A stretch of 64,000 bases of DNA from Verrucomicrobium spinosum DSM 4136 = JCM 18804 (GCF_000172155.1 NZ_ABIZ01000001.1:6667105-6731104), one strand, 5' to 3'; shown: positions 1 to 64,000, counted from the stretch's first letter. Program-made: numbers and translations. The notes: generated from the letters alone by a model not told the origin.

Positions 1-1175
<1,175 letters not shown>

Positions 1176-1238
1176 GGGTTTGGGTGTTGTAGTATGCGCG
1201 TTTGGTTTGGGGAACTGAAAGTCAAATCCGAGGGTCGA

Positions 1239-1313
1239 TGGAGCTCGTGGCGGGGATTGAACCCGCGACCTCGTCCTTACCAAGGACGTGCTCTACCACT
1301 GAGCTACACGAGC
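1239..1313 (-). tRNA. tRNA-Thr (anticodon GGT)
   Basis: On the minus strand the acceptor stem GCTCGTG pairs perfectly with CACGAGC. The D arm is GCTC...GAGC. The anticodon stem CGTCC/GGACG closes a loop TTGGTAA with anticodon GGT (reads ACC/ACU, threonine). The T arm is GCGGG-TTCAATC-CCCGC. The discriminator base is T, and the CCA end is encoded at 1239-1241. The tRNA sits immediately 5' of tuf. Confidence 0.97.
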
Positions 1314-1419
1314 GCACCATTAACCGGGGATGTGCCACTTTTGAGGGAGACCAGGATGCCTGCCTTGCGTCTTCACGCAGAGGAATTCATCACTCGCCGA
1401 CCCGAAAAAAGTGGATCGC

Positions 1420-1447
1420 AAGTTAGTTGATCGAGCCGCTCTGTCAA
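1420..1447 (-). promoter_or_regulatory. Sigma-70-type promoter for tRNA-Thr/tuf
   Basis: On the minus strand a perfect TTGACA (1442-1447) is separated by 16 bp from TAACTT (1420-1425). This lies about 107 nt before the tRNA 5' end, with AT-rich sequence just upstream of the -35. It fits a strong housekeeping promoter for a stable-RNA/tuf transcript. The box match is visible; the activity is inferred. Confidence 0.6.
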
Positions 1448-1506
1448 AAAAATTTGGAATTATTTTTGCCGATTTTGCGCTTTTCTGGTGTTTGCGGCGT
1501 CACGTG

Positions 1507-1562
1507 CCCTCAATTCGTTCAAGTTGAGGGTGTTGGGCGACCATTCTACAAGAATGGTCGCC
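1507..1562. terminator. Two adjacent perfect hairpins after the oxidoreductase gene
   Basis: CCCTCAA (1507-1513) pairs with TTGAGGG (1524-1530). GGCGACCATTCT (1536-1547) pairs with AGAATGGTCGCC (1551-1562) across a 3-nt loop, a 12-bp perfect stem. They lie just downstream of the minus-strand gene ending at 1584 and upstream of the tRNA promoter. Neither has a U-run, so they may act as a transcript-end or processing structure rather than a classic intrinsic terminator. Confidence 0.45.
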
Positions 1563-1583
1563 AGCACTTAGATGGTCTCTCGA

Positions 1584-2957
1584 TCAAACGGAGGTCACTT
1601 CGAAGCCTTTGCGGTAGGTTTTGCTCAACAAGGCCTCGGCAGCCGGTTTTCCGGCGATCTTCATTGTCGCAGTGTCCCAATCCAGGGTCTCACCCGGGAA
1701 ACGGGCCGCCACGTTGCCAAGCTGCACCGCTTCGGCGAGTGGGCCAGCGTAGTGGAACCCTCCGTCGGTTTTGGTGCCTTCAAAAATGTGATTGATCCAG
1801 ACATGCCAGTGTGGCGTGCCCGTGACGTCCCTGGGATACGCGAAGCCTTGAAACTTTTCGAGGGGATACAGCCGGGGGCCCGCCACATGCGGGATGATCG
1901 CATTCCCCTGTTCTCCGATCACCAGGGAGCCCGCCTTGGGCAGATTGAATGTCTCCGGCATCTGGGCGAGTTCCTTGGGCGGCTGCAGCTTGCCATCGTA
2001 CCAGATGATCTCGACGGTGTTCCCCGCCGTGAACTGGGTGCCAGGGAACACGTAGTGCACCCGCTCCGGCCCAGGCCAGATCTCACCATTGATGCCCTCG
2101 TGCTCCGCGCGGACAGACACCGGAGCCGTGAGCTCCAGGGCGGTGAACAGCGGATCGAAGATGTGGCAGCCAAAGTCCCCCAGCGCCCCGGAACCAAATG
2201 CCTGCCAGTCGCGCCACACAAACGGGTGGTAGGCATCCGCCACATACGGACGCTCGGGAGCGGCCCCCAACCAGAGGTTCCAATCCACATTGGGCGGAGG
2301 GGCAGTTTCCTTTTCCTTCGCGGGGCGATCAAGGTAGTCAGTGCGCTCGCGGCCGTCCACCCCTACCCAGCTGTGAATCTCCTTCACCTTGCCGATCGCC
2401 CCTTCGCGCAGCAGGCGTACAGCCAGCCGATACTCCAGGTTGGAGTGAATCTGGTTTCCCATCTGGGTCACCACCCCGGTCTTCTCCGCCCAGAGGCGCA
2501 TCTGGCGGCACTCCCACACCGTGTGCGCGAGCGGTTTCTGGCAGTACACATGTTTCCCACGCTTCATCGCCTCGATTGAAGCCCGTGCGTGCGCATGATC
2601 CGGCGTGGAGACGGAGACGGCATCCACCTTGTCCCCCAGCTGCTCCAGCATCTGCATGTAGTCCACGTAGTGAGGCACGCCGGGGTACTCCTTGTCCGCC
2701 TTTTCAAAACGGTTGCTATCAATGTCGCAGAAGGCCACCAGCTTGGCCTTGGGATGGTTGCCGATGTTCTTGAGATCGGCGAAGCCCATGCCATCCACAC
2801 CGATGTTGGCCACCTGCAACATGGAGTTGAGCGGCTTGGAATAGGATCCGCTAGGGAGGATGAAGGGGGCCGCGACGGCGCTCGCAGCAGTTTGCAAGAA
2901 GCGGCGGCGGGAGTTGAGCGATTTCGGCCGGGAAGAGCTGGGAAGATCAATTGCCAT
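1584..2957 (-). CDS. Tat-exported Gfo/Idh/MocA-family oxidoreductase
   Basis: A predicted NAD(P)-dependent sugar or polyol dehydrogenase-like protein of 457 residues, exported folded. The N-terminus carries a twin-arginine signal (NSRRRFLQTAASAVAAPF, about residues 15-32). The Rossmann fold follows at about 48-80 (VANIGVDGMG, then FCDID at the end of strand 2). The conserved EKP catalytic motif appears as CQKPLAHT, with the lysine kept and Glu replaced by Gln, common in secreted planctomycete/verrucomicrobial members. The C-terminal half is the dimer/substrate domain. I chose the ATG at 2957 because the open frame extends 47 codons further upstream with no signal-like sequence. Substrate is unknown. 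The sulfatase nearby makes a carbohydrate role plausible. Confidence 0.9.
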   Translation of the reverse strand: MAIDLPSSSRPKSLNSRRRFLQTAASAVAAPFILPSGSYSKPLNSMLQVANIGVDGMGFADLKNIGNHPKAKLVAFCDIDSNRFEKADKEYPGVPHYVDYMQMLEQLGDKVDAVSVSTPDHAHARASIEAMKRGKHVYCQKPLAHTVWECRQMRLWAEKTGVVTQMGNQIHSNLEYRLAVRLLREGAIGKVKEIHSWVGVDGRERTDYLDRPAKEKETAPPPNVDWNLWLGAAPERPYVADAYHPFVWRDWQAFGSGALGDFGCHIFDPLFTALELTAPVSVRAEHEGINGEIWPGPERVHYVFPGTQFTAGNTVEIIWYDGKLQPPKELAQMPETFNLPKAGSLVIGEQGNAIIPHVAGPRLYPLEKFQGFAYPRDVTGTPHWHVWINHIFEGTKTDGGFHYAGPLAEAVQLGNVAARFPGETLDWDTATMKIAGKPAAEALLSKTYRKGFEVTSV

Positions 2958-3069
2958 GCCGCGACTACACGCGGAACAGCCAGGGTGTTTCAGCGCGGGG
3001 CCAAGACTATCACATTCGGTGACTTCCTGCATAGGCAGAGGCAGATCCCGCGCCTCTGGCCGCCTCAAG

Positions 3070-4086
3070 CTAGTCCTGCACTCGAAGGGATCCTCCAATC
3101 ATCTTGAAAAGAGCCTGGTGCTTCCTGATCCGATCTTCCCCCACCGTTCCCTCCTCCGGCCCAAAAGTGTTGATCTGAAAGTTGATCATGTACCTGCCCC
3201 GGAACACGCGGATGACTTGCGCCGCACGCAAAGCTCTCTCACCCAGTTGCTCATAAGGCTGCCTGCGCGTGAACAGGAAAGCAGGCATGCCATTCACCCG
3301 GGTTTTGAGAAAGGAAGTGAGCTCGATCCCAAGGACTTCATAGCTCTGCCGCAGCATGTCCTCTGTGTATCTGGCATACAGTTCATCCGCTCTCACCGGC
3401 ATCCCATTCTCATCCACCGTGGGATTGACCAGCACCGTCATCCAGACGTTCCCATGTCCGTAGCAGTTGCGGAAGCCAACGAGCTCCTTCTTCGGCGACA
3501 CTTCCGCCTTCCAGCTCATCGGCACTTCAAAAGTCACTTCCATCCCACTGTTGGCAGTATGCTGAATCCGGCGACTGAAGCCGTCAGAGAACTCCTTCTC
3601 AGGCGACTTTGAATAGACCGGGTGGTTCCAGAGGAGATTCCCGCGAACCAGGTCAACTTCAATCGCCCCCTTGGCCCGGCTGTCCACCAGCTTCAGGAAT
3701 TCCCGGGCCATTTTGACTGTTGCAACATCATCATATTTGGCCAGCTCCTTCCAGCTCGCTGCGTCCATCTGGGCTAGCATGGCTCTCCCTTCCTCGGGGG
3801 CTTTTTTAATGATGTCGGCCTCGATCGCGTCGCATCCACTGGCGAAGGGTGAAGAAAGCCATGAAGCTCGTGCGGCATACACCTCTACCGCCAGACTTGG
3901 AAATGCCTTCTCCAGCTTGTTGAGCTTCCACTCAATGCCCCTGGCATACATCCTGGACTGGAGCAACTCGGTGGGGAGATCTCCCTTGGGCGTGCCAGGG
4001 ATCGCCACATAGGGCTCGGCTGGCAAAACCACGGAGGACAACATCTGAAAGAACAGCAAGGTCAGGCAGAGAGCGCTTCTGATCAT
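3070..4086 (-). CDS. Secreted protein of unknown function
   Basis: A 338-residue protein that I do not recognise. The N-terminus MIRSALCLTLLFFQMLSSVV followed by LPAEP is a good Sec signal peptide, which is why the ATG at 4086 is preferred over one 19 codons upstream. The mature part has a helical first half rich in charged residues. The second half looks like beta strands (EVTFEVPMSW, VWMTVLVNPTV, RYMINFQINTFG), reminiscent of secreted proteins that describe a mean value fit or lipid-binding cup. No catalytic motif is evident. It lies between the oxidoreductase and sulfatase genes on the same strand with short gaps, so it may share their transcript. Confidence 0.75.
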   Translation of the reverse strand: MIRSALCLTLLFFQMLSSVVLPAEPYVAIPGTPKGDLPTELLQSRMYARGIEWKLNKLEKAFPSLAVEVYAARASWLSSPFASGCDAIEADIIKKAPEEGRAMLAQMDAASWKELAKYDDVATVKMAREFLKLVDSRAKGAIEVDLVRGNLLWNHPVYSKSPEKEFSDGFSRRIQHTANSGMEVTFEVPMSWKAEVSPKKELVGFRNCYGHGNVWMTVLVNPTVDENGMPVRADELYARYTEDMLRQSYEVLGIELTSFLKTRVNGMPAFLFTRRQPYEQLGERALRAAQVIRVFRGRYMINFQINTFGPEEGTVGEDRIRKHQALFKMIGGSLRVQD

Positions 4087-4174
4087 ACAATCCTTTAGGT
4101 CAAAAAAACCGGCCTGTCCAGCAATCCTGCTCCATCCGGCCATGGGCTCCCTGCCTCCTCACGCGGAACAGGCC

Positions 4175-5593
4175 TCATTGCCGCCGACGCGCACCCATCA
4201 TCTCCTTTTGCCATGCAAGGAGTGCCGTCTTAAGCCGTTGCACCACCTCCGGTTTGCGCTCTGCGAGATTTTCCGTCTCTCCAAAGTCTGTGCTGAGATC
4301 GTACAACTGCACCGCGGATCCATCATAGTCACAAAGCAGTTTCCATGAACCTTCCCTCATGGCGAGGTCCGGGAGAGGCTCTTTGTTTTTTGGCCCCATG
4401 GTTTTACGATCAGGCGGACGGGACCAGAAAAGAGGAGCCGTGCGCGAGGCCTCGCTCTTCCCCAGCAACACGGGAGCCAGATTTTCACCATCGAATCGCT
4501 CCGGACCGGCATTGGCACCGGCCAGCGCCAGCAATGACGGCGCAATGTCGATGGCGGCAAAGACAGATCGCTCATTGTGGCTCGCCGCCTTCCCCGCCTC
4601 CATGATCCCGGGTGCCCAGGCAATAAGGGGCGATCGCACGCCGCCTTCATACAGCGTGGCCTTGGTGCCGCGGAACAACCCCGCCGAACCCGCTCCGGGC
4701 TCGGGGCCGTTGTCCGAACACACCAGCACGAGGGTGTTATTTCGCAAAGCTGGCGTGTCCCGCAGATGGTCAAACAGGCGCCCCAGCTGGCGATCCATTT
4801 CTTCCAGCACCGCCAGATACAGGCCCCGCTTTCCCTCCCGCCACTTTTCAACCGGCGGCCAGAAGGGGCTGTGCACATCATCCGGCCACAGGTTGACGTA
4901 GAACGGCTTCCCTTCCTGGGCTGACTTGTCCATGAAATGGATCGCAGCCTCCACAAACCCGCCGGTGATCTTTGATCGTTGCATCCAAGTCACGGGTCCC
5001 CCGAGCCGCTCGGCATTGACCCAGATCTTCCCTGGTGCAGCGTCTCCAGGCTTGAGTGTCAGCGGCAAAAGCTTGGGCCCCATGCCTTCGAAATTCGTAA
5101 GCGACTCATCGAACCCGTACGCCGTGATGGGCGGAGCATCATCCACATCCCGTTGACCACCCAGATGCCATTTGCCGAAGTGGCCCGTAGCATATCCCCT
5201 GGCCTTCAAGGCCTTCGCCAAAGTCGGGGCCTGGGGGGCCAACCAGTTCACCATGCCCCTCTGGAGATTGGCCGCACGGGCCTCCAGAAATGAGGTGATT
5301 CCCCAGCGCTGAGGATACTGCCCCGTGGTGAGAGCGCAGCGCGAAGGGGAGCAGATGGGGGAGTTCACATAGAACTGGGCAAATCGGATCCCCTCCACGG
5401 CCAACCGGTCAAGGTGAGGGGTCTGAGCCTCCTTGTTGCCGTAGCAGGAAAAGTCCCCCCACCCCATGTCGTCAATGAGCACCATGACGATGTTTGGAAG
5501 CCCGGGAGCGACGGTGGCTCCGGGGGCAACGCCTCCCGTCGCCAACCAGAGGAGGATCAGGGCGAGGGGTGAGAATGACATTCGTGAGGGCAT
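4175..5593 (-). CDS. Secreted type I sulfatase (arylsulfatase family)
   Basis: Hydrolyses sulfate esters, probably on a polysaccharide, outside the cytoplasm. The 472-residue protein has a signal peptide (LALILLWLATGG), then NIVMVLIDDMGWGD, whose aspartates bind calcium. The formylglycine motif CSPSR is at about residue 81 in the context NSPICSPSRCALTTGQ, followed by GKWHLGG at about 140 and SDNGPEPG at about 310. These are the S1-family landmarks, and Cys (not Ser) means it needs a cytosolic formylglycine-generating enzyme. The C-terminal part ends with the usual YDLSTDFGETENLA subdomain. An AAGGAG lies about 13 nt before the ATG at 5593; an in-frame ATG at 5581 is an alternative start. The substrate cannot be read from the sequence. 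Confidence 0.93.
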   Translation of the reverse strand: MPSRMSFSPLALILLWLATGGVAPGATVAPGLPNIVMVLIDDMGWGDFSCYGNKEAQTPHLDRLAVEGIRFAQFYVNSPICSPSRCALTTGQYPQRWGITSFLEARAANLQRGMVNWLAPQAPTLAKALKARGYATGHFGKWHLGGQRDVDDAPPITAYGFDESLTNFEGMGPKLLPLTLKPGDAAPGKIWVNAERLGGPVTWMQRSKITGGFVEAAIHFMDKSAQEGKPFYVNLWPDDVHSPFWPPVEKWREGKRGLYLAVLEEMDRQLGRLFDHLRDTPALRNNTLVLVCSDNGPEPGAGSAGLFRGTKATLYEGGVRSPLIAWAPGIMEAGKAASHNERSVFAAIDIAPSLLALAGANAGPERFDGENLAPVLLGKSEASRTAPLFWSRPPDRKTMGPKNKEPLPDLAMREGSWKLLCDYDGSAVQLYDLSTDFGETENLAERKPEVVQRLKTALLAWQKEMMGARRRQ

Positions 5594-5689
5594 CCCTCTG
5601 CAACGTCTCCTTGCAGGGGGAAATTCATGTGATTCGGGCAATTCCTCTTCCTTCCGGGCGATTCGCATCTCGCTGCCGGTCGTGTGCGG

Positions 5690-6376
5690 TCACACCAGCT
5701 CGCCAAACCGCTCAGGGCATCGCGAGTTGAACCCCTCAATCTCCACAGAACCCGATCCTCCCTTGAGCAAATGATACTCCTCCGCAAAAAGATTGAAACT
5801 GCAGAGATCAATCGGCGTCACTTCGGAAGCGTTGATCTTGCCAATCACTCCGCCCGCTTCGAGAGCGGCTGCGGCAAGCTCTGAGCAAAAGAATCGGGTA
5901 AAATCCTCCTCATTCCGGGTCGCAGCCCCCAACACCGGCGAGCCATCAAGAGCATCCAACGCGGAGCACACCGCCTGAGCGACGTCGTACCCTCTGCCCT
6001 GATGAGCCATCAGGAACCGGGTCAGTTGCTCAAGATCCAGCTTTTCACGAGCACTGGCACTTAGAGGGAGCCACCAGATGTGCCCCTCATAGCTCTCGAT
6101 ATGGTGACAGAGCCGGTTCCGCAAAACGCCACCAGAGCTTTTCCCGGTGATGTGGTCGCGGTGTAGAAACGTGGACTCCATGATATGCACCGCCAGACTG
6201 CCTGTTGTCAGGTCTGCCTCAGTTTCGACGCTGCACACGATGCCGACATGAGACACCGTCGCCCCAGTCGCCCATTTGATCACATCTGAAAAATTGTTCT
6301 TGCCCGAAAAGGCAACCACATCCCCAGGCAACATTCTGGCCCGGATCTCATGATAGGAGCTGGTGATGACAGGCAT
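5690..6376 (-). CDS. YiiX/YebB-like permuted NlpC/P60-fold protein (C92-type peptidase)
   Basis: A 228-residue protein with the circularly permuted papain-like layout in which His comes before Cys. MLPGDVVAFSG opens the fold. ATVSHVGIV supplies the likely catalytic His (about residue 43), and TRFFCSELAAAAL supplies the Cys (about residue 164). Members cleave cell-wall peptides or act on lipids and other amides. No signal peptide is visible, so the cellular site is unclear. The ATG at 6376 is chosen over a TTG four codons upstream. It lies 97 nt upstream of the sulfatase on the same strand. Confidence 0.75.
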   Translation of the reverse strand: MPVITSSYHEIRARMLPGDVVAFSGKNNFSDVIKWATGATVSHVGIVCSVETEADLTTGSLAVHIMESTFLHRDHITGKSSGGVLRNRLCHHIESYEGHIWWLPLSASAREKLDLEQLTRFLMAHQGRGYDVAQAVCSALDALDGSPVLGAATRNEEDFTRFFCSELAAAALEAGGVIGKINASEVTPIDLCSFNLFAEEYHLLKGGSGSVEIEGFNSRCPERFGELV

Positions 6377-6526
6377 GGCGCGAGACAATTCACGGTCGGA
6401 CGAGCATGCCTACACTATCGTCAGCCCGGTGGGTTGCAACTCCCTCGCGCCGTCAGCCGGATGGAAAAAGTCGCGGACCTGGAGCCCCATCACTGCCCGC
6501 GCCCCCTCCCTGACCGTGGAGGCAGC

Positions 6527-7021
6527 TCAGGCTCGTCGCCGACGCATGAGCAACAGCAGCAGGGCCGCGATGCAGATCACGATCTCAAACAAGAACGTCC
6601 AGTGAACCACAAAGCTCCACACCCACCAGCTGCGAGTGGCGGGCACGGTGACAAGGAAGAACGACTGGTCTGACAGGGGGTAAAGCCAGCGAATCCCCGC
6701 AAAGGGCGTATCGAGCAGCAAATGAAGGAAGACGCCACCGACGAACGATGTGGCAGCCAAAGCCAGGGCCCGGCTGCGCAAGATCAACGCCAAAATCAAT
6801 GAAACGCCCCATGCCGCCAGCCAAAAGACAGGCAGATGCGTCCAGTAGTCATGGTGAAGATGCCGCCCCTGGTCGATGAGGTAGAAGTACAGCATGTCGG
6901 CATCCGGAAAAATGCTGCCGACAACGAAAGGAACGAACAACAGGTGGCGGCGCTCTGCCGCCGCCCTCCGGGTTAACAGGCATGCGCCGAGATAACCCGC
7001 GGGAAGGTGGGCAATGAACAT
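6527..7021 (-). CDS. YdjM-like membrane-bound putative metal-dependent hydrolase
   Basis: A 164-residue inner-membrane protein of the YdjM/DUF457-type family. Landmarks are the N-terminal MFIAHLPAGYL, the acidic site GSIFPDADMLYF, HHDYWTHLP (about residues 56-64) with paired histidines, and a second metal-ligand segment FLHLLLDTPFAG. At least four hydrophobic segments are present. The family is tied in E. coli to the LexA regulon, and its chemistry is not established. The start codon is directly preceded by long homopolymer tracts (7023-7045) and by no Shine-Dalgarno sequence. Confidence 0.8.
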   Translation of the reverse strand: MFIAHLPAGYLGACLLTRRAAAERRHLLFVPFVVGSIFPDADMLYFYLIDQGRHLHHDYWTHLPVFWLAAWGVSLILALILRSRALALAATSFVGGVFLHLLLDTPFAGIRWLYPLSDQSFFLVTVPATRSWWVWSFVVHWTFLFEIVICIAALLLLLMRRRRA

Positions 7022-7022
7022 A

Positions 7023-7045
7023 GGGGGATTTTTTTTTGGGGGGGG
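7023..7045. repeat. Adjacent homopolymer tracts G5-A-T9-G8 at a start codon
   Basis: The plus strand reads five G, one A, nine T, then eight G. On the minus strand this is C8 A9 T C5, only 1 nt from the ATG of the YdjM-like gene. Tracts of this length are prone to slippage, and here length changes would alter the spacing between promoter and start codon. Confidence 0.7.
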
Positions 7046-7108
7046 ATCGCACCCTAAAGGATTGCTCCAAGGAGGTCCACAACGAAATCCGCCCCATGCC
7101 CGCAGACT

Positions 7109-7819
7109 TCAACTGATAAGCAGCAGCCGTGCTGGCTGCCCGCGCTCAATCACCGGTGCACGATGGATGCAAGGCGGCACGAGGCTTTCAGGATGGGCAA
7201 TGGCGATACGCCACAGGTTGCCAATGCCGAAAAAGTAGGGCCGGGCCTCTGGCAAGGGCGCGTAGTGCAGGTTGAAACAGTTATCGCTGAGGAACTCCTC
7301 AAATTCCTCGTCATCCTCGCCCCCATACAGTTCCAGCAACTCCGCGCGGATCTCCGGCACGTCCACCTTGCGCACCGCCTCTTCATTGAGCAGGCCTTCC
7401 GAGGCGGTGTGGTTGTAACTGCAAAGGTAGGTATCCGCCTCCACTGGTGCGCTATCGACGTGGAAGGAGTACACATCTGTGATCACCGGGCCGCCCTCCT
7501 CATCTCTTGGATAGCCGTGAATGCAATCCAGCACGGGCGAGAGACCATGATCCGCCAGGGCCTTGCGATCAGCGATCAGGACGTCCCTGGCAACCTGACC
7601 AGCTGGACTCAGCACGAGGCCATTGAGGGTCGCTTCATCCAGCGCCAGACGACCTTCCTTCACATCGAACTGGTCCACGACCTCGTCAAAATCACCCGGC
7701 AGGGTTCTCGCCCAGCAAAGCGCGTTGATGCCGTCCGCGAACTTGGTCGAAACGAGCTCCTCAAAGCTGTGTACGTACTTGATGCGGGGACAGTCTGGAT
7801 GGGGAGGGCTTGAGGACAT
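7109..7819 (-). CDS. DUF1826-like protein of unknown function
   Basis: A 236-residue soluble protein. Its order of landmarks resembles DUF1826 as I remember it: an early INALCWARTLP segment, a central FHVDSAPVEADTYLCSYNHT followed by EEAVRKVD, and a terminal CIHRAPV...ARLLLIS. The HxD in FHVD and the late His would fit a cupin/2OG-dioxygenase-like metal site, but that is inference. An acidic insert (GGEDDEEFEEFL) is unusual. The ATG at 7819 is preferred over an upstream GTG at 7852. No Shine-Dalgarno is seen. It is followed closely by the YdjM-like gene. Confidence 0.6.
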   Translation of the reverse strand: MSSSPPHPDCPRIKYVHSFEELVSTKFADGINALCWARTLPGDFDEVVDQFDVKEGRLALDEATLNGLVLSPAGQVARDVLIADRKALADHGLSPVLDCIHGYPRDEEGGPVITDVYSFHVDSAPVEADTYLCSYNHTASEGLLNEEAVRKVDVPEIRAELLELYGGEDDEEFEEFLSDNCFNLHYAPLPEARPYFFGIGNLWRIAIAHPESLVPPCIHRAPVIERGQPARLLLIS

Positions 7820-7864
7820 GTGAAGGAGGCGGGGGCCAGAATAGGACCACACCCCGCAACGACG

Positions 7865-8389
7865 TCAAGCCAGCGCCCCGGTCGCATAGTTCCACTCAGC
7901 GGGAAGCGGCTCCAGGCATGACGGGCATTCATAGACCTCGTCCTTGATGACGCAGGTCTGGAGACATCGTTGGCAGTAGCGGAATTCGAACGCGGTAGTG
8001 AATCCCTGAACACCCGGGAAACCTGCTGCTTTCAGGGCGAGATCGAGAGCAACCCATGCGCTTGATTCAGGACAGTATCCGGTTGAGAGATTGGATGCCT
8101 CTTCAATCACCAGTCCCGTCTTGGACCTGCGAAAGGCAATTTCACCCGCACATTCCACGGGTGCCCCTCTTGCACAGGCGATGTGTTCAGAATGCCGGTC
8201 CGCGATGAACAAGTGATGCCCAGACAACACTGTGTAGGTAAAGACCTCTGAAGGGGTGCCCGGAGAAAAGTATCCCGCATCAAGCGCCCACTTCATCAAA
8301 CCATCCGCCGTGGTCACTTCATGCCTGGGAGCGGCCATGTTGACCTTCTCCTTGATGGCAGCAGGACCCACGTAAGGATAAATTCGCAT
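7865..8389 (-). CDS. Small protein with C-terminal zinc ribbon
   Basis: 174 residues, not recognised as a named family. The last 40 residues form a rubredoxin-like knuckle pair, YCQRCLQTC then YECPSCLEPLP, i.e. CxxC-x(11)-CxxC, which should bind zinc. The N-terminal part (MKWALDAGYFSPGT, GHHLFIADRHSEHIACARG) looks like a compact alpha/beta domain. The start may be the ATG at 8389 or the ATG 17 codons in (8338, MAAPRHEV). It sits directly upstream of the DUF1826-like gene on the same strand. Confidence 0.65.
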   Translation of the reverse strand: MRIYPYVGPAAIKEKVNMAAPRHEVTTADGLMKWALDAGYFSPGTPSEVFTYTVLSGHHLFIADRHSEHIACARGAPVECAGEIAFRRSKTGLVIEEASNLSTGYCPESSAWVALDLALKAAGFPGVQGFTTAFEFRYCQRCLQTCVIKDEVYECPSCLEPLPAEWNYATGALA

Positions 8390-8404
8390 GCAGGGAGCAG
8401 GTCT

Positions 8405-8806
8405 TCATGAAGCAGGCACTTCACCGGCAGACTGCGATTTCAAGCGCTTCCTCTCCACCAGACCACCGATCAGTCCCGACAAAAACAACGCAACACCAAA
8501 GAACCCAAACACCATCCCCACTGCGGTTGAGACCATGCTTTTGGCGATAGCTGCACTCAACTGCTCGGGATCGCCGACCCCATTGCCCCCCAAGACCTCG
8601 AAACTTTGGGTGATTCCCATCACCGATCCCAGCATCCCGAGCAAAGGTCCAGCCAATATGAGCAAACCGCCAATGGTCATCATCCGTGTGAATGCGGGTT
8701 TCATCAGGGAACCAACATGCGCAAGGCAGCGCCCCCTGTCAATGCCAGCCCCAGCACTGGAGATTACCAGGGAGGCGAGCAAGCCATTCCGAAAACGCTC
8801 ACCCAC
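8405..8806 (-). CDS. Short MotA/TolQ/ExbB-type proton-channel protein
   Basis: Contains the core of the ExbB/TolQ/MotA family: GPLLGMLGSVMGITQSFEVL, then DPEQLSAAIAKSMVSTAVGM and a last transmembrane segment (FFGVALFLSGLIGGLV) with a basic end. Only about 100-133 residues are present, against about 230 in normal ExbB, so the first membrane segment and much of the cytoplasmic domain are missing. The start is uncertain. A GTG at 8806 would overlap the receiver gene's stop by 8 nt; an ATG at 8704 (MKPAFTRMMTIGG) would give only the channel core. No ExbD-like partner is next to it. Confidence 0.65.
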   Translation of the reverse strand: MGERFRNGLLASLVISSAGAGIDRGRCLAHVGSLMKPAFTRMMTIGGLLILAGPLLGMLGSVMGITQSFEVLGGNGVGDPEQLSAAIAKSMVSTAVGMVFGFFGVALFLSGLIGGLVERKRLKSQSAGEVPAS

Positions 8807-9140
8807 ACACCCTTTGAATGACCTGCTCAATCTGATTAAACTCCATCTTTCCGCAAACGGCGGATGCGCCTGCTCTGACCAAAGCAGCATTGCCCTCGTC
8901 ATGGGAGGAGACTGCCACGATGCTGATGCGGTCGCCCGACGCCCGGACTTTGCTGACGAGCGCATCGCCTTTTCCGTCATCGAGATCAAAATCTACCAGC
9001 ATCAAATCAAACGTCTCTACAGCTCGCACTTCCAGCGCTCTGGCTATGCTCGGCACGACGATGACATCATGCCGCGCAAGGAATAGACGAATGACATTCG
9101 CCGCAAATACATCGTGGTTTTCGACATAGAGAATCTTCAT
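8799..9140 (-). CDS. Stand-alone response-regulator receiver domain
   Basis: A 113-residue CheY-like receiver with no output domain. Expected residues are in place: acidic pocket near MKILYVENHD, phospho-acceptor Asp in LMLVDFDLDDG (about residue 50), Ser in VAVSSHDEG, and Lys in AVCGKMEFNQ. No histidine kinase is nearby. Its ATG overlaps the stop of the pentapeptide gene by one base (TGATG), and its own stop overlaps the putative GTG start of the ExbB-like gene, so the three are likely co-translated. Confidence 0.88.
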   Translation of the reverse strand: MKILYVENHDVFAANVIRLFLARHDVIVVPSIARALEVRAVETFDLMLVDFDLDDGKGDALVSKVRASGDRISIVAVSSHDEGNAALVRAGASAVCGKMEFNQIEQVIQRVCG

Positions 9141-9445
9141 CAGCTCTTGCCGGATTCAGAGGCAGAATCACCGGCTGAACTGCGATAGACGCGGAGCAAT
9201 TCGGTGACGAGAACCCCGTCAATCAGCATCCCCTCATAACAGGCGTCTTCGATCGACAGATGGGAACAGTTGGCGTTGCGGATGACGACGTGAGTCAATG
9301 CCACATCCTCGAACCTCGCCTCTGAGAGGTTGACGTCGGCAAACTGGGCCCCGGCAAGGCGCACATCGCGAAACTGCGCCCCGCCAAGATCGGTGTTGAG
9401 GAACTCCGCACCGGAAAGGTCCGCATTTTCAATCTTGGATTTCAT
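9140..9445 (-). CDS. Pentapeptide-repeat protein
   Basis: 101 residues made of about ten A(D/N)LxX-type pentapeptides (ADLSG, AEFLN, TDLGG, AQFRD, VRLAG, AQFAD, VNLSE, ARFED). These should fold as a short quadrilateral beta-helix. Such helices act as structural or protein-binding scaffolds; no DNA-gyrase role can be read from this. The ATG at 9445 begins right at the repeats (MKSKIENADL). A TTG at 9478 overlapping the GNAT stop is less likely. The stop shares one base with the receiver start codon. Confidence 0.85.
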   Translation of the reverse strand: MKSKIENADLSGAEFLNTDLGGAQFRDVRLAGAQFADVNLSEARFEDVALTHVVIRNANCSHLSIEDACYEGMLIDGVLVTELLRVYRSSAGDSASESGKS

Positions 9446-9474
9446 AGCATGCACGGGGTGCTGAATACTCAGGC

Positions 9475-9975
9475 TCAACTCCGAGCTTCAGTCGGGAGTG
9501 ATGAGCCGTTTCCACGAAGGTCTTTTGAGAAGTACAACTTGGCATGACCGCGCGAATCCCAGTCCGGGATCTGGCCGACGATGCTGAAGCGGTGCGCAAG
9601 ATAGAAGCGGGGCTCCTGGTATTCCATCGTATCCACATATGCATGTCTGCAACCGCATCCGACGGCCAGCCTCTCCGCCTCAGCAAGAAGTGCCGCTCCA
9701 ATGCCCTGCGAGCGGCACTCAGGGCTGACCGCCATGATGGAAATGCGCAGCCAGGCCATCTGGGTCTCGGCAATCAACCCACCAACCACGCGGGCATCTC
9801 TACGGGCGAGAAGCACCAAGGCCCGAGCTTGATGCTCCGGCTGCTGAAGCTGCTCCATGAAGTCCTGATTGGCCGTCCAGTTGTGTTCCCGGAGCCACTG
9901 ACGAACAAGATCACAGCCTGTCGCCGACACATCGGCCACGGCTGCGATATCCAGATGGTCAGATGCCAACTCCAT
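9475..9975 (-). CDS. GNAT-family N-acetyltransferase
   Basis: 166 residues with a standard acetyl-CoA site: beta-4 ISIMAVSPE followed by the pyrophosphate loop RSQGIGAALL (about residues 88-97). Then come HAYVDTMEYQEPRFYLAHRF and the C-terminal strand. The pattern resembles acetyltransferases acting on small molecules or antibiotics, but the substrate is unknown. It is the first gene of a tight minus-strand group with pentapeptide, receiver and ExbB-like genes. Confidence 0.88.
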   Translation of the reverse strand: MELASDHLDIAAVADVSATGCDLVRQWLREHNWTANQDFMEQLQQPEHQARALVLLARRDARVVGGLIAETQMAWLRISIMAVSPECRSQGIGAALLAEAERLAVGCGCRHAYVDTMEYQEPRFYLAHRFSIVGQIPDWDSRGHAKLYFSKDLRGNGSSLPTEARS

Positions 9976-9989
9976 TCCTCAAACCCGGC

Positions 9990-10166
9990 TCACCCCGCGT
10001 TTTTGCTGTCCCGCTTGGCCTGCTGGCGTTTGGTGGTCGATTTGAGGTGCGCTTTGACGCGGGTGTCACTTCCCGCCAGCGCCACTTTGGTCTTCTTGAT
10101 GCGTGCCTTGGTCGCCGTGGCTTTGGCTTTTGCCGTCGTACCTTTTTGGGCTTTTTTGGTTGCCAT
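9990..10166 (-). CDS. Very basic small protein, histone-H1-like composition
   Basis: 58 residues, about one third Lys/Arg with many Ala/Thr (MATKKAQKGTTAKAKATATK; ending KRQQAKRDSKNAG). Composition matches lysine/alanine-rich nucleic-acid-binding peptides. The ending RVKAHLKSTTKRQQAKRDSK could be a conserved structured part. The ATG at 10166 is preferred; the frame extends further upstream with unrelated sequence. It lies 14 nt before the GNAT start codon, so it may lead that operon. Confidence 0.65.
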   Translation of the reverse strand: MATKKAQKGTTAKAKATATKARIKKTKVALAGSDTRVKAHLKSTTKRQQAKRDSKNAG

Positions 10167-10210
10167 AGGATCAACAGGTTGAGATTCACTTTCCCGCCTC
10201 CGGCACTTCA

Positions 10211-10223
10211 GTGATCCGATCAC
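10211..10223. promoter_or_regulatory. Perfect 13-bp palindrome in an upstream region
   Basis: GTGATCCGATCAC is symmetric around its central base. It lies 45 nt upstream of the small basic protein's ATG in a 140-bp intergenic gap. Position and symmetry suggest a dimeric repressor or activator site. No regulator is identified. Confidence 0.35.
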
Positions 10224-10306
10224 CGGGGCTTTTCTCTTGCTTCCTAATTCACCTGACAGTGCGATGGTCTGAGATTTTCTCCGTGCCGTCAACGTCTTTG
10301 TCGCAT

Positions 10307-10762
10307 CTATCGTGTGCGGTTCACTTGATGCTCAATGAATCGCTGCGCCTGATCCTGCTCAGTTTGTGACACTTCAGGGTGCTCGATCACCAGCCGTAGC
10401 AGCTCCAGATAGAACTCCCTCTGACGGGGCTTGCTGGTCACATTCAGGATCCGGTTGACCATCCAGACGGAGAGAGTGGTCGGCTTGCGCCGGATGGACT
10501 CCACCAGCTCTGCCTCATAACGCCCCGCCATTTTTTCCAGGGCGTGAACCAGAGGGCCCGGAGACCCGAGATCTGACGCCGGCAAGCGCTCCATGAGGTC
10601 GAACATGGGGCGAATCGCCCGCTCGGGTTGAGGCAGCGCCATGAGCTCCTCCGTCAACTCATACAGCGTCCCGATACCATTCGAATTCCGGGGGATGCAA
10701 TCAAAGTCCTCATAGGTCAGTGCATCAAACGCCTCGAGAATCTGTTCGTACGTGCGTGCCAT
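10307..10762 (-). CDS. Helical protein of unknown function
   Basis: 151 residues, acidic, no cysteine motif, no signal peptide. It reads as all-helical: RTYEQILEAFDALTYEDFDC, then several helices including PMFDLMERL, VHALEKMAGRYEAELVESI and EFYLELLRLVIEHP. This resembles bacterial immunity-type or HEAT-like small proteins. The ATG at 10762 is chosen because the 17 codons upstream are Arg/Ser-rich and non-conserved in appearance. No toxin-like partner is seen beside it. Confidence 0.6.
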   Translation of the reverse strand: MARTYEQILEAFDALTYEDFDCIPRNSNGIGTLYELTEELMALPQPERAIRPMFDLMERLPASDLGSPGPLVHALEKMAGRYEAELVESIRRKPTTLSVWMVNRILNVTSKPRQREFYLELLRLVIEHPEVSQTEQDQAQRFIEHQVNRTR

Positions 10763-10828
10763 GATCTTGGAACGGTGAGGAGAACCCCGGGAGTTTTTTA
10801 GGATCCTACGCAAACCTGAGGAGGCAGG

Positions 10829-11296
10829 TCAAGACGGCTTCAATGGCTGGGTCGCCATATAGGCTGCCAAGGCCCTTAACCGCTTCTGCGTTTCGAGTCG
10901 CAGCGCGGCCAGCATGACCGGCTCAAGAACCCAGCGCAGCCATCCCGGCTTGGCGGTGAAGCGGAACTTGTAGGTGAGCAGGGATCCTTCCGGTGTGTCC
11001 ACATGGCGGATGCCGGCAGCAAAGCTCTCGAAAAACTCCGGACGGTTGATCATCTCCACCGCCGCAAGCGAGCCGGGAGCAAAAGAAACATAGCGGGTCT
11101 CGATGCCAATCCCTCCCAATCGCCGTTTGCCGACGCACAGTGAGGAGGCCCCCTTTCCTGCCACCGTGTGCCCGCACGTCAAAGCAGCACTGGAAAGGAG
11201 CGTGTCCCACTCCAGCCTCCGGGAATAGTCATGAAGCACGTTGAACACTTCCAGTGACGGGCGGCACATCGTGCAGGAGACGGATCCGGTGGGCAT
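10829..11296 (-). CDS. SRPBCC/START-like ligand-binding protein
   Basis: 155 residues with the helix-grip pattern of polyketide-cyclase/START proteins. After a short strand comes SLEVFNVLHDYSRRLEWDTLL, then strands ALTCGHTVAG, GIGIETRYVSF, LAAVEMINRPEFFESFAAGI, SLLTYKFRF. A long C-terminal helix carries LRLETQKRLRALAAYM. Such proteins bind hydrophobic ligands in a cavity; the ligand is unknown. The ATG at 11296 is the only reasonable start. Confidence 0.75.
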   Translation of the reverse strand: MPTGSVSCTMCRPSLEVFNVLHDYSRRLEWDTLLSSAALTCGHTVAGKGASSLCVGKRRLGGIGIETRYVSFAPGSLAAVEMINRPEFFESFAAGIRHVDTPEGSLLTYKFRFTAKPGWLRWVLEPVMLAALRLETQKRLRALAAYMATQPLKPS

Positions 11297-11332
11297 GGCG
11301 GAGTGGTTCAGAGAGCAAAGCCAGGTTGCCCG

Positions 11333-11740
11333 TCACTCAAGATAGACCTTAGGGAGACTGCATTTGCATTCCAGCGTGCGACACACTCTAGGCCTGTCGC
11401 AGTTGCAGCGGGGAGTCGCACACACATGCGTCTTCTGGCAGGCGCATTCTGGTTTAAGACAGACCTTTTCAAGAGCACAATTGCAATTTGAAAGGAGGCC
11501 GCAGTAGCTCCAGGCTTTGCCATGTGCCGCTGGCCATCTGTGTTGAACGAGGGCATAGCCGAGACAGGCCGCCCACACCGCCATGGCGATAACGGTAGCA
11601 GCTGTCGCCCGGTAAACGAAGTCGGGAATATTACCTGCATCCATTCCCGTTGAATCCAACAACGTGAGCACGCTGGCGATAATACCCAACCATATGGCCG
11701 CGAAAAGAATGGCTGCACTGATTGATGCGAAGAATCTCAT
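11333..11740 (-). CDS. Two-TM membrane protein with a 13-residue cysteine repeat tail
   Basis: 135 residues. Two transmembrane helices lie at about 5-28 and 46-66. A cytoplasmic tail follows by the positive-inside rule (LVQHRWPAAHGKAW after the second helix). The tail is a tandem repeat of 13 residues: CNCALEKVCLKPE, CACQKTHVCATPR, CNCDRPRVCRTLE, then CKCSLPKVYLE. The consensus is CxCxxxxVC, with eleven cysteines in about 50 residues. The repeat is also visible as a 39-nt period in DNA. I know no family with this pattern. Clustered CxC units suggest metal binding or disulfide-rich structure. The ATG at 11740 is chosen at the first membrane helix. Confidence 0.65.
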   Translation of the reverse strand: MRFFASISAAILFAAIWLGIIASVLTLLDSTGMDAGNIPDFVYRATAATVIAMAVWAACLGYALVQHRWPAAHGKAWSYCGLLSNCNCALEKVCLKPECACQKTHVCATPRCNCDRPRVCRTLECKCSLPKVYLE

Positions 11741-11865
11741 TGAATGACTCGATCGTAGCCGGACATCAACGCCCCACCCCAACAGCCTGTCAACACAACT
11801 TGTGCCGCCCGCCCCCCTGCCTGAGTCATACGCAGGCAAATCCGGTTTGAGCCGATGCATGAAAC

Positions 11866-11898
11866 CAAAACGGGCAGACGACCGAAGCCATCTGCCCG
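11866..11898 (-). terminator. Intrinsic terminator after argG
   Basis: On the minus strand CGGGCAGA (from 11898) pairs with TCTGCCCG (ending at 11871) around a GGCTTCGGTC-type loop and is followed by TTTTGGTTT. It lies 50 nt after the argG stop. Confidence 0.75.
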
Positions 11899-11945
11899 CA
11901 AGCACCACGAAACCCGTTTGAAGTTTCGAGTTTGAATTTTGGAGT

Positions 11946-13247
11946 TTACTTCTTCTTCGCAGCCTTCTTGGCCTTGGGTGCCTTCGTTGCCGTCGCCGCC
12001 TTCTTCGGAGCCTGCGCATTCACCTCGGCCTCCACCGTGGCCCCCACCTTGAGGCGCAGGCCGTTCAGGCGGATGAAGCCAGTGGCATCGTCCTGGTTGT
12101 AGGCCTTGGTCGGGTCCGCTTCCATCGTGGCGATGTGCGGGTTGTACAGGCTGTAGGCGGACTTGCGGCCGGCAGCGTAGATGCCGCCCTTGTAGAGCTT
12201 CACGCGCACCGTGCCGGACACGTTCTTCTGGCTCTCTGTCACCAGGGCCTGGAGGGCGAGGCGCTCCGGAGCGTACCAGAAGCCGTTGTACACCAGGGTG
12301 GCGTACTTCGGAATCAGGCTGTCACGCAGGTGCATGACTTCGCGGTCCATGGTGAGGCTTTCGATCTGACGGTGGGCGAAGTGCAGGATGGCACCGCCGG
12401 GGGTTTCATACACACCGCGGCTCTTCATCCCGACAAAGCGGTTCTCCACCATGTCCACACGACCCACGCCGTGCTTGCCACCCAGCTTGTTGAGTGTCTT
12501 CATCACCTGAAGGGGGCTCAGTTCCTTGCCGTTCACGGCCACGCAGTCACCCTTCATGAACTCCAGCGTCACGTACTCCGCCTTGTCGGGAGCGTCTTCC
12601 GGAGCAACGGAGAGGGTGAACATGTCCTTGTTGGACGGGGCGAAGGCGTCGAACCAGGGATCTTCCAAGATGCCAGCCTCAAAGCTGATGTGCAGCAGGT
12701 TGCGGTCGCTGGAGTAGGGCTTCTTGGCGCTGGCCTGCACCGGGATGTTCTTGTCTGCGCAGTAGGCGATCATCTCGGCGCGGCCGGGGAAGGCGGTGCG
12801 GAAACGCTCGTCCCGCCAGGGGGCGATGATTTCGATCTCGGGGGCCAGAGCGGCAGCGGTCAACTCGAAACGGACTTGGTCGTTCCCCTTGCCGGTCGCG
12901 CCGTGGGCGATCGCGGTCGCGCCTTCGGCCTGGGCGATCTCCACCATGCGCTTGGCGATGAGAGGGCGGGCAATGCTGGTGCCCAGGAAGTACTGGCCCT
13001 CATAAATGGCTCCGGCCTGCATCATCGGGTAGATGAAATCACGGGCAAACTCCTCCTGGAGGTCGTCGATGTAGATCTTGGAGGCGCCGGTCTTCTTGGC
13101 CTTCGCGTTCAGCCCCTTCAGCTCGTCGTCCTGGCCGATGTTCGCGCAGAACGCGATGACTTCTGCGTCATAGGTGTCTTTGATCCAGGAGAGCAGGACG
13201 GAGGTGTCGAGACCGCCGGAGTAGGCCAGAACGATTTTCTTTTTCAT
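11946..13247 (-). CDS. argG: Argininosuccinate synthase with Lys/Ala-rich C-terminal tail
   Basis: Joins citrulline and aspartate using ATP to give argininosuccinate, the penultimate step of arginine synthesis, in the cytosol. The N-terminal ATP-pyrophosphatase motif [10 protein letters not shown] is at about residues 8-17. [26 protein letters not shown] and the IEIIAPWRD segment follow, all diagnostic. Length is 433, against about 400 in most bacteria. The excess is a tail of about 25 residues ([22 protein letters not shown] region) that looks like a histone-type basic extension. The ATG at 13247 starts [12 protein letters not shown]; upstream in-frame codons are not conserved. An intrinsic terminator follows. 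Confidence 0.96.
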
Positions 13248-13539
13248 GCTGAAGGGTTGGAGTGGAGCTGTCGGGGGAGTCGGTTTGAAATGAACCGCCA
13301 AACAAACACCGATTTGCCCCGCCATCAAGGGCGGACGCGGAGTCTGGCCAAAATGTCAACTGGCATGCCGTGCTCAGTCCCGCAGCGAACGCCAGGCCAG
13401 CCAGCGGTAGAGCGAGGGCTGGGCAAGCAGACTCTGGCAAATCTTTTGCTTTTTATCGACAGGGCGACACGGCGCGTCATGGTCGTGCGATTGCTGCTTG
13501 GCATTTCCCATTTCCAGTCCATCGCTCAGTCCCGCCTCC

Positions 13540-14307
13540 ATGCCCGACCTCCTCAGCCACACGCTTTTCGCCAATCACCCTGAAGTGCTCTGGCTGGCCG
13601 TCATTGGAGCGCTCTGCATCGGCATGGCCAAGGCGGGATTGGCAGGCACAGGGCTGGTGAGCGTGCTGCTTTTCGCCCAGGCGTTCGGGGCCAAGGCCTC
13701 CACCGGAGTGGTGCTGCCCATGCTCATCGCTGCGGATCTCATGGGCTACTACCTGCTGCGGGGCAGCGGAAAGTGGCGGCAGATCATCCCGCTGGTCCCT
13801 CCCGCCATCGTTGGGGTGGTCATCGGCTGGTGGCTCCTGGACCTGCTGGACAACGCCACCGCCCGCCTGGCCATCGGCTGGCTCATCATTGCGCTGCTGG
13901 CAGTGAAACTGGTGCTGGACTGGAAGCGAGATCAGCTGGCGGAGTTGCACAAGCACCCCGTTTTCACCGCCATCTTGGGAATTGCCGCCGGCGTCGCCAC
14001 CATGCTGGCCAACGCTGCCGGACCCGTCATGACTGTTTACCTGCTGGCCCAGCGGTTTGAGAAAAGCGAGTACTTGGGCATTTTCAGCCGCTTCTTCCTT
14101 TTTATCAATCTGGTCAAGGTGCCCTTCAGTGCCCAAATCGGTCTGATCACCGGCCCCACCCTGCTCACCAATCTCTGCCTGCTGCCTGCGGTATTCCTCG
14201 GAGCCGTCATCGGCTGGCGCATTGTGAAGGTGCTGCCGCAAAAGATCTTCGAGTGGGTAATGTTCGTCTTTGCCCTGGTGGCAGCCATCCGGCTGGTGCT
14301 GGCGTAA
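13540..14307 (+). CDS. TauE/SafE-family anion permease
   Basis: A 255-residue integral membrane protein with about eight hydrophobic helices. The family repeats G(M/A)KAGLAGTGLVSVLLFA near the N-terminus and NAAGPVMTVYLLAQ in the middle are the two inverted halves typical of TauE/SafE (UPF0721) exporters. Characterised relatives export sulfite or organosulfonates. The substrate here is unknown. The ATG at 13540 is favoured because the frame upstream lacks a membrane segment. It is divergent from argG across about 290 bp, and the molybdoenzyme follows 166 nt downstream on the same strand. Confidence 0.87.
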   Translation: MPDLLSHTLFANHPEVLWLAVIGALCIGMAKAGLAGTGLVSVLLFAQAFGAKASTGVVLPMLIAADLMGYYLLRGSGKWRQIIPLVPPAIVGVVIGWWLLDLLDNATARLAIGWLIIALLAVKLVLDWKRDQLAELHKHPVFTAILGIAAGVATMLANAAGPVMTVYLLAQRFEKSEYLGIFSRFFLFINLVKVPFSAQIGLITGPTLLTNLCLLPAVFLGAVIGWRIVKVLPQKIFEWVMFVFALVAAIRLVLA

Positions 14308-14473
14308 TCCCTCTAGGGGAGACAGGGCGAGCGCCCGCCTCCCCCCCGACGTCCATTGCGCATCCCGCTTGACGATTTGCGTTGCCCCGCAAAAAGGGCT
14401 CACGTTCCAGTCTTGTAAGCCCGGCAAACCAAGTCCAAAATAACTTCAGGTTCGCTATTTCCCCCTGCCCACC

Positions 14474-16801
14474 ATGTCTTCCCGCAACGCTCCCGTTTCA
14501 GAGCCTGTCCTGCCCGCCGCCCAGCCGCCGGAGGAACACACCGGCATCCACGTCGGCAGCCCATCTCATGCTGCGGCCGGTCTGCCCGCCGTGCTCTCCT
14601 CTTTGAACCACGTCTTCGGCCAGGCCGGGGTAGTGCGCGGGACTGAGGCATTGCTCAAGCTGAACCAGAAAAACGGCTTCGACTGCCCGAGCTGCGCCTG
14701 GCCGGATCCTGACAACCACCGTGCTGCCACGGAGTTCTGCGAAAACGGTGCCAAGGCCATTGCGGCCGAGGCCACCACTCGCAAGGCCACGCGTGACTTC
14801 TTTGCCAGCCATAGCATCACCGAGCTGGCGGCAGAGTCCGACTACTGGCTGGAGCAGCAGGGGCGCCTGGTGGAGCCCATGCTCCTGGAGGCAGGCGGCA
14901 CCCACTACCAACCCGTCAGCTGGGATCGGGCTTTCCAAATCATCTCCACAGAGCTGAACCAGCTCCCCTCCCCGGACGACGGCATCTTCTACACCAGCGG
15001 TCGCGCCAGCAATGAAGCTGCCTTCCTGTACCAGTTGTTCGTCCGCCAGTTTGGCACGAACAACCTGCCGGACTGCTCCAACATGTGCCATGAATCCAGC
15101 GGCTGCGCCCTAAAGGCGACGGTGGGTGTGGGCAAGGGGACGGTACGTCTGGACGACTTTGATCTGGCAGACACCATTCTCGTGGTGGGACAGAATCCCG
15201 GCACCAACCACCCGCGCATGCTCAGCACCCTCCAAAGTGCGGTGCGGAAGGGGGCCAAGGTTGTCGCCGTGAACCCGCTCATCGAACCCGGCCTGCTGGG
15301 CTTCAAACACCCCCAGGAAGTCAGCGGCATGATGGGCCTCTCGACCAAGCTCACCACTCAATACCTGCAGGTGAAGGTGAACGGCGACATGGCCCTCTTT
15401 CGCGGCATCGCCAAGGCGCTCCTGGCTCTGGAAGAAGCCTCGCCCGGCAAAGTCCTGGATGACGCCTTCCTCCGGCAGCACACCACTGGCTTTGCCGAGT
15501 ACGCCACCCTGGTGCGCCAGACCTCGTGGTCGGAGATCGTCGATGGCAGCGGCATGGCGCAGGAGGAGATCGAAAACCTCGCCCTTCAGATGGCGGGCGG
15601 AGAGAAGCGTGTGATCACCTGCTGGGCCATGGGCCTCACCCAGCATCGCAACGCCGTCGCCACCATCCAGGAGGTCACGCATGTGCACCTCATGCTGGGA
15701 GCACTGGGCCGGCCCGGGGCAGGACTGTGCCCCGTGCGCGGCCACAGCAACGTACAGGGGGATCGCACCATGGGCATCTTCGAGAAGATGCCGGACTCGT
15801 TCCTGGACAAGCTGGGGCAGGTGTTTTCCTTTAACCCGCCCCGGCATCACGGGTACGACGTGGTCCTGGCCATCAAGGCCATGCACGAGAGCCCGGGCAA
15901 GGTCTTCATCGGTCTGGGGGGGAACTTCCTCTCTGCCACGCCAGACACGGAATTCACCGCCACCGCCCTCAGGAACTGCAACCTCACCGCGCACGTTTCC
16001 ACCAAGCTCAACCGCAGCCACCTCATCACAGGCAGGCGCGCCCTCATCCTGCCCTGCCTGGGCCGGTCAGAGATGGACTACCAGAGCGGCATGCCCCAGT
16101 TCGTCACCGTGGAGGATTCCATGAGCGTGGTCCACATGAGCCAGGGGAATCTGCGCCCCGCTGGCGATCAACTCCTCAGTGAGACCATGATCGTCGCCCG
16201 CATCGCCGAGGCCACCCTTGCCAAGCAAACCACCGTGCCCTGGGCACAGCTCGCTTCCAACTACGATCTCATCCGCGACAAGATCGAGGCCGTCATTCCT
16301 GGGTTCGAGAACTTTAACGAGCGTGTCCGCCGCCCCGGTGGCTTCTACCTGCCCAACGGTGCTCGTGAGCGCAACTTCGACACCCCGGCCCGCAAGGCCA
16401 CCTTCATCGCCAATGCCCTGCAGTCCGTGCAGCCCGAGCCCGGCCAATTCCTCCTCCAGACGCTTCGCAGCCACGACCAGTTCAACACCACCGTGTACGG
16501 TTTGCATGACCGCTACCGCGGCATCAGCAACGAACGCCGCATCATCTTCCTGAACCCGGAGGATCTGCGCGGTCTCGGCGTGCAGCCCCTGCGTCCGGTG
16601 GATATCACCAGCCACTGGCAGGGGCAGACCCGCCTGGCGCGCAACTTTCTCGCCATCCCCTATGACATGCCACGGGGCAGCGCTGCGGCTTATTTCCCGG
16701 AAGCCAACGTCCTGGTGCCCGTGGACAGCACTGCAGAGCAGAGCAACACGCCCACATCCAAGTCGGTGATCATCACCATCGCCCCCGCTGCTTCCGCATG
16801 A
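14474..16801 (+). CDS. FdhF/YdeP-family molybdopterin oxidoreductase
   Basis: 775 residues, matching the FdhF/YdeP (formate-dehydrogenase alpha-like) family length of about 760. The early FDCPSCAWPDP motif, CENGAKA, then GIFYTSGRASNEAA, NMCHESSGCALKATVGVGKG and GQNPGTNHPRML bind the bis-MGD cofactor. LGRPGAGLCPVRGHSNVQGDR and the C-terminal dinucleotide-binding barrel complete it. No signal peptide, so it is cytosolic. E. coli YdeP is linked to acid resistance; the reaction of this branch is not established. Its stop overlaps the next gene's start, so the two are translationally coupled. No FdhD or electron-transfer subunit is in the window. Confidence 0.9.
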   Translation: MSSRNAPVSEPVLPAAQPPEEHTGIHVGSPSHAAAGLPAVLSSLNHVFGQAGVVRGTEALLKLNQKNGFDCPSCAWPDPDNHRAATEFCENGAKAIAAEATTRKATRDFFASHSITELAAESDYWLEQQGRLVEPMLLEAGGTHYQPVSWDRAFQIISTELNQLPSPDDGIFYTSGRASNEAAFLYQLFVRQFGTNNLPDCSNMCHESSGCALKATVGVGKGTVRLDDFDLADTILVVGQNPGTNHPRMLSTLQSAVRKGAKVVAVNPLIEPGLLGFKHPQEVSGMMGLSTKLTTQYLQVKVNGDMALFRGIAKALLALEEASPGKVLDDAFLRQHTTGFAEYATLVRQTSWSEIVDGSGMAQEEIENLALQMAGGEKRVITCWAMGLTQHRNAVATIQEVTHVHLMLGALGRPGAGLCPVRGHSNVQGDRTMGIFEKMPDSFLDKLGQVFSFNPPRHHGYDVVLAIKAMHESPGKVFIGLGGNFLSATPDTEFTATALRNCNLTAHVSTKLNRSHLITGRRALILPCLGRSEMDYQSGMPQFVTVEDSMSVVHMSQGNLRPAGDQLLSETMIVARIAEATLAKQTTVPWAQLASNYDLIRDKIEAVIPGFENFNERVRRPGGFYLPNGARERNFDTPARKATFIANALQSVQPEPGQFLLQTLRSHDQFNTTVYGLHDRYRGISNERRIIFLNPEDLRGLGVQPLRPVDITSHWQGQTRLARNFLAIPYDMPRGSAAAYFPEANVLVPVDSTAEQSNTPTSKSVIITIAPAASA

Positions 16802-17403
16802 TGAAGTGGGGCATCGGCGCTCTGGTGCTCGGGGCTCTCACAGGGTATCAGACCTACCGGGCCCCGGTCTCCCACGCCCCCGGGGTGCTTGCCGGCAATG
16901 CACCCGAGCAAGTCACCCTCGCCAAAGAGGCGCTTCCCATTCAGAATCAGGGTTGGACCCTGAAGCCCCTCGCCTGGTTTAACCTCCAGGCCAGGGTCCT
17001 CTCCAAGGAACACTACGCTGGAGATTTCCCCTCCCCTCTCGCCCCCTATGATCTCGCCCTAGGCTGGGGACCCATGTCAGACACAGCCGTATTGGAGAAG
17101 CTCGATGTCTCCCAGAGCAACCGCTGCTACCACTGGCGCTACTGGGGCACCAGCCCCATCCCAGAGGCGGAGCTCATCCGCCACAGTGCCAACATGCACC
17201 TCATCCCTGCCACGCCTGCAGTTGCGGGAGTCATCGCCTCGTTCCGCACAGGCTCAGTAGTGAAACTCACCGGTTACCTCGTCGAGGCCACCCATCCCCA
17301 GGCCAGTCATCCTTGGCGCAGCTCGCTCACAAGGGAAGATACCGGCCAGGGTTCATGCGAGATCGTCTATGTGCAATTCGCAAGGGAGATTGAAGGAAAG
17401 TAA
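16798..17403 (+). CDS. Membrane-anchored protein coupled to the molybdoenzyme
   Basis: 201 residues. It begins with a short hydrophobic segment (MMKWGIGALVLGALTGYQTY) that may be an uncleaved anchor or signal. The body contains LALGWGPMSD, YHWRYWGTSPIP and SANMHLIPA, with a final SCEIVYVQF. I recall this pattern in unnamed hypothetical proteins but not a function. The ATG at 16798 overlaps the FdhF/YdeP stop (ATGA), with a second ATG at 16801. The tight coupling suggests a partner role for the enzyme, but the protein would lie outside the membrane while the enzyme has no signal, so the link is unclear. Confidence 0.75.
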   Translation: MMKWGIGALVLGALTGYQTYRAPVSHAPGVLAGNAPEQVTLAKEALPIQNQGWTLKPLAWFNLQARVLSKEHYAGDFPSPLAPYDLALGWGPMSDTAVLEKLDVSQSNRCYHWRYWGTSPIPEAELIRHSANMHLIPATPAVAGVIASFRTGSVVKLTGYLVEATHPQASHPWRSSLTREDTGQGSCEIVYVQFAREIEGK

Positions 17404-17676
17404 GTCAGGCGATGGGCGCAGCAGCCTCCACGACCCACGACAGCCGCCGCCATGAGGCAGAGACTCATCGCCCCCTCCATCCACCACTGCGGCACGCGTC
17501 ACCTTGACGGAGTCGCGGCAAGGTTGTCGGCAACCTGCTTGGGTACGGCGGTGGGCGACCAGCATCTTGTTGGGCCTTGACGGGCTACCGTCTTGGAAAA
17601 GCGGTTTCGTTGCCGTTGCGGAGGTGTGATTAAACCCAACCCCAAGCCGCCGGATTGTTGCAGCGCGGCTGGAGGA

Positions 17677-18300
17677 TCAGTATAACACCAGGGAACCGGT
17701 GTGCGGATTGAGTACAAGGGTGCGGAAGTTTGCCGGAAGTACAGCCGGTGCCTTTTCCAAGTCTGTCGCCAGCGCCAGCGTTACGCACCACTTCGGGTCC
17801 GAGGTCCCCCTCGGCAGCGTTGTTCCGCCCTCCGGCTTAAACGCAAAAAGCGGAGGTGTCGTGTCTGCATCATCCACTGCCGCAGCCGCAACCAAAGGTG
17901 GACGGGTCAGCAGCGTTGACCACAGACTATTCTCAACCATGATGGTGGATCGCTCCAGGAGGTTGCTCTCGCTGAAAGCCTTCCACTTGCCCGTCACCCG
18001 GTCCTGCACCATCAGCTGCCACGCTTGATAGTAGCTCACCCCGGTGCCGCCGACCTCCGGGGCTCTCTTCAGAAAGCGGACGCCCACCATCCGGTTCTCC
18101 CGAGTGGCAAGTTGTGCAGCAAACGCCAGTTCGTTGGTGAAGCGATTGGCTGATGACGTGAGTTGCTGGGCCGACAACGCCCCTCCAATCGAAAAAGAGG
18201 CAAGAGCCACCAGCATCGCCACCAGGGCGATGACCACCATCATTTCAATCAAAGTGAAAGCTGCCTTGTTGGCAGCAGCGCAAGAGAGTTTTTTATTCAC
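17677..18300 (-). CDS. Verru_Chthon cassette protein D (pseudopilin-like)
   Basis: 207 residues with a type IV prepilin N-terminus: basic leader MNKKLSCAAANKA then AFTLIEMMVVIALVAMLVAL, with Glu at +5 after the expected cleavage site. The body is a GspH/minor-pseudopilin-like domain (NRFTNELAFAAQLATRENRM). In Verrucomicrobia this corresponds to cassette protein D, one of a four-gene group of pilin-like proteins with unknown role, probably in a secretion pseudopilus. The start is GTG at 18300; its bases overlap the stop of cassette gene C (GTGA). Confidence 0.85.
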   Translation of the reverse strand: MNKKLSCAAANKAAFTLIEMMVVIALVAMLVALASFSIGGALSAQQLTSSANRFTNELAFAAQLATRENRMVGVRFLKRAPEVGGTGVSYYQAWQLMVQDRVTGKWKAFSESNLLERSTIMVENSLWSTLLTRPPLVAAAAVDDADTTPPLFAFKPEGGTTLPRGTSDPKWCVTLALATDLEKAPAVLPANFRTLVLNPHTGSLVLY

Positions 18301-19388
18301 GACTGTGACATGAGTTTGGCGGCAGGCATTTGCACCGCCGTGGAGAATATGCGAAAGCCAAGCTTGAGGTTCACAAGCTCTGTCTCGAGTTTTTTGACGT
18401 CTGCCTCGTACTTCACCGCAGAGGTGAACACCTCGGTGTTGACCAGCTTCTGGAGCTTCTCGGCCAGCGCGTCAGAGGCGGACACATCAAGCCGGGACCA
18501 GTCCCGCTCATCCAAAGCAACAAGGGTCAGCCGAAGCACGGGGGGAAGCTGATGCCGGCTCAGTTTGGAAAGAGCAGAAGACCCCTGCCACTGGTGGCGA
18601 CGCGTATCATACACATAGTCCGGCGCAGCGCTGACGTCGGCCCCCGTATCGCCGTCAAGGACCGGCCAGACCGGCTGGATGAATACTGCAAGGATGTTCT
18701 CGGCCACAGGTTGGGACTCCTGCGCCAAATCCATGCGAAACCATTTGTAGAGATCCGCCTGGGTCTTTTGAGCCTCTATCCATGGGATTCCGCCATCCAG
18801 TTGGTAGAGTGACAACTTCTCTGTGGGCTGGCGAAACTCCATGAGGCGAAAGCGCTTCCTCTCCGGCTGCGCCGGGGACGCTACCAGGAAAGGGGGGCGC
18901 CGTGGCATGTCGCTTTCATACCTCGCATACCAACCCCAGGCATTGAGCATGTTTTGCAGTCCATAGGGCTCCGTGGCTGAGCCACTCAGGGCTCCGGCTC
19001 CCATGTTCTCGCCAAGCGGAGCCTGGAAAAACACGGAATGTCCAGCCGCTGGCAGGCTAGCACCCAGCAGCGTTGTCGCCGGACCGCTTACGAAGTGCAG
19101 TTCTGACTGTCGCTCGTACGACACTGGATTATTATTAATGTCCAGCTTGTATCCCCAGTATGAATTGAGCGTCGCCTGGGATAGACGCGATGCCATGGCT
19201 TCAAAGACGGCCCTTGCCTCCCGAAACTCCTCGGTGCGAGCCTTTGCCCTGCCCCAGGTAGTCTGAGTGTCAGACAAGACCTGGGTGAGCACCAGCATGA
19301 GCACCGCAAGGACAGCGACCGAGACCAGCAGCTCGATAAGGGTAAATGCCCGTAACTTGGGAGACGGATAGCGTGACGCCATGGACAT
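18297..19388 (-). CDS. Verru_Chthon cassette protein C (pseudopilin-like)
   Basis: 363 residues. The prepilin motif KLRAFTLIELLVSVAVLAVL near the N-terminus marks it for a prepilin peptidase, which is not in this window. After the helix comes RTEEFREARAVFEAMASRLSQATLN, the GspJ-like pattern, then a long extracellular beta-rich body. Length and order relative to B and D match Verru_Chthon cassette C. The ATG at 19388 or 19382 may be used. Its stop overlaps the GTG start of D, and B is only 15 nt upstream, so B-C-D form an operon. Confidence 0.85.
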   Translation of the reverse strand: MSMASRYPSPKLRAFTLIELLVSVAVLAVLMLVLTQVLSDTQTTWGRAKARTEEFREARAVFEAMASRLSQATLNSYWGYKLDINNNPVSYERQSELHFVSGPATTLLGASLPAAGHSVFFQAPLGENMGAGALSGSATEPYGLQNMLNAWGWYARYESDMPRRPPFLVASPAQPERKRFRLMEFRQPTEKLSLYQLDGGIPWIEAQKTQADLYKWFRMDLAQESQPVAENILAVFIQPVWPVLDGDTGADVSAAPDYVYDTRRHQWQGSSALSKLSRHQLPPVLRLTLVALDERDWSRLDVSASDALAEKLQKLVNTEVFTSAVKYEADVKKLETELVNLKLGFRIFSTAVQMPAAKLMSQS

Positions 19389-19403
19389 GAAAAGGAAAAT
19401 GGA

Positions 19404-19916
19404 CTAGTTAGACGCGACAGCTGGGGCGGCGGGAACCTTGTCTGTCTGGGCGAGCAGGGAGTTTGCCTGCTTGCAGGTTTCCGGCCTGGCAAATGCCGCC
19501 TCTGGATCAGCGCTGCCGGTGACCTGGATCAGTAGAGATCTGAGACCGGGATTGCTTGAAGCCTGCCCGGGGAGAGGCAGGGCGCTCGCAACCGTGACCC
19601 GGGCTGTAAAGATGGTGGATGAGTCCCCATCCTTCACCCGGGTTCCCTGTCCGTCGAAGCTGTAATCACGGGTGGCCCCTTCCTCCTGTTGCTTGATGAC
19701 TTCACCCCAGTCCCGCATTCTGTAATCTGAGGATACGGATTGGATGATCCTGGCCGCAGCAGTGGTGTTGGAGGCTTCCCGCAAGGTGTCCAGCGAAACT
19801 GGAATCAAGCCCACCAGGGCGACAAGTACAGTGGCTGCAATACCGACAGCGATGGTGGTCTCCACCAGAGAGAACCCACGACCACCGGGGGACGAGGAAG
19901 GAATGTTGGTTTTCAT
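19404..19916 (-). CDS. Verru_Chthon cassette protein B (pseudopilin-like)
   Basis: 170 residues. GRGFSLVETTIAVGIAATVLVALVGL follows a short leader and is a prepilin signal with Glu at +5; the body resembles minor pseudopilin GspI/V. VSLDTLREASNTTAAARIIQ and the later VTGSADPEAAF fit cassette protein B. It is the first gene of the B-C-D operon on the minus strand. The expected partner A is about 9.8 kb upstream, separated by three other genes. Confidence 0.85.
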   Translation of the reverse strand: MKTNIPSSSPGGRGFSLVETTIAVGIAATVLVALVGLIPVSLDTLREASNTTAAARIIQSVSSDYRMRDWGEVIKQQEEGATRDYSFDGQGTRVKDGDSSTIFTARVTVASALPLPGQASSNPGLRSLLIQVTGSADPEAAFARPETCKQANSLLAQTDKVPAAPAVASN

Positions 19917-20399
19917 GGCGCGTGAAAGTTCGTGGAAATACGTTGGATTGCTGGAGTGATGATGAGAGCGGTCAAGTGAACCCCCTCTGTTCGGACACCC
20001 TGCATCTCCTGGAGGCCGAAGAGATCAACAGGCGCACCCCTTCCGTTTTTGCGAGTGGGTGCATTCATTTGGTTGCGTGTTCCATGACGATTTTTTGGAG
20101 CCGTCCACGCTGACAGAGTGGCCAGCAGGTGGCATGGAGCCACCGGTTTAAATTCTCCTCTTCCATCGCATTCTGTGGAACAACCGGCGTGATCAAGTAG
20201 CAGGACTTGGCCGGCTGAAAGCACTGGCTCGCGGTGCAAAGACCGTTAGACAATTCTTCATGCGTCCCCATTAGAACAGGACGCTTTACGCAATGATGTT
20301 GATCGAAAACGAACCGCAAGGAAAACAGCGTGCCACATTCGGCATGTTGCCCCTGTCCCTCCTCCACCTTCACCGCCGAGCCAGCTCGAAACCGAGTTG
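19917..20399. other. Intergenic region upstream of Verru_Chthon B
   Basis: 483 bp between the regulator stop and the cassette B start. Open frames here have no recognisable protein character. A small inverted repeat (GGTGGC...GCCACC near 20130) is the only structure seen. It should contain the promoter of the B-C-D operon, but I cannot point to convincing -35/-10 boxes. Confidence 0.5.
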
Positions 20400-21641
20400 C
20401 TACCGCCCCGCAAATTCACACTTTATCCGCCTGTGCTGCCCAGGGGTGTGACCCACTACCTTTTTAAATACCCTGCTGAAGTGCTCCAGGTGCTCGTAGC
20501 CACAGCGTTCTGCAATCGCCACCATCGTCAGGTCGGTGGTTTCCAACAAGAACTGCGCCTTGCGGCATTGCACGATGCGGATCTGTGTCAGCAGCGTGCG
20601 CCCCAGGGCCGCCTTGAATTTTGTCTCAAGTTGACGCCTGGCAAGTGGCACCCTGCTTGCAAGTTCCGCGACGCGGAGTCCTTGGCACGCCTCCCGCTCG
20701 ATGATTTTCAGCGCCAGTGATACATGCGAATCGTCGGCGACATGGACGTCGGTGCTGCCGCGGAAGGCTATGCCCAGCGGGGCAAGAGCGGTGACACCTG
20801 ATTTCTTCACCTGGTCGCCAGCCATCAATTGCTCAAGAGCACGGGCGGCCAGAAAGCCGGCACCTTCGCCATTCAAGATCAAGCTGGAGAGTGGCGGCGT
20901 GGTCATTTTCGTCAGCGTAACGTCATTGTCCACACCCAAGACCGCCACATCATCCGGCACCCGCAATCCCCCTCGCAAACACGCGTTCAACACTTGCAAC
21001 CCCATGGCATCATCACCAGCCCATACCGCCAGGGGGCGCGGTTGCTTCCGAAGCCAGTCATGAATCATCTGAACCGCCCGGTCCGCATACAAATCATCCG
21101 GGTGCAGGAGCAGCCGACGACAGATGTCCCCACGCTCGCATAGCAAGCGATCAAAATGCCGCAGGCGATCCAGTGACCACTGCTGCAGCGAGTCGCCTAT
21201 GAAGGCGTGATGACGATGCCCTCTCTCATCAAAACAGCCAAGCGCCAGGCGCGCGGCCAGGACGGGATCTTGGACGAATGTAGGGAAATACGGATTCTCC
21301 AAAGCACCACTGACATTCACGACGGGCAAGCCCGTCCGCTTAAGCGCCACCTCCACTTCCAGGGAGTCCACTCGGGCGATCACCCCATCCCCAGTCCAGG
21401 CATTCAAGCACTCTGGCGGTAACTCAAACCGACGCCGCCTCACCAGGTGGAGAGACCAGGGCTTCGAGCTTTCCCGCTGGTGCCGCGCGATACCCTCCAG
21501 AAGATCCCGTGCATAGGACCCCGTGTCGTCCATGAGAATGGCAACATGCTTGTGCCCCGCTGCATTTGCTGGCACACCCCGGACTGGAGGGGAGGGATCG
21601 GAAGATTGGATCAGGTGCACTTGAGGCGAATAGTTCGACAA
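20400..21641 (-). CDS. XylR-type AraC-family transcription regulator with LacI-like sensor
   Basis: 413 residues. The first ~280 form a periplasmic-binding-protein-like sugar sensor: HVAILMDDTGSYARDLLEGI, GDGVIARVDS, GLPVVNVSG, AVWAGDDAMGLQVLNAC, RVPDDVAVLGVDND. The last ~100 are an AraC helix-turn-helix pair: LRVAELASRVPLARRQLETK and VAIAERCGYEHLEHFSRVFK. This is the layout of XylR-like carbon-source activators. The ligand is unknown. The longest frame starts with TTG at 21641; a GTG at 21575 (VPANAAGHKHVAIL) is closer to the usual family start. It lies between DUF1501 and the cassette B-C-D operon. Confidence 0.9.
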   Translation of the reverse strand: MSNYSPQVHLIQSSDPSPPVRGVPANAAGHKHVAILMDDTGSYARDLLEGIARHQRESSKPWSLHLVRRRRFELPPECLNAWTGDGVIARVDSLEVEVALKRTGLPVVNVSGALENPYFPTFVQDPVLAARLALGCFDERGHRHHAFIGDSLQQWSLDRLRHFDRLLCERGDICRRLLLHPDDLYADRAVQMIHDWLRKQPRPLAVWAGDDAMGLQVLNACLRGGLRVPDDVAVLGVDNDVTLTKMTTPPLSSLILNGEGAGFLAARALEQLMAGDQVKKSGVTALAPLGIAFRGSTDVHVADDSHVSLALKIIEREACQGLRVAELASRVPLARRQLETKFKAALGRTLLTQIRIVQCRKAQFLLETTDLTMVAIAERCGYEHLEHFSRVFKKVVGHTPGQHRRIKCEFAGR

Positions 21642-21781
21642 GCAGATGTGCGGCTGGCACCCGCTGTTCCAAAAATCTTCAGCTAGTGGCGACTTTTACC
21701 GCACGCAGAAGCACCTCTGGCGGAAGCAATGGGTGCCAGCCACTCCCTTTTCCAGTGGTTCGCATACCCACGCACCAGGCC

Positions 21782-21812
21782 AAAAAAGCACCCGGCCCTT
21801 CGGCCGGATGCT
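21782..21812 (-). terminator. Intrinsic terminator after DUF1501/DUF1549 operon
   Basis: On the minus strand AGCATCCGGCC (21812-21802) pairs with GGCCGGGTGCT (21797-21787) across the tetraloop GAAG, followed by a six-T run. An 11-bp stem with one G-U pair; a textbook terminator 40 nt after the DUF1501 stop. Confidence 0.9.
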
Positions 21813-21852
21813 GCGCTGGACACTGCTCCAAGGGAACGAAACAGACTGACTG

Positions 21853-23127
21853 TCACGCAAACAGCTCACTCACCACCTTGCCCCTGTCGCCTACCGTGAA
21901 AGGTCGCCCGGAAGGAGACATCACCACTTCACTCACGGGAAGCCCCATGGCCGCGCCGATCGTGGCAATGAAGTCCTGGACCGTGACTTGTTTATCCGCC
22001 ACTTCCCGGCCATCTTTGTCGGACGCACCGTGCACATAGCCAGCCTTCACCCCGCCACCCGCAAAGACGGTGGAGAACACTTTCGGGTAGTGATCGCGCC
22101 CATTGTTTTCGTTGATGTCAGGGGTGCGCCCAAACTCACTTCCCAACACCACCATGGTGGAGTCGAGCAGACCCGTGCGTTGGAGGTCAGTGAGCAGAGC
22201 TGAGAATGCGGTATCCATCCCTTTGCCGGTGCGCTCCATGGCACCGTCAACCTGCGTGTGCATGTCCCAGCCACCAGCCGTGACTTCCACAAACCGCACC
22301 CCGCTCTGAACTAGCCGGCGGGCCAGCAAGCAGCCCTGACCGAAGCCATTCCCGTACATCTGGCGGGTTGCGGCATCCTCCTTTGTCAAATCAAAGGCCT
22401 CCAGATCTTTGCTGGTCAACAGGTTGATGGTTTCATCATAAAATTCCGTGTAAGCACGCACCTCCGGGCTGCGAAACTTGTCGCGGAACGCGGTGTCAAA
22501 CTCGTTCACAAGTGACAGACGCTTCTTGAACATGTCTTCGCCAACCGTTGGCTTGGCATATTGCAAACCATCCTGCGGGCTGCTGATGGGAACTGGAGCG
22601 AGCGCCGTTGGGAAGAAGCCCGCGTTTGCAGAACCCGCACCAATGGTCACACTGGAAGGGAGCGAAGGGTGGGAGCGACCTTTGAAGTGCTGCGCCCATG
22701 AGCCAAGTGTCGGGTGCAGGATGGTGCCACGACGGTCGTAACCCGTGTGCATCATGTAATTGCCCTCCTGGTGCGCGCCGGTTTTGGACGTCATGGAGCG
22801 CACAATGCTCAACTTGTCAGCCATTTTCGACATTTTCGTCATGTAACCCCCAAGCTGGATACCTGAGACGTTCGTGCCAATCGGGTCTTTATACCCTTTG
22901 GTCACGCCCGTTTTGGGATCGAATGTGTCGATGTGGCTCATGCCACCCGCCATGTAAAGGTAGATCACGGCTTTGGCCTTGCCGCCCGTGCCGGCGGGCG
23001 CAGGCTCCGCAGCAGCAAAGGATTTGTCCAGCCCGGAAAGAACACTGACACCCAGCGCTGCCTGGGCCGTGCGAAGCATAAACTCACGGCGCGAGCCGGG
23101 ATCGAGTTTGAGATATTGATTCTTCAT
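21853..23127 (-). CDS. DUF1501 protein with twin-arginine signal
   Basis: 424 residues. The N-terminus has a Tat signal (GSRREFMLRTAQAALGVSVL). The alkaline-phosphatase/sulfatase-superfamily-like core follows: VIYLYMAGGMSHIDTFDPKTG, MHTGYDRRG, VEVTAGGWDMHTQVDG, VVLGSEFGRTP, NGRDHYPKVFS. DUF1501 proteins are abundant in planctomycetes and verrucomicrobia and are nearly always paired with a DUF1549/DUF1553 protein, as here, 66 nt upstream. The function of the pair is unknown; degradation or modification of complex substrates outside the cytoplasm is often proposed. Confidence 0.93.
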   Translation of the reverse strand: MKNQYLKLDPGSRREFMLRTAQAALGVSVLSGLDKSFAAAEPAPAGTGGKAKAVIYLYMAGGMSHIDTFDPKTGVTKGYKDPIGTNVSGIQLGGYMTKMSKMADKLSIVRSMTSKTGAHQEGNYMMHTGYDRRGTILHPTLGSWAQHFKGRSHPSLPSSVTIGAGSANAGFFPTALAPVPISSPQDGLQYAKPTVGEDMFKKRLSLVNEFDTAFRDKFRSPEVRAYTEFYDETINLLTSKDLEAFDLTKEDAATRQMYGNGFGQGCLLARRLVQSGVRFVEVTAGGWDMHTQVDGAMERTGKGMDTAFSALLTDLQRTGLLDSTMVVLGSEFGRTPDINENNGRDHYPKVFSTVFAGGGVKAGYVHGASDKDGREVADKQVTVQDFIATIGAAMGLPVSEVVMSPSGRPFTVGDRGKVVSELFA

Positions 23128-23193
23128 GTTGGAATTCGATGGTTACAGTTTTAATGCACAAAGAGGTGTACCCTTGAAGCCCCCCTTCAGGGC

Positions 23194-25416
23194 TTACTGA
23201 ATGAAGCTGAACTCCCGGGTATTGATGAGCGCCCAGATCATGTTGGAATATCCGTCCTCACCATGAGCACTGAGCTGCTTCTTCGCGATGTCCTTCTCAC
23301 GCAGAGTCGGGCGACGGTTGAGTATGCTCAAGAACATTGCTTCCACCTTGTCAGCGGGAGAGCTCACTTTCTCCATGTTTCGGAAGATCAATGAGTCCTT
23401 GCTCGTCAACATGGCCTGGGTCGGCCCGTTCATCATCATCAACACTTGAGGAACGCTTCCCTCTTTTGCACCACCATCGATCAACATCCTGTCAGACTGT
23501 CCAAAGTCCCGCAGGAAATGGCCATCAGGGGCAGGCTGCTCCAGCTCAGAGGCACGCATGAGTTTCATTTTGCCATAGCGGAGCACCTTGCCTTCCATCA
23601 TGGAGTCATCACTGCCGGCCATGGCCAGCCCACCTGTCATCACGTTGGCATTCAGTTTCTTGCTGATGTCCCGCACTGCGTTCGCCTTCAGCAAAACCGT
23701 TTTTACGTCCACCGTGGCCAGATTCATGTCCAAAGAGCGCCCATAAAGGTCGGCCCCCTGGTTTTTCACACTGTCAGGGCTGCCCATCACCAGGGTCATG
23801 TAGGAGTCCCAGGCCTGTTCCGCACTCATGCGACGCAGCACCGGGCCCTGAAAGTAATAGGGTTCACCCATTGCCAGTGCGGTGGTGGTTGCCTCTCTCT
23901 GATAGGTCTTGGTGTTGTAGAGGATCCGCAAAAACTCCTTGAGGTTGAATTTCACGCGAACCATCTCGTTGCTGAGATGCAGCAACAGCTCAGGATTGTA
24001 GGCCTCTTCAGGGTGGTCCATGCTGCGCACGCTCGGGGTGAGCGCCAGACCAAAGGCGTGTGCCCACATGCGGTTGGCTATCGTCATCGAGAACCGCGGG
24101 TTTGCCGGGTGTGTCATCCACCTGGCAAAACTTTCCCTCAGGTTCTCCGTGTTCGCGGCACCGTCATCTTTCCTGCCCTTTCTTCCCCCTGAGTTCACCA
24201 CATCGTAAGAAGGGTTCTTTTTGTCCTTCTCACTCCACATGATGAGCTTGGGCGCCACCGGCTCGTTCGGCTTTCCATCTTTATACTTGTAGTCATGAGG
24301 CAGGCGGATCCGGTTCTCCGGCACGTCTTTGATCACCACCTTGTTTGCCCCCATGACATCACGGACAATCTCCCCGTGAATCTTGGGGTCCAGTCCGTTG
24401 CTCTGCATGATGCGGTCGGCCTCTTCGGCGAGATGCTTGGTGGGATCTCCGTTGGGAAAGTCCCGGTTGCCCATGTAAGTGCTCGTCGCACCGAAAAAGG
24501 AGGCCATTTCATAGAACTGCCGCTGCGTCCAGTTTGCAAAGGGATGATCATGACACTGCGCACAGGCGACGTCCGTGCCGAGGAACACCGTCAGAGTGAC
24601 GGCCAGATTGTCCAGGCGCATGCCCGAATCACGCAGCAAGTAGCCAGTTGCGCCATTGTTCCAGGCCTTGCCGTCTGCCGTGATCATGTCGTACACCATC
24701 TTGTCCCACGTGGTGTTCGCCTTGATCTGGTCCTTCATCCACTGGATATAGGGCGTACCGGTCACGTAGTCTGCCGTCTCAAGCCCTTCCTTGATGCGAA
24801 GCATCTCGGCAAAATAGTTGTACAGGTGGCTGGCGTATCCATCCGATGCCAGGAGGGTGTCAATCAACTTGGCACGCTTTTCTGCCGAGGCATCCTTCAA
24901 AAAGGCCGTGGCCTCATCGAAGTTCGGGATGCGACCGGCAATATCCAGATACACACGACGGACAAACTGTTCGTCCGTCATCAGCGGGTTTGGCGGCACT
25001 GCCACATGGGGCTTGGGCTTGACTCCGGACTTCTGGTCTTCCAAAGCTTTCTTCCTTGCCTGCTCCGCCAGCTTGATATTCCCCTTCTGAAGCCCTATCT
25101 CCACCAGTTGGTCAATTTTCGCCGCTGCCTGCGCCACAGACGCATTGGTTGGGACAGACAACAGTGCATTCGCATTCTCTGCCGGCGTCAGCGTCCTGGC
25201 AGCTTCCTGGTCTGCGGGTGAGAGTCTCGCAAGAGGCAGCGGAAATACCGTGCCATTGGCCAGCTGGATATAGACGGTGTCTCCGTCCAGCTTTACAAAG
25301 GCGGCCTCAACTTTGCGCCCCTGGCTGTCCGTCCATACGCGGGCGGCCGCAGCCTGGGCCGTCATTACCCCGAACATGGCCATGCCAAGTCCGAGAAGCA
25401 GGTGTTTCATCTTCAT
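23194..25416 (-). CDS. DUF1549/DUF1553 protein with N-terminal SHD1 domain
   Basis: 740 residues with a signal peptide (LLLGLGMAMFGVMTAQAAA). Next is an SHD1 (SLA1 homology 1)-like domain at about 27-75 (RVWTDSQGRKVEAAFVKLDG, then LPLARLSPADQEAA). DUF1549 begins near 140 (MTDEQFVRRVYLDIAGRIP). A heme-like CAQCHDHPF lies near 285. DUF1553 occupies the C-terminal 250 residues (FARWMTHPANPRFSMTIANR, LHLSNEMVRVKFNLKEFLR). It usually works with DUF1501, whose gene follows 66 nt downstream. The CxxCH could bind one c-type heme, though in this family that site may be vestigial. The function is unknown. Confidence 0.92.
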   Translation of the reverse strand: MKMKHLLLGLGMAMFGVMTAQAAAARVWTDSQGRKVEAAFVKLDGDTVYIQLANGTVFPLPLARLSPADQEAARTLTPAENANALLSVPTNASVAQAAAKIDQLVEIGLQKGNIKLAEQARKKALEDQKSGVKPKPHVAVPPNPLMTDEQFVRRVYLDIAGRIPNFDEATAFLKDASAEKRAKLIDTLLASDGYASHLYNYFAEMLRIKEGLETADYVTGTPYIQWMKDQIKANTTWDKMVYDMITADGKAWNNGATGYLLRDSGMRLDNLAVTLTVFLGTDVACAQCHDHPFANWTQRQFYEMASFFGATSTYMGNRDFPNGDPTKHLAEEADRIMQSNGLDPKIHGEIVRDVMGANKVVIKDVPENRIRLPHDYKYKDGKPNEPVAPKLIMWSEKDKKNPSYDVVNSGGRKGRKDDGAANTENLRESFARWMTHPANPRFSMTIANRMWAHAFGLALTPSVRSMDHPEEAYNPELLLHLSNEMVRVKFNLKEFLRILYNTKTYQREATTTALAMGEPYYFQGPVLRRMSAEQAWDSYMTLVMGSPDSVKNQGADLYGRSLDMNLATVDVKTVLLKANAVRDISKKLNANVMTGGLAMAGSDDSMMEGKVLRYGKMKLMRASELEQPAPDGHFLRDFGQSDRMLIDGGAKEGSVPQVLMMMNGPTQAMLTSKDSLIFRNMEKVSSPADKVEAMFLSILNRRPTLREKDIAKKQLSAHGEDGYSNMIWALINTREFSFIQ

Positions 25417-25595
25417 GTTTCAAGTGCAGGTTCGATGCTATTACGATGCACAAACTTCGTGCAGTGCAGCCACCCTTGAACGCGCCCCCCGCGTTATCAT
25501 TAGACATCTTGTTGCAAAATCATCACTCCATGTTCACACGCCAATACTTTGCGGTTCATGTAACTACTTAAACACCGCCCCGGCACGTGAACATG

Positions 25596-25625
25596 CAAAA
25601 ATCCCCCGCCCGAAACCAGGCGGGG
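25596..25625 (-). terminator. Intrinsic terminator after Verru_Chthon A
   Basis: On the minus strand CCCCGCC pairs with GGCGGGG across an 8-nt loop and is followed by GATTTTTG. It lies 36 nt past the cassette A stop and so separates A from the DUF1549/DUF1501 operon downstream. Confidence 0.75.
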
Positions 25626-25660
25626 ACATTTCAAACCTCCTCTTGGAGCGGGGTGCCCCG

Positions 25661-28600
25661 TCAGGGCGCAAACGTTGTTTTCGAGATCACCCGGAAGCGG
25701 TACAGGTCATCCAATGACCCGTCCTGGGAAGGGGTGTCAAAGAAGTCAGGCAGGCTGTCTTCATTGGGGTCGAGGTAGCGCTCAAGGACCACGGACCCCC
25801 GCTGTTCGGCAGAAATGGCATCCCGGGCCTCATCCCACACTACCGCTGCGCTCGACCGGGATTTCTTCAAGACCTGAACCCGGTAATGCACAGTGAAGAC
25901 ATTCGACTTGGTGGTGAGCAGCGGATAGAGCTGGTTGTAGGGGGACTCACGCACATTTTCGCCGGTGAGTTCGAGCCCGTCTTTTTGTGAGCCCAGATCA
26001 CCGTTCCACCACCTGATCATGGATTCATAGGAAGGTGACGAGTTGGGCACACCGGAAAAGTAGCGGCGCCTGGGCAGGGGGCTTGGCACCAGAAATATGC
26101 TGCAGATCTCAGAGGCACTTCGGAAGACGTCCCCCTGGTTGAAACGACGGTGCAGTCCTTTGACAGTCTCCTGGGCATTGACCCCATACACGGTTTCATA
26201 CTTCAACCAATAGTCCGTGGACTTATAGCACTCCGTCTTGTTGTCGGGAGTTACGGAACGCGTTGTCGCATTGGCAGCCCATGCTACAGAATGGGGGAGT
26301 GCGGTGACTCTGACGCTGCGCAACGCCGCATGAATGCCCGTATCCCGCTGTATGTAGGAGAAGGGCATGATCTGGGAATTGAGATTGATCTTCCCCGCAG
26401 TCGAGAACGGCTCGCTGATCGCATAAGGTTCCACCACGGGAACCCAAAAATGATCGAGCAGCAGGTGATCAAAGGGAGGCTGAAAGCCCCAGTGATCTTG
26501 CGCATTCGGTTCCGCATCTGCGGGAGTGGATCTGGAAGCGGGATTGGGGCAGAAAAGCAACGTCTGCCACGGTGCACTGCTGGTACCGCTGGTGGGATTG
26601 GGGTGGACACCCGTAGGCAGTGAACCAAAGGCCACTGCGGAACAGATCTGGCGGTTCGGCGAAAAGGTCCTCCCCGTCGTCTCACCTGGGATCCCGAGCC
26701 GCGCAAAGTACCCCGCTCCCGCTGCGGCCGTGTTCTTGGTTATACCATTGTCATCTGGTTTGTTGATATAGGGGCCGTCTTCGATGCGCCCGACACCTGT
26801 GTCCCAATCCCCCGGGTTCCCCCCCGCATTATAGGCCCCGTCCAGACGCCTGGGGCCGGCCGGCTGGCAGTCCTGCCAGTAACTTACATCTCGCAGCAGC
26901 CCGTAGGATTTTGTCACCTGCCCTCCAGGCGTGAACTCATACCCTGCTATCTGCCAGATGCTCTGCCGACCTGTTTGGGAATTGTTGAGATACCCCACCC
27001 CATTGCTGCGGCCGTAGTGACCAGCCCAGGTGGATCCTCCGTGACGAAGACCATGCGCCTCCTCCTTGGCGGGATTTTGGTAGTCAAAATGAGGGGCGTA
27101 ACAAGTCGCAGGAATGTCACGCAAAGCACACAAGAGCCGGAAATCTCCTCCAGTGTCACCCTTTGGATCAACGGCAACAGATCGGACCGTGTCACCAAAG
27201 ACAATCAAATATTCAAACGGCCCCCCTCCCGTGGTGAAGCGGCGTTGTAAATCCATGTACGCTTTGGCATTGCCCCATGTGTTGTTGGATGGCATGGAGT
27301 TAGTGCCAAGCCGCACCTTAGGAACAGGCCAGGCGCCAGTCGAATTGGGAAAGTCCATGGCGGCCGATTGCACCAAAGTTGATTCGTCCAATGCTCCGGG
27401 GGCCCCTGCTCCGAGGTGCATCTCGATCGTGATCGGACCACCAGTAAAGGTGAAAGAATCTGCTGTGGACACGTCCATTTCCAGACTCACAAAGGGAAAA
27501 GATGTCGATTCATCCGCCCCTGTTCCCCCGGGAACCATCGTCTTCGCTGCGCCGTCCTTGTAAAACTGGTTGTTCAGAAAGGTGTATGCCGTGGTCTGCC
27601 CGCGATCGCCTGTCACGCTGGAAGTCGTCCACACACGGTTGACCGCATCCGCGGGAAACCCGAGATTCTGGCCGTTCACTTTCCATTGCTCCAACCCCTT
27701 GATACGGAAGCGGACATTGGGAGTGAATGGCGGTGTGCCTACGACAGGGGTAAAGGGCTGGAGCACCAGGAAGGCTCGCATACGATTTGTCTTGTCCGCC
27801 TGATTCAGCGGAGCGACGACGTCCACCGGAGAGCCATCGGTCTTGAGCTCCACGTCCGTGGCCATAAAGATGATGGAAGCCTCTACAATAGAGGGATACC
27901 TGCCGAAGGCCTTGAGCTTTTTCCCAAAACCCTCAGCGGCTGTCCCCTCAGCCACAACCGGGACCGCGGAAGCCTCCGCAGTTGCACTCGAACCAGCCCC
28001 AGTATAGACACCGGGGGGCAGATAGTGATAAACCGGCGGCTCGAAGGCGTTGTTTCCATTTACCCCCCAGCGAACCAGGTCAAACATCTGCAACAGGATC
28101 TGATTGCGGTTCAATGAACCGTATTTGGTATCGAAGGTCTCAATTCCAAACCCAGGCACAGGTGCCCTCGTCAGCTTCTGCAGATAGCCAAAGATTTTTT
28201 GGTTTTCTTCAAGCTGAAAATCTTGCGTTGGGCCCTGCGAAGACCCCTGGGCGGCATTGCTCTGCCAGGTCGAGACCCTTTGAAAGCCCCCCAGTTGTTT
28301 GCCGTAAGTGGAGCAATACGCGATGAGCTTGTCCTTGGCAGTACGCTTGGACTTATCCACTTGCAACGGCCATAGCGACACGCGGGGACGGTTGTACAGA
28401 TTCACTTCAGGCGCCCGGCTGTGGGCGGTCATGAAGAAGCGCCCCATCTCAAGATCTGTCGCATCCAATGCTCCTCCAGCGGCATTGGGCCTGCGCTGGC
28501 CCCCAGCAAACGCGGAACCATAAAACATCTCATCCAAGGAAGCGAAAAGGCGCTCCCTCTTCAGGGGAATTCCGGCGTCAGACGGCACAATCGTGCCTCC

Positions 28601-29677
28601 CATGGACCCCTGACCCGCATCTCCGAGCTGCACACGTGGCAGCAAGCTATAGATCCCCCTCAGCCAGTCTTGGTAGGAAGTCTTGTTGGATACGGTCCCA
28701 TCAATCTGCACCTCGGGGAACTGATAGGCGTACTTGGGATCAAAGGCCTGGAGCACCGGACTGAGGCTCACCATGGCCGGATGGCCCGGAAACCGCTGGA
28801 ACTCATTCTGGGCTGGTGGGAAGTAGGCAAAATTCCGGTCAGACCAACTGGTGGAGCGCGGCATGTTCCATCCCGTACCTTCGCTGGCCGTGTTGATGTT
28901 TATTTTGCAGCTTTCGTCATCCGTCCAGAACGCTATGCGGCCCACTACGGGGTTGCTGGACGTCACCTCCGCGCTGTTAAAGGTGGCACTCCCCCCGGTA
29001 CCGCCGGACGGTGCCACAACCCTGCCGTCCTGCAGGACATAGAGCCACCGGACAGGCATGGGAAACGGATGATCCGCAGTCGCAGCGGGAGCGCCCCCAA
29101 CGGAGACACCAAATCCTTCCAACTTCTCAGACTCCGCCGCCGCCGCCTTCAGCGCCCTGGCATCCAATACGGGAAAGACGCGGTGAATGTTGCCACCTGG
29201 ATCCAAGCGCGTCACCGGTTCATTGATGTCCGTAAAATGCGCCGGATCACCCTGCCATGTAGCCAACGACGCAACCTCACCAGCAGCGCTGAAGGTTGCC
29301 CCATCTTCCGACATCTTGTCTGACGAATACAACCTCCATGCGCTATGGAGCTTGGACCTGCCCGCCACCGCACCAGCCTCTGTACCAAACACACGAATCA
29401 TCCCAGGCTGGGAACTCCATGTTTTTGAGATTCCCAAGTTGGAAGTGGCCCCCCTGATCTGGGCCATGACAATGCTGACCGGCATATCCGTCAACTGGCG
29501 AGCCTGTGCCACCTGGCTGATGGCAGCAGAAGATCTCGCCTCTGATGAGCCCATCGAAAGCAACGCCAGCACCAAGCCCATAAGCAACGCAACAATTGCC
29601 AGCACCATCACCAGAGCCATGCCAGCACGGCGATGGACCCACTTGATTCGGGAGGGGCTTTCAGATGTCTCTCTCAT
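25661..29677 (-). CDS. Verru_Chthon cassette protein A
   Basis: 1338 residues. The N-terminus has a basic stretch (IKWVHRRAG) and hydrophobic helix MALVMVLAIVALLMGLVLAL, followed by SMGSSEARSSAAISQVAQAR. This matches the GspK/PilX-like start of cassette protein A. The remaining ~1250 residues are a beta-rich extracellular region, with a repeated theme of table-like validation segments (GRIAFWTDDESCKININTAS, which recurs in this family). Proteins A-D are known as a verrucomicrobial cassette of pilin-like proteins. Here A is transcribed alone, ended by its own terminator, and split from B-C-D. The ATG at 29677 is chosen over one 14 codons upstream. Confidence 0.87.
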   Translation of the reverse strand: MRETSESPSRIKWVHRRAGMALVMVLAIVALLMGLVLALLSMGSSEARSSAAISQVAQARQLTDMPVSIVMAQIRGATSNLGISKTWSSQPGMIRVFGTEAGAVAGRSKLHSAWRLYSSDKMSEDGATFSAAGEVASLATWQGDPAHFTDINEPVTRLDPGGNIHRVFPVLDARALKAAAAESEKLEGFGVSVGGAPAATADHPFPMPVRWLYVLQDGRVVAPSGGTGGSATFNSAEVTSSNPVVGRIAFWTDDESCKININTASEGTGWNMPRSTSWSDRNFAYFPPAQNEFQRFPGHPAMVSLSPVLQAFDPKYAYQFPEVQIDGTVSNKTSYQDWLRGIYSLLPRVQLGDAGQGSMGGTIVPSDAGIPLKRERLFASLDEMFYGSAFAGGQRRPNAAGGALDATDLEMGRFFMTAHSRAPEVNLYNRPRVSLWPLQVDKSKRTAKDKLIAYCSTYGKQLGGFQRVSTWQSNAAQGSSQGPTQDFQLEENQKIFGYLQKLTRAPVPGFGIETFDTKYGSLNRNQILLQMFDLVRWGVNGNNAFEPPVYHYLPPGVYTGAGSSATAEASAVPVVAEGTAAEGFGKKLKAFGRYPSIVEASIIFMATDVELKTDGSPVDVVAPLNQADKTNRMRAFLVLQPFTPVVGTPPFTPNVRFRIKGLEQWKVNGQNLGFPADAVNRVWTTSSVTGDRGQTTAYTFLNNQFYKDGAAKTMVPGGTGADESTSFPFVSLEMDVSTADSFTFTGGPITIEMHLGAGAPGALDESTLVQSAAMDFPNSTGAWPVPKVRLGTNSMPSNNTWGNAKAYMDLQRRFTTGGGPFEYLIVFGDTVRSVAVDPKGDTGGDFRLLCALRDIPATCYAPHFDYQNPAKEEAHGLRHGGSTWAGHYGRSNGVGYLNNSQTGRQSIWQIAGYEFTPGGQVTKSYGLLRDVSYWQDCQPAGPRRLDGAYNAGGNPGDWDTGVGRIEDGPYINKPDDNGITKNTAAAGAGYFARLGIPGETTGRTFSPNRQICSAVAFGSLPTGVHPNPTSGTSSAPWQTLLFCPNPASRSTPADAEPNAQDHWGFQPPFDHLLLDHFWVPVVEPYAISEPFSTAGKINLNSQIMPFSYIQRDTGIHAALRSVRVTALPHSVAWAANATTRSVTPDNKTECYKSTDYWLKYETVYGVNAQETVKGLHRRFNQGDVFRSASEICSIFLVPSPLPRRRYFSGVPNSSPSYESMIRWWNGDLGSQKDGLELTGENVRESPYNQLYPLLTTKSNVFTVHYRVQVLKKSRSSAAVVWDEARDAISAEQRGSVVLERYLDPNEDSLPDFFDTPSQDGSLDDLYRFRVISKTTFAP

Positions 29678-30047
29678 GGGAAGTTGCTCTTTAAATTGGG
29701 ACGCAACGCAGCTTTTCACGAAGCCATAAAGGACTCAAAATTTACGAGAGCCTTCCAGCCCCAAACAGGACGGATCACGAGTTTGTCTTGACCAATCACG
29801 CAGTCTTTAACTCCCCCCGCGCGCGCGTTCAGGGCGCAAACCACCGCTCCCTCAACTCGCAAACTCTGGAAGGCTGATCCGAGATACAAGCTCAACTGCT
29901 GCTCGCATTCCCCGCGAGCCCCACCTTCTGCACCCCAACTGCGCTTTCCGTCAATATCATCGCTTGGAGAGTCATGGCTTCATACGAGCGGGCGGGCCAC
30001 CTTCAATGTCCCCCTGTCCACCCAAGTTCCTCCGGTTTCATCATGCC
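29678..30047. other. Divergent promoter region between Verru_Chthon A and the repeat protein
   Basis: 370 bp with no credible gene. It must hold promoters in both directions. TTGACC (29787) followed 14 nt later by TAACTC is the only weak box pair I see on the plus strand. An alternating GC block (CGCGCGCG near 29820) is notable but unassigned. Confidence 0.4.
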
Positions 30048-33000
30048 ATGAACAATTCAAGCAATGCTCATAAGTTCTCCGTTTGGAGTTTGCCCGCAGT
30101 CTTTGCGTTGAGTCTGACAGGATTTACCCTCCATGCAGCAGACGTCAAAAAGGCTGACAATGCCAATGATTTAAATCAGGCAACCAGCTGGGTGTCATCC
30201 GCCCCATCCGCTGCCGACATCGCGGTGTGGGACAATGGTGTGACCACTGCAAATTCTGTCTTGCTGGGTGCAGATGTGAGCTGGGGAGGAGTGAAAATAC
30301 TCGATCCCGGTGGCACAGTCACCATCGGCGGGCCCCATACTCTCACCACGGGTGCCTTTGGCATCGACATGTCCTCCGCGACACAGGACTTGGTCATCAC
30401 CTCCAACCTCACCGTGCTGGCCAACACCCACCAAACTTGGAAGGTAGCCACCGGCCGCACCCTGCAACTGAATCCTGGCCTCTTCACCCGGAGCGCGGGT
30501 GCCACACTCAATGTGCAGGGAGCAGGAACTGTCGCAACCTCAAGCATTGCCAATGATCCCACAGGGATCATTGGGAGCTGGGCAAGCATCGGCACCGGTG
30601 CAACAACCCGGTATGCCACAGTGGGTGCGGGAAACGTCATCGGGCTGACGGGCACCGCAGCCGCCACTGCTGCTGACGTCACAGACACCACTGGCGCGCT
30701 CAACTACGACGTGGCAGCCGCTGGAACCTTGGGCGCAGGGGCATCATTCAACACCCTGCGTTACACGGGAGCCGCCGGCAGCATCTCTGGTGCCTTCACG
30801 GCCAATGGTCTGATGAACGTGGGAGGCGGCCAGCTGTCATTCAGCAATGGCGTCACGATCGGAGCGGCCAATGAGTTGGTGCTCAATGCCGCCAACGGCG
30901 GCATCACGCTTGCAGGGGTGGTGGGGAACAACGGAGCCAATGCCTCCGCGCTGACGAAGACCGGCTCAGGCACAGTGACCCTGGGAGCCGTGAACACCTA
31001 CACTGGAGTGACCGTCATCAATGAGGGCACGATGAAGATCTCCGCTAGTGCGGCCACTTCCTCATCGGCAACATCCGCTCTGGGAGATGCAGCCGCCGGC
31101 ACCGTCGTCGCCAGTGGTGCCACACTGGACCTGAACGGTCAGATGCTGGCAAAAGAAGTCATCACCATCAACGGCGCAGGGGTGGGCGGAAATGGTGCCC
31201 TTGTAAACACCGGCGGGACGCAAACCAATGCCCTCAGCTACATGACCTTGGGGTCTGATGCTTCCATCGGCGGAACAGGCCGCATGGATTTTCGCGGCAA
31301 CAACCCCGTCATCAACATGAACGGATTCACCCTCACCAAGATGGGCTCAAACTACGTTGGCCTGGTGGGAGGATCAGTCACCAATGCCGGTCATATTGTG
31401 GTGGCGCAGGGCGAACTGGATCTGGCAGCCGGAGTCAATCTGGGTGGCAATGCCAGCAACTCCATCACCGTCCGGAACGGAGCCACCCTTTCAGTCTTCG
31501 GACAGTCAATCGCAGTGGCTTGGACCCTGAATCTTGACAACGGCTCGCTCCTTGAGGTCGAAAGCGGCAGTGGGACGGCCAACACGTTCTCGGGGCCCGT
31601 CAATCTTGGCGGGGTTGTCACCTTGGACACCCAGTTTGACAGGTCCCTGACCCTTACTGGAAATATCAGTGACATGCTCTCGCCGGGCCGTATCAACAAA
31701 ATTGGCACTGGCTTGGTCATCCTCTCAGGGACAAATAGTTTTACCGGCGGAATCCAAATCAGCGGCGGTATCATCTCCCTCCGTAACACGTCCTCCCAGC
31801 CTGCGACGGGAAGCATCACCGTGGGAGCCTCCGCCGGACTGGCCCTGGGCGTAGGGGGTGCGGGATTCTACTCTGCCAGTGACGTGGACTCCCTCTGGAG
31901 CAACACTCTCACCGGAGTAGTGATGGATGCCACCTCTGCGGTAGGGATAGACACGACCGCTGGCAACTTCACGTACAGCACCTCCCAATCCACCCGGGCT
32001 CTGACGAAGCTGGGGGTGAACACCCTCACACTCATGGGAGTGAACCGCTTCACAGGGGCGACCACCATCAACCAGGGAACTCTCAAGATTGGCGTGGCGG
32101 GCGCCCTCTACGCCGACAACACCAAGGGCAATCTCGTTTTCGAGAGCACCAACGCGGGGACGCTCGACCTGAATGGATTTGACGTTTCCATCAACGGCCT
32201 GGTGCAGACCACCAACAACACCAACAGCAGGGTGGTCAACAATGCATCCGGCACGAACAGCCTCCTCTTCCTGGGGCATGGCGATGCGAACGCCATTTTC
32301 CATGGGGTGATCGCCAACAACACGACAGGAACCGGCACTGTCACGGTGACCAAAACCGGATCCGGCACCCAGACCTTTCGAGGAGTCAACACCTACACCG
32401 GCGGCACCACCATCCTGCGCGGGACGCTGCTTCTGGACTTTGCCAATACAGCCAACGGCGTCAACACCAACCTCCTTTCCTCCGCTGGCACGGTCACCTT
32501 GGGCGGGCGTGTTAGAACCCAGGGCCAGGTGGGGCTCACCACCGTGACTCCCACCTTCTCCATGACCGGCAAGGCCAGCACGACCCAGAGCCAGACCATC
32601 AATGGGCTGACACTGAATGCCGCCAGCAGTGTGGTGCAGGTGACGGCGCACGCGACCGCGAATTCGATTGTGCTGAACCTGGGCGACATCACCCGCCATC
32701 CTGGCGGCCTGGTTAATTTCATCAACCCGACCGGCACGCTTTCCGCCACCAACGGCATTACCACGACGAGCACCGTGGATGGCACGACCGGCATTTTGGG
32801 CGGCTGGGCGGCAGTGGGCGGCAATGACTACGCAACCAAAAACGGCAACAACATTGTGGCCTACTCCGGCTACACTGCACTGGCAAATGGCGGCACCATC
32901 GCCAGCAACACAGCGGGGCACCTGCGGGTCACTACTGCGGCAGTCAACGCCTCGACAGCGGATGGTGTGACGACGGACATCGCCACCCTGAGCCTCGGCA

Positions 33001-34589
33001 CTGGTGCCTCAGGCGAAAACATCATGACCATCGGGAGCGCCGGTACCGGTAGCACGGGCATTCTTCGTCTGGGTGCTCAAGGAGGCATTCTCATAGGATC
33101 CGGCACAGCTTCCGGCACCAGCCTCACGATTGGGAACGTCGTCGGGAATGGGAAATTGACTGCAGGAGGCACTGACAACACTGCCGGAGAGATAGCCATC
33201 ATGAACTTTGGATCGGGCGCGACCAACAGCGTCTCCATCAGATCCACCATTGTTGACAACGGGACGGGGGCGGTGCGGCTGGTGCTAGGACAATATTCTG
33301 GAGGCAATGCTGGATTCATTCTAGGAGCCGCAAACACCTACTCGGGCGGCACGTGGCTCAACTCCGGTCGGCTCCGTCTGGACAACGCGGGCGGTCTTGG
33401 AACCGGTGCGGTCCACGTGGCCACGGGAGGGCAGGTATGGCTGAATTTGAACAACGCCACCATCGCTAACAACTTCAACATTGCCGGTGGAGGCGCATCG
33501 CTGGGCAACGACACCCCTGTGGCGATTCGCCTTGGCAATAACAACACGCTCGCGGGCACGATCACTCTGGAGGCCGATGCGGCCATCGGAGGCGGCTCGG
33601 GAACCGTTAGCGGCGTGATTCAGGGTGACTATCAGTTGACCATAGGACGAGCGGGCACAGGGGGAGCCGCCACTTTGATCGTCACACTTACCAATGAGAA
33701 CACCTACACTGGGGCCACCAATGTCACCGAGGGGATTCTGCAACTGGGCAATGGCGGGACCACCGGCAGCATCGCCAACAGCAGCAGCATCAGCCTCTCG
33801 AGCGGCGCGACTTTAAAGACCCATCGCAGCAACAACATCGCGCTCACCCAGGTCATCTCTGGCGCAGGCAGTGTGGAGGTGGCCAACACCACCTCAGGCA
33901 TCACGCTGCTGTCCCATGCTGATAACTCGTACACTGGCACCACCACTGTGGTGAGCGGAGCCCTCCAGGTCGGCAGTGGCGGCACGGGCAGCACAGGCAC
34001 GGGTGCCGTCACAGTACAGAACGGCGGCTCCATTTTTGGTACAGGCACGGTCAAGGGAAGCAGTTTCATCGCCCAAAATGGATCAAAGGTCTATGCGGGA
34101 GACAGCACCGCCTCAGGCACCCATGGCACCCTCAACTTTGCCCCCGTAACGGGCTCTGGATCGTTCACCTTTGAGTCCGGCAGCATGGTGTTCCTGGATG
34201 TGGATTCGGGCGGAGGCTGCGACAAGTTGGTCTTCACCGGCACAGGCAGCAGCGACCTTTCGTTCACCGGCACGCTCACCGTGGGCCCCACCATACTCAC
34301 GCCGACGGTAGAGAGGATCTTCGATCTTCTGGACTGGAGCGGACTTGCCAGCACACCCTCTTTTGGCAGCCAGTACACTCACACTGGCCTGCTCTATGGC
34401 AACGGCGACGAGAGTCCAGGGCTTGATCTGGCGGACGTTTCCGGCACCGGCTTCGCTTGGGACATCAGTAACTTCACCGTTGACGGCACCATCGCCCTCG
34501 TCGCTGTGCCTGAGCCTGGCCGGGCATTGCTGGCACTTCTGGCACTTGCCTGCCTTGCAGGCCGCCGCCGTCGTAAGGCAGGCTGTTAA
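30048..34589 (+). CDS. Giant secreted beta-repeat protein (PATR repeats, PEP-CTERM-like end)
   Basis: 1513 residues with a signal peptide (VWSLPAVFALSLTGFTLHAA). The body carries about eight autotransporter-associated beta-strand repeats. Clear copies start near nt 30950 (LTKTGSGTVTLGAVNTYTGV), 31690 (INKIGTGLVILSGTNSFTGG), 31998 (LTKLGVNTLTLMGVNRFTGA), 32345 (VTKTGSGTQTFRGVNTYTGG), 33332, 33693 and 33920, predicting a long beta-helix. There is no autotransporter barrel. Instead it ends VPEPGRALLALLALACLAG then RRRRK, a PEP-CTERM-type sorting tail. It is probably surface-attached or released. The ATG at 30048 is favoured by the signal peptide; an ATG 28 codons upstream gives none. Function unknown. 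Confidence 0.88.
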   Translation: MNNSSNAHKFSVWSLPAVFALSLTGFTLHAADVKKADNANDLNQATSWVSSAPSAADIAVWDNGVTTANSVLLGADVSWGGVKILDPGGTVTIGGPHTLTTGAFGIDMSSATQDLVITSNLTVLANTHQTWKVATGRTLQLNPGLFTRSAGATLNVQGAGTVATSSIANDPTGIIGSWASIGTGATTRYATVGAGNVIGLTGTAAATAADVTDTTGALNYDVAAAGTLGAGASFNTLRYTGAAGSISGAFTANGLMNVGGGQLSFSNGVTIGAANELVLNAANGGITLAGVVGNNGANASALTKTGSGTVTLGAVNTYTGVTVINEGTMKISASAATSSSATSALGDAAAGTVVASGATLDLNGQMLAKEVITINGAGVGGNGALVNTGGTQTNALSYMTLGSDASIGGTGRMDFRGNNPVINMNGFTLTKMGSNYVGLVGGSVTNAGHIVVAQGELDLAAGVNLGGNASNSITVRNGATLSVFGQSIAVAWTLNLDNGSLLEVESGSGTANTFSGPVNLGGVVTLDTQFDRSLTLTGNISDMLSPGRINKIGTGLVILSGTNSFTGGIQISGGIISLRNTSSQPATGSITVGASAGLALGVGGAGFYSASDVDSLWSNTLTGVVMDATSAVGIDTTAGNFTYSTSQSTRALTKLGVNTLTLMGVNRFTGATTINQGTLKIGVAGALYADNTKGNLVFESTNAGTLDLNGFDVSINGLVQTTNNTNSRVVNNASGTNSLLFLGHGDANAIFHGVIANNTTGTGTVTVTKTGSGTQTFRGVNTYTGGTTILRGTLLLDFANTANGVNTNLLSSAGTVTLGGRVRTQGQVGLTTVTPTFSMTGKASTTQSQTINGLTLNAASSVVQVTAHATANSIVLNLGDITRHPGGLVNFINPTGTLSATNGITTTSTVDGTTGILGGWAAVGGNDYATKNGNNIVAYSGYTALANGGTIASNTAGHLRVTTAAVNASTADGVTTDIATLSLGTGASGENIMTIGSAGTGSTGILRLGAQGGILIGSGTASGTSLTIGNVVGNGKLTAGGTDNTAGEIAIMNFGSGATNSVSIRSTIVDNGTGAVRLVLGQYSGGNAGFILGAANTYSGGTWLNSGRLRLDNAGGLGTGAVHVATGGQVWLNLNNATIANNFNIAGGGASLGNDTPVAIRLGNNNTLAGTITLEADAAIGGGSGTVSGVIQGDYQLTIGRAGTGGAATLIVTLTNENTYTGATNVTEGILQLGNGGTTGSIANSSSISLSSGATLKTHRSNNIALTQVISGAGSVEVANTTSGITLLSHADNSYTGTTTVVSGALQVGSGGTGSTGTGAVTVQNGGSIFGTGTVKGSSFIAQNGSKVYAGDSTASGTHGTLNFAPVTGSGSFTFESGSMVFLDVDSGGGCDKLVFTGTGSSDLSFTGTLTVGPTILTPTVERIFDLLDWSGLASTPSFGSQYTHTGLLYGNGDESPGLDLADVSGTGFAWDISNFTVDGTIALVAVPEPGRALLALLALACLAGRRRRKAGC

Positions 34590-34624
34590 TTTCCGCCCCC
34601 CGGGGCTCGGGCTCAAGCAAAACG

Positions 34625-34660
34625 AAAAGCCCTGGATGATGGATTCATCCAGGGCTTTTT
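34625..34660 (+). terminator. Strong intrinsic terminator after the repeat protein
   Basis: AAAAGCCCTGGATGA pairs with TCATCCAGGGCTTTT around a 4-6 nt loop and is followed by TTTTTGTT. The symmetric A/T flanks allow action in both directions. It lies 36 nt past the stop codon. Confidence 0.93.
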
Positions 34661-34997
34661 GTTATTGGAGCTTCTCTGAAAGACGGCTCCCACCGCCGGC
34701 TGTAAAACAGGCGCCCTTTGCAACGCACCGGGTTCGATTGAAGCGTCAGCCAATACTTGTGCTGGCTTGACGCTGGCACCCGCCTTGGGTCTGCCCCTCA
34801 GTCCGCTTGCTGTCACCAGGACCTGAACGGCAACAGTGGAAGAAGGTTTCAGAAAGGATGGGACTCACATGCCTGTTGCCCCCCTCTCACTGCGGAGGGG
34901 GGGCATGGGCGCTTCACCAGGGAACAAGAGCCCGCAACAGGGCAGCATATTCTTGACGCTGCACCTTTGCGCCCGCCGGGAGGGGTTGACACGCCTG
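34661..34997. other. Convergent intergenic region with further hairpins
   Basis: Between the plus-strand repeat protein and the minus-strand PVC cytochrome. It holds an imperfect hairpin AGCGTCAGCCA...TGGCTTGACGCT (34742-34773). A G/C-only hairpin GCCCCCCTC...GAGGGGGGGC (34878-34904) may serve as the 3' structure of the minus-strand transcript. No gene is recognisable. Confidence 0.5.
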
Positions 34998-37900
34998 TTA
35001 TTTCATCGTCTTCATGTAGGCGGCTAGATCTGCAAGATCCTGAGCGGTCAACCCCATCTCCTCCGCCGATAGCATGAGCGATCGGTTGAGCGGGGCCGTA
35101 CGATCCCGCAGCATCTCCCTGGGGATCATTTGCGTCAGACCACCCGTTGAGCGCACCGTGATGGGATCTGCGGCGCTGATCACAATACCCTGAACCTCTC
35201 TGCCGTCCTTCAGTGGAACACGCTCCCCTTCAAATCCCAGTGCAATGGTCTCCGATGGATTGACGAGGGCCTTGATGAAGGGAACCGCCCCCTGGTTTGC
35301 CACCCAACCCGCGAGGTTTGGGCCGTAGTCAACCCCCGCCCCATCGATCCGGTGGCACATCATGCAGCGGGCAGCCACTTGTTTGCCCTTCTCGGGATCT
35401 GCAGGAAGATCGAGTATCTTCGCGACAGGCGGCAGCTTGAAGGTTTTCTGGCGCTCTGGCAGACGCATCTCCTGAATGACCACCTTTTCCGGATCATAGA
35501 TGCCTTCGTCCTTGAGAGCGGCCCTGCCTCCAAACTCCTCCCACTCGTCGGTCGCGCGGATCAGAAGCCAGGCAGTGGCTTCCTCCGCGATGGCCGCCTC
35601 GGCCTTGCGCAGGGCAACCATGGCCTCCAAGGCAGATTTAGACCGGGTAAAGGCCAGTGTATCCATCGCAAGCTTGCGGTCGGCAAATGGCAACGCCGTG
35701 CTCCGCGCCCTTTGCAGCAGGTCCTGGACCGCAACCACCGGCTGCAAGCGCCAGGTGATGCGTGCAAACGCGGGAGTCCATGCCAGAGGCTGTTGTGACC
35801 CCAGTTCCTGCTTTACCCTCTTCCACACGTTTTCCTCGATGCCCTCCGCAGCAAGTCCGCACGCTTCCAGATAAGTTTTATCAATGCCATCATAAGTGAG
35901 AAAGAGCTTCACGGCCAGCGGCTCCCGATAGGCGGCGGGCAACTCACGCAACATCACCGCCACTTCGCGCCGCACCTCAGCGCTTGGATCCCTGACCAGC
36001 GCCTCAATCTCCGCAGCGTGGGCTGCAAAGTCATAGCCGGAGTTTCTTAGAACCCGTAGCGCCAGGAGGCGTGACCCGGCGTCGGGGGCAGTCAGACCCC
36101 GTTCGGCCTGAGCCACACCGCTCTCCCCCAGAAAAGGCAACAGCCACATGGCACGAGCACGAAATTCTGGAGCCGGATCCTTCAACATCTCATCAACAAC
36201 GGGTCTCGCCGCCGAGGGGTCGCGCAACGCCAGCGCTTTGAGCGCGGTGAAGCCGTCGAAACGAACGTTGGGAGCAGGGCTCTTGATCAGTGTCGCTGCG
36301 CCTCTGGCTGTGAGAGAACCGTCCTTGGTCAACTCCGGCTGCTCAATTTGCGGGCGGTGGTTCTTGGGAGCGATACGATAGATGGCACCAGAAAGGCTGT
36401 CATCCTGGGTCCCGTGACCACCGACTCCCAGATCATACCAGTCTGCCACGTAGATAGCACCATCCGCTCCTACCATGACATCACTGGGGCGGAACTGGGT
36501 GCCCGGCACCACCTTAAGGAACTCAAAACGCTCCAGCTTCTTTCCGGAACCCTCCACTGCCGGGTAGTAGCCGTAGAGAGTCTGCCGTCGCGCCTCCGCG
36601 CTGAGAAGCAGCCCACGATACTTCTCCGGGAGAGCCCCGTTCTCGTAGAAGGCTATCCCCGTAGGCGAGCCATTGCCATAGACATCACCAGGCGGCAACG
36701 TCCCGGGATCTTCCTGCCGCCAGTGGGCGGTGGGTATGGACTGCCCGCGCCGCCGGTCTGCCTCCCAGGTCCGTCTCCCACTCCGCGAGAAAAAGCCCAT
36801 AAAGCCGCCTTCCATCAGCCAGGTGGTCCGGCATGCGGGTGGATCATCATTGTCATTCTGATACACATCCCCATTGGATGACAGGCAATGCTCATAGCTG
36901 TTGCGGAATCCATGCCCGATCATCCGCAGTTTGGTTCCATCAGGATTCATGCTGGCGGCAAATCCCCCGGTCCAGATCCTGCCATCATCACTCCTTGCTC
37001 CCGACAGGGCTGTCCCAGATGCATAGGGCCCACCCACACGGTACCTGACCCCGTCCCGGGTGGTAAAGTCGGCACCGGTGTTGCCATGGTTGAAGTACCA
37101 TCTCCCGTCAGCTCCTGCCACCACCGCGTGCAGGCTGTGATCGTGGTTGGACCCAAAAAATCCGCTCAAAAGATATTCCTTCTTATCCTTCGCCGCATCA
37201 AAACGCCTGTCGCCGTCCACGTCTGTGTAAACGATGAGATGAGGCGGCTGCGCAACCACCACTTTGTTGCCAAAGACGGAGACTCCCAAGGGAGAAATCA
37301 GCTCGGGATCTTGCACGAAGACATGCGACGTGTCGGCCTTGCCGTCACGGTCAGCATCTTCCAGCACCACAATACGGTCCCCTTGAGGTCGCCGGTCCCT
37401 CTTACGACGGTAGTTCACTCCTTCCGCCACCCAGATGCGTCCCTCCCTGTCCGTATCCATGTTGGTTGGATTGAACAACAAGGGCGAAGAGGCCCACAAC
37501 GTCACCTCAAGGTCTTCAGGCACCACAATCTGGGCTGTAGGGACAAACGCTGCCGGCGGTGTATGGGTTGACGCAGCAGGCAGGGGTGCGGGTGCGGGTG
37601 CAGATGCTGCGGGCGGAGCGGATTCCTTGGCTGCCTTTTGCTCAGCCTTCGCCTTTGCCTCTCTGGCCTCTTTGGCGGCCCTGGCCGCTTCCGTCTGCGC
37701 CTGGTGCTCTTCCGGAGTCGGCACTGGCATTCGTTTGAGCTGGGTAAGCTCTTCCTCCTTGGGAAGAGTGATCCGCGGATTCGGGCGCCCGTAATCAAAC
37801 AGATTGCTATTGAGTTCGTCTTCACTGATCGGCAGCGAGTGCACCCCGTCTGGCGGCACATCCATTCCTGCCACCCAGACGATGGCATTCAGCACCAACC

Positions 37901-38744
37901 GCCGGTAGTCATTGATGGCCCAGTTCCGGTGAAAATGACCACCTGTGAAACCCACCCCGCGCCCGCCACCTTCACGCTCGGTGCCCCACATCAATGTTTG
38001 ACGGGTGCCCAGCGCTTCAAAACCCTCTTTGGTCCACAAGTTGTTTACACGCACCATGTTTTCCCGCGTGGGTGTGGCAGTGGCCAGGTCCAGCACCTTG
38101 GACCGGTCAGGCCGGAACCGCATGTTGTAGTAAAACTCATCATACGCTCGGATGGGACCTTTGATCCCGCGTGACACGGGATGTTCAGGCAGGGCCTGCA
38201 TGTCCGCCACCCAGAATGGATTGACGGAAAAGCCGGACTCAAAGGCACCTCCCGTCCAGGGCTGGAAGTACTTTTCTCCGTTGGCCTTGTCGGGATGGAC
38301 CGCATAGTGAAGGAACATGAGCCCGGTGCCCGCCTTGGCCAGCGCGTCCAGCCGCTGCCAGTTTCTGCCAATCAGGCCGGTGCCATTTTGATAAAATACC
38401 AGCGCGGCAGTTCCATCCAGAATGGCGTCGTTTTCAGGCCACGCCGTGAGAACCTCAGCACGTACCGGCAACCCGCTCTGTTCGTTCAGAGCCTTCGCCA
38501 GCAGGAGGCTGCCCGCCCGGAATTCGTGAAGGCCGGACCCATGGCCAACCGTGCCGGCAAAGAAGATGATCCGCCTTGGCTGAGGAGGCTCCACGGCCTC
38601 CACAGGCTTCAAGCCCAAACTCAAGGTCACCGTTCCCACAAGAAGCCCGCAACCCCATAGGGTGGCGCACCGCCTCAGGACCCCGCGCGCCCGGAGGCAC
38701 CATAATCCACTGTTATAGGTTAGAGATGTCAACGTATTGCTCAT
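34998..38744 (-). CDS. ThuA domain fused to PVC-type heme-binding CxxCH protein
   Basis: 1248 residues. A signal/anchor (ATLWGCGLLVGTVTLSLGL) is followed by a ThuA-like (trehalose-utilisation) domain to about 310 (IIFFAGTVGHGSGLHEF, GLMFLHYAVHP, GGHFHRNW). A Lys/Ala then Pro/Ala-rich linker spans about 345-400. The membrane-bound-dehydrogenase beta-propeller follows (VTLWASSPLLFNPTNMDTD, GRIWVAEGVNY, SNHDHSLHAVV), then HEAT-like helices. A c-type heme domain ends the protein, with CMMCH about 120 residues from the C-terminus and an expected distal region MGLTAQDLADLAAYMK. PVC proteins of this type are thought to oxidise sugars or polyols outside the cytoplasm. The substrate is unknown. The ATG at 38744 is preferred. 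Confidence 0.9.
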   Translation of the reverse strand: MSNTLTSLTYNSGLWCLRARGVLRRCATLWGCGLLVGTVTLSLGLKPVEAVEPPQPRRIIFFAGTVGHGSGLHEFRAGSLLLAKALNEQSGLPVRAEVLTAWPENDAILDGTAALVFYQNGTGLIGRNWQRLDALAKAGTGLMFLHYAVHPDKANGEKYFQPWTGGAFESGFSVNPFWVADMQALPEHPVSRGIKGPIRAYDEFYYNMRFRPDRSKVLDLATATPTRENMVRVNNLWTKEGFEALGTRQTLMWGTEREGGGRGVGFTGGHFHRNWAINDYRRLVLNAIVWVAGMDVPPDGVHSLPISEDELNSNLFDYGRPNPRITLPKEEELTQLKRMPVPTPEEHQAQTEAARAAKEAREAKAKAEQKAAKESAPPAASAPAPAPLPAASTHTPPAAFVPTAQIVVPEDLEVTLWASSPLLFNPTNMDTDREGRIWVAEGVNYRRKRDRRPQGDRIVVLEDADRDGKADTSHVFVQDPELISPLGVSVFGNKVVVAQPPHLIVYTDVDGDRRFDAAKDKKEYLLSGFFGSNHDHSLHAVVAGADGRWYFNHGNTGADFTTRDGVRYRVGGPYASGTALSGARSDDGRIWTGGFAASMNPDGTKLRMIGHGFRNSYEHCLSSNGDVYQNDNDDPPACRTTWLMEGGFMGFFSRSGRRTWEADRRRGQSIPTAHWRQEDPGTLPPGDVYGNGSPTGIAFYENGALPEKYRGLLLSAEARRQTLYGYYPAVEGSGKKLERFEFLKVVPGTQFRPSDVMVGADGAIYVADWYDLGVGGHGTQDDSLSGAIYRIAPKNHRPQIEQPELTKDGSLTARGAATLIKSPAPNVRFDGFTALKALALRDPSAARPVVDEMLKDPAPEFRARAMWLLPFLGESGVAQAERGLTAPDAGSRLLALRVLRNSGYDFAAHAAEIEALVRDPSAEVRREVAVMLRELPAAYREPLAVKLFLTYDGIDKTYLEACGLAAEGIEENVWKRVKQELGSQQPLAWTPAFARITWRLQPVVAVQDLLQRARSTALPFADRKLAMDTLAFTRSKSALEAMVALRKAEAAIAEEATAWLLIRATDEWEEFGGRAALKDEGIYDPEKVVIQEMRLPERQKTFKLPPVAKILDLPADPEKGKQVAARCMMCHRIDGAGVDYGPNLAGWVANQGAVPFIKALVNPSETIALGFEGERVPLKDGREVQGIVISAADPITVRSTGGLTQMIPREMLRDRTAPLNRSLMLSAEEMGLTAQDLADLAAYMKTMK

Positions 38745-38855
38745 AGTTCTACTGTCGTTTGTTTTTGGGGCATGACGCCCCACTGGGGGGAAAGCTTAAC
38801 GATCGTGGACAGCAGGGTTCCCTCTGCACAGTCCGTTCGAGGCAGTTGTCCGGCA

Positions 38856-40112
38856 TCACAGCCGGATGAAGAGGTTGCGCTTGTAGAGGAACCGCACAAA
38901 CAGCACCGGCAGCAGGAGTGCGACCATGGCGATCACAAACCCGCCTGAGCCAGGTCTGAGGCTTGCATCGAGAAATCTTGCCACATCGCCACCGACGATC
39001 CGCGCCGCAAGCGCCTCACAGTTCACAACGCTGACAGCGATATAGACAACAAGCGCATTCCCTCCAATCCAGAGAAAGGGAGCGCACCACCGCTGCCATC
39101 TCCATAGATCAACGACCAGATAAAACAAGCCCAGCAACACGGCTGAAAATCCGGCGGCGACCATGCAGAAAGAAGAGGTCCAGAGCCGCTTGATCACAGG
39201 GAACTCCAGCCCCCAGAGCAGCCCTATCACCACACCTGCCAGGCCTGATCCAACCAGCCACCCCACTTTCCACCTGCCACTCCGCCGCCCATGCGTGAGC
39301 ACCCACCCAGCCAGGACCCCAAAGAGGGTGCTCGCCACGGCTGGGATGGTGCTCAGAAGCCCCTCATTGCTGTAGTAGAGATTGCGTTTCCTGCCCGGCA
39401 ACCAGCACGCGTCCACGTAGTGGGCAAGATTCAGCCCCTCTTTGAAGGTGCCCTTGGTGGTGCTTGCCGCCCCCGCAAACAACTCCTCGCGGGTCTTCGC
39501 CTCCACCTGCTTTCTGGCACCGGCCGGGGTCTTGATGTCAACGTTCGGAAAGGGCACAAAGAGCATCAGCGCCCAGTAGCCCAGAAGGCACGCTGCGGTG
39601 GCGATCACGATGCCCTTGCGAGGCAACAAGACATAGAGCGTGGCCGCCACCAGGTAACACAGCGCGATGCGCGGCAGCACTCCTGAAAGTTGCACGTCAG
39701 GCCAGGGGCGGGCAATGCCTCCGTAGTAGAACACCCCCACTGCAAAGAGGAGTGCACTCCTCCTCACGATGCGAGCCAGCGCCCTGCTCCGGCCAACACG
39801 CGCCACCATGCGATCCACCGACAACACAATCGACACACCGACCAGGAACAAGAACAGGGGGAAAATGGCATCGTAAAAGCGAAACCCCTCCCATTCGACA
39901 TGTTGCAGCTGGGACGATATAAAGGAAACAACCGGGCCACCTCCCAACGCCTCCAGCGCCCTGGCCGCAGTCTCGCCTCCAATGATCCAGAACATGTCGA
40001 ACCCACGAAGCGCGTCCACAGACAGATACCTCGTGGGGGGCTCTGATCTGGGGGCATCGCGAGAAGGCAACGGAGTTTCCATAGACGTTAGTTCAGATTC
40101 TTTGATGTTCAT
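38856..40112 (-). CDS. HGSNAT-like (DUF5009) transmembrane acyltransferase
   Basis: 418 residues, about ten membrane helices. RYLSVDALRGFDMFWIIGGE near the N-terminus and VEWEGFRFYDAIFPLFLFLVG are the signature of the heparan-alpha-glucosaminide N-acetyltransferase-like family. That family moves acetyl groups across a membrane onto glucosamine ends. LSGVLPRIALCYLVAATLYV and NALVVYIAVSVVNCEAL follow. The start may be the ATG at 40112 or 40082; the open frame runs further but is not family-like. The 37-bp shared element lies 162 bp upstream, and the PL8 lyase gene precedes it. A role in glycosaminoglycan breakdown is inference from those neighbours. Confidence 0.85.
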   Translation of the reverse strand: MNIKESELTSMETPLPSRDAPRSEPPTRYLSVDALRGFDMFWIIGGETAARALEALGGGPVVSFISSQLQHVEWEGFRFYDAIFPLFLFLVGVSIVLSVDRMVARVGRSRALARIVRRSALLFAVGVFYYGGIARPWPDVQLSGVLPRIALCYLVAATLYVLLPRKGIVIATAACLLGYWALMLFVPFPNVDIKTPAGARKQVEAKTREELFAGAASTTKGTFKEGLNLAHYVDACWLPGRKRNLYYSNEGLLSTIPAVASTLFGVLAGWVLTHGRRSGRWKVGWLVGSGLAGVVIGLLWGLEFPVIKRLWTSSFCMVAAGFSAVLLGLFYLVVDLWRWQRWCAPFLWIGGNALVVYIAVSVVNCEALAARIVGGDVARFLDASLRPGSGGFVIAMVALLLPVLFVRFLYKRNLFIRL

Positions 40113-40273
40113 TGCAGCGGCAGGCAGGATCGCAGCCACATGGTCCCAAGGTGAAGGCGCACATCGAAGGGAAGCACAGCGGCACTGCCACCATGAGCAG
40201 GAAGCCCTGTGGAAAGTTGATCGAGTCCATGGATCGTCACGCCTGAAACAACGCGCGAACCACTGGCAGATTC

Positions 40274-40310
40274 CGTGATCAAACCGCCAGAATATATGGT
40301 GATCCTGCCA
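40274..40310. promoter_or_regulatory. Shared 37-bp element, copy A
   Basis: CGTGATCAA (40274-40282), GCCA (40286-40289), AAT (40291-40293) and ATCCTGCCA (40302-40310) match the copy at 45467-45503 with identical spacing and no gaps, 30 of 37 bases the same. It lies in the gap upstream of the HGSNAT-like gene. An outer TGGCAG (40264) mirrors the terminal CTGCCA. The length and repeat pattern fit an AraC-family operator. Confidence 0.7.
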
Positions 40311-40398
40311 ATCGAGCACCCGCATCGGGAGACGGGGTTCAGGAAATCTCCCCAGCCTCGTTTTACCTGCCAAAGCCGGAACTGAAGCACGTCGCGAG

Positions 40399-42945
40399 CT
40401 ACTCTGCCGGGCGAAGGTGAAACTCCACACTGCGGGCATCAGCACACGGGACGGTGACCACCGTGTGGCCCATCGCATCCACCTGGCTCCGCAGCCCCCC
40501 TTCTGGCGCTTCCACCTGCCACTTTCCCTTGAGAGTAAGGGTAACGGGCGTTGCCACCGGCGACATAGGTTCAGCATCCCCCTGTTGATTCCACTTGCCG
40601 TACTGCAAGCCCTTCGTCCAGGCCAGGTCAGGATGACAAACGCTGATGTTCACCCCGCCCTGCGGATCTTTCCGCGTCATCAACAGGCAGGGCGCATCCG
40701 CCCGGTCCAGAAACGGGTCATCCAGAGGGGTGAAAGGCTTCATCACCGCATAACCGGTAAGACCAAGCCGGAGATGGCTGACCACATGGGCGACCTCATC
40801 CTTCCTGCTGACCCTGTATTCTTGCGCCGCCCGGGAGGCGAAGGCCTCCAGCCCCTTCTCTCCAGACCTCACGAGTATGACATACTCCGCTGAGTCGTTC
40901 TTTGGATCGGCACCATGATCAATCCAAGCTGTCGTGAAAAGCCCCTTCGTCTCTTTGGAGGCGGACTCATCCATCGAGACCTGCTCCATCCTGGTTACCA
41001 CCACCTTCTGTCCCGCAGGAACATAGTAGCCGTTGTCAGCCGCATCAATGAGGACAGCCGCCTCCGCTCCAGACAGCGTCTCCCCACGGTGCAATCCTGC
41101 AATCGGCCTCCCCTGGACATAGGTGGAGTGCTCTGCGGATGGAAGCGCCGTCTGGAACAGGTGGGTGCCCACAGCATGAACGCCGTCACCGTCCCGGATG
41201 TTTGAGGTCAGCATCACAATCTGCTCATCAAAGAAAAATGACGACTTGATGGCACGAAGCGGCTTCACACGCCGGTCAGGCGCAACCTCTGAATAATCCA
41301 TCGCAAAAACTCCATGCCTTCCTTCCAGGGTGACTCCGCCGACGAAGCCCGCATCGCTGTAGGGCCGGTTGAAGCTACGCCCCACAGTGTCCATCTCCAG
41401 CATTTCACTGACGGCAAGGTATCGCGTCGTCGTGCCCGGGACGCGGCACCAGTCCCAGCCCTGCCTTGCGTAGCCGCTGTCCGCAGCATTTACGAAAGGC
41501 TGGCCCGATGAATAGATCAGGATGCTGGCCGATCCATCGTGAAATCCAAACACATTTTCCTGCCGGGGATAGTTGCGATCATCCGTGAGGGACCTTTCAA
41601 ATGCCCACCAGTAGCGGCTGTGCCCTTTGATGCTCACCATCCAGTTGTCACGGCGGTGAATTTCCAACGGCCCGTAGTTGAATGACCAATGGCCCTGCGG
41701 ATCCTTTTCCGCGCCAGTCTTTCTGGCGGACTCCAGCGTCCGTATGAAATGCGAGATCGCGCCCGGCCCCGGCGGCACTTCATTGCGTGACGATCCGAAA
41801 GGCCGCCGCCCCAGAGGGCCATTCATGAACTCAGTATCTGCCAAACGTGCAAGGATGGCCTGGAATGTCGCCTGCCTCGGGTGGCGCATGTCCGCAAGAT
41901 AGCCGTAGCTCAGCATAATCTCCGGGATCGACGAAAAATGGGAAAAACGCCCGCCGAGAGCCTGATGCATGTCATACTTCTGCGACACGATTCTCAACGT
42001 CTCCAGGCCATGCGCAATGTTGGCAACGGTTCCCTCTGTGAGGGCAAAGCCTGTGTCACGCATCAACCACGCCGCAAAGGCCGTTTGGGCCAGCGCGTTC
42101 GCGCCGTATCCACTCGGATAGACCCCGCGGTGATGAAAACAGAGCCCGTCCGGCTTCAGTGTGTCCAGGGCGTTGGACTCCGCAAGCATGGACCGATCCA
42201 GCTGGTGCTTCAGCCAGGCCAGCCGGTTGACATTGCCCTCAGCCAAGGCTGCGGGCAGGCTCAAATTGAGTACTACCCTCAATCCGTCAGCCTCGAGATA
42301 GCCTGCTCTGAGATCTCCGGTCTTCTCGCCATGGCTCTCGATCTCCCAGCAGGTTGCCAGGGTCCGCTCCAGGCGGCCTGTAGCCCGCAACTCGTCCCTC
42401 ATGAGGAATGCGGCGATGGCATAGCCAGACATTCGCAGGTTGAAGTCCACGATCATCGCCTGGTCCGCCGCCGGGTTCTTTATCTGCGCGGCTTTCCACG
42501 GCAGTTGCATCGGTTTTCGGAAGCCTCTTTCATGCAGCCGGTCGAACGTCTTAAAGAGTGCCGCCTTCACCTTTTCGTCATGATAGTAAGGGTTGGGCCG
42601 CCGCTCACTCCCTTTCAGGTGGTAGGCGATGCTGAGGGTGGGCAACACCTCAGTGATGAGGCTCCTCAACTCCGCTTCATCCGGGCCTTTTTTTACCGTG
42701 TTGTAAAGTGAAGTCTCCTTGGCGGCCGGCCCAGGAATGTCCGCTTGCAGAAGTGCGTTTTTTACAGCTCTGGTCGCTGAACTCAGACGAAGTTCGCCAT
42801 AAGGGGTTTCATAAGGGGACACAGTGCCCTCGAGAACCCATTCCAGATAGCGTCCACGCAAGACGTCCAGATCCTCCATGTTGGCCGCAGACAATTTTCC
42901 AAGCAGCATCAACGCTGCGACGAGGCAGCACGCGATATGTTTCAT
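40399..42945 (-). CDS. Secreted polysaccharide lyase family 8 (chondroitin/hyaluronan-lyase-like)
   Basis: 848 residues with a signal peptide (CCLVAALMLLGKLSAA). The alpha/alpha-toroid contains the PL8 active-site segment KPDGLCFHHRGVYPSGYG, with His271/272 and Tyr276/280 as candidate catalytic residues. LYNTVKKG and later VDFNLRMSGYAIAAF also fit. The beta-sandwich half (SRYWWAFERSLTDDRNYP, ENVFGFHDGSASILIYSSG) matches the family middle and C-terminal domains. Such enzymes cleave uronic-acid-containing glycosaminoglycans by beta-elimination. The exact polymer is not predictable. The ATG at 42945 is chosen at the signal peptide. It follows FecR by about 200 nt and may share its transcript. 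Confidence 0.85.
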   Translation of the reverse strand: MKHIACCLVAALMLLGKLSAANMEDLDVLRGRYLEWVLEGTVSPYETPYGELRLSSATRAVKNALLQADIPGPAAKETSLYNTVKKGPDEAELRSLITEVLPTLSIAYHLKGSERRPNPYYHDEKVKAALFKTFDRLHERGFRKPMQLPWKAAQIKNPAADQAMIVDFNLRMSGYAIAAFLMRDELRATGRLERTLATCWEIESHGEKTGDLRAGYLEADGLRVVLNLSLPAALAEGNVNRLAWLKHQLDRSMLAESNALDTLKPDGLCFHHRGVYPSGYGANALAQTAFAAWLMRDTGFALTEGTVANIAHGLETLRIVSQKYDMHQALGGRFSHFSSIPEIMLSYGYLADMRHPRQATFQAILARLADTEFMNGPLGRRPFGSSRNEVPPGPGAISHFIRTLESARKTGAEKDPQGHWSFNYGPLEIHRRDNWMVSIKGHSRYWWAFERSLTDDRNYPRQENVFGFHDGSASILIYSSGQPFVNAADSGYARQGWDWCRVPGTTTRYLAVSEMLEMDTVGRSFNRPYSDAGFVGGVTLEGRHGVFAMDYSEVAPDRRVKPLRAIKSSFFFDEQIVMLTSNIRDGDGVHAVGTHLFQTALPSAEHSTYVQGRPIAGLHRGETLSGAEAAVLIDAADNGYYVPAGQKVVVTRMEQVSMDESASKETKGLFTTAWIDHGADPKNDSAEYVILVRSGEKGLEAFASRAAQEYRVSRKDEVAHVVSHLRLGLTGYAVMKPFTPLDDPFLDRADAPCLLMTRKDPQGGVNISVCHPDLAWTKGLQYGKWNQQGDAEPMSPVATPVTLTLKGKWQVEAPEGGLRSQVDAMGHTVVTVPCADARSVEFHLRPAE

Positions 42946-43148
42946 AGTGTTTTTCGAAATTGATTTCAAGGGCGGACACAAAGAGGTCATCCGCATCAAG
43001 TGCCGGATGCGGAGCAGGGTCAGACGCCCCTTGCCAGACTCGCGGAGCGCGCCCGGCAATCCTGCCCCGCTATTTCTGCGGGGACCGCTTGTCCTTTCAC
43101 CTTACAGACCCACAGCTTCAGCCGCGGGCTCACGACGCATGCCGCACA

Positions 43149-44588
43149 TTATTGATGGTTCTCTGTAATAACGGACACACGCAGTTTTGTGAATGAAAAG
43201 TCCCCGCCCTTGCCGTTCTTGACACGGACCCTGTCGAAGCGCAGGTCGGGGTCGGTCAGACCTTTGGCAATGGGCACGCCCCGCACCCCCCAGCCCCGAA
43301 AGACTTCAAAAGCCCCGGTCCGCTGGCGGTACCTGATCGTGAAAGTCGCTTCACTCCCCTGAATGGCCAGATCATACGCCGTGCGGCGCTCGTTGGGTCC
43401 ACGGTAGCCCTTCCCATAAGTGAGCACCTCCCAAGAATAGGAATCCGAACCCTTGTCTCCGAAGAAGAGAACCTCGCCTTCCCCATCAAACAAACTCACC
43501 CCGGCAAACCCTTTTGAGTGGAAGAGGGAGCGGGGTGAAACTGACTCAAAAGAAAGCAGCACCACGGCATCGCTGCCTGGCTCGACCGCTCTCGAGAAGT
43601 GGCCCATCATAGAGGCATCCCGGCCTTGCGCATCAAAGCGCCCTTCACGCACCACCGGAGTTCCTTCCAGTACCGACCACGCCCCCTTCGCCGGCTGTTG
43701 CTCCGCAAACACCGCCGCCGGAATGCCAGCAAGGTTCTCGTCAAAGATCACCTCCATATCTGGCGCTGCATCGCGCAGTTTAAAGCTGGCATCACTGTTG
43801 CTGATCAATGTGCGGCCGGTGGCCAGGCTGAGCATGCTTTCCCCTTCACCAAGAGTCTGCGGCAGGGCGCTGTCATTTTTCATGCGGACTTCCACGCGCC
43901 CCTCTTCAACGTGAACTTCGTGCACCTCTTCTTCTGCTGAAACGGTAAATATGGTGCCCAAGTCCACCACCTCCATCCACGGCGTCTCCACCGTGAACCC
44001 TTTGGCATGATGGGGAACAACGAACCGCCCAGAGCCGCGTTCAAGCTTGATCTGGTTCGCACCGGTGACGGCGAATCGCGACGGTCCCTGGATCTGAGCC
44101 TCGACACCGGAGCCAAGCCGGATGTTTACTCCACCTTGCTGCATCACCATTTCTTCACCAAAGCGCAATTGCCCATCATCTCCGGCCCCACCAGCGACCA
44201 TCTCAAAGACCGCTGCCGGCGTGAACTCCACCAGAGGCAACCTGGAAGCCGTCGGTGGAAGCGTTTGTCCGGATTCCGTTTTCATGAGCCACGCGACCGT
44301 GGCTGTCAACGCCAGCATCAAGACTGTCACGACGCCCAAAAGTCCAAGGAGGGGCCTCCGGGAAATGGCCTTTTGAGGCGCAGGCTCAGCGCTTCCCATT
44401 CCGTCCCAGTCAAGTTCCAGCAGGAGGGTGTCAATCCGCACTTTTTCGAGGTACTGCGCAAGCAAGTCATCGTCTGTCTTCAACCTCGCTTGCAAGTCCT
44501 TCGCTGAGGCGTCGTCCAGCAATCCCTCGATCAGCAAATCGATCGAGCGACTCAGTTTGAAGCGTTCATATGGCGTGTTTTCACTCAT
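43149..44588 (-). CDS. FecR-family transmembrane regulator with C-terminal sandwich domain
   Basis: 479 residues. The N-terminal cytoplasmic part (YERFKLSRSIDLLIEGLLDD, DLLAQYLEKVRID) would contact the sigma factor. One membrane helix at about 80-100 (LLGLLGVVTVLMLALTATVAWLM) follows, then the periplasmic FecR domain (VNIRLGSGVEAQIQGPSRF, VETPWMEVVDLGTIFTVS). A jelly-roll-like extension (EVLTYGKGYRGPNERRTAYD) resembles LamG modules of verrucomicrobial FecR proteins. It overlaps the sigma gene stop by ATGA. No TonB receptor is adjacent, unlike the classical FecIRA set. Confidence 0.88.
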   Translation of the reverse strand: MSENTPYERFKLSRSIDLLIEGLLDDASAKDLQARLKTDDDLLAQYLEKVRIDTLLLELDWDGMGSAEPAPQKAISRRPLLGLLGVVTVLMLALTATVAWLMKTESGQTLPPTASRLPLVEFTPAAVFEMVAGGAGDDGQLRFGEEMVMQQGGVNIRLGSGVEAQIQGPSRFAVTGANQIKLERGSGRFVVPHHAKGFTVETPWMEVVDLGTIFTVSAEEEVHEVHVEEGRVEVRMKNDSALPQTLGEGESMLSLATGRTLISNSDASFKLRDAAPDMEVIFDENLAGIPAAVFAEQQPAKGAWSVLEGTPVVREGRFDAQGRDASMMGHFSRAVEPGSDAVVLLSFESVSPRSLFHSKGFAGVSLFDGEGEVLFFGDKGSDSYSWEVLTYGKGYRGPNERRTAYDLAIQGSEATFTIRYRQRTGAFEVFRGWGVRGVPIAKGLTDPDLRFDRVRVKNGKGGDFSFTKLRVSVITENHQ

Positions 44589-45211
44589 GAGCGTGGCAGG
44601 CGAGACTTGAGGCATTTTCCAAGGGCTTCCCTGAGGCGAAAAAGCCTGGCTCTCAGCATTCCTGTGCGGACTCCCTCGTGTTCAGCATATGTCTCCAGCG
44701 AGACGTTTGTTCCATAGCGAATGTGCAGAAGCTTTTGGTCCTCAGAGTTTAGTTTCTTTCTGCACATTTCCAGGGCAGCCAATTCGTCCTCGATGAAATC
44801 GGGTTCTTCCGCCACCAGCTGCCGGGCCATATGGTCCATCAATTCTTCGTCTATCAGGACCACTTTTGATCGTGCCAGCTTCTTCCGGTGATTCAGAACA
44901 AGATATCTGGCGGTCTGAAAAGCCCAGGCCTTGAAGTTCGTGCCAAGGGTGAATTCAGCGCGTTTCTCCCACAATTTCAGAAGAGTTTCCTGTGCAATGT
45001 CATCCGCGTCTGCGCAACCGGGCAATAGAGACCTCACATAATGGCGCACAGATGGGGCATGGCGGCGCAACGTTGCGCCAAACTCCTCCTCCCCCTTTGG
45101 ACCTACGCCTGATGCAGGAACTGCGGGGGGGCAGGTCCCTCCGCCTCCACCCGACCCACTCAGCACGTTGCCCGTCGTCGGCCAGCATAAGGTGTCTAGA
45201 ATGTTCTCCAT
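44585..45211 (-). CDS. ECF sigma factor (FecI-like)
   Basis: 208 residues. Region 2 reads DADDIAQETLLKLWEKRAEF, then FKAWAFQTARYLVLNHRKK. Region 4 is CRKKLNSEDQKLLHIRYG followed by SLETYAEHEGVRTGMLRARL. A Gly/Pro-rich N-terminal stretch (SGSGGGGGTCPPAVPASG) precedes region 2. It directs RNA polymerase to target promoters when released by FecR, whose ATG overlaps its stop codon. The ATG at 45211 is chosen; an earlier frame extension is not sigma-like. Copy B of the 37-bp element lies about 256 bp upstream, in the gap shared with the divergent AraC gene. Confidence 0.92.
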   Translation of the reverse strand: MENILDTLCWPTTGNVLSGSGGGGGTCPPAVPASGVGPKGEEEFGATLRRHAPSVRHYVRSLLPGCADADDIAQETLLKLWEKRAEFTLGTNFKAWAFQTARYLVLNHRKKLARSKVVLIDEELMDHMARQLVAEEPDFIEDELAALEMCRKKLNSEDQKLLHIRYGTNVSLETYAEHEGVRTGMLRARLFRLREALGKCLKSRLPRS

Positions 45212-45466
45212 ACTCAATATCAAATCGTTGTGTCCGTACCACGTCGCCCCAGCAGGGCCATGCGCCTGAGCCCTCCGCATTCAACAAAGCCGTCCCGGCG
45301 TCATCTCATCTGTATGAGCCGACATCGGCATTCGTGTAACCATGCGGCTCCTGCAGCATTGCATTCCCACGGTCCGGAATTCAGAAATCAGCAGTCCGGC
45401 CAGTTCGATAAAATGAGAGTTTTCGACAATCACGTTCAAACAAACGCCCCCCTGAAACGTTGTTTT

Positions 45467-45503
45467 CGTGATCAATCTGCCATAATCTGTGATTATCCTG
45501 CCA
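45467..45503. promoter_or_regulatory. Shared 37-bp element, copy B
   Basis: CGTGATCAA (45467-45475), GCCA (45479-45482) and ATCCTGCCA (45495-45503) repeat copy A exactly in spacing. Within it ATAATC-TGT-GATTAT is a perfect inverted repeat, and CTGCCA occurs twice, 20 bp apart. It ends 1 nt before the ATG of the divergent PAS-AraC gene and lies upstream of the sigma/FecR genes. It could serve both autoregulation and activation. Confidence 0.7.
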
Positions 45504-45504
45504 T

Positions 45505-46245
45505 ATGAGGTGCCTCCTCCAAGACGAATTTTTCTCAAAAGTTGAAGAGCCCCAGGCCGTCAGGCACATTTTCGAGCACATCCCTGAAGTGTTCTTCTTT
45601 GTCAAAGATCGCCAGAGTCGCCTCATGGCGGGCAGCAACAACATGGTACAGCGGCTTGGGTTGAAGCGGGAGGCAGATCTTGTCGGGAAAGGAGATGAGG
45701 AGTTCTTCGATATTCACCTCGTCCAGGCGTTTCGCAGGGACGATGAACTCGTGTTTCGCACCGGAAAGCCTCTCATCAATCGATTGGAATTGTGGTATGA
45801 CGAACAGCGGAACCACGCCTGGTTTCTCACCACTAAAACCCCCCTTCGCGGTAAAGGTGGTGAAGTAGTGGGTTTGATGGGAATCACCCGGCGGGACGAA
45901 AGTACTCACAACTACCACCCGGCGGGCGTGGTGGCAAAAATAGTGGATTATCTCAACAAGAACTCCACTCAAGCTCTGAGCACCGCAGATCTGGCCCGGA
46001 CCTTTTTCATGTCTGAGCGTACACTCCATCGTAAAATTCATGAATCCCTGGGCATTTCACCTTATGAGCTGATGATTCGGATTCGTATTCAGAAGGCGGC
46101 CGAAGCCCTGGTAAAATCCAATGCCAAGGTGATCGAAGTTGCCATCGAACATGGCTTCTGTGACTCGAGCAGTTTTACCCAGCACTTCCGGAAGAGAATC
46201 GGCATCACCCCCTCCCAGTTCCGAAAGCGTCACCAATCCTCTTGA
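45505..46245 (+). CDS. PAS-AraC transcription regulator
   Basis: 246 residues. A PAS domain at about 20-130 (EHIPEVFFFVKDRQSRLMAG, FRTGKPLINRLELWYDEQRN, FLTTKTPLRG, VVGLMGITRRDES) is followed by an AraC DNA-binding domain at about 140-240. The latter has two helix-turn-helices (LSTADLARTFFMSERTLHRKIHE and VIEVAIEHGFCDSSSFTQHFRKR). The PAS would bind a small ligand or sense redox state. It is transcribed away from the ECF sigma gene, with the 37-bp element ending 1 nt before its ATG. The next gene, convergent, is a paralogue. Confidence 0.9.
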   Translation: MRCLLQDEFFSKVEEPQAVRHIFEHIPEVFFFVKDRQSRLMAGSNNMVQRLGLKREADLVGKGDEEFFDIHLVQAFRRDDELVFRTGKPLINRLELWYDEQRNHAWFLTTKTPLRGKGGEVVGLMGITRRDESTHNYHPAGVVAKIVDYLNKNSTQALSTADLARTFFMSERTLHRKIHESLGISPYELMIRIRIQKAAEALVKSNAKVIEVAIEHGFCDSSSFTQHFRKRIGITPSQFRKRHQSS

Positions 46246-46282
46246 GACATCTCCAGTTGGCTACCCAGACCATTTCCAGCCC

Positions 46283-47218
46283 TCAAAGCTCATCCGTGTG
46301 GCGTACGCGCGTCGGGTTCAGCCTCGCCCGGCGGTAGGCGCGGGGAGTCTCTCCTGTGTACTTCTTAAATTGGGCGGTGAACACGCTCTGGTCGTAGAAG
46401 GCATGATCCACGGCTATCTCTCCAATAGGCTTGTCCGTCGTAGCGAGCTCATTCCCACTGGACTGAATTCGCAGCCGGATGATGTACTCCTGCACACTCA
46501 TCCGGAAAGTCTCCTGGAATTTGCGGTTGAGATGCCGGCCGGACACATGGGCCATTCCAGCAAGGATGGAAACCGCGATCCGGCTGCGATAGTTTTGCCG
46601 GATGAAAGCAACTACCTGTTCAAGCTTCGAATCCCCCGAACTCTGGCTTGCTCCAGGTTGGAAAGGCCGGACCGTTCCCATCACTCCAATGACCTCGTCC
46701 TTTGAATTCACAATCGGGATTTTCGTGGTGAGGAACCAGTCTTTCGTCCTCGACCTTTTATAGAGAGCTTCCACCCGGTCAATCAACGGCTGCCGGGTCT
46801 TCATCACCTGCAAATCGTCTTCACGAATGGCCCTTGCCACATTTGCAGGATGAATCTTGTCGTCACCCGCACCAATCAACTCCTCCTCATGAGCCAGTCC
46901 AACCCTGCGGAGAGTACCCGCGCTGATGGCCACAAAACGACTGTCCCGGTCCTTTGCAAAGTAGTCAACATCCGGCATGAGTTCGATGAGCTTACGAAAT
47001 TGCGAAAGCCCCCCCATTTCATTGAAGAACCTCGCTTGATACTCCCCGGCTGACATAGCCTGCCCGCCCGAACTCCTTGAGTCGCTCTGGACCTTCTGAC
47101 TGGAAGTGCCAGGAAACGGGTCAACCGTGCCTTTGGTCGGGCCATAGAGCCCTAAAGGTCTCCTGGAGACTTCACCAGGTTCGGAATGGAGCATGTCACT
47201 CTTATCGTACGATTGCAT
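46283..47218 (-). CDS. PAS-AraC transcription regulator
   Basis: 311 residues. The PAS domain (ELMPDVDYFAKDRDSRFVAI, MKTRQPLIDRVEALYKRSRT, WFLTTKIPIVNSKDEVIGVMG) lies at about 75-195, then the AraC domain (IAVSILAGMAHVSGRHLNRK, IGEIAVDHAFYDQSVFTAQFKKYTGETPRAYRR split across two helices) to the C-terminus. The first ~55 residues are a low-complexity tail, so an ATG at 47056 (MSAGEYQARFF) is a possible alternative start. It is convergent with the 45505 gene (37-nt gap) and lies just downstream of the PVC cytochrome on the same strand. Closely similar in sequence to module 2 of the double regulator at 50627. Confidence 0.9.
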   Translation of the reverse strand: MQSYDKSDMLHSEPGEVSRRPLGLYGPTKGTVDPFPGTSSQKVQSDSRSSGGQAMSAGEYQARFFNEMGGLSQFRKLIELMPDVDYFAKDRDSRFVAISAGTLRRVGLAHEEELIGAGDDKIHPANVARAIREDDLQVMKTRQPLIDRVEALYKRSRTKDWFLTTKIPIVNSKDEVIGVMGTVRPFQPGASQSSGDSKLEQVVAFIRQNYRSRIAVSILAGMAHVSGRHLNRKFQETFRMSVQEYIIRLRIQSSGNELATTDKPIGEIAVDHAFYDQSVFTAQFKKYTGETPRAYRRARLNPTRVRHTDEL

Positions 47219-47299
47219 CTGGTGATTCAGGATTGCTGAATGTTCATTGGGCAGCCTTCAGCCCCATCAGAGGAGCCAGGTCTGCCGGGGAAGGGTTGT

Positions 47300-49987
47300 T
47301 CAGATCGACTTCAGATACTCCACCAAGTCCCTAAGATCCTGATCGGTCAACCCCATCTCTGAGGCTGGCGGCATCCATGAATGATCCTTGAGAAACTCCA
47401 CCTTGATGCCGCCCTCGCGGAACAAGATCTTTTTCATCTGCCCGCCGAACACTTTGATGTTCAACGAGCCAGCGTGGTGGCTGTAGTTTGAGACCAACCC
47501 CTCCACGATATGCTTGCCGTCCCGGGACCTTAGACGCGCAGGCTGATCAAACCCATGGGCGAGACGTTCGGAGGGGGCGATGAGATCTGTGAGGATCTGT
47601 TCAGTGGTGCGTGCAGCGGCCCAGCCGGCCAAGTTGGGGCCGAATGGGGTACCCTGGGCACCAACCTGATGACAGACGTAGCACACAGCGACCTTCGCCT
47701 CCCCTCGCTTGGCATCGCCATGCAGCCTGGCGATGGTGGGAATGTCGGACAGTTTCGTTCTCCCTCCCAGGCTCTGCGGGATTTGGAGACTGTGCGCAAG
47801 GGAGGATTCCCCTGGTAAGACGGTCAGGTCACGGGCCAGGACTTCACTGAGCGTTGTTTGATACCCTTCCCCCCCGAAAGAGGGCTCCTTCAACAAAGAG
47901 GAGAGTGCGTCATACCTCGCCAGACGCTCCTCCTCACTACGAAAACATGCGAAGGCCATGATGTAGTGCCGGAATGACGGGACGTCGGGCCTGGCAGCTT
48001 TGATCCAGTTCAACAGATCCTTGGAAGCTTGCGGTGAATTAAGGCGCCAAGCAAGGTTGAGCGCTGTTTCAGGCCACTCGGCTGCAGCCAGACTCGCGAC
48101 CTGAGGGCGGACGAGCTCGTCATACACCTGAGCCTCCTTGCCCACTGACGCAGTGCCGAGAGCCTCCAGTGCCCACCGGTTCTTTCCATCATAGGCACGG
48201 AGAAGCTGAGTCAGCACCCCTTTGCACTGACTAAAAGGCATATCGCGCAATGAGAGTGCCACCTCACGACGAACCGCCATGGAGCTGTCTCCAGCCATCT
48301 TCCCAGCCAGCTCTGGCAAACCCGCAGGATCAGCCAGACGCAAGCACCGGAAAGCCAGCACCCTTTGTGATTCCACTTTTGAATCCAGCAACTGACGGAC
48401 CCACTCACGCCCCTGTGGTGCGGCAAATGCGAGCGGCCACACTGCCCGGGCTTGAATGTAGGGATTGGTTTCCGTTTCAAAGAAGTGGATGAGTTGCGCG
48501 ACAGCGTCTTCCCCCTTCTTCTGCAAAAGTGCTGCCGCGTGAGACCGCACGTTGACCACTGGGCTGCGCAGCGCCCCTACAAGCCCCTTGGTGGTCTCAA
48601 AATCGACTCTCTCCACCGCTGGCATCTTGACGTTCCGGCGGGAGATCCGGTAGATGGTACCCGGCGCTTGATTGGTCCGACGGCTTGTATCATTGTAAAA
48701 ATCTGCAAGCAGAAGGCTGCCATCCGGCAGCAACGCCAGATCAGTCGGCAGAAAAAACTGCCCCCGCTGATCTCTCTTCAATGACAGGAAAGGAAACAGG
48801 CGGCCGATCTCCACCTGCGCCTCCCTCATCTCTGGACGGCAGGCCATGATCTGCTTCAGCACCATGTCTGTCACCAGATAGAGTCCGCGGAATTCTTCGC
48901 CAAGTTCATCCCCTTCAATGAGAACATTTCCAGTGGGTGAGCCTGTCCCATACACAGTCCCTGGCGGCATCGTTCCGGGATAGTTCTCCCGCCAGTGGGA
49001 GGATGAAGAGGCATTCCCGCCGGCGTTGGCAGGGCGTGGCTTTTCCCAGGACTTCACAATCTCCTCCCAGGACTTCACGCCATTTTCAATGTCTGCGTAT
49101 CCCAGGTTGCCATACTCCATCAGCCAGGACACACGGCAGTGTGCTGGATCATCATTGTCACTCTGGAACATATCCCCAAACGAGCTCACAAACATATCGT
49201 GAGGATTGCGCATGTTCTCCCCCACAGGCACGAGGCCCGTACCATCGGGATTGATACGAAACGCCATACCAGCGACATAGAGCTGCCCATCCGAACTGCG
49301 CTGGCCGACCAGCTCCGCGCCACCGTAGTATGACCCGGCGATGAATTCACGACCATCCTTGGTCTTCACGCTCAATCCCTTGTTCCCATGGCTGAAGTAC
49401 CACTGCCCGCTTGGCGCGCCGACGACAGCATGCAGGGTGTGATCGTGAGCCCCACCCAGAAAGCCGGTGAGAAAGACCTCGCGGGTGTCAATTCCCGGAT
49501 CAAACACTGCGTTCCGGTTCGAATCCGTATAGATGATGATGGAGGGCGTAGCGGAAACGACAATCTTGTTGTCAAACACTGCGATACCAAGAGGAGCAGC
49601 GCGCAATTCTTTGTCTGTGATGAAAACATGGGAGCTGTCCGCCTTGCCGTCCCCGTCCTTGTCCTCCAGAACCATGATCGACTGACCGGCAGCAATCACA
49701 GGCTTCTGACCATAATCAATGCCTTCAGTCGCCCACACGCGCCCTTGCGCATCCACGTCCATCGCCACAGGCGTGTAAATTTGGGGGGTGGTGGCCCACA
49801 CCTGGATTTGGAGGTCCTGAGGCAGTGAAGAGTCAAACTGGAACGCCTCCACCGGCACCCCGCCTCCTCCAGGATTCTTCTCCGCAAAAGTCAACCGATC
49901 AGGGGCGGGAACAATGGCCTCTGCGGCAGGAGCCGTCGAAACCAGCAGCAAACAACTGCCAAGAAGGATGGGAAGATGGTAAGACAT
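47300..49987 (-). CDS. PVC-type heme-binding CxxCH protein
   Basis: 895 residues with a signal peptide (LPILLGSCLLLVSTAPAAEA). It has the membrane-bound-dehydrogenase propeller (IQVWATTPQIYTPVAMDVDA, GRVWATEGIDY, GGAHDHTLHAVVG, PNPDGTG-like blocks), helical HEAT repeats at about 520-700, and a C-terminal c-type heme domain with CYVCH about 120 residues from the end and final MGLTDQDLRDLVEYLKSI. Same architecture as the 34998 gene but without ThuA. Thought to be an extracytoplasmic dehydrogenase-cytochrome; substrate unknown. The ATG at 49987 begins the signal peptide. Confidence 0.9.
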   Translation of the reverse strand: MSYHLPILLGSCLLLVSTAPAAEAIVPAPDRLTFAEKNPGGGGVPVEAFQFDSSLPQDLQIQVWATTPQIYTPVAMDVDAQGRVWATEGIDYGQKPVIAAGQSIMVLEDKDGDGKADSSHVFITDKELRAAPLGIAVFDNKIVVSATPSIIIYTDSNRNAVFDPGIDTREVFLTGFLGGAHDHTLHAVVGAPSGQWYFSHGNKGLSVKTKDGREFIAGSYYGGAELVGQRSSDGQLYVAGMAFRINPDGTGLVPVGENMRNPHDMFVSSFGDMFQSDNDDPAHCRVSWLMEYGNLGYADIENGVKSWEEIVKSWEKPRPANAGGNASSSSHWRENYPGTMPPGTVYGTGSPTGNVLIEGDELGEEFRGLYLVTDMVLKQIMACRPEMREAQVEIGRLFPFLSLKRDQRGQFFLPTDLALLPDGSLLLADFYNDTSRRTNQAPGTIYRISRRNVKMPAVERVDFETTKGLVGALRSPVVNVRSHAAALLQKKGEDAVAQLIHFFETETNPYIQARAVWPLAFAAPQGREWVRQLLDSKVESQRVLAFRCLRLADPAGLPELAGKMAGDSSMAVRREVALSLRDMPFSQCKGVLTQLLRAYDGKNRWALEALGTASVGKEAQVYDELVRPQVASLAAAEWPETALNLAWRLNSPQASKDLLNWIKAARPDVPSFRHYIMAFACFRSEEERLARYDALSSLLKEPSFGGEGYQTTLSEVLARDLTVLPGESSLAHSLQIPQSLGGRTKLSDIPTIARLHGDAKRGEAKVAVCYVCHQVGAQGTPFGPNLAGWAAARTTEQILTDLIAPSERLAHGFDQPARLRSRDGKHIVEGLVSNYSHHAGSLNIKVFGGQMKKILFREGGIKVEFLKDHSWMPPASEMGLTDQDLRDLVEYLKSI

Positions 49988-50626
49988 ATCAAGATTAAAA
50001 TGGGCACCCAGAGCGTCAGAAATTGTTGGGAGCCACCAAAGTGGGACTAAGGGGTGTGCCCTCCCATCAGTTCTCCCACTACACATGTCCCCACTCCTAC
50101 GCGTGTTTCAGAAAAAAGCGCCACCGGTGCCGGGGCCACGCCTCTGGCGACACCCGGGACACCGCAAACAGTCAAAAAATTCCGCGCCTATCGTCCTTCT
50201 CCCGGCAACCCAAACCTGAAAGAATGCATGGTATTTACTACTTGTTATTCTTTTTCAATAAGTTCTCATCACCCTTAAATCACGTGTACCAGATGCCAAC
50301 AAGACTTGCCTCACACGTGCATCCGGAAAATCCGGCTCGTGCCACCTGGTTGCCGCCTGGATGCAAGTTCGCTCTTCACTCCGCCTTCTAACTCTGCTGC
50401 GGCTCTGGGTGGGCTGGATCTGCCGGAAAGCGCCTATTTTTTCCGGGAAGAAGCTGGCTGGGCCTGCGACATCGGTCACAGCAGCCGTCAGTGTCTATGG
50501 GAAGATTTCTGGTCCACCCTCGACTGTACTCCCCCACCAGACCTGCCCTCCCTTTCCGCCACGCGATTTCACCAGCTTTCAATCACACAAGTCGCAACCT
50601 AAAACCGGAACACTTCCGCTCTTCAC
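49988..50626. other. Long divergent intergenic region between PVC cytochrome and double AraC
   Basis: 639 bp with no convincing gene. An inverted repeat CCGGAAA...TTTCCGG (50423-50446) is the clearest structure. Neither copy of the 37-bp element occurs here. Length suggests room for several regulator sites in both directions, but I see no clear promoter boxes. Confidence 0.5.
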
Positions 50627-52231
50627 ATGCAAGCTGGCACTGATACTGCACCGCCACCGGCATCGGACGACACTTGTGGGGCTTCTCAATCAGAAGATGC
50701 GTCCGGCAGCGAGCTTCAGAAGCAGTTTTTTAGAAAGCTGGTGGGTACCTTCCACTTGTTCAAGCTTCTCTCACTGATGTCAGACGCAAGCTACTTCGTG
50801 AAAGACAGCAGAGGCCGGTTCATGGCTGCGGGCGGCGGTCTTCTCCAACACCTGGGCGTAAAGGGAGAGGAAGACCTGCTGTCCTCCACGGATTTCGCCT
50901 TCTTCCCACCTCACCTGGCCCACGCGATGCGCATGGACGATCTGCGTGTGATGCAAACGCGCCAACCTATGGTGGACCGGCTTGAGCTGCTCCATAGCAA
51001 CCGTGGCACCAAACGTTGGCACTTGACCACCAAGTTGCCACTCATTGGCCCTGACGGCACCCCCATGGGCATCATGGGAGTGGTCAGGCCCTGCAACGAT
51101 GCCAGCGATCCAGCCGTGCCTCAACAGGTCCGCAAAGCCGTCGCGTACATCCATGATCATTTTTCTGAAAGTCTCTCCACAGCTTTCATGGCGAAGAAGG
51201 TGCATGCCTCAGCCCGGCATCTCAACCGGCTTTTCCACAATGCTTTCGGCATGGGGGTGCAGGATTTCATCCTGCGCACCAGGGTGGCTGCAGTGTGCCA
51301 ATGCCTCCTCTGCTCCAACAAGCCTGTGGCTGACATCGCCTATGAACATGGCTTCTACGATCAAAGCGCCATGTCCAGATATTTCCGCCAATACACCGGC
51401 GAGAGCCCCCACACCTGGCGCCACCGCCACCGGAGCGCCGGAAGCAGGCCTTTGCCGGCGAGTGGCACGGCACACTGTGCACAAGCGGCTGCCAAGACGC
51501 TCCAAGATGCTTTTTTCGCCCAGTTGTCCAGTCATCTGCCGCTCCGACAGTTGTTGGAACATCTCCCGGACATGGACTACTTCACCAAAGATTGTTCGGG
51601 CCGTTTCACAGCAATCCGGTCCGCCACGGTGATCCGCCTGGGATTCCGCTCCGAAGAGGAAGCATTGGGTATCACGGACTTTGATATTCATCCCGCGAAG
51701 GTGGCAGAAGCCATTCGCAATGACGACTTGCATATCATGCGCACGCGCCAGCCCATGATTGACCAGCTGGAAGAACTCTACACCCGCCCAAGCGTCAAAG
51801 GCAGGTTCCTCACGACAAAGCTACCCGTTACAGACCGGAATGAGCAGGTCATCGGCGTCATGGGTTTTATTCGCCCGGCCCCGGGGGAGTTGCTCCAGGT
51901 TGCCACTCGTACACCTGTGGAGTTAGTTGTGGCTCACATTCGTGAGCGGCACTTTGAGAAGCTTCTCATCAGCGATCTGGCATCCATTGGAAAGGTGTCG
52001 CCTCGTCAATTGAACAGAATGTTTCAGGAATCTTACCGCCTGAGTGCCCAGGACTTCATCATCCGCACCCGTGTCCAGGCAGCCTGTGCAGACCTGGTGT
52101 CCACGCGAAATTCGCTGGCGGAGATCGCCTGTGCCCACGGCTTCTGCGACGCCAGCACCTTCACCCGGCAGTTCAAGCATCATATGGGGGAGACCCCTCT
52201 CATCTACCGGCGGCGGCGCACCGCTGGCTAG
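50627..52231 (+). CDS. Tandem double PAS-AraC-PAS-AraC regulator
   Basis: 534 residues made of two complete copies of the PAS-AraC unit with a period of about 262 residues. Module 1: PAS 45-155 (TRQPMVDRLELLHSNRG at 111), HTH 165-265 (HGFYDQSAMSRYFRQYTGE at 241). Module 2: PAS 305-420 (TRQPMIDQLEELYTRPS at 373), HTH 430-530 (HGFCDASTFTRQFKHHMGE at 504). The linker RSAGSRPLPASGTAHCAQA (269-287) joins them. One chain thus carries two sensor and two DNA-binding domains, an intramolecular dimer. No frameshift or stop separates the halves. Target and ligand unknown. Confidence 0.92.
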   Translation: MQAGTDTAPPPASDDTCGASQSEDASGSELQKQFFRKLVGTFHLFKLLSLMSDASYFVKDSRGRFMAAGGGLLQHLGVKGEEDLLSSTDFAFFPPHLAHAMRMDDLRVMQTRQPMVDRLELLHSNRGTKRWHLTTKLPLIGPDGTPMGIMGVVRPCNDASDPAVPQQVRKAVAYIHDHFSESLSTAFMAKKVHASARHLNRLFHNAFGMGVQDFILRTRVAAVCQCLLCSNKPVADIAYEHGFYDQSAMSRYFRQYTGESPHTWRHRHRSAGSRPLPASGTAHCAQAAAKTLQDAFFAQLSSHLPLRQLLEHLPDMDYFTKDCSGRFTAIRSATVIRLGFRSEEEALGITDFDIHPAKVAEAIRNDDLHIMRTRQPMIDQLEELYTRPSVKGRFLTTKLPVTDRNEQVIGVMGFIRPAPGELLQVATRTPVELVVAHIRERHFEKLLISDLASIGKVSPRQLNRMFQESYRLSAQDFIIRTRVQAACADLVSTRNSLAEIACAHGFCDASTFTRQFKHHMGETPLIYRRRRTAG

Positions 52232-52571
52232 CACCTTCACGATTACAGCGGGCACTGTCACACAGGGTTATTTGAACTAACACACCATGCCGGACGCCCT
52301 GTTGCACCGGACAGCCCTCCCATCTTAAAACGGGCACCTGGCCGACGGACACAAAAACTTGGCCCGGTCAGCCAATCAAAATTTCCGGGTTCCCCTCATT
52401 CTCTGTGCACGCAACAAGTCCAGCCGCGACGCCGGCACGGGACTCCTGGCAAAAGCTCGGGCCATCGGCTGCCAGCCGATGTCACCAAACCTCCTGATCA
52501 CAACAGCACCCACTCCATGATTGTTGTTTGTTTCCTATAACTTAACCACAGCCACCCATACTCCCCACCCC
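52232..52571 (+). other. Leader region of the TIGR02597-like gene
   Basis: 340 bp without a gene. A perfect hairpin CATCGGCT-GCC-AGCCGATG (52463-52481) lies about 90 nt before the ATG. CCTATAACTT near 52534 may be a -10 element. No convincing -35 was found. Confidence 0.4.
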
Positions 52572-53576
52572 ATGAAACACCGCCTTACCATTGCCTGCCT
52601 CTTCATGGCCGGCCTCTCCTCCCTTGCAGCTCAAACCCCGGGCTCCGTCTCGTCCAAGCTCGCCGGCATCCAGCGCTTCACCGTCCCGGCCGCCTCCTCC
52701 CGGCCTATAGGAGTTAACTTTGTCCGTCCCCCGCTTGCTGCGGGCCGGATGGACAGCCGCACCTCCACCACCTTCACCGACAATCAGGTGAACTTCGGCA
52801 CTCTGCTTGCCGGCAAAAGCAACCTCTGGCTGGAACTCACCAACGGAAACTACCGGGGCATGGCCACACCCGTCACGGTCGCCTCCGCCAACACCTTGAA
52901 CACTGAGGACAGCCTCGTGCCCTACGCGCCCGGAGCCGCCGTCTTCGAGGTTCGCGAGGCCCACACGGTCGCCACGCTCTTTGGGGCGACCAATACTGCG
53001 GGGCTTCACCCCAGCACGACCCTCAACCTCTCGGGCAATCCGGATGAGATCCACATCCCCGATGGCGCAGGCGGCTACCACCGCGTTTTTTACTCCACTC
53101 CCGCCGGGGGATGGCGGCAGGACGGCGACGAAATCAGCGATGCCTCCGGCATCCCCATCTATCACGTCGATGCGGTCATCATCCATCGCAAACAGGCATC
53201 AGCGCTCACCCTGAGCTTTGTGGGCTTTGTGCGCTCTACCCCGACGTATTTCCCTGTCATCACCGGCACCACCACCATCTTCAACGCCGCCTACCCTACC
53301 GGGACCACCCTCACCAGCAGCGGTCTGGCGACCCAGGTCAAACAGGGCACAGAATTAACCGCAGACATCATCAGCATTCCCAACAGCAGCGGGGGCTGGG
53401 ATGCCTGCTACTATGCCACCGCCTCACCGCCCTCCATCAGCGCAGGGTGGAAACAAGTCGGCCAGGGTAATACGGACAAGGGGACTGTCCCATGGGCCTC
53501 AACCTTTAGAATCGAACGCCGCGGTGTGACCGCAAACGTGAAGCTCCTCCCCGGCCCATCCTACTCAGGTCTGTAG
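52572..53576 (+). CDS. Secreted TIGR02597-like protein of unknown function
   Basis: 334 residues with a signal peptide (LTIACLFMAGLSSLAAQT). The mature protein is beta-rich with two related halves. Each carries a module of the type PDEIHIPDGAGGYHRVFYST / DIISIPNSSGGWDACYYAT followed by GW-K/R-Q and a positive residue segment. The pattern and length are like the Verrucomicrobium TIGR02597 family as I recall it, but this is tentative. It precedes the DUF1800/DUF1501 operon by about 206 bp. The ATG at 52572 starts the signal peptide; the frame extends upstream. Confidence 0.7.
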   Translation: MKHRLTIACLFMAGLSSLAAQTPGSVSSKLAGIQRFTVPAASSRPIGVNFVRPPLAAGRMDSRTSTTFTDNQVNFGTLLAGKSNLWLELTNGNYRGMATPVTVASANTLNTEDSLVPYAPGAAVFEVREAHTVATLFGATNTAGLHPSTTLNLSGNPDEIHIPDGAGGYHRVFYSTPAGGWRQDGDEISDASGIPIYHVDAVIIHRKQASALTLSFVGFVRSTPTYFPVITGTTTIFNAAYPTGTTLTSSGLATQVKQGTELTADIISIPNSSGGWDACYYATASPPSISAGWKQVGQGNTDKGTVPWASTFRIERRGVTANVKLLPGPSYSGL

Positions 53577-53782
53577 GATACCCCTTTCAAATTTCAATCC
53601 GTCTTATCTTAACCCGGAGATCTCCCGGCCGGCACCGTCTTGGTGTCTTCTGGAGCTGAACCAGATCGACCTGGTCCAGCCCCATTGAGAGTCCATGGCT
53701 TCAGGCAGCCAGCCTGCTTGCCAGCCCGGCGTCCCTGCCACTCATCATCCACACCCCCTTCCATGCTCAACCATCACATCCT

Positions 53783-56700
53783 ATGACGACCTCTCCGTTA
53801 CCACCCACCAGGAGAACGCTCCTCGCAGCCCTAGGGCTCGCGGCGTGTCTGCTGCCCGCTGCAAACGCTGCCACTGACTACAACAACAACGGCTACGACG
53901 ACATCTGGGAACACAGGTACAACATCCTGGGCGTCCCCAACCACCCCTATGACTCGGACCGGGACGGTGATGGTGCCACCAACCTCATGGAGAGCATCGC
54001 GGGCACCTCGCCAGACAACCCCCAGGATGTCCTCAAGATTCAGGAAATCACCCTCACAGGCAGCAACCTCCTGATCTCCCTCAAGACTCATGCGGGCAAA
54101 CGCTACGTCCTGGAAAGCAGCGGCACCCCAGACGGGCCCGTCTGGACGGCGGAAGGCTCCCCACTGACCGGCACCGGCACCCTCCAGTCCTTCACCATCC
54201 CGGCGGGTTCGGGCACTGCCCCCAAGTTCTTCCGCGTCACCGCCTCCGACGTGGACACCGACGGCGATGGCGTCTCCGACTGGGCGGAGGCGCTCATGGG
54301 CACCAATCCCACCCTGGCCACCTCCCCCTCCAACGCCTCAGGCGGTGCTGCGCCGGATGGCGAGGTGCTTCGCAGCCTCGTGTCCTTCACGGCCACCGTG
54401 GTCACCCCCTCCTCCTATGAGAAGGAAGGCACCCGCGCCGTCGTGCGGCTGACCCGCACCTACGGATCCATGCCCCTGACCCTCAGGTACTCCGCTGCGG
54501 GCAACACGGACTCCACCCGTGGCTCCGCGTCCTCCGGGGACTACCTTCTCAAGAACTCCTCAAATACCACGCTGAACTCCACAGGGTTCCAGTTCCCGGC
54601 CAACACGAGCCAGTTTGACGTCCAGGTCGCACCGACTCTGGACAGCCTGAATGAGGTGCCTGAAATGCTGCGGCTTACCTTCCGGGCGACCAGCGGCAGC
54701 GTGAACTCACCACTGGGTACCACCCAGACGGTGGACATTCGTGATGCCACCAACACCCAGGCCAACCGGCGCCTCTTCGTCGCGTATCTGGGCAGGGAGG
54801 GCGGGGCCGTCACCACTGCCACTGGCCTGGCCACCCTGTTGCTCAACGGGGACAATACCCAGGCGGAGGTCAACTCCAGCTTTAGCAACCTCACCTCCCC
54901 ACAGAGCGCCTCCCACCTCCACGCCGCTCCCGTAGGTGATCCTCTGGCCAGCGGTCCCATCATTGAAAGCCTCGAACTCGGTCAACTGACAGGACGCACC
55001 GTGTCCATTGACCCGGAGCCCGCCGGAGGCTGGACCACCGCGCAGGCCACGCTTACGGCCCTCTTTGATGGGTTCTTGTACATCAACGTCCACACCGCCA
55101 ACTACGGAGCCGGTGAGATCCGCGGGAACTTCGCACTGGCCAACGGCTCCGTGGCCGAGCCCCCGGTGCCAGCCGCCCCACCCGCCTACGGCAGCCCGGA
55201 GTGGCCGGCCCTCACCGGTGCCGCCCTGGACCGCGACATAGCAAGGTTCCTCACGCAGGCCACCTACGGCCCCACGGCAGAGAGCATTCAGGAGGTGAAG
55301 GATCTCATCACCGCCAACGGTGGCAACGCCCTCGCGGGATATACCGCGTGGATCAACAAACAGATGGACCTTACCCAGACGCCCTCCCCCAACTTCACCC
55401 GTCTGGTGCAGGCCGCAGACATGGAGGAGTTCTTCCTTCGTGGCAACAAACCCATCAACTGGCGGAACGCTCCCTGGTTCGGCGATGGCGGATCCCGTTG
55501 GAACGGTTCGTCCTGGGTACAAGACACGGGCATCAAGTCGGTTAACTACACAGACAACTACAATCGCCGGAGAGAATGGTGGACGCTGGTACTCCAGAGC
55601 AGGGACCAGTTGAGGCAGAGAATGGCACTCGCCCTGAGCGAAATCGTGGTGGTCGCAGAAACCGACCTCAACATCCGGTCAATCCACTATGGAATGGCCA
55701 ACTACTGGGACCTCCTCGCAGGGAACGCCTTCAGCCGATATCGCAAAGTACTGGGGGACGTGACGCAAAATCCGATGATGGCCCACTATCTGAGTTACCT
55801 CAAAAACGCCAGGGCTTCAGGAAACATCCTTCCTGATGAGAACTATGCGCGCGAGGTCATGCAGCTCTTCTCCGTGGGTCTGGTGAACCGCCACCTGGAC
55901 GGCACCCTTAAGCTTGGGAACGACGGCCTGCCCCTGCCTACCTACGACCAGAATGATATTCGTGAGATGGCCCGGGTGTTTACCGGATTCGGCTACAGCA
56001 AGCTGCACGCCAACATCCTGGCCCCCCTCTATCCGAATCCCGGCTACCTGCAAATGGGCCCTCTACAGGACAACTCATCCTTCACCGCCAGCGCCTCCTT
56101 GTTCTCCTACTACTGGCAGGGCCCCTGGATTGAGCCGCTAAAACTGTTTGATGCCTATCATGACTTCAATGCCAAGACCCTTTTCAACGGAAAAACCGGT
56201 CAGGTGGCACTGCCAGCAAAGACGAATTCTGCCACGGAATCTGAAGGCCTGGCGGATGTCAATGACGCGCTCGACGCTCTGGCTGGTAAGGACTCGCCTT
56301 CTGCCGCCTATGATGGCCATCCAAACACTCCGGTCTTTATCAGCCGCCTGCTGATCCAGCGGTTCACCACCTCCAACCCCAGCGCCGGGTATCTTTACCG
56401 GGTGGCCACGACCTTCAAAAACACCAGCGGCAATCTTGGGGAGGTGATCAAAGCGATCCTCTTGGATCACGAAGCCCGCAGTATCGCCCTTGCAGACGGT
56501 TCTGTGGCCGTTGGCAAGATCAAGGAACCTCTTCTGCACCTCACAAACCTCCTCCGGGCATTGAAGTGCTACACCGGCCTGCCACTGGTGCACCTCACCA
56601 CGGTGCCGCTCAACTTCACATCGCTCGAATCCCCGGTGACGGAGCCTTACCCTCTGTCGGAGTACAACAAGTTCCCTCCAGGGGCGGTGCGATTCAGGTT

Positions 56701-57448
56701 CTACGAGACTACTTTTGGCATCACGCAATCCGCGCAGCGCGCCCCCAGCGTCTTCAACTGGTTCCTTCCAGACTTCTCGCCGCCGGGCCCGCTGCCCCGG
56801 GTTGGGATGGTGGCACCTGAAATGCAGACCGCAACGGAGTCCAGCGTGGTAAATTTTGCCAACACCATTCATGGTCTGTCACTGGGCTCCAACCCGCCGA
56901 CACACAGCTCGCCTGGGAGCGGGCTGGAGGACCTGCCCAGCCTGCTGGCGTACCGCAACGCCTCCGGTGTCCAGTTCACCCTTCCCCAGTGGGCGGTGGA
57001 CAAGGGCTACTTTACCGCCACCCAGTTCACGCCGGGAACGAATCAGCCAGCCAGCCTCTACAAACAGGTGGACAACTTGGTCCCCCGGTTCGATGACCTG
57101 GTCAGCCTCTACACCAGCACTTACACCACCGCCCTGGCTGCCCAGTATGCCCCTGCTGCGGTCCCCGTCACTCCAGGCACGACAGAGAAAAGCGCCGCCC
57201 ACGCGGAAGCGGTCAAAGCAGTGGTGGATCAGTTAGACCTCCTCCTGGCCTCAGGCTCTCTCAGAGCCACCACGGCCAGCTCCCCCGGAGGCCATCCACG
57301 CACGGCCATCCTTGATAGTCTCAATGCTATCGCGGCAAACAACCGGCACACAACAGACGCCACCAACTTTGCAGCAGACGCCCTCACCCGGGTGAAAAAC
57401 GCTGTGTACCTGGTCATGACCTCCCCGGAAGGGCTCGTCTTGAAGTAG
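53783..57448 (+). CDS. Multidomain DUF1800 protein with calcium repeats and CHRD domain
   Basis: 1221 residues with a signal peptide (RRTLLAALGLAACLLPAANA). Thrombospondin-type-3 calcium loops lie at about 55-80 (DSDRDGDGATNLMESIAGTS) and 155-180 (DVDTDGDGVSDWAEALMGTN). A Calx-beta-like segment spans about 195-325. A CHRD-like domain is at about 328-450 (FVAYLGREGG, SASHLHAAPVGDPL, INVHTANYGAGEIRGNF). The DUF1800 core starts near 480 (IARFLTQATYGPT) and continues past YAREVMQLFSVGLVN and FISRLLIQRFTTSNP. DUF1800 proteins are usually followed by a DUF1501 partner, as here, 67 nt downstream. The biochemical function of the pair is unknown; an extracellular hydrolytic or adhesion role is only supposed. 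Confidence 0.9.
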   Translation: MTTSPLPPTRRTLLAALGLAACLLPAANAATDYNNNGYDDIWEHRYNILGVPNHPYDSDRDGDGATNLMESIAGTSPDNPQDVLKIQEITLTGSNLLISLKTHAGKRYVLESSGTPDGPVWTAEGSPLTGTGTLQSFTIPAGSGTAPKFFRVTASDVDTDGDGVSDWAEALMGTNPTLATSPSNASGGAAPDGEVLRSLVSFTATVVTPSSYEKEGTRAVVRLTRTYGSMPLTLRYSAAGNTDSTRGSASSGDYLLKNSSNTTLNSTGFQFPANTSQFDVQVAPTLDSLNEVPEMLRLTFRATSGSVNSPLGTTQTVDIRDATNTQANRRLFVAYLGREGGAVTTATGLATLLLNGDNTQAEVNSSFSNLTSPQSASHLHAAPVGDPLASGPIIESLELGQLTGRTVSIDPEPAGGWTTAQATLTALFDGFLYINVHTANYGAGEIRGNFALANGSVAEPPVPAAPPAYGSPEWPALTGAALDRDIARFLTQATYGPTAESIQEVKDLITANGGNALAGYTAWINKQMDLTQTPSPNFTRLVQAADMEEFFLRGNKPINWRNAPWFGDGGSRWNGSSWVQDTGIKSVNYTDNYNRRREWWTLVLQSRDQLRQRMALALSEIVVVAETDLNIRSIHYGMANYWDLLAGNAFSRYRKVLGDVTQNPMMAHYLSYLKNARASGNILPDENYAREVMQLFSVGLVNRHLDGTLKLGNDGLPLPTYDQNDIREMARVFTGFGYSKLHANILAPLYPNPGYLQMGPLQDNSSFTASASLFSYYWQGPWIEPLKLFDAYHDFNAKTLFNGKTGQVALPAKTNSATESEGLADVNDALDALAGKDSPSAAYDGHPNTPVFISRLLIQRFTTSNPSAGYLYRVATTFKNTSGNLGEVIKAILLDHEARSIALADGSVAVGKIKEPLLHLTNLLRALKCYTGLPLVHLTTVPLNFTSLESPVTEPYPLSEYNKFPPGAVRFRFYETTFGITQSAQRAPSVFNWFLPDFSPPGPLPRVGMVAPEMQTATESSVVNFANTIHGLSLGSNPPTHSSPGSGLEDLPSLLAYRNASGVQFTLPQWAVDKGYFTATQFTPGTNQPASLYKQVDNLVPRFDDLVSLYTSTYTTALAAQYAPAAVPVTPGTTEKSAAHAEAVKAVVDQLDLLLASGSLRATTASSPGGHPRTAILDSLNAIAANNRHTTDATNFAADALTRVKNAVYLVMTSPEGLVLK

Positions 57449-57461
57449 TGCCCGATGAACC

Positions 57462-57490
57462 GCTCTGGGGCACCCCGCCCCAGGGCTTTG
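57462..57490 (+). terminator. Terminator-like hairpin between DUF1800 and DUF1501
   Basis: GCTCTGGGGC pairs with GCCCCAGGGC (one mismatch) around ACCCC, followed by TTTGTTTT. It lies 13 nt past the DUF1800 stop and 26 nt before the DUF1501 ATG, so it may attenuate the downstream genes rather than end the operon. Confidence 0.6.
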
Positions 57491-57515
57491 TTTTAGAATC
57501 TCAGAACGTCTCATC

Positions 57516-59102
57516 ATGAACTTGATCCTTCGCAAAAAGAACGAACTCACCCGGCGTCAAATGCTCGCCAAGTCGGGTTGCGCCGCCATGGGCCTGACGG
57601 GTCTCACCAGCACCCTCGCTCATCTCCGGCTCATGCAAGGCGCCCTCAATGCCCAGACCGTGGGGGAAGGCTATCGGGCTCTCGTCTGTGTCTTCCTCGC
57701 CGGCGGCAATGACTCCAACAATCTGCTGGTGCCCGCAGGTCCCAGCGCAGCCCGTACTGACTACGAGACAGGCCGGTCCATTCTTGCCCTTGCGCCCCCA
57801 GGGGCCAGCCAGGGGGTTCTACCCTTGAACCCCACCCACCTTGCCGAATGCGATCCCCTGGGGGGATATCTGGGCACCCTCGGCGTGCATCCCAGCTGCG
57901 CCCATCTCCAGACCCTGTTCAATGCCGGTGAACTGGCCTTCATCTCAAATGTGGGCACCCTCTCAGAGCCAGGAGTCACTCGCGCCACCTACGCCACCGC
58001 TCTAAAACCCAATCGTCTATTTTCCCACTCGGACCAAGCGGTGCAGTGGCAAAGTTCCGTGGCCAACGGTCCCTTCACCAGCGGCTGGGGGGGGCGCATC
58101 GCAGACCTCATTGATGCCGCACACAACACGGCCTCTGGCGGTGCCTCCATGTCCATCTCCATCGGCGGCACCAACTCCTTCCTGGTGGGCTCCACCGGCC
58201 AGGTGACCACTTATTCCATGAGCAGCGCCGGCATCTCCTCCCTCTCCGGCTACGGTTCCAACTACGCCTCTGCGGTAAATGACCCCAACCTCCTCTTCCA
58301 GTCCAGCAACTACAAAAACACCCAGGAAGGCTGGCGCTTGCGGGCGTTTGAGAACCTCATTCAGCTCACCGGCGCCACCATGATGGAGGACGCCTACAAC
58401 AGCGTGAGGATGAGCGCCCGGGTGACGGACGGGCAGATTGGCACAGCCCTCCAGACTACAGTGGCCGGCGGGGGCTCCACTCTGGACAGTTATTTCAACA
58501 ATGCCTTCAGCGGCTCCGGCGTGGGCTCCAACAATGAACTCTCCAATCAATTGAAGATGGTGGCGAGGCTTATCGCAGGCCGTAGCGCCCTGGGCAACAA
58601 CCGGCAGATCTTCTTCGTCACTGACACCGGCTATGACACCCACGCCGCCCAGATGGGGGCCCATGCCACGCGGATGGCCACCCTCGCTTCTTCACTCAAG
58701 GGATTCCGCGACTCCCTCCAGTCCCTGGGCGTCTTTGACAATGTGGTGACTTTCACCGCCTCAGACTTCAGCAGGACCTTCGCTCCCAACAAGCCTGATT
58801 CCTCCGGAGGCAGCGACCACGGCTGGGGTGGCAACGCCGTGGTCATGGGCGGGGCGGTGAAAGGCCAGCGGGTTTATGGAAAGTACCCCGTGCTCAAGCT
58901 CAGTGACGCCCCTGACTCGATCGATGCCGTGGGCACCCGGGGAGTCTGGATCCCCAGCACCTCTGTGGACCAGTACGCCGCCGCGCTCGCCCGCTGGCTG
59001 GGTGTAGCCCCCGGCATGCTCGGCAGCATCTTCCCAAACCTCAACCGCTTCGTCACCCTGCCCACCATCACCTCGGGGAACATGGATTTCCTCGAGGCTT
59101 GA
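57516..59102 (+). CDS. DUF1501 protein with twin-arginine signal
   Basis: 528 residues. A Tat-type N-terminus (ELTRRQMLAKSGCAAMGLTG) is followed by the DUF1501 core: ALVCVFLAGGNDSNNLLVP, GWGGRIADLIDAAHNTASGG, QIFFVTDTGYDTHAAQMGAH, VVTFTASDFSRTFAPNKPDS and SGGSDHGWGGNAVVMGGAVK. The metal-binding-like DHGWG motif recalls alkaline-phosphatase-fold members. It is coupled to the upstream DUF1800 gene across an attenuator-like hairpin. Such pairs are exported together in many PVC bacteria; the substrate is not known. Confidence 0.93.
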   Translation: MNLILRKKNELTRRQMLAKSGCAAMGLTGLTSTLAHLRLMQGALNAQTVGEGYRALVCVFLAGGNDSNNLLVPAGPSAARTDYETGRSILALAPPGASQGVLPLNPTHLAECDPLGGYLGTLGVHPSCAHLQTLFNAGELAFISNVGTLSEPGVTRATYATALKPNRLFSHSDQAVQWQSSVANGPFTSGWGGRIADLIDAAHNTASGGASMSISIGGTNSFLVGSTGQVTTYSMSSAGISSLSGYGSNYASAVNDPNLLFQSSNYKNTQEGWRLRAFENLIQLTGATMMEDAYNSVRMSARVTDGQIGTALQTTVAGGGSTLDSYFNNAFSGSGVGSNNELSNQLKMVARLIAGRSALGNNRQIFFVTDTGYDTHAAQMGAHATRMATLASSLKGFRDSLQSLGVFDNVVTFTASDFSRTFAPNKPDSSGGSDHGWGGNAVVMGGAVKGQRVYGKYPVLKLSDAPDSIDAVGTRGVWIPSTSVDQYAAALARWLGVAPGMLGSIFPNLNRFVTLPTITSGNMDFLEA

Positions 59103-59187
59103 GATTCCTCCCCCTGGCGGCCTCCTCCCTCCCAAGTCCGGAATGGGGAGGCCGCCAGTCCAGAAAATTGAAGTGCCCTCCCATCTC

Positions 59188-59721
59188 ATGGCCCCGCCTT
59201 CCCCCTCACGCCTCACCCTGTTGACGGCATCCGTACTCGCTGTCGCTTTTGGAGTCATCTTTGTCTGGCTGCGGCACAGCGCGTTCCGTCCCTCGCCCCC
59301 CCCCACAGAGGTCCTCCCCAATGTCAAAGTTCCAGCGCGCCCACCAGCCCCCCCTCCAGTGGTCCTGCACGAACTGGCCGCAGAATACTCCCAGCTCATC
59401 AGCAACCCGGACCAAACCTCCGAAAGCCGCATCAACAACCTCATCTCCTTGCTGGAGCTGTACCGGCGCGCTTGCGGCGGCACCCCTTGCGGGCACAATG
59501 AATTAATTGTTTCCTCTATTCTTGGCAGCAATGAGAAGAACGTGCAATTGCTGCCCAGCGACAGTCCAGCGATCCAGCGCGGAGAGCTGGTGGACGAATG
59601 GGGCACACCTTACTGGTTCCACACCCTCACGGACCGCTATATCGAAGTGCGGTCTGCAGGCCCGGACAGGGAGCTCTTCACCTCGGACGACATCACAACA
59701 CACCCCGGCACAGGGAGTTGA
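59188..59721 (+). CDS. Signal-anchored GspG-like pseudopilin body without prepilin motif
   Basis: 177 residues. A single membrane segment (LTLLTASVLAVAFGVIFVWL) lies at about 8-28, then a Pro-rich stalk (PSPPPTEVLPNVKVPARPPAPPP). A short helix and the C-terminal GspG-type end follow: VDEWGTPYWFHTLTDRYIEV, RSAGPDRELFTSDDITT. That end resembles the calcium loop of type II secretion major pseudopilins. The usual FTLIE prepilin cleavage site is absent. The ATG at 59188 is chosen; a start 15 codons upstream adds no signal. It follows DUF1501 by 85 nt, so it may be the third gene of that operon. Confidence 0.7.
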   Translation: MAPPSPSRLTLLTASVLAVAFGVIFVWLRHSAFRPSPPPTEVLPNVKVPARPPAPPPVVLHELAAEYSQLISNPDQTSESRINNLISLLELYRRACGGTPCGHNELIVSSILGSNEKNVQLLPSDSPAIQRGELVDEWGTPYWFHTLTDRYIEVRSAGPDRELFTSDDITTHPGTGS

Positions 59722-59767
59722 AAGGGCGGATGTTAAAGGCCTCGGAGACGCCTACGCGCCGTCCTGT

Positions 59768-61342
59768 TCAACGAGCAGGGCGGCTTTTGCTGCTCCAGTC
59801 ATCCGTGCGGAACGTTTGTGCCGGCAGACCAGCCTGGTTGAACAAGTTTGCCCAAGGAATTTGGCTGGACCACGCGTAACGCACCGCCACGGGAGTGGGC
59901 ACGTTTTTGCTGGAGACGATGACCTCATCCCCTGCAATCACCGCATCCGCCCAGAAAAATTTCCTGTCCTCTCCTGCAATCTGGAAACCTTGCAGCTTCT
60001 CACTGTGCCGGACGGCCAGCCCCTTGCCCACATGGGTGAAGGCAATCCGCACCGTGTTCCCTTCGATCTTGTGCGATGAATAAAGGGGACCGCTGTACTC
60101 TGCCGCGTGCCCATACACGAAGGCAAGCGCCACCCGTTTCGCCCGCTCTCCGTAGCCAGACTTATTGGAGGGGTGAGTCTCCCCACCCAGATCAGTGCTG
60201 CTGACCATGGCCGTGTTCAGATAGGTCTGAATCTTCAGGTACATCTCCCTCTGTTCTCCCCACACGAGAGGCGGCACCTGAGCTGGCAAAGCGGCAAACG
60301 GGCTGGCATTCTTTGTGATGGCATCTGCCAAATCCCACGCTGTGCCGCCACCACTGGGCTTTTGCACGTAGAGGAACGGGAAATCACGACCCCACGAATC
60401 ACGCCAGCCTTTGATGAGGGCACCCATGGCATGGTACTGGTCGAGACCCGTAATCCCGGTTCCACCCTCCCCCTGATCCCATAGCACCCCGCGGATCCCA
60501 TAGGGGACCATGGGCAGAATATGTTTCTTGTAAAGATGCCCCAGCTCCGCCTTGCTGCCCCCAGGTGGCAGCGGACGGTCAGGCTCGATGCCTGGATTTT
60601 GTCCAGCCGCTCTGGCTGCTTCAGCCTTCTTCTTCCAGTCAGCCAGCTGGATGTCGTACTTTTCCAACGCAAGGTTGAGGTCGTACGTTTTGGCAAACTC
60701 CTTCACTGCGGCTTGGGCAGACTCGTCAGCCAGATACATGTCCTCCGTAAACCAATAGCCGGAGGGCGTGCCGCTGACTGCTCCCACCATGAGCCCCACC
60801 GGTCTTTTGAGTTCAGAGAGGAGCCCTGCGCCAAAGTGGAAGAGCAATGCGGAAAAATTACCGACAGTAGTCGGCGTCGCCTCTGTCCAGCGGCCAGTTT
60901 CCTGGTTGAACAAGCGCAGCCCTGGAAAGGGTCCGGCAGCGAGCGCTTTCTTTGAGCCTTCGTCTCTACCCTTGTAGTCATTGATCCTGCCCACCATGTT
61001 CGACTGCCCGGCACCCAGCCAGACTTCGCCCACCAGCACATCCTTGACCTCGATCTTCTTTGACCCCTGGACGGTCAGCACCAAGCCCTCCGCGGTCTGC
61101 AGAGGATCCAAGTTCACCCGCCACTTCCCATCGGCCGCGCCTTTCGTGATCTTGGTCTGCCCAGCTAACGATACAGTCACGGTTTCACCGGGGTCAGCCA
61201 TGCCCCAAATCGGCACCTTGATGTCCTGCTGCAGGACCATGTGGTCAGAGATGACCGGCGGCAATCGAAGCTCCGCATGAAGAAGCGGCGTCGTTGCCCA
61301 GAGAAGAACAAGAGGAGCGTAGGAGAGGGTTCGCGAAATCAT
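59768..61342 (-). CDS. Secreted sialate O-acetylesterase-like SGNH hydrolase
   Basis: 524 residues with a signal peptide (LSYAPLVLLWATTPLLHA). An N-terminal beta domain (DHMVLQQDIKVPIWGMADPG, ISD-type) is followed by the SGNH block I GAGQSNM with Ser114, and a middle block VLWDQGEGGTG in place of the usual WYQGESN. A C-terminal beta domain carries GNTVRIAFTHVGKGL and GEDRKFFWADAVIAGDEVIV. The family removes acetyl esters from sialic acid or plant and microbial sugars. The family His/Asp pair near the end should be checked. The ATG at 61342 is preferred over a GTG two codons upstream. The gene follows the PL8/helical-repeat pair on the same strand. Confidence 0.88.
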   Translation of the reverse strand: MISRTLSYAPLVLLWATTPLLHAELRLPPVISDHMVLQQDIKVPIWGMADPGETVTVSLAGQTKITKGAADGKWRVNLDPLQTAEGLVLTVQGSKKIEVKDVLVGEVWLGAGQSNMVGRINDYKGRDEGSKKALAAGPFPGLRLFNQETGRWTEATPTTVGNFSALLFHFGAGLLSELKRPVGLMVGAVSGTPSGYWFTEDMYLADESAQAAVKEFAKTYDLNLALEKYDIQLADWKKKAEAARAAGQNPGIEPDRPLPPGGSKAELGHLYKKHILPMVPYGIRGVLWDQGEGGTGITGLDQYHAMGALIKGWRDSWGRDFPFLYVQKPSGGGTAWDLADAITKNASPFAALPAQVPPLVWGEQREMYLKIQTYLNTAMVSSTDLGGETHPSNKSGYGERAKRVALAFVYGHAAEYSGPLYSSHKIEGNTVRIAFTHVGKGLAVRHSEKLQGFQIAGEDRKFFWADAVIAGDEVIVSSKNVPTPVAVRYAWSSQIPWANLFNQAGLPAQTFRTDDWSSKSRPAR

Positions 61343-61429
61343 CTGCACAGGTGATTTCCACCCTCCTGTGTTTGTTGCACAATATTCCCCTCTGGAGTGT
61401 CTCGTTCATTTCAGGCAACCGCCCTGTCT

Positions 61430-62368
61430 CTACCAGTGCCTGGCAACTTCATCCATCGTCGTGGCGCGCAGCGTCTCATCGCCAATGGCACGGGCCAGGG
61501 AGAGAGCGGCAGCCCTGTCTGTGGCGGCCAGGATCGAGGAAAGCACCCTTGCAGACTCGTCCCGCAGGCTGCCGCCGTCCTGATTGGCCAGCCACGTGCC
61601 AGGTCCGGATGGGTCCTGGTGGATCCAGACCCGGAAGAGTGCCTCAAGATTGCGTTGGCGGAGATCGGTCTCCGGGAATGCTGCGGCCCATGCCCATGCA
61701 GCGGGTGCATCCGATTGGGCCCAACGCTGGATGATTTCAGGAATCACTGCCCTGCGGGTGTCATCATCAGGCATTTCAGCCCTGACATACTGGGCGGCAA
61801 AGCCGGGATCCTGATCCGCCACCGCAGGCACCACCCGGCGCTCAATGGCTGCACGGAGCGGGCCTTCGGGAAGAGAACGCACCCACTCGATCGCGGCAGC
61901 AGGGTCTTCTGATGCCCATTGGGCGCTGACGAAGGAAAGCGTTGCATTTCGCTCGGGAGTGTCCTGCATTTTCATCGCCACCCTGCCTGCGGCCTCAAAG
62001 TCGAACCCCGCCAGCTCTGTGGCAAGGGTGGCGAGAGCCAACTCCCGCTCCCCCTCCGCAAGCGACAGCGCCCAGCGCTCCGCGGCTTCGGGATCGGACT
62101 TCGCCAGGTTCGCGGCCTGCCGGGTTACCACAGCCCATCTCTGCTGTGTCGAGGGAGGAGACTGCCCCTCGGATTCTCCGGGTCCCGCTCCGCCATCCTG
62201 TTCACTCCACGAACTCCGGGTGCCCCCCTGCCAGGACCCGCGCTCGGTCAACACGACCGGCACCACGGGCACGACCTCTGGCGAGGTTGAGAAATCCACG
62301 CCTCGCCAGATCACGACTCCAGAGAGACAGCATCCAGCAAAGGCGATGGCAAAACGCAAGGGATTCAC
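61430..62368 (-). CDS. Secreted alpha-helical repeat protein coupled to PL8
   Basis: 312 residues with an N-terminal signal or anchor (FAIAFAGCCLSGVVIW) and a low-complexity region to about 85. The rest is seven repeats of about 32 residues, each starting D-P-x-A-A and ending near a tryptophan: DPEAAERWALSLAEGE, DFEAAGRVAMKMQDTP, DPAAAIEWVRSLPEGP, DPGFAAQYVRAEMPDD, DAPAAWAWAAAFPETD, DPSGPGTWLANQDGGS, DRAAALSLARAIGDET. This predicts a helical solenoid. The GTG start at 62368 overlaps the PL8 stop (GTGA). No named family is recognised; it may bind the polymer or the enzyme. Confidence 0.8.
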   Translation of the reverse strand: MNPLRFAIAFAGCCLSGVVIWRGVDFSTSPEVVPVVPVVLTERGSWQGGTRSSWSEQDGGAGPGESEGQSPPSTQQRWAVVTRQAANLAKSDPEAAERWALSLAEGERELALATLATELAGFDFEAAGRVAMKMQDTPERNATLSFVSAQWASEDPAAAIEWVRSLPEGPLRAAIERRVVPAVADQDPGFAAQYVRAEMPDDDTRRAVIPEIIQRWAQSDAPAAWAWAAAFPETDLRQRNLEALFRVWIHQDPSGPGTWLANQDGGSLRDESARVLSSILAATDRAAALSLARAIGDETLRATTMDEVARHW

Positions 62369-64000
62369 GGAATGATGGTAAGGTTGTCAAAGGTCGCTGA
62401 AGCGGCGGCAGCCGCATCCCCGCTGCTCACCACAAGCCCGACGCCAATCTCCGCAGCCATGGAGAGGGTGTAGCTGGAGACGGTTGTCCAGGCCAGCCCA
62501 TCTGTGCTCTTGTACGCCGTAACCGTACTCCCGCTTCTCACGATTCGAACCCAAACAGGGGGGCTTTGAGTCCCGTTCTGCGCCGTAAAGACAGATCCAC
62601 CAGGCGTGACCCGCACCTTCGTGTGGATGGTACCGGCACCGCTGCGACCGCAGAAGTAAGATTTTGCATTCACCGCCAGGGTCTCGCGAATCATCACTCC
62701 TGCCACTGGGTTTGGGGTGGTGCCACTCATCGACGCGATTCGGGCCCGGACCTCTCCATCCCCACTCATGGTTTGCCAGGTAAAGTGGATCTGCTCGGCA
62801 AGGTTGACGACACCGTTCCCCGCTCCGGTAAGGGTGAAGGTGCCGCCGCTCTCTGACGAGAAACCGGGTACCTGAGAGGAGCCGATGTCCTGTGCCGTCC
62901 AGCCCGCCGGCAACCCGCTGACCACATGGATCTGCAGGACAGCCGTGTCCGACAGCCCTTCCGGGTCGCTCGCTCGCACAGTGAAGGAATTGAGCCCCAC
63001 GTTCGCACTCGCCGGTCGGCCGGACAGCTGGCCATCTGCAGTCACCGCAAGCCAGCCAGGGCCGCTCACCTTGGAGTAAGTCAGGGGGCTGGAGGCGTCC
63101 ACATCCGTGGCTGCGCCCAGGAGCGTTCCCGAGTACAGCCCCCCCTGCGTGGCACCCGGCAGCTGCACTGGGTCCACGGCAAACACTGGCGCATCATTCA
63201 CCGCATTTACCGTCACCGTCACGACAGCCGTTGCAATGACCCCGCCATCAAGAGCAGCCACATAGCTGAAAGTGTCAACGCCACTCCAGTTTGCAACAGG
63301 GGTATAAGTAATAACACCTCCTCCGACTGACACGGCCCCGTGTGAGGGTGCCGTTACGGATTGCACATCGAGCGTGCCCCCCACTCCTGCATCATTCGTC
63401 AGCACAGGGATCGCTACGGGCGTATCCTCTGCCGTATTCGCACTGTCGTCCTCCGCGCTGATTCGGTCGTCAATCGGGACCGTTACGTGAATGGGCACAC
63501 TCGCATACAGCACCGCCTGGTAGTTGAGCGCGGCATCATCCGTGGGATCTGGCAGGGGGACATTGACCATGACGCCTCCTGACACCTGACTGACAGTCAC
63601 GGTCTCACCTGGACGCTGCACAAATCCGGGCAGGGTGTGACTGTAGGATCCCGTTTTGAGGGGAACATTGGTGGTGATGTTGATCGCCGTGGCGTTGAGT
63701 TCGTGGATCGGATCCGTCACACCCAACTCCCAGTTCAAGCCGTTCCGGCGCAACTGTACGAGTGCAGGACGATCTACCGTGACGCTGTATCCAGAAGCTG
63801 CGACAGCGGTGCCCGCAGCATGGAATGCCAGTTGGATCACCTCATTCTCATGATCATAGATACCCTGCACGTTGTCCCCGTTGGATATCACCTCGATTTG
63901 GGCCATTGCCGAAGCCAGATGGCCGGGCATTTGCCCAGCCGTCGCATTCGGTATCACCATGTAGTGGTACTTGGTGAGACCGGCGGCAACAGGGTCTGTA
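62365..64000 (-). CDS. Multidomain polysaccharide lyase 8 C-terminal part (5' end outside window)
   Basis: 545 codons visible; the start lies beyond the right edge. The first ~105 residues look like the PL8 C-terminal sandwich: TKYHYMVIPNATAG, NGDNVQGIYDHENEVIQLAF, VTVDRPALVQLRRNG. This indicates a chondroitin/hyaluronate-lyase-like enzyme, though the catalytic part is not seen. Then come cadherin-like/Ig modules (DTPVAIPVLTNDAG, WSGVDTFSYVAALDGG, NDAPVFAVD, GLNSFTVRASDPEGLSDTAV). A C-terminal concanavalin-like DUF1349-type domain ends it (WQTMSGDGEVRARIASMSG, AGVMIRETLA, STDGLAWTTVSS). Its stop overlaps the GTG of the helical-repeat gene. Confidence 0.75.
   Translation of the reverse strand, partial: TDPVAAGLTKYHYMVIPNATAGQMPGHLASAMAQIEVISNGDNVQGIYDHENEVIQLAFHAAGTAVAASGYSVTVDRPALVQLRRNGLNWELGVTDPIHELNATAINITTNVPLKTGSYSHTLPGFVQRPGETVTVSQVSGGVMVNVPLPDPTDDAALNYQAVLYASVPIHVTVPIDDRISAEDDSANTAEDTPVAIPVLTNDAGVGGTLDVQSVTAPSHGAVSVGGGVITYTPVANWSGVDTFSYVAALDGGVIATAVVTVTVNAVNDAPVFAVDPVQLPGATQGGLYSGTLLGAATDVDASSPLTYSKVSGPGWLAVTADGQLSGRPASANVGLNSFTVRASDPEGLSDTAVLQIHVVSGLPAGWTAQDIGSSQVPGFSSESGGTFTLTGAGNGVVNLAEQIHFTWQTMSGDGEVRARIASMSGTTPNPVAGVMIRETLAVNAKSYFCGRSGAGTIHTKVRVTPGGSVFTAQNGTQSPPVWVRIVRSGSTVTAYKSTDGLAWTTVSSYTLSMAAEIGVGLVVSSGDAAAAASATFDNLTIIP

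Follow-up and report, generated by a model that had tools for sequence, protein, structure and literature searches.

A direct-repeat element at a PAS-AraC regulator gene and a nearby acetyltransferase gene of Verrucomicrobium spinosum as a putative AraC-type operator

Two copies of a 37-bp element, A and B, lie 5.2 kb apart in the window (the whole stretch of 64,000 nucleotides of Verrucomicrobium spinosum DSM 4136 DNA that was analysed). The element likely serves the PAS-AraC regulator encoded at 45505 as an operator of the AraC/XylS type, through which this protein would repress its own gene and activate the divergent operons at B and A. It is found on the start of the regulator gene both here and in over 40 relatives, and recurs upstream of genes for the degradation of sugar polymers, so that this regulator is the protein most likely to bind it. 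On one side of copy B is the + strand PAS_4-AraC gene and on the other are the minus-strand ECF sigma/FecR/PL8 genes; copy A is flanked by the PL8 gene and by the minus-strand NagX/HGSNAT-like gene (Table 1). According to the proposed model, a dimer of the 45505 regulator would bind two 15-bp half-sites, 21 bp apart. In copy B, half-site 2 would cover the -10 region and the start of a probably leaderless promoter, that of the regulator gene itself, and a bound dimer should therefore shut this promoter off (autorepression); half-site 1 would face the divergent sigma/FecR/PL8 operon, for which the dimer should act as an activator. Copy A would be the same operator minus the regulator gene, driving the NagX/HGSNAT-like operon. 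We infer from the sequences the binding of the 45505 protein, the direction of control and the signal of the PAS domain, the latter being probably sugar-related since relatives have the element at xylA and GH10 genes.

Table 1. Coordinates of the element copies, their parts and the genes around them, counted from the first letter of the window.
Feature	Position	Strand	Remarks
Element copy A	40274..40310	+	30/37 vs B; upstream of minus-strand NagX/HGSNAT-like gene
A half-site 1, GTGATCAAACCGCCA	40275-40289	+	
A half-site 2, ATGGTGATCCTGCCA	40296-40310	+	
Element copy B	45467..45503	+	30/37 vs A; overlaps PAS-AraC gene promoter
B half-site 1, GTGATCAATCTGCCA	45468..45482	+	CYGCCA conserved in relatives
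B half-site 2, GTGATTATCCTGCCA	45489..45503	+	contains extended -10-like box
Extended -10-like box TGT-GATTAT, copy B	45488-45496	+	
AACGC block near A	40250..40254	-	same position relative to element as near B
AACGC block near B	45443..45447	-	candidate core of divergent (minus) promoter
TCACG block	40237 (near A), 45430 (near B)		
ThuA + PVC-type heme-binding protein	34998..38783	-	next after HGSNAT-like gene
NagX/HGSNAT-like membrane acetyltransferase	38856..40082	-	downstream of A; Pfam HGSNAT_cat 7.8e-7
Polysaccharide lyase family 8 (PL8) protein	40399..42945	-	sigma/FecR operon; Pfam Lyase_8 1.6e-29
FecR-domain protein	43149..44588	-	sigma operon; Pfam FecR 1.2e-9
ECF sigma factor TIGR02989	44585..45214	-	first gene of operon divergent from B
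PAS_4 + AraC-type HTH regulator	45505..46245	+	likely binder; Pfam HTH_18 1.9e-23, PAS_4 1.4e-11

Direct comparison of A and B confirmed the ungapped match reported in the initial annotation, with both copies on the same strand and both in intergenic DNA. When all same-strand 37-mer pairs of the window were scanned with a threshold of ≥29/37, four were found: three between paralogous PVC-heme genes (~35-38.8 kb and ~47.3-50.1 kb), and the A/B pair. Pairs of the A/B grade are expected by chance ~0.007 times in 64 kb and ~4e-5 times in ~6 kb of intergenic DNA, in agreement with the earlier view that a chance origin is very unlikely. A scan of the 8.22-Mb genome with a 36-nt consensus, allowing up to three mismatches, revealed A and B only, with no third copy within this limit and no match for the reversed control; the genome-wide scattering that had been named as an argument against the element was therefore not seen. 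The pattern CYGCCA-N15-CTGCCA was rejected as too loose for genome-wide searches, as it produced 33 matches, several of them from tandem CTGCCA repeats. A sequence-only profile (R1), trained on 23 AraC-adjacent copies with copy A left out, scored copy B at 29.8 bits (E 3.9e-6, whole genome; B belongs to the training set) and copy A weakly, at 6.9 bits, the whole-genome scan with this profile not recovering A. The case for A as a putative operator rests on its likeness to B and on flanking blocks common to both. The same genome has a third, weak candidate (G000:C1:7363223-7363252, 14.8 bits, E 0.2), which adjoins another TIGR02989 sigma gene, ~7 kb from a 57% AraC paralogue. Proximity to PAS-AraC paralogues of this genome in general was also considered and discarded: only the 57% paralogue (G000:C1:7355324) has a half copy, and the element is absent from the others.

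The element consists of two 15-bp half-sites, approximately GTGATnAnnCYGCCA, that follow each other as direct repeats with a period of 21 bp. The CTGCCA/CYGCCA repeats start at 40284 and 40305 in A and at 45477 and 45498 in B, correcting the 20-bp spacing given previously. The best self-match of B among all periods was obtained at 21 (13/16), and A matched itself at 10/16 positions at period 21, tied with period 24 for best. This design, with a period that is fixed in relatives and falls within the ~21-22 bp expected of AraC/XylS-family operators built from directly repeated half-sites of ~15 bp, has the make-up of the AraC-family dimer site proposed earlier. The inner inverted repeat of B (AATCTGTGATT), previously regarded as a recognition feature, is not conserved in relatives. 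In copy A, the -10 (GGTGAT in its place) and the ATG are lost, both half-sites are kept, with CTGCCA retained and the GTGAT box only partly retained in half-site 2, and a divergent gene is present. Over the 60 bp preceding the element, A and B agree at only 22 positions, but two flanking blocks, AACGC and TCACG, are equidistant from the two copies on the side of the minus-strand gene. AACGC is found at -20 from profile column 1 in A, in B and in a relative (L093). An operator of this family would be expected to abut the -35 of the promoter that it activates; on the divergent side an AT-rich/AACGC block is conserved at a fixed distance, but both copies have only weak -10-like boxes in their divergent promoters. 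With respect to orientation, A and B do share a strand, with minus-strand genes beyond them, as described initially; the 45505 gene itself is on the + strand, so that B, which indeed ends 1 nt before its ATG, lies between the regulator gene and the divergent minus-strand sigma gene.

As for the genes, the NagX/HGSNAT-like gene has an alternative start near 40113, its product scores 268 bits against NCBIfam NagX, under the cut-off of 480, and it probably forms an operon with the ThuA/PVC-heme gene. The PL8 gene was found in this genome alone, in two copies, among 67 family genomes searched.

The element is linked to the gene of an AraC-family protein, both here (HTH_18 in the 45505 protein) and at the starts of orthologous genes. 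Relatives of this protein were detected at E <= 1e-50 in 54 of 68 family genomes, and close orthologues (E < 1e-70) in more than 40. Across the family, the DNA upstream of the orthologues carries the same element at the same place at the gene start, with a majority pattern of CTGCCA-N5-TGT-TAnnnT-CCTGCC-ATG in which the start codon begins at the last A of the second CTGCCA. Twenty-three family orthologue promoters could be aligned ungapped over 42 columns, 12 of which are invariant. According to column counts over 29 sequences, hardly any variation is seen in the second half-site at the TG and, within the hexamer, at the second-position A and the last T, and the ATG follows 6 nt later. TGn plus TAnnnT at ~6 nt from the start codon is the arrangement of an extended -10 in a leaderless promoter; B itself fits it more loosely, due to its hexamer GATTAT and the 8 nt to its ATG. 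The promoter of the regulator gene is thus probably leaderless and, judging from this arrangement, overlapped by the putative operator. Conservation in relatives, on which the initial annotation had made its proposal depend, was thus confirmed exactly at the PAS-AraC orthologue starts throughout the family, and the interpretation stood up to both of the tests proposed there. Copy A has no orthologue: the HGSNAT orthologues of relatives have no element upstream, and the arrangement of A with HGSNAT was present in this genome only and in none of the relatives examined.

The element is present in every scanned family genome that has a close orthologue (E < 1e-70), and among those without one only in G041, a co-occurrence that is partly built in by the training of the profile. 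Operator-only copies, which are independent of that training, were found in orthologue-holding genomes, again with the single exception of G041. Moreover, the recognition helix of HTH1 reads SERxLHR or SERxLYR in the element-bearing orthologues, and seven aligned paralogues have another residue in place of the E.

With profile R1 at E <= 0.1, 44 of 67 family genomes proved to carry the element, in 1-7 copies each, as did, at E <= 0.001, seven genomes from other families of the order. When 66 distinct copies, including A and B, were classified by their surroundings, 27 were found to have the AraC gene intact on their + side, 9 to retain a stub of it and 30 to have neither; the element is therefore present at several target promoters, 39 of the 66 copies being without an intact regulator gene and two clear copies being found in the present genome. 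A divergent ORF of ≥150 aa starting within 330 bp accompanies all of these 39 copies, a count of little weight on its own, since ~60% is obtained either way with random positions; the asymmetry is nevertheless clear, as a + strand ORF accompanies only 11/39. The ATG is kept in 26/27 AraC-bearing copies and in 13/30 copies with no AraC remnant, and the latter retain CnGCCA in half-site 1 (28/30) and in half-site 2 (27/30), which indicates that the element has a function for the divergent gene independent of its being an AraC promoter. Copy A conforms fully to this pattern. Some of the copies in relatives spread recently by duplication, so their similarity reflects descent in part, and not selection. 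The divergent partners in relatives include xylose isomerase (TIGR02630, over cut-off), GH10 xylanase-like proteins, a sulfatase, DUF5722, DUF6807/DUF7133 heme proteins and FAD oxidoreductases. This genome has two xylA genes, both lacking the element upstream, so the regulon here seems to have switched to other substrates, as represented by the PL8 lyase and the NagX-like acetyltransferase.

The conservation of the second half of the element is strongest over the TG, the -10 hexamer and the ATG, as would also be expected if B served the regulator gene only as a core promoter, with an extended -10 and a leaderless start, and if A were a dead copy of it or resembled it by chance. Five orthologues (L069, L071, L077, L078 and L087) behave accordingly, keeping the second half and having lost the first half-site beside the gene. 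This explanation is nonetheless improbable, as CTGCCA, which is not known as a promoter element, is kept in two positions 21 bp apart, regulator-less copies maintain both half-sites while losing the ATG, and A has kept the repeat without a -10.

Copy A could alternatively be the working operator of a second PAS-AraC protein, a paralogue (34% identical to the 45505 protein) encoded next door at 46283. We regard this as very unlikely: the region upstream of the 46283 gene has no element, and in relatives the element tracks the clade of 45505, which differs in its HTH1 recognition helix.

The ECF sigma factor beside B offers another candidate, with the element as its promoter and the HGSNAT operon as an additional transcription target. 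In its favour, the sigma/FecR genes diverge from B, two genomes of the same genus have a sigma homologue (50-53%) in divergent orientation to their AraC orthologue, and the third weak copy in this genome adjoins another ECF sigma gene of the same family. ECF sigma promoters, however, have a GGAAC-type -35 and a CGTC-type -10, and on reading the sequence this pair is absent from A and B. As, in addition, most copies in relatives adjoin catabolic genes with no sigma gene beside them and the conserved partner is the AraC gene, we consider such a promoter very unlikely. Equally implausible is that A and B have no regulatory role and are direct repeats left behind when the 5.2-kb sigma-FecR-PL8 segment was inserted or underwent site-specific recombination. 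They do lie as direct repeats at both ends of the segment, HGSNAT directly follows sigma-FecR in G021, and G038 and G042 each have a block between a full and a half element. Against this, same-genus genomes without PL8 and HGSNAT already have the sigma gene in divergent orientation to the AraC orthologue, nearly every copy is placed just before a divergent gene, and no recombinase was seen within the segment.

Several relatives have loci with unrelated gene bodies that are nonetheless largely identical over the element, the divergent promoter and the first ~12-15 codons, which encode a signal peptide. Identity between loci amounts to mostly 14-20 of every 20 bases and drops to ~25% after roughly 100-120 bp. 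Nine copies have on their regulator side an AraC stub of ~47-53 codons, eight of them fused to one same foreign sequence and the ninth (L148) cut by the contig end, and up to five copies were found within 30 kb. The shared identical blocks, the stubs and the clustering suggest that the divergent promoter spreads as a unit. A more tentative idea, which we put forward as a possibility with the odds somewhat against it, is that of a portable cassette (regulator 5' end, operator, divergent promoter and the first 12-15 codons of the target) copied in Verrucomicrobiota onto unrelated secreted-enzyme genes, with spare regulator copies decaying to stubs and A/B representing an old instance. In any case, such a cassette is not needed for explaining A and B.

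The operator model can be set against known systems, among which MtlR and AraC at araI1-araI2 offer close precedents from experiment. E. coli XylR is an AraC-family activator of xylose genes, and for the araI site of E. coli the points of comparison are the half-site period and the overlap with the -35. As with the XylR targets, the element of relatives lies at xylA and GH10 genes; unlike in the XylR system, xylA of the present genome is without it. XylR carries a LacI/GalR-type ligand-binding domain, according to work cited in PMC4514859. E. coli AraC controls a catabolic operon via araI1-araI2 (PMC4760080), and as in that case two adjacent half-sites are found here at a divergent pair of regulator and structural genes; the present system differs in its PAS_4 domain and probably leaderless start, and no distant looping operator was identified at this locus. 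The closest design is that of the operator of MtlR, also of the AraC/XylS family, at PmtlE of Pseudomonas fluorescens, which spans at least 37 bp and comprises two 15-bp blocks with direct repeats (PMC4514859). Its repeats, AGTGC-N5-AGTAT-N7-AGTGC-N5-AGGAT, have a period of 22 and are located upstream of the -35 of a sugar-alcohol operon (PMC4514859). The half-site sequence differs from that of MtlR, the operator proposed here also covers the start of the regulator's own gene, and MtlR has an AraC-like sugar-binding domain where the 45505 regulator has a PAS domain.

A limited literature search revealed no described case of this regulon. The model provides a testable operator sequence, a regulator and a list of targets for one clade of regulators of the Verrucomicrobiota, and would link a PAS-type sensor to the use of polysaccharides and pentoses. 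If the cassette were real, each new gene would in one step join the PAS-AraC regulon and have its product exported, and the growth of a regulon through copying of a promoter and signal peptide would have a case that can be traced across genomes.

In the V. spinosum genome, a third and weak copy of the element, the 37-bp predicted AraC-type operator, adjoins another ECF sigma gene, also a TIGR02989 member, and AACGCC lies at nearly the same distance from this copy as the AACGC block does from copies A and B. The half element TGTGATTGATCCGCCATG survives at the start of a 57% paralogue of the 45505 PAS-AraC regulator; the paralogue's reading frame ends prematurely, with the second HTH incomplete.

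Coordinates of features outside element copies A and B (G000:C1, contig of the V. spinosum genome; window, positions in the 64,000-nt stretch)
Feature	Coordinates	Locus
57% paralogue of the 45505 regulator	G000:C1:7355324-7355959	L034, L108
Third, weak element copy	G000:C1:7363223-7363252	L108:17212-17253
PAS-AraC proteins close by	window 46283-47218 and about 50714-52219	L042, L041, L043
542-codon open frame	G000:C1:6717818-6719323	
PAS-AraC paralogue and xylose isomerase	G000:C1:1327194-1329408	L044
Second PL8 locus	G000:C1:7404000-7420000	L196

Further PAS-AraC proteins are encoded close by in the window. Two of them lie in tandem inside the single 542-codon frame, which is perhaps a fused double regulator. 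Another paralogue and a xylose isomerase gene form a divergent pair that lacks the element. A second PL8 gene, 58% identical, is located 0.7 Mb away, accompanied by a PVC-heme gene approximately 70% identical to the gene at 34998; apart from the V. spinosum copies, no PL8 was found in the 67 family genomes searched.

AraC stubs stopping near codon 47-53 (L145, L146, L147, L149:3917, L152, L157, L161, L172) are all fused to one common sequence, which runs antisense to a short ORF of the XRE-like HTH type. A separate set of element copies has in common the end of a different antisense ORF, ..GFADPDMEALRQKLNEMILNGRR*, which belongs to a collagen-like repeat protein. In the relatives G040, G042 and G054, near-identity extends across the operator, the divergent promoter and the signal-peptide codons although the genes behind are unrelated (L104, L143, L144, L145, L149, L150, L151), and drops sharply at about 100–120 bp. 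Judged by this sequence pattern, the shared stretch looks like a copied promoter-plus-signal-peptide cassette.
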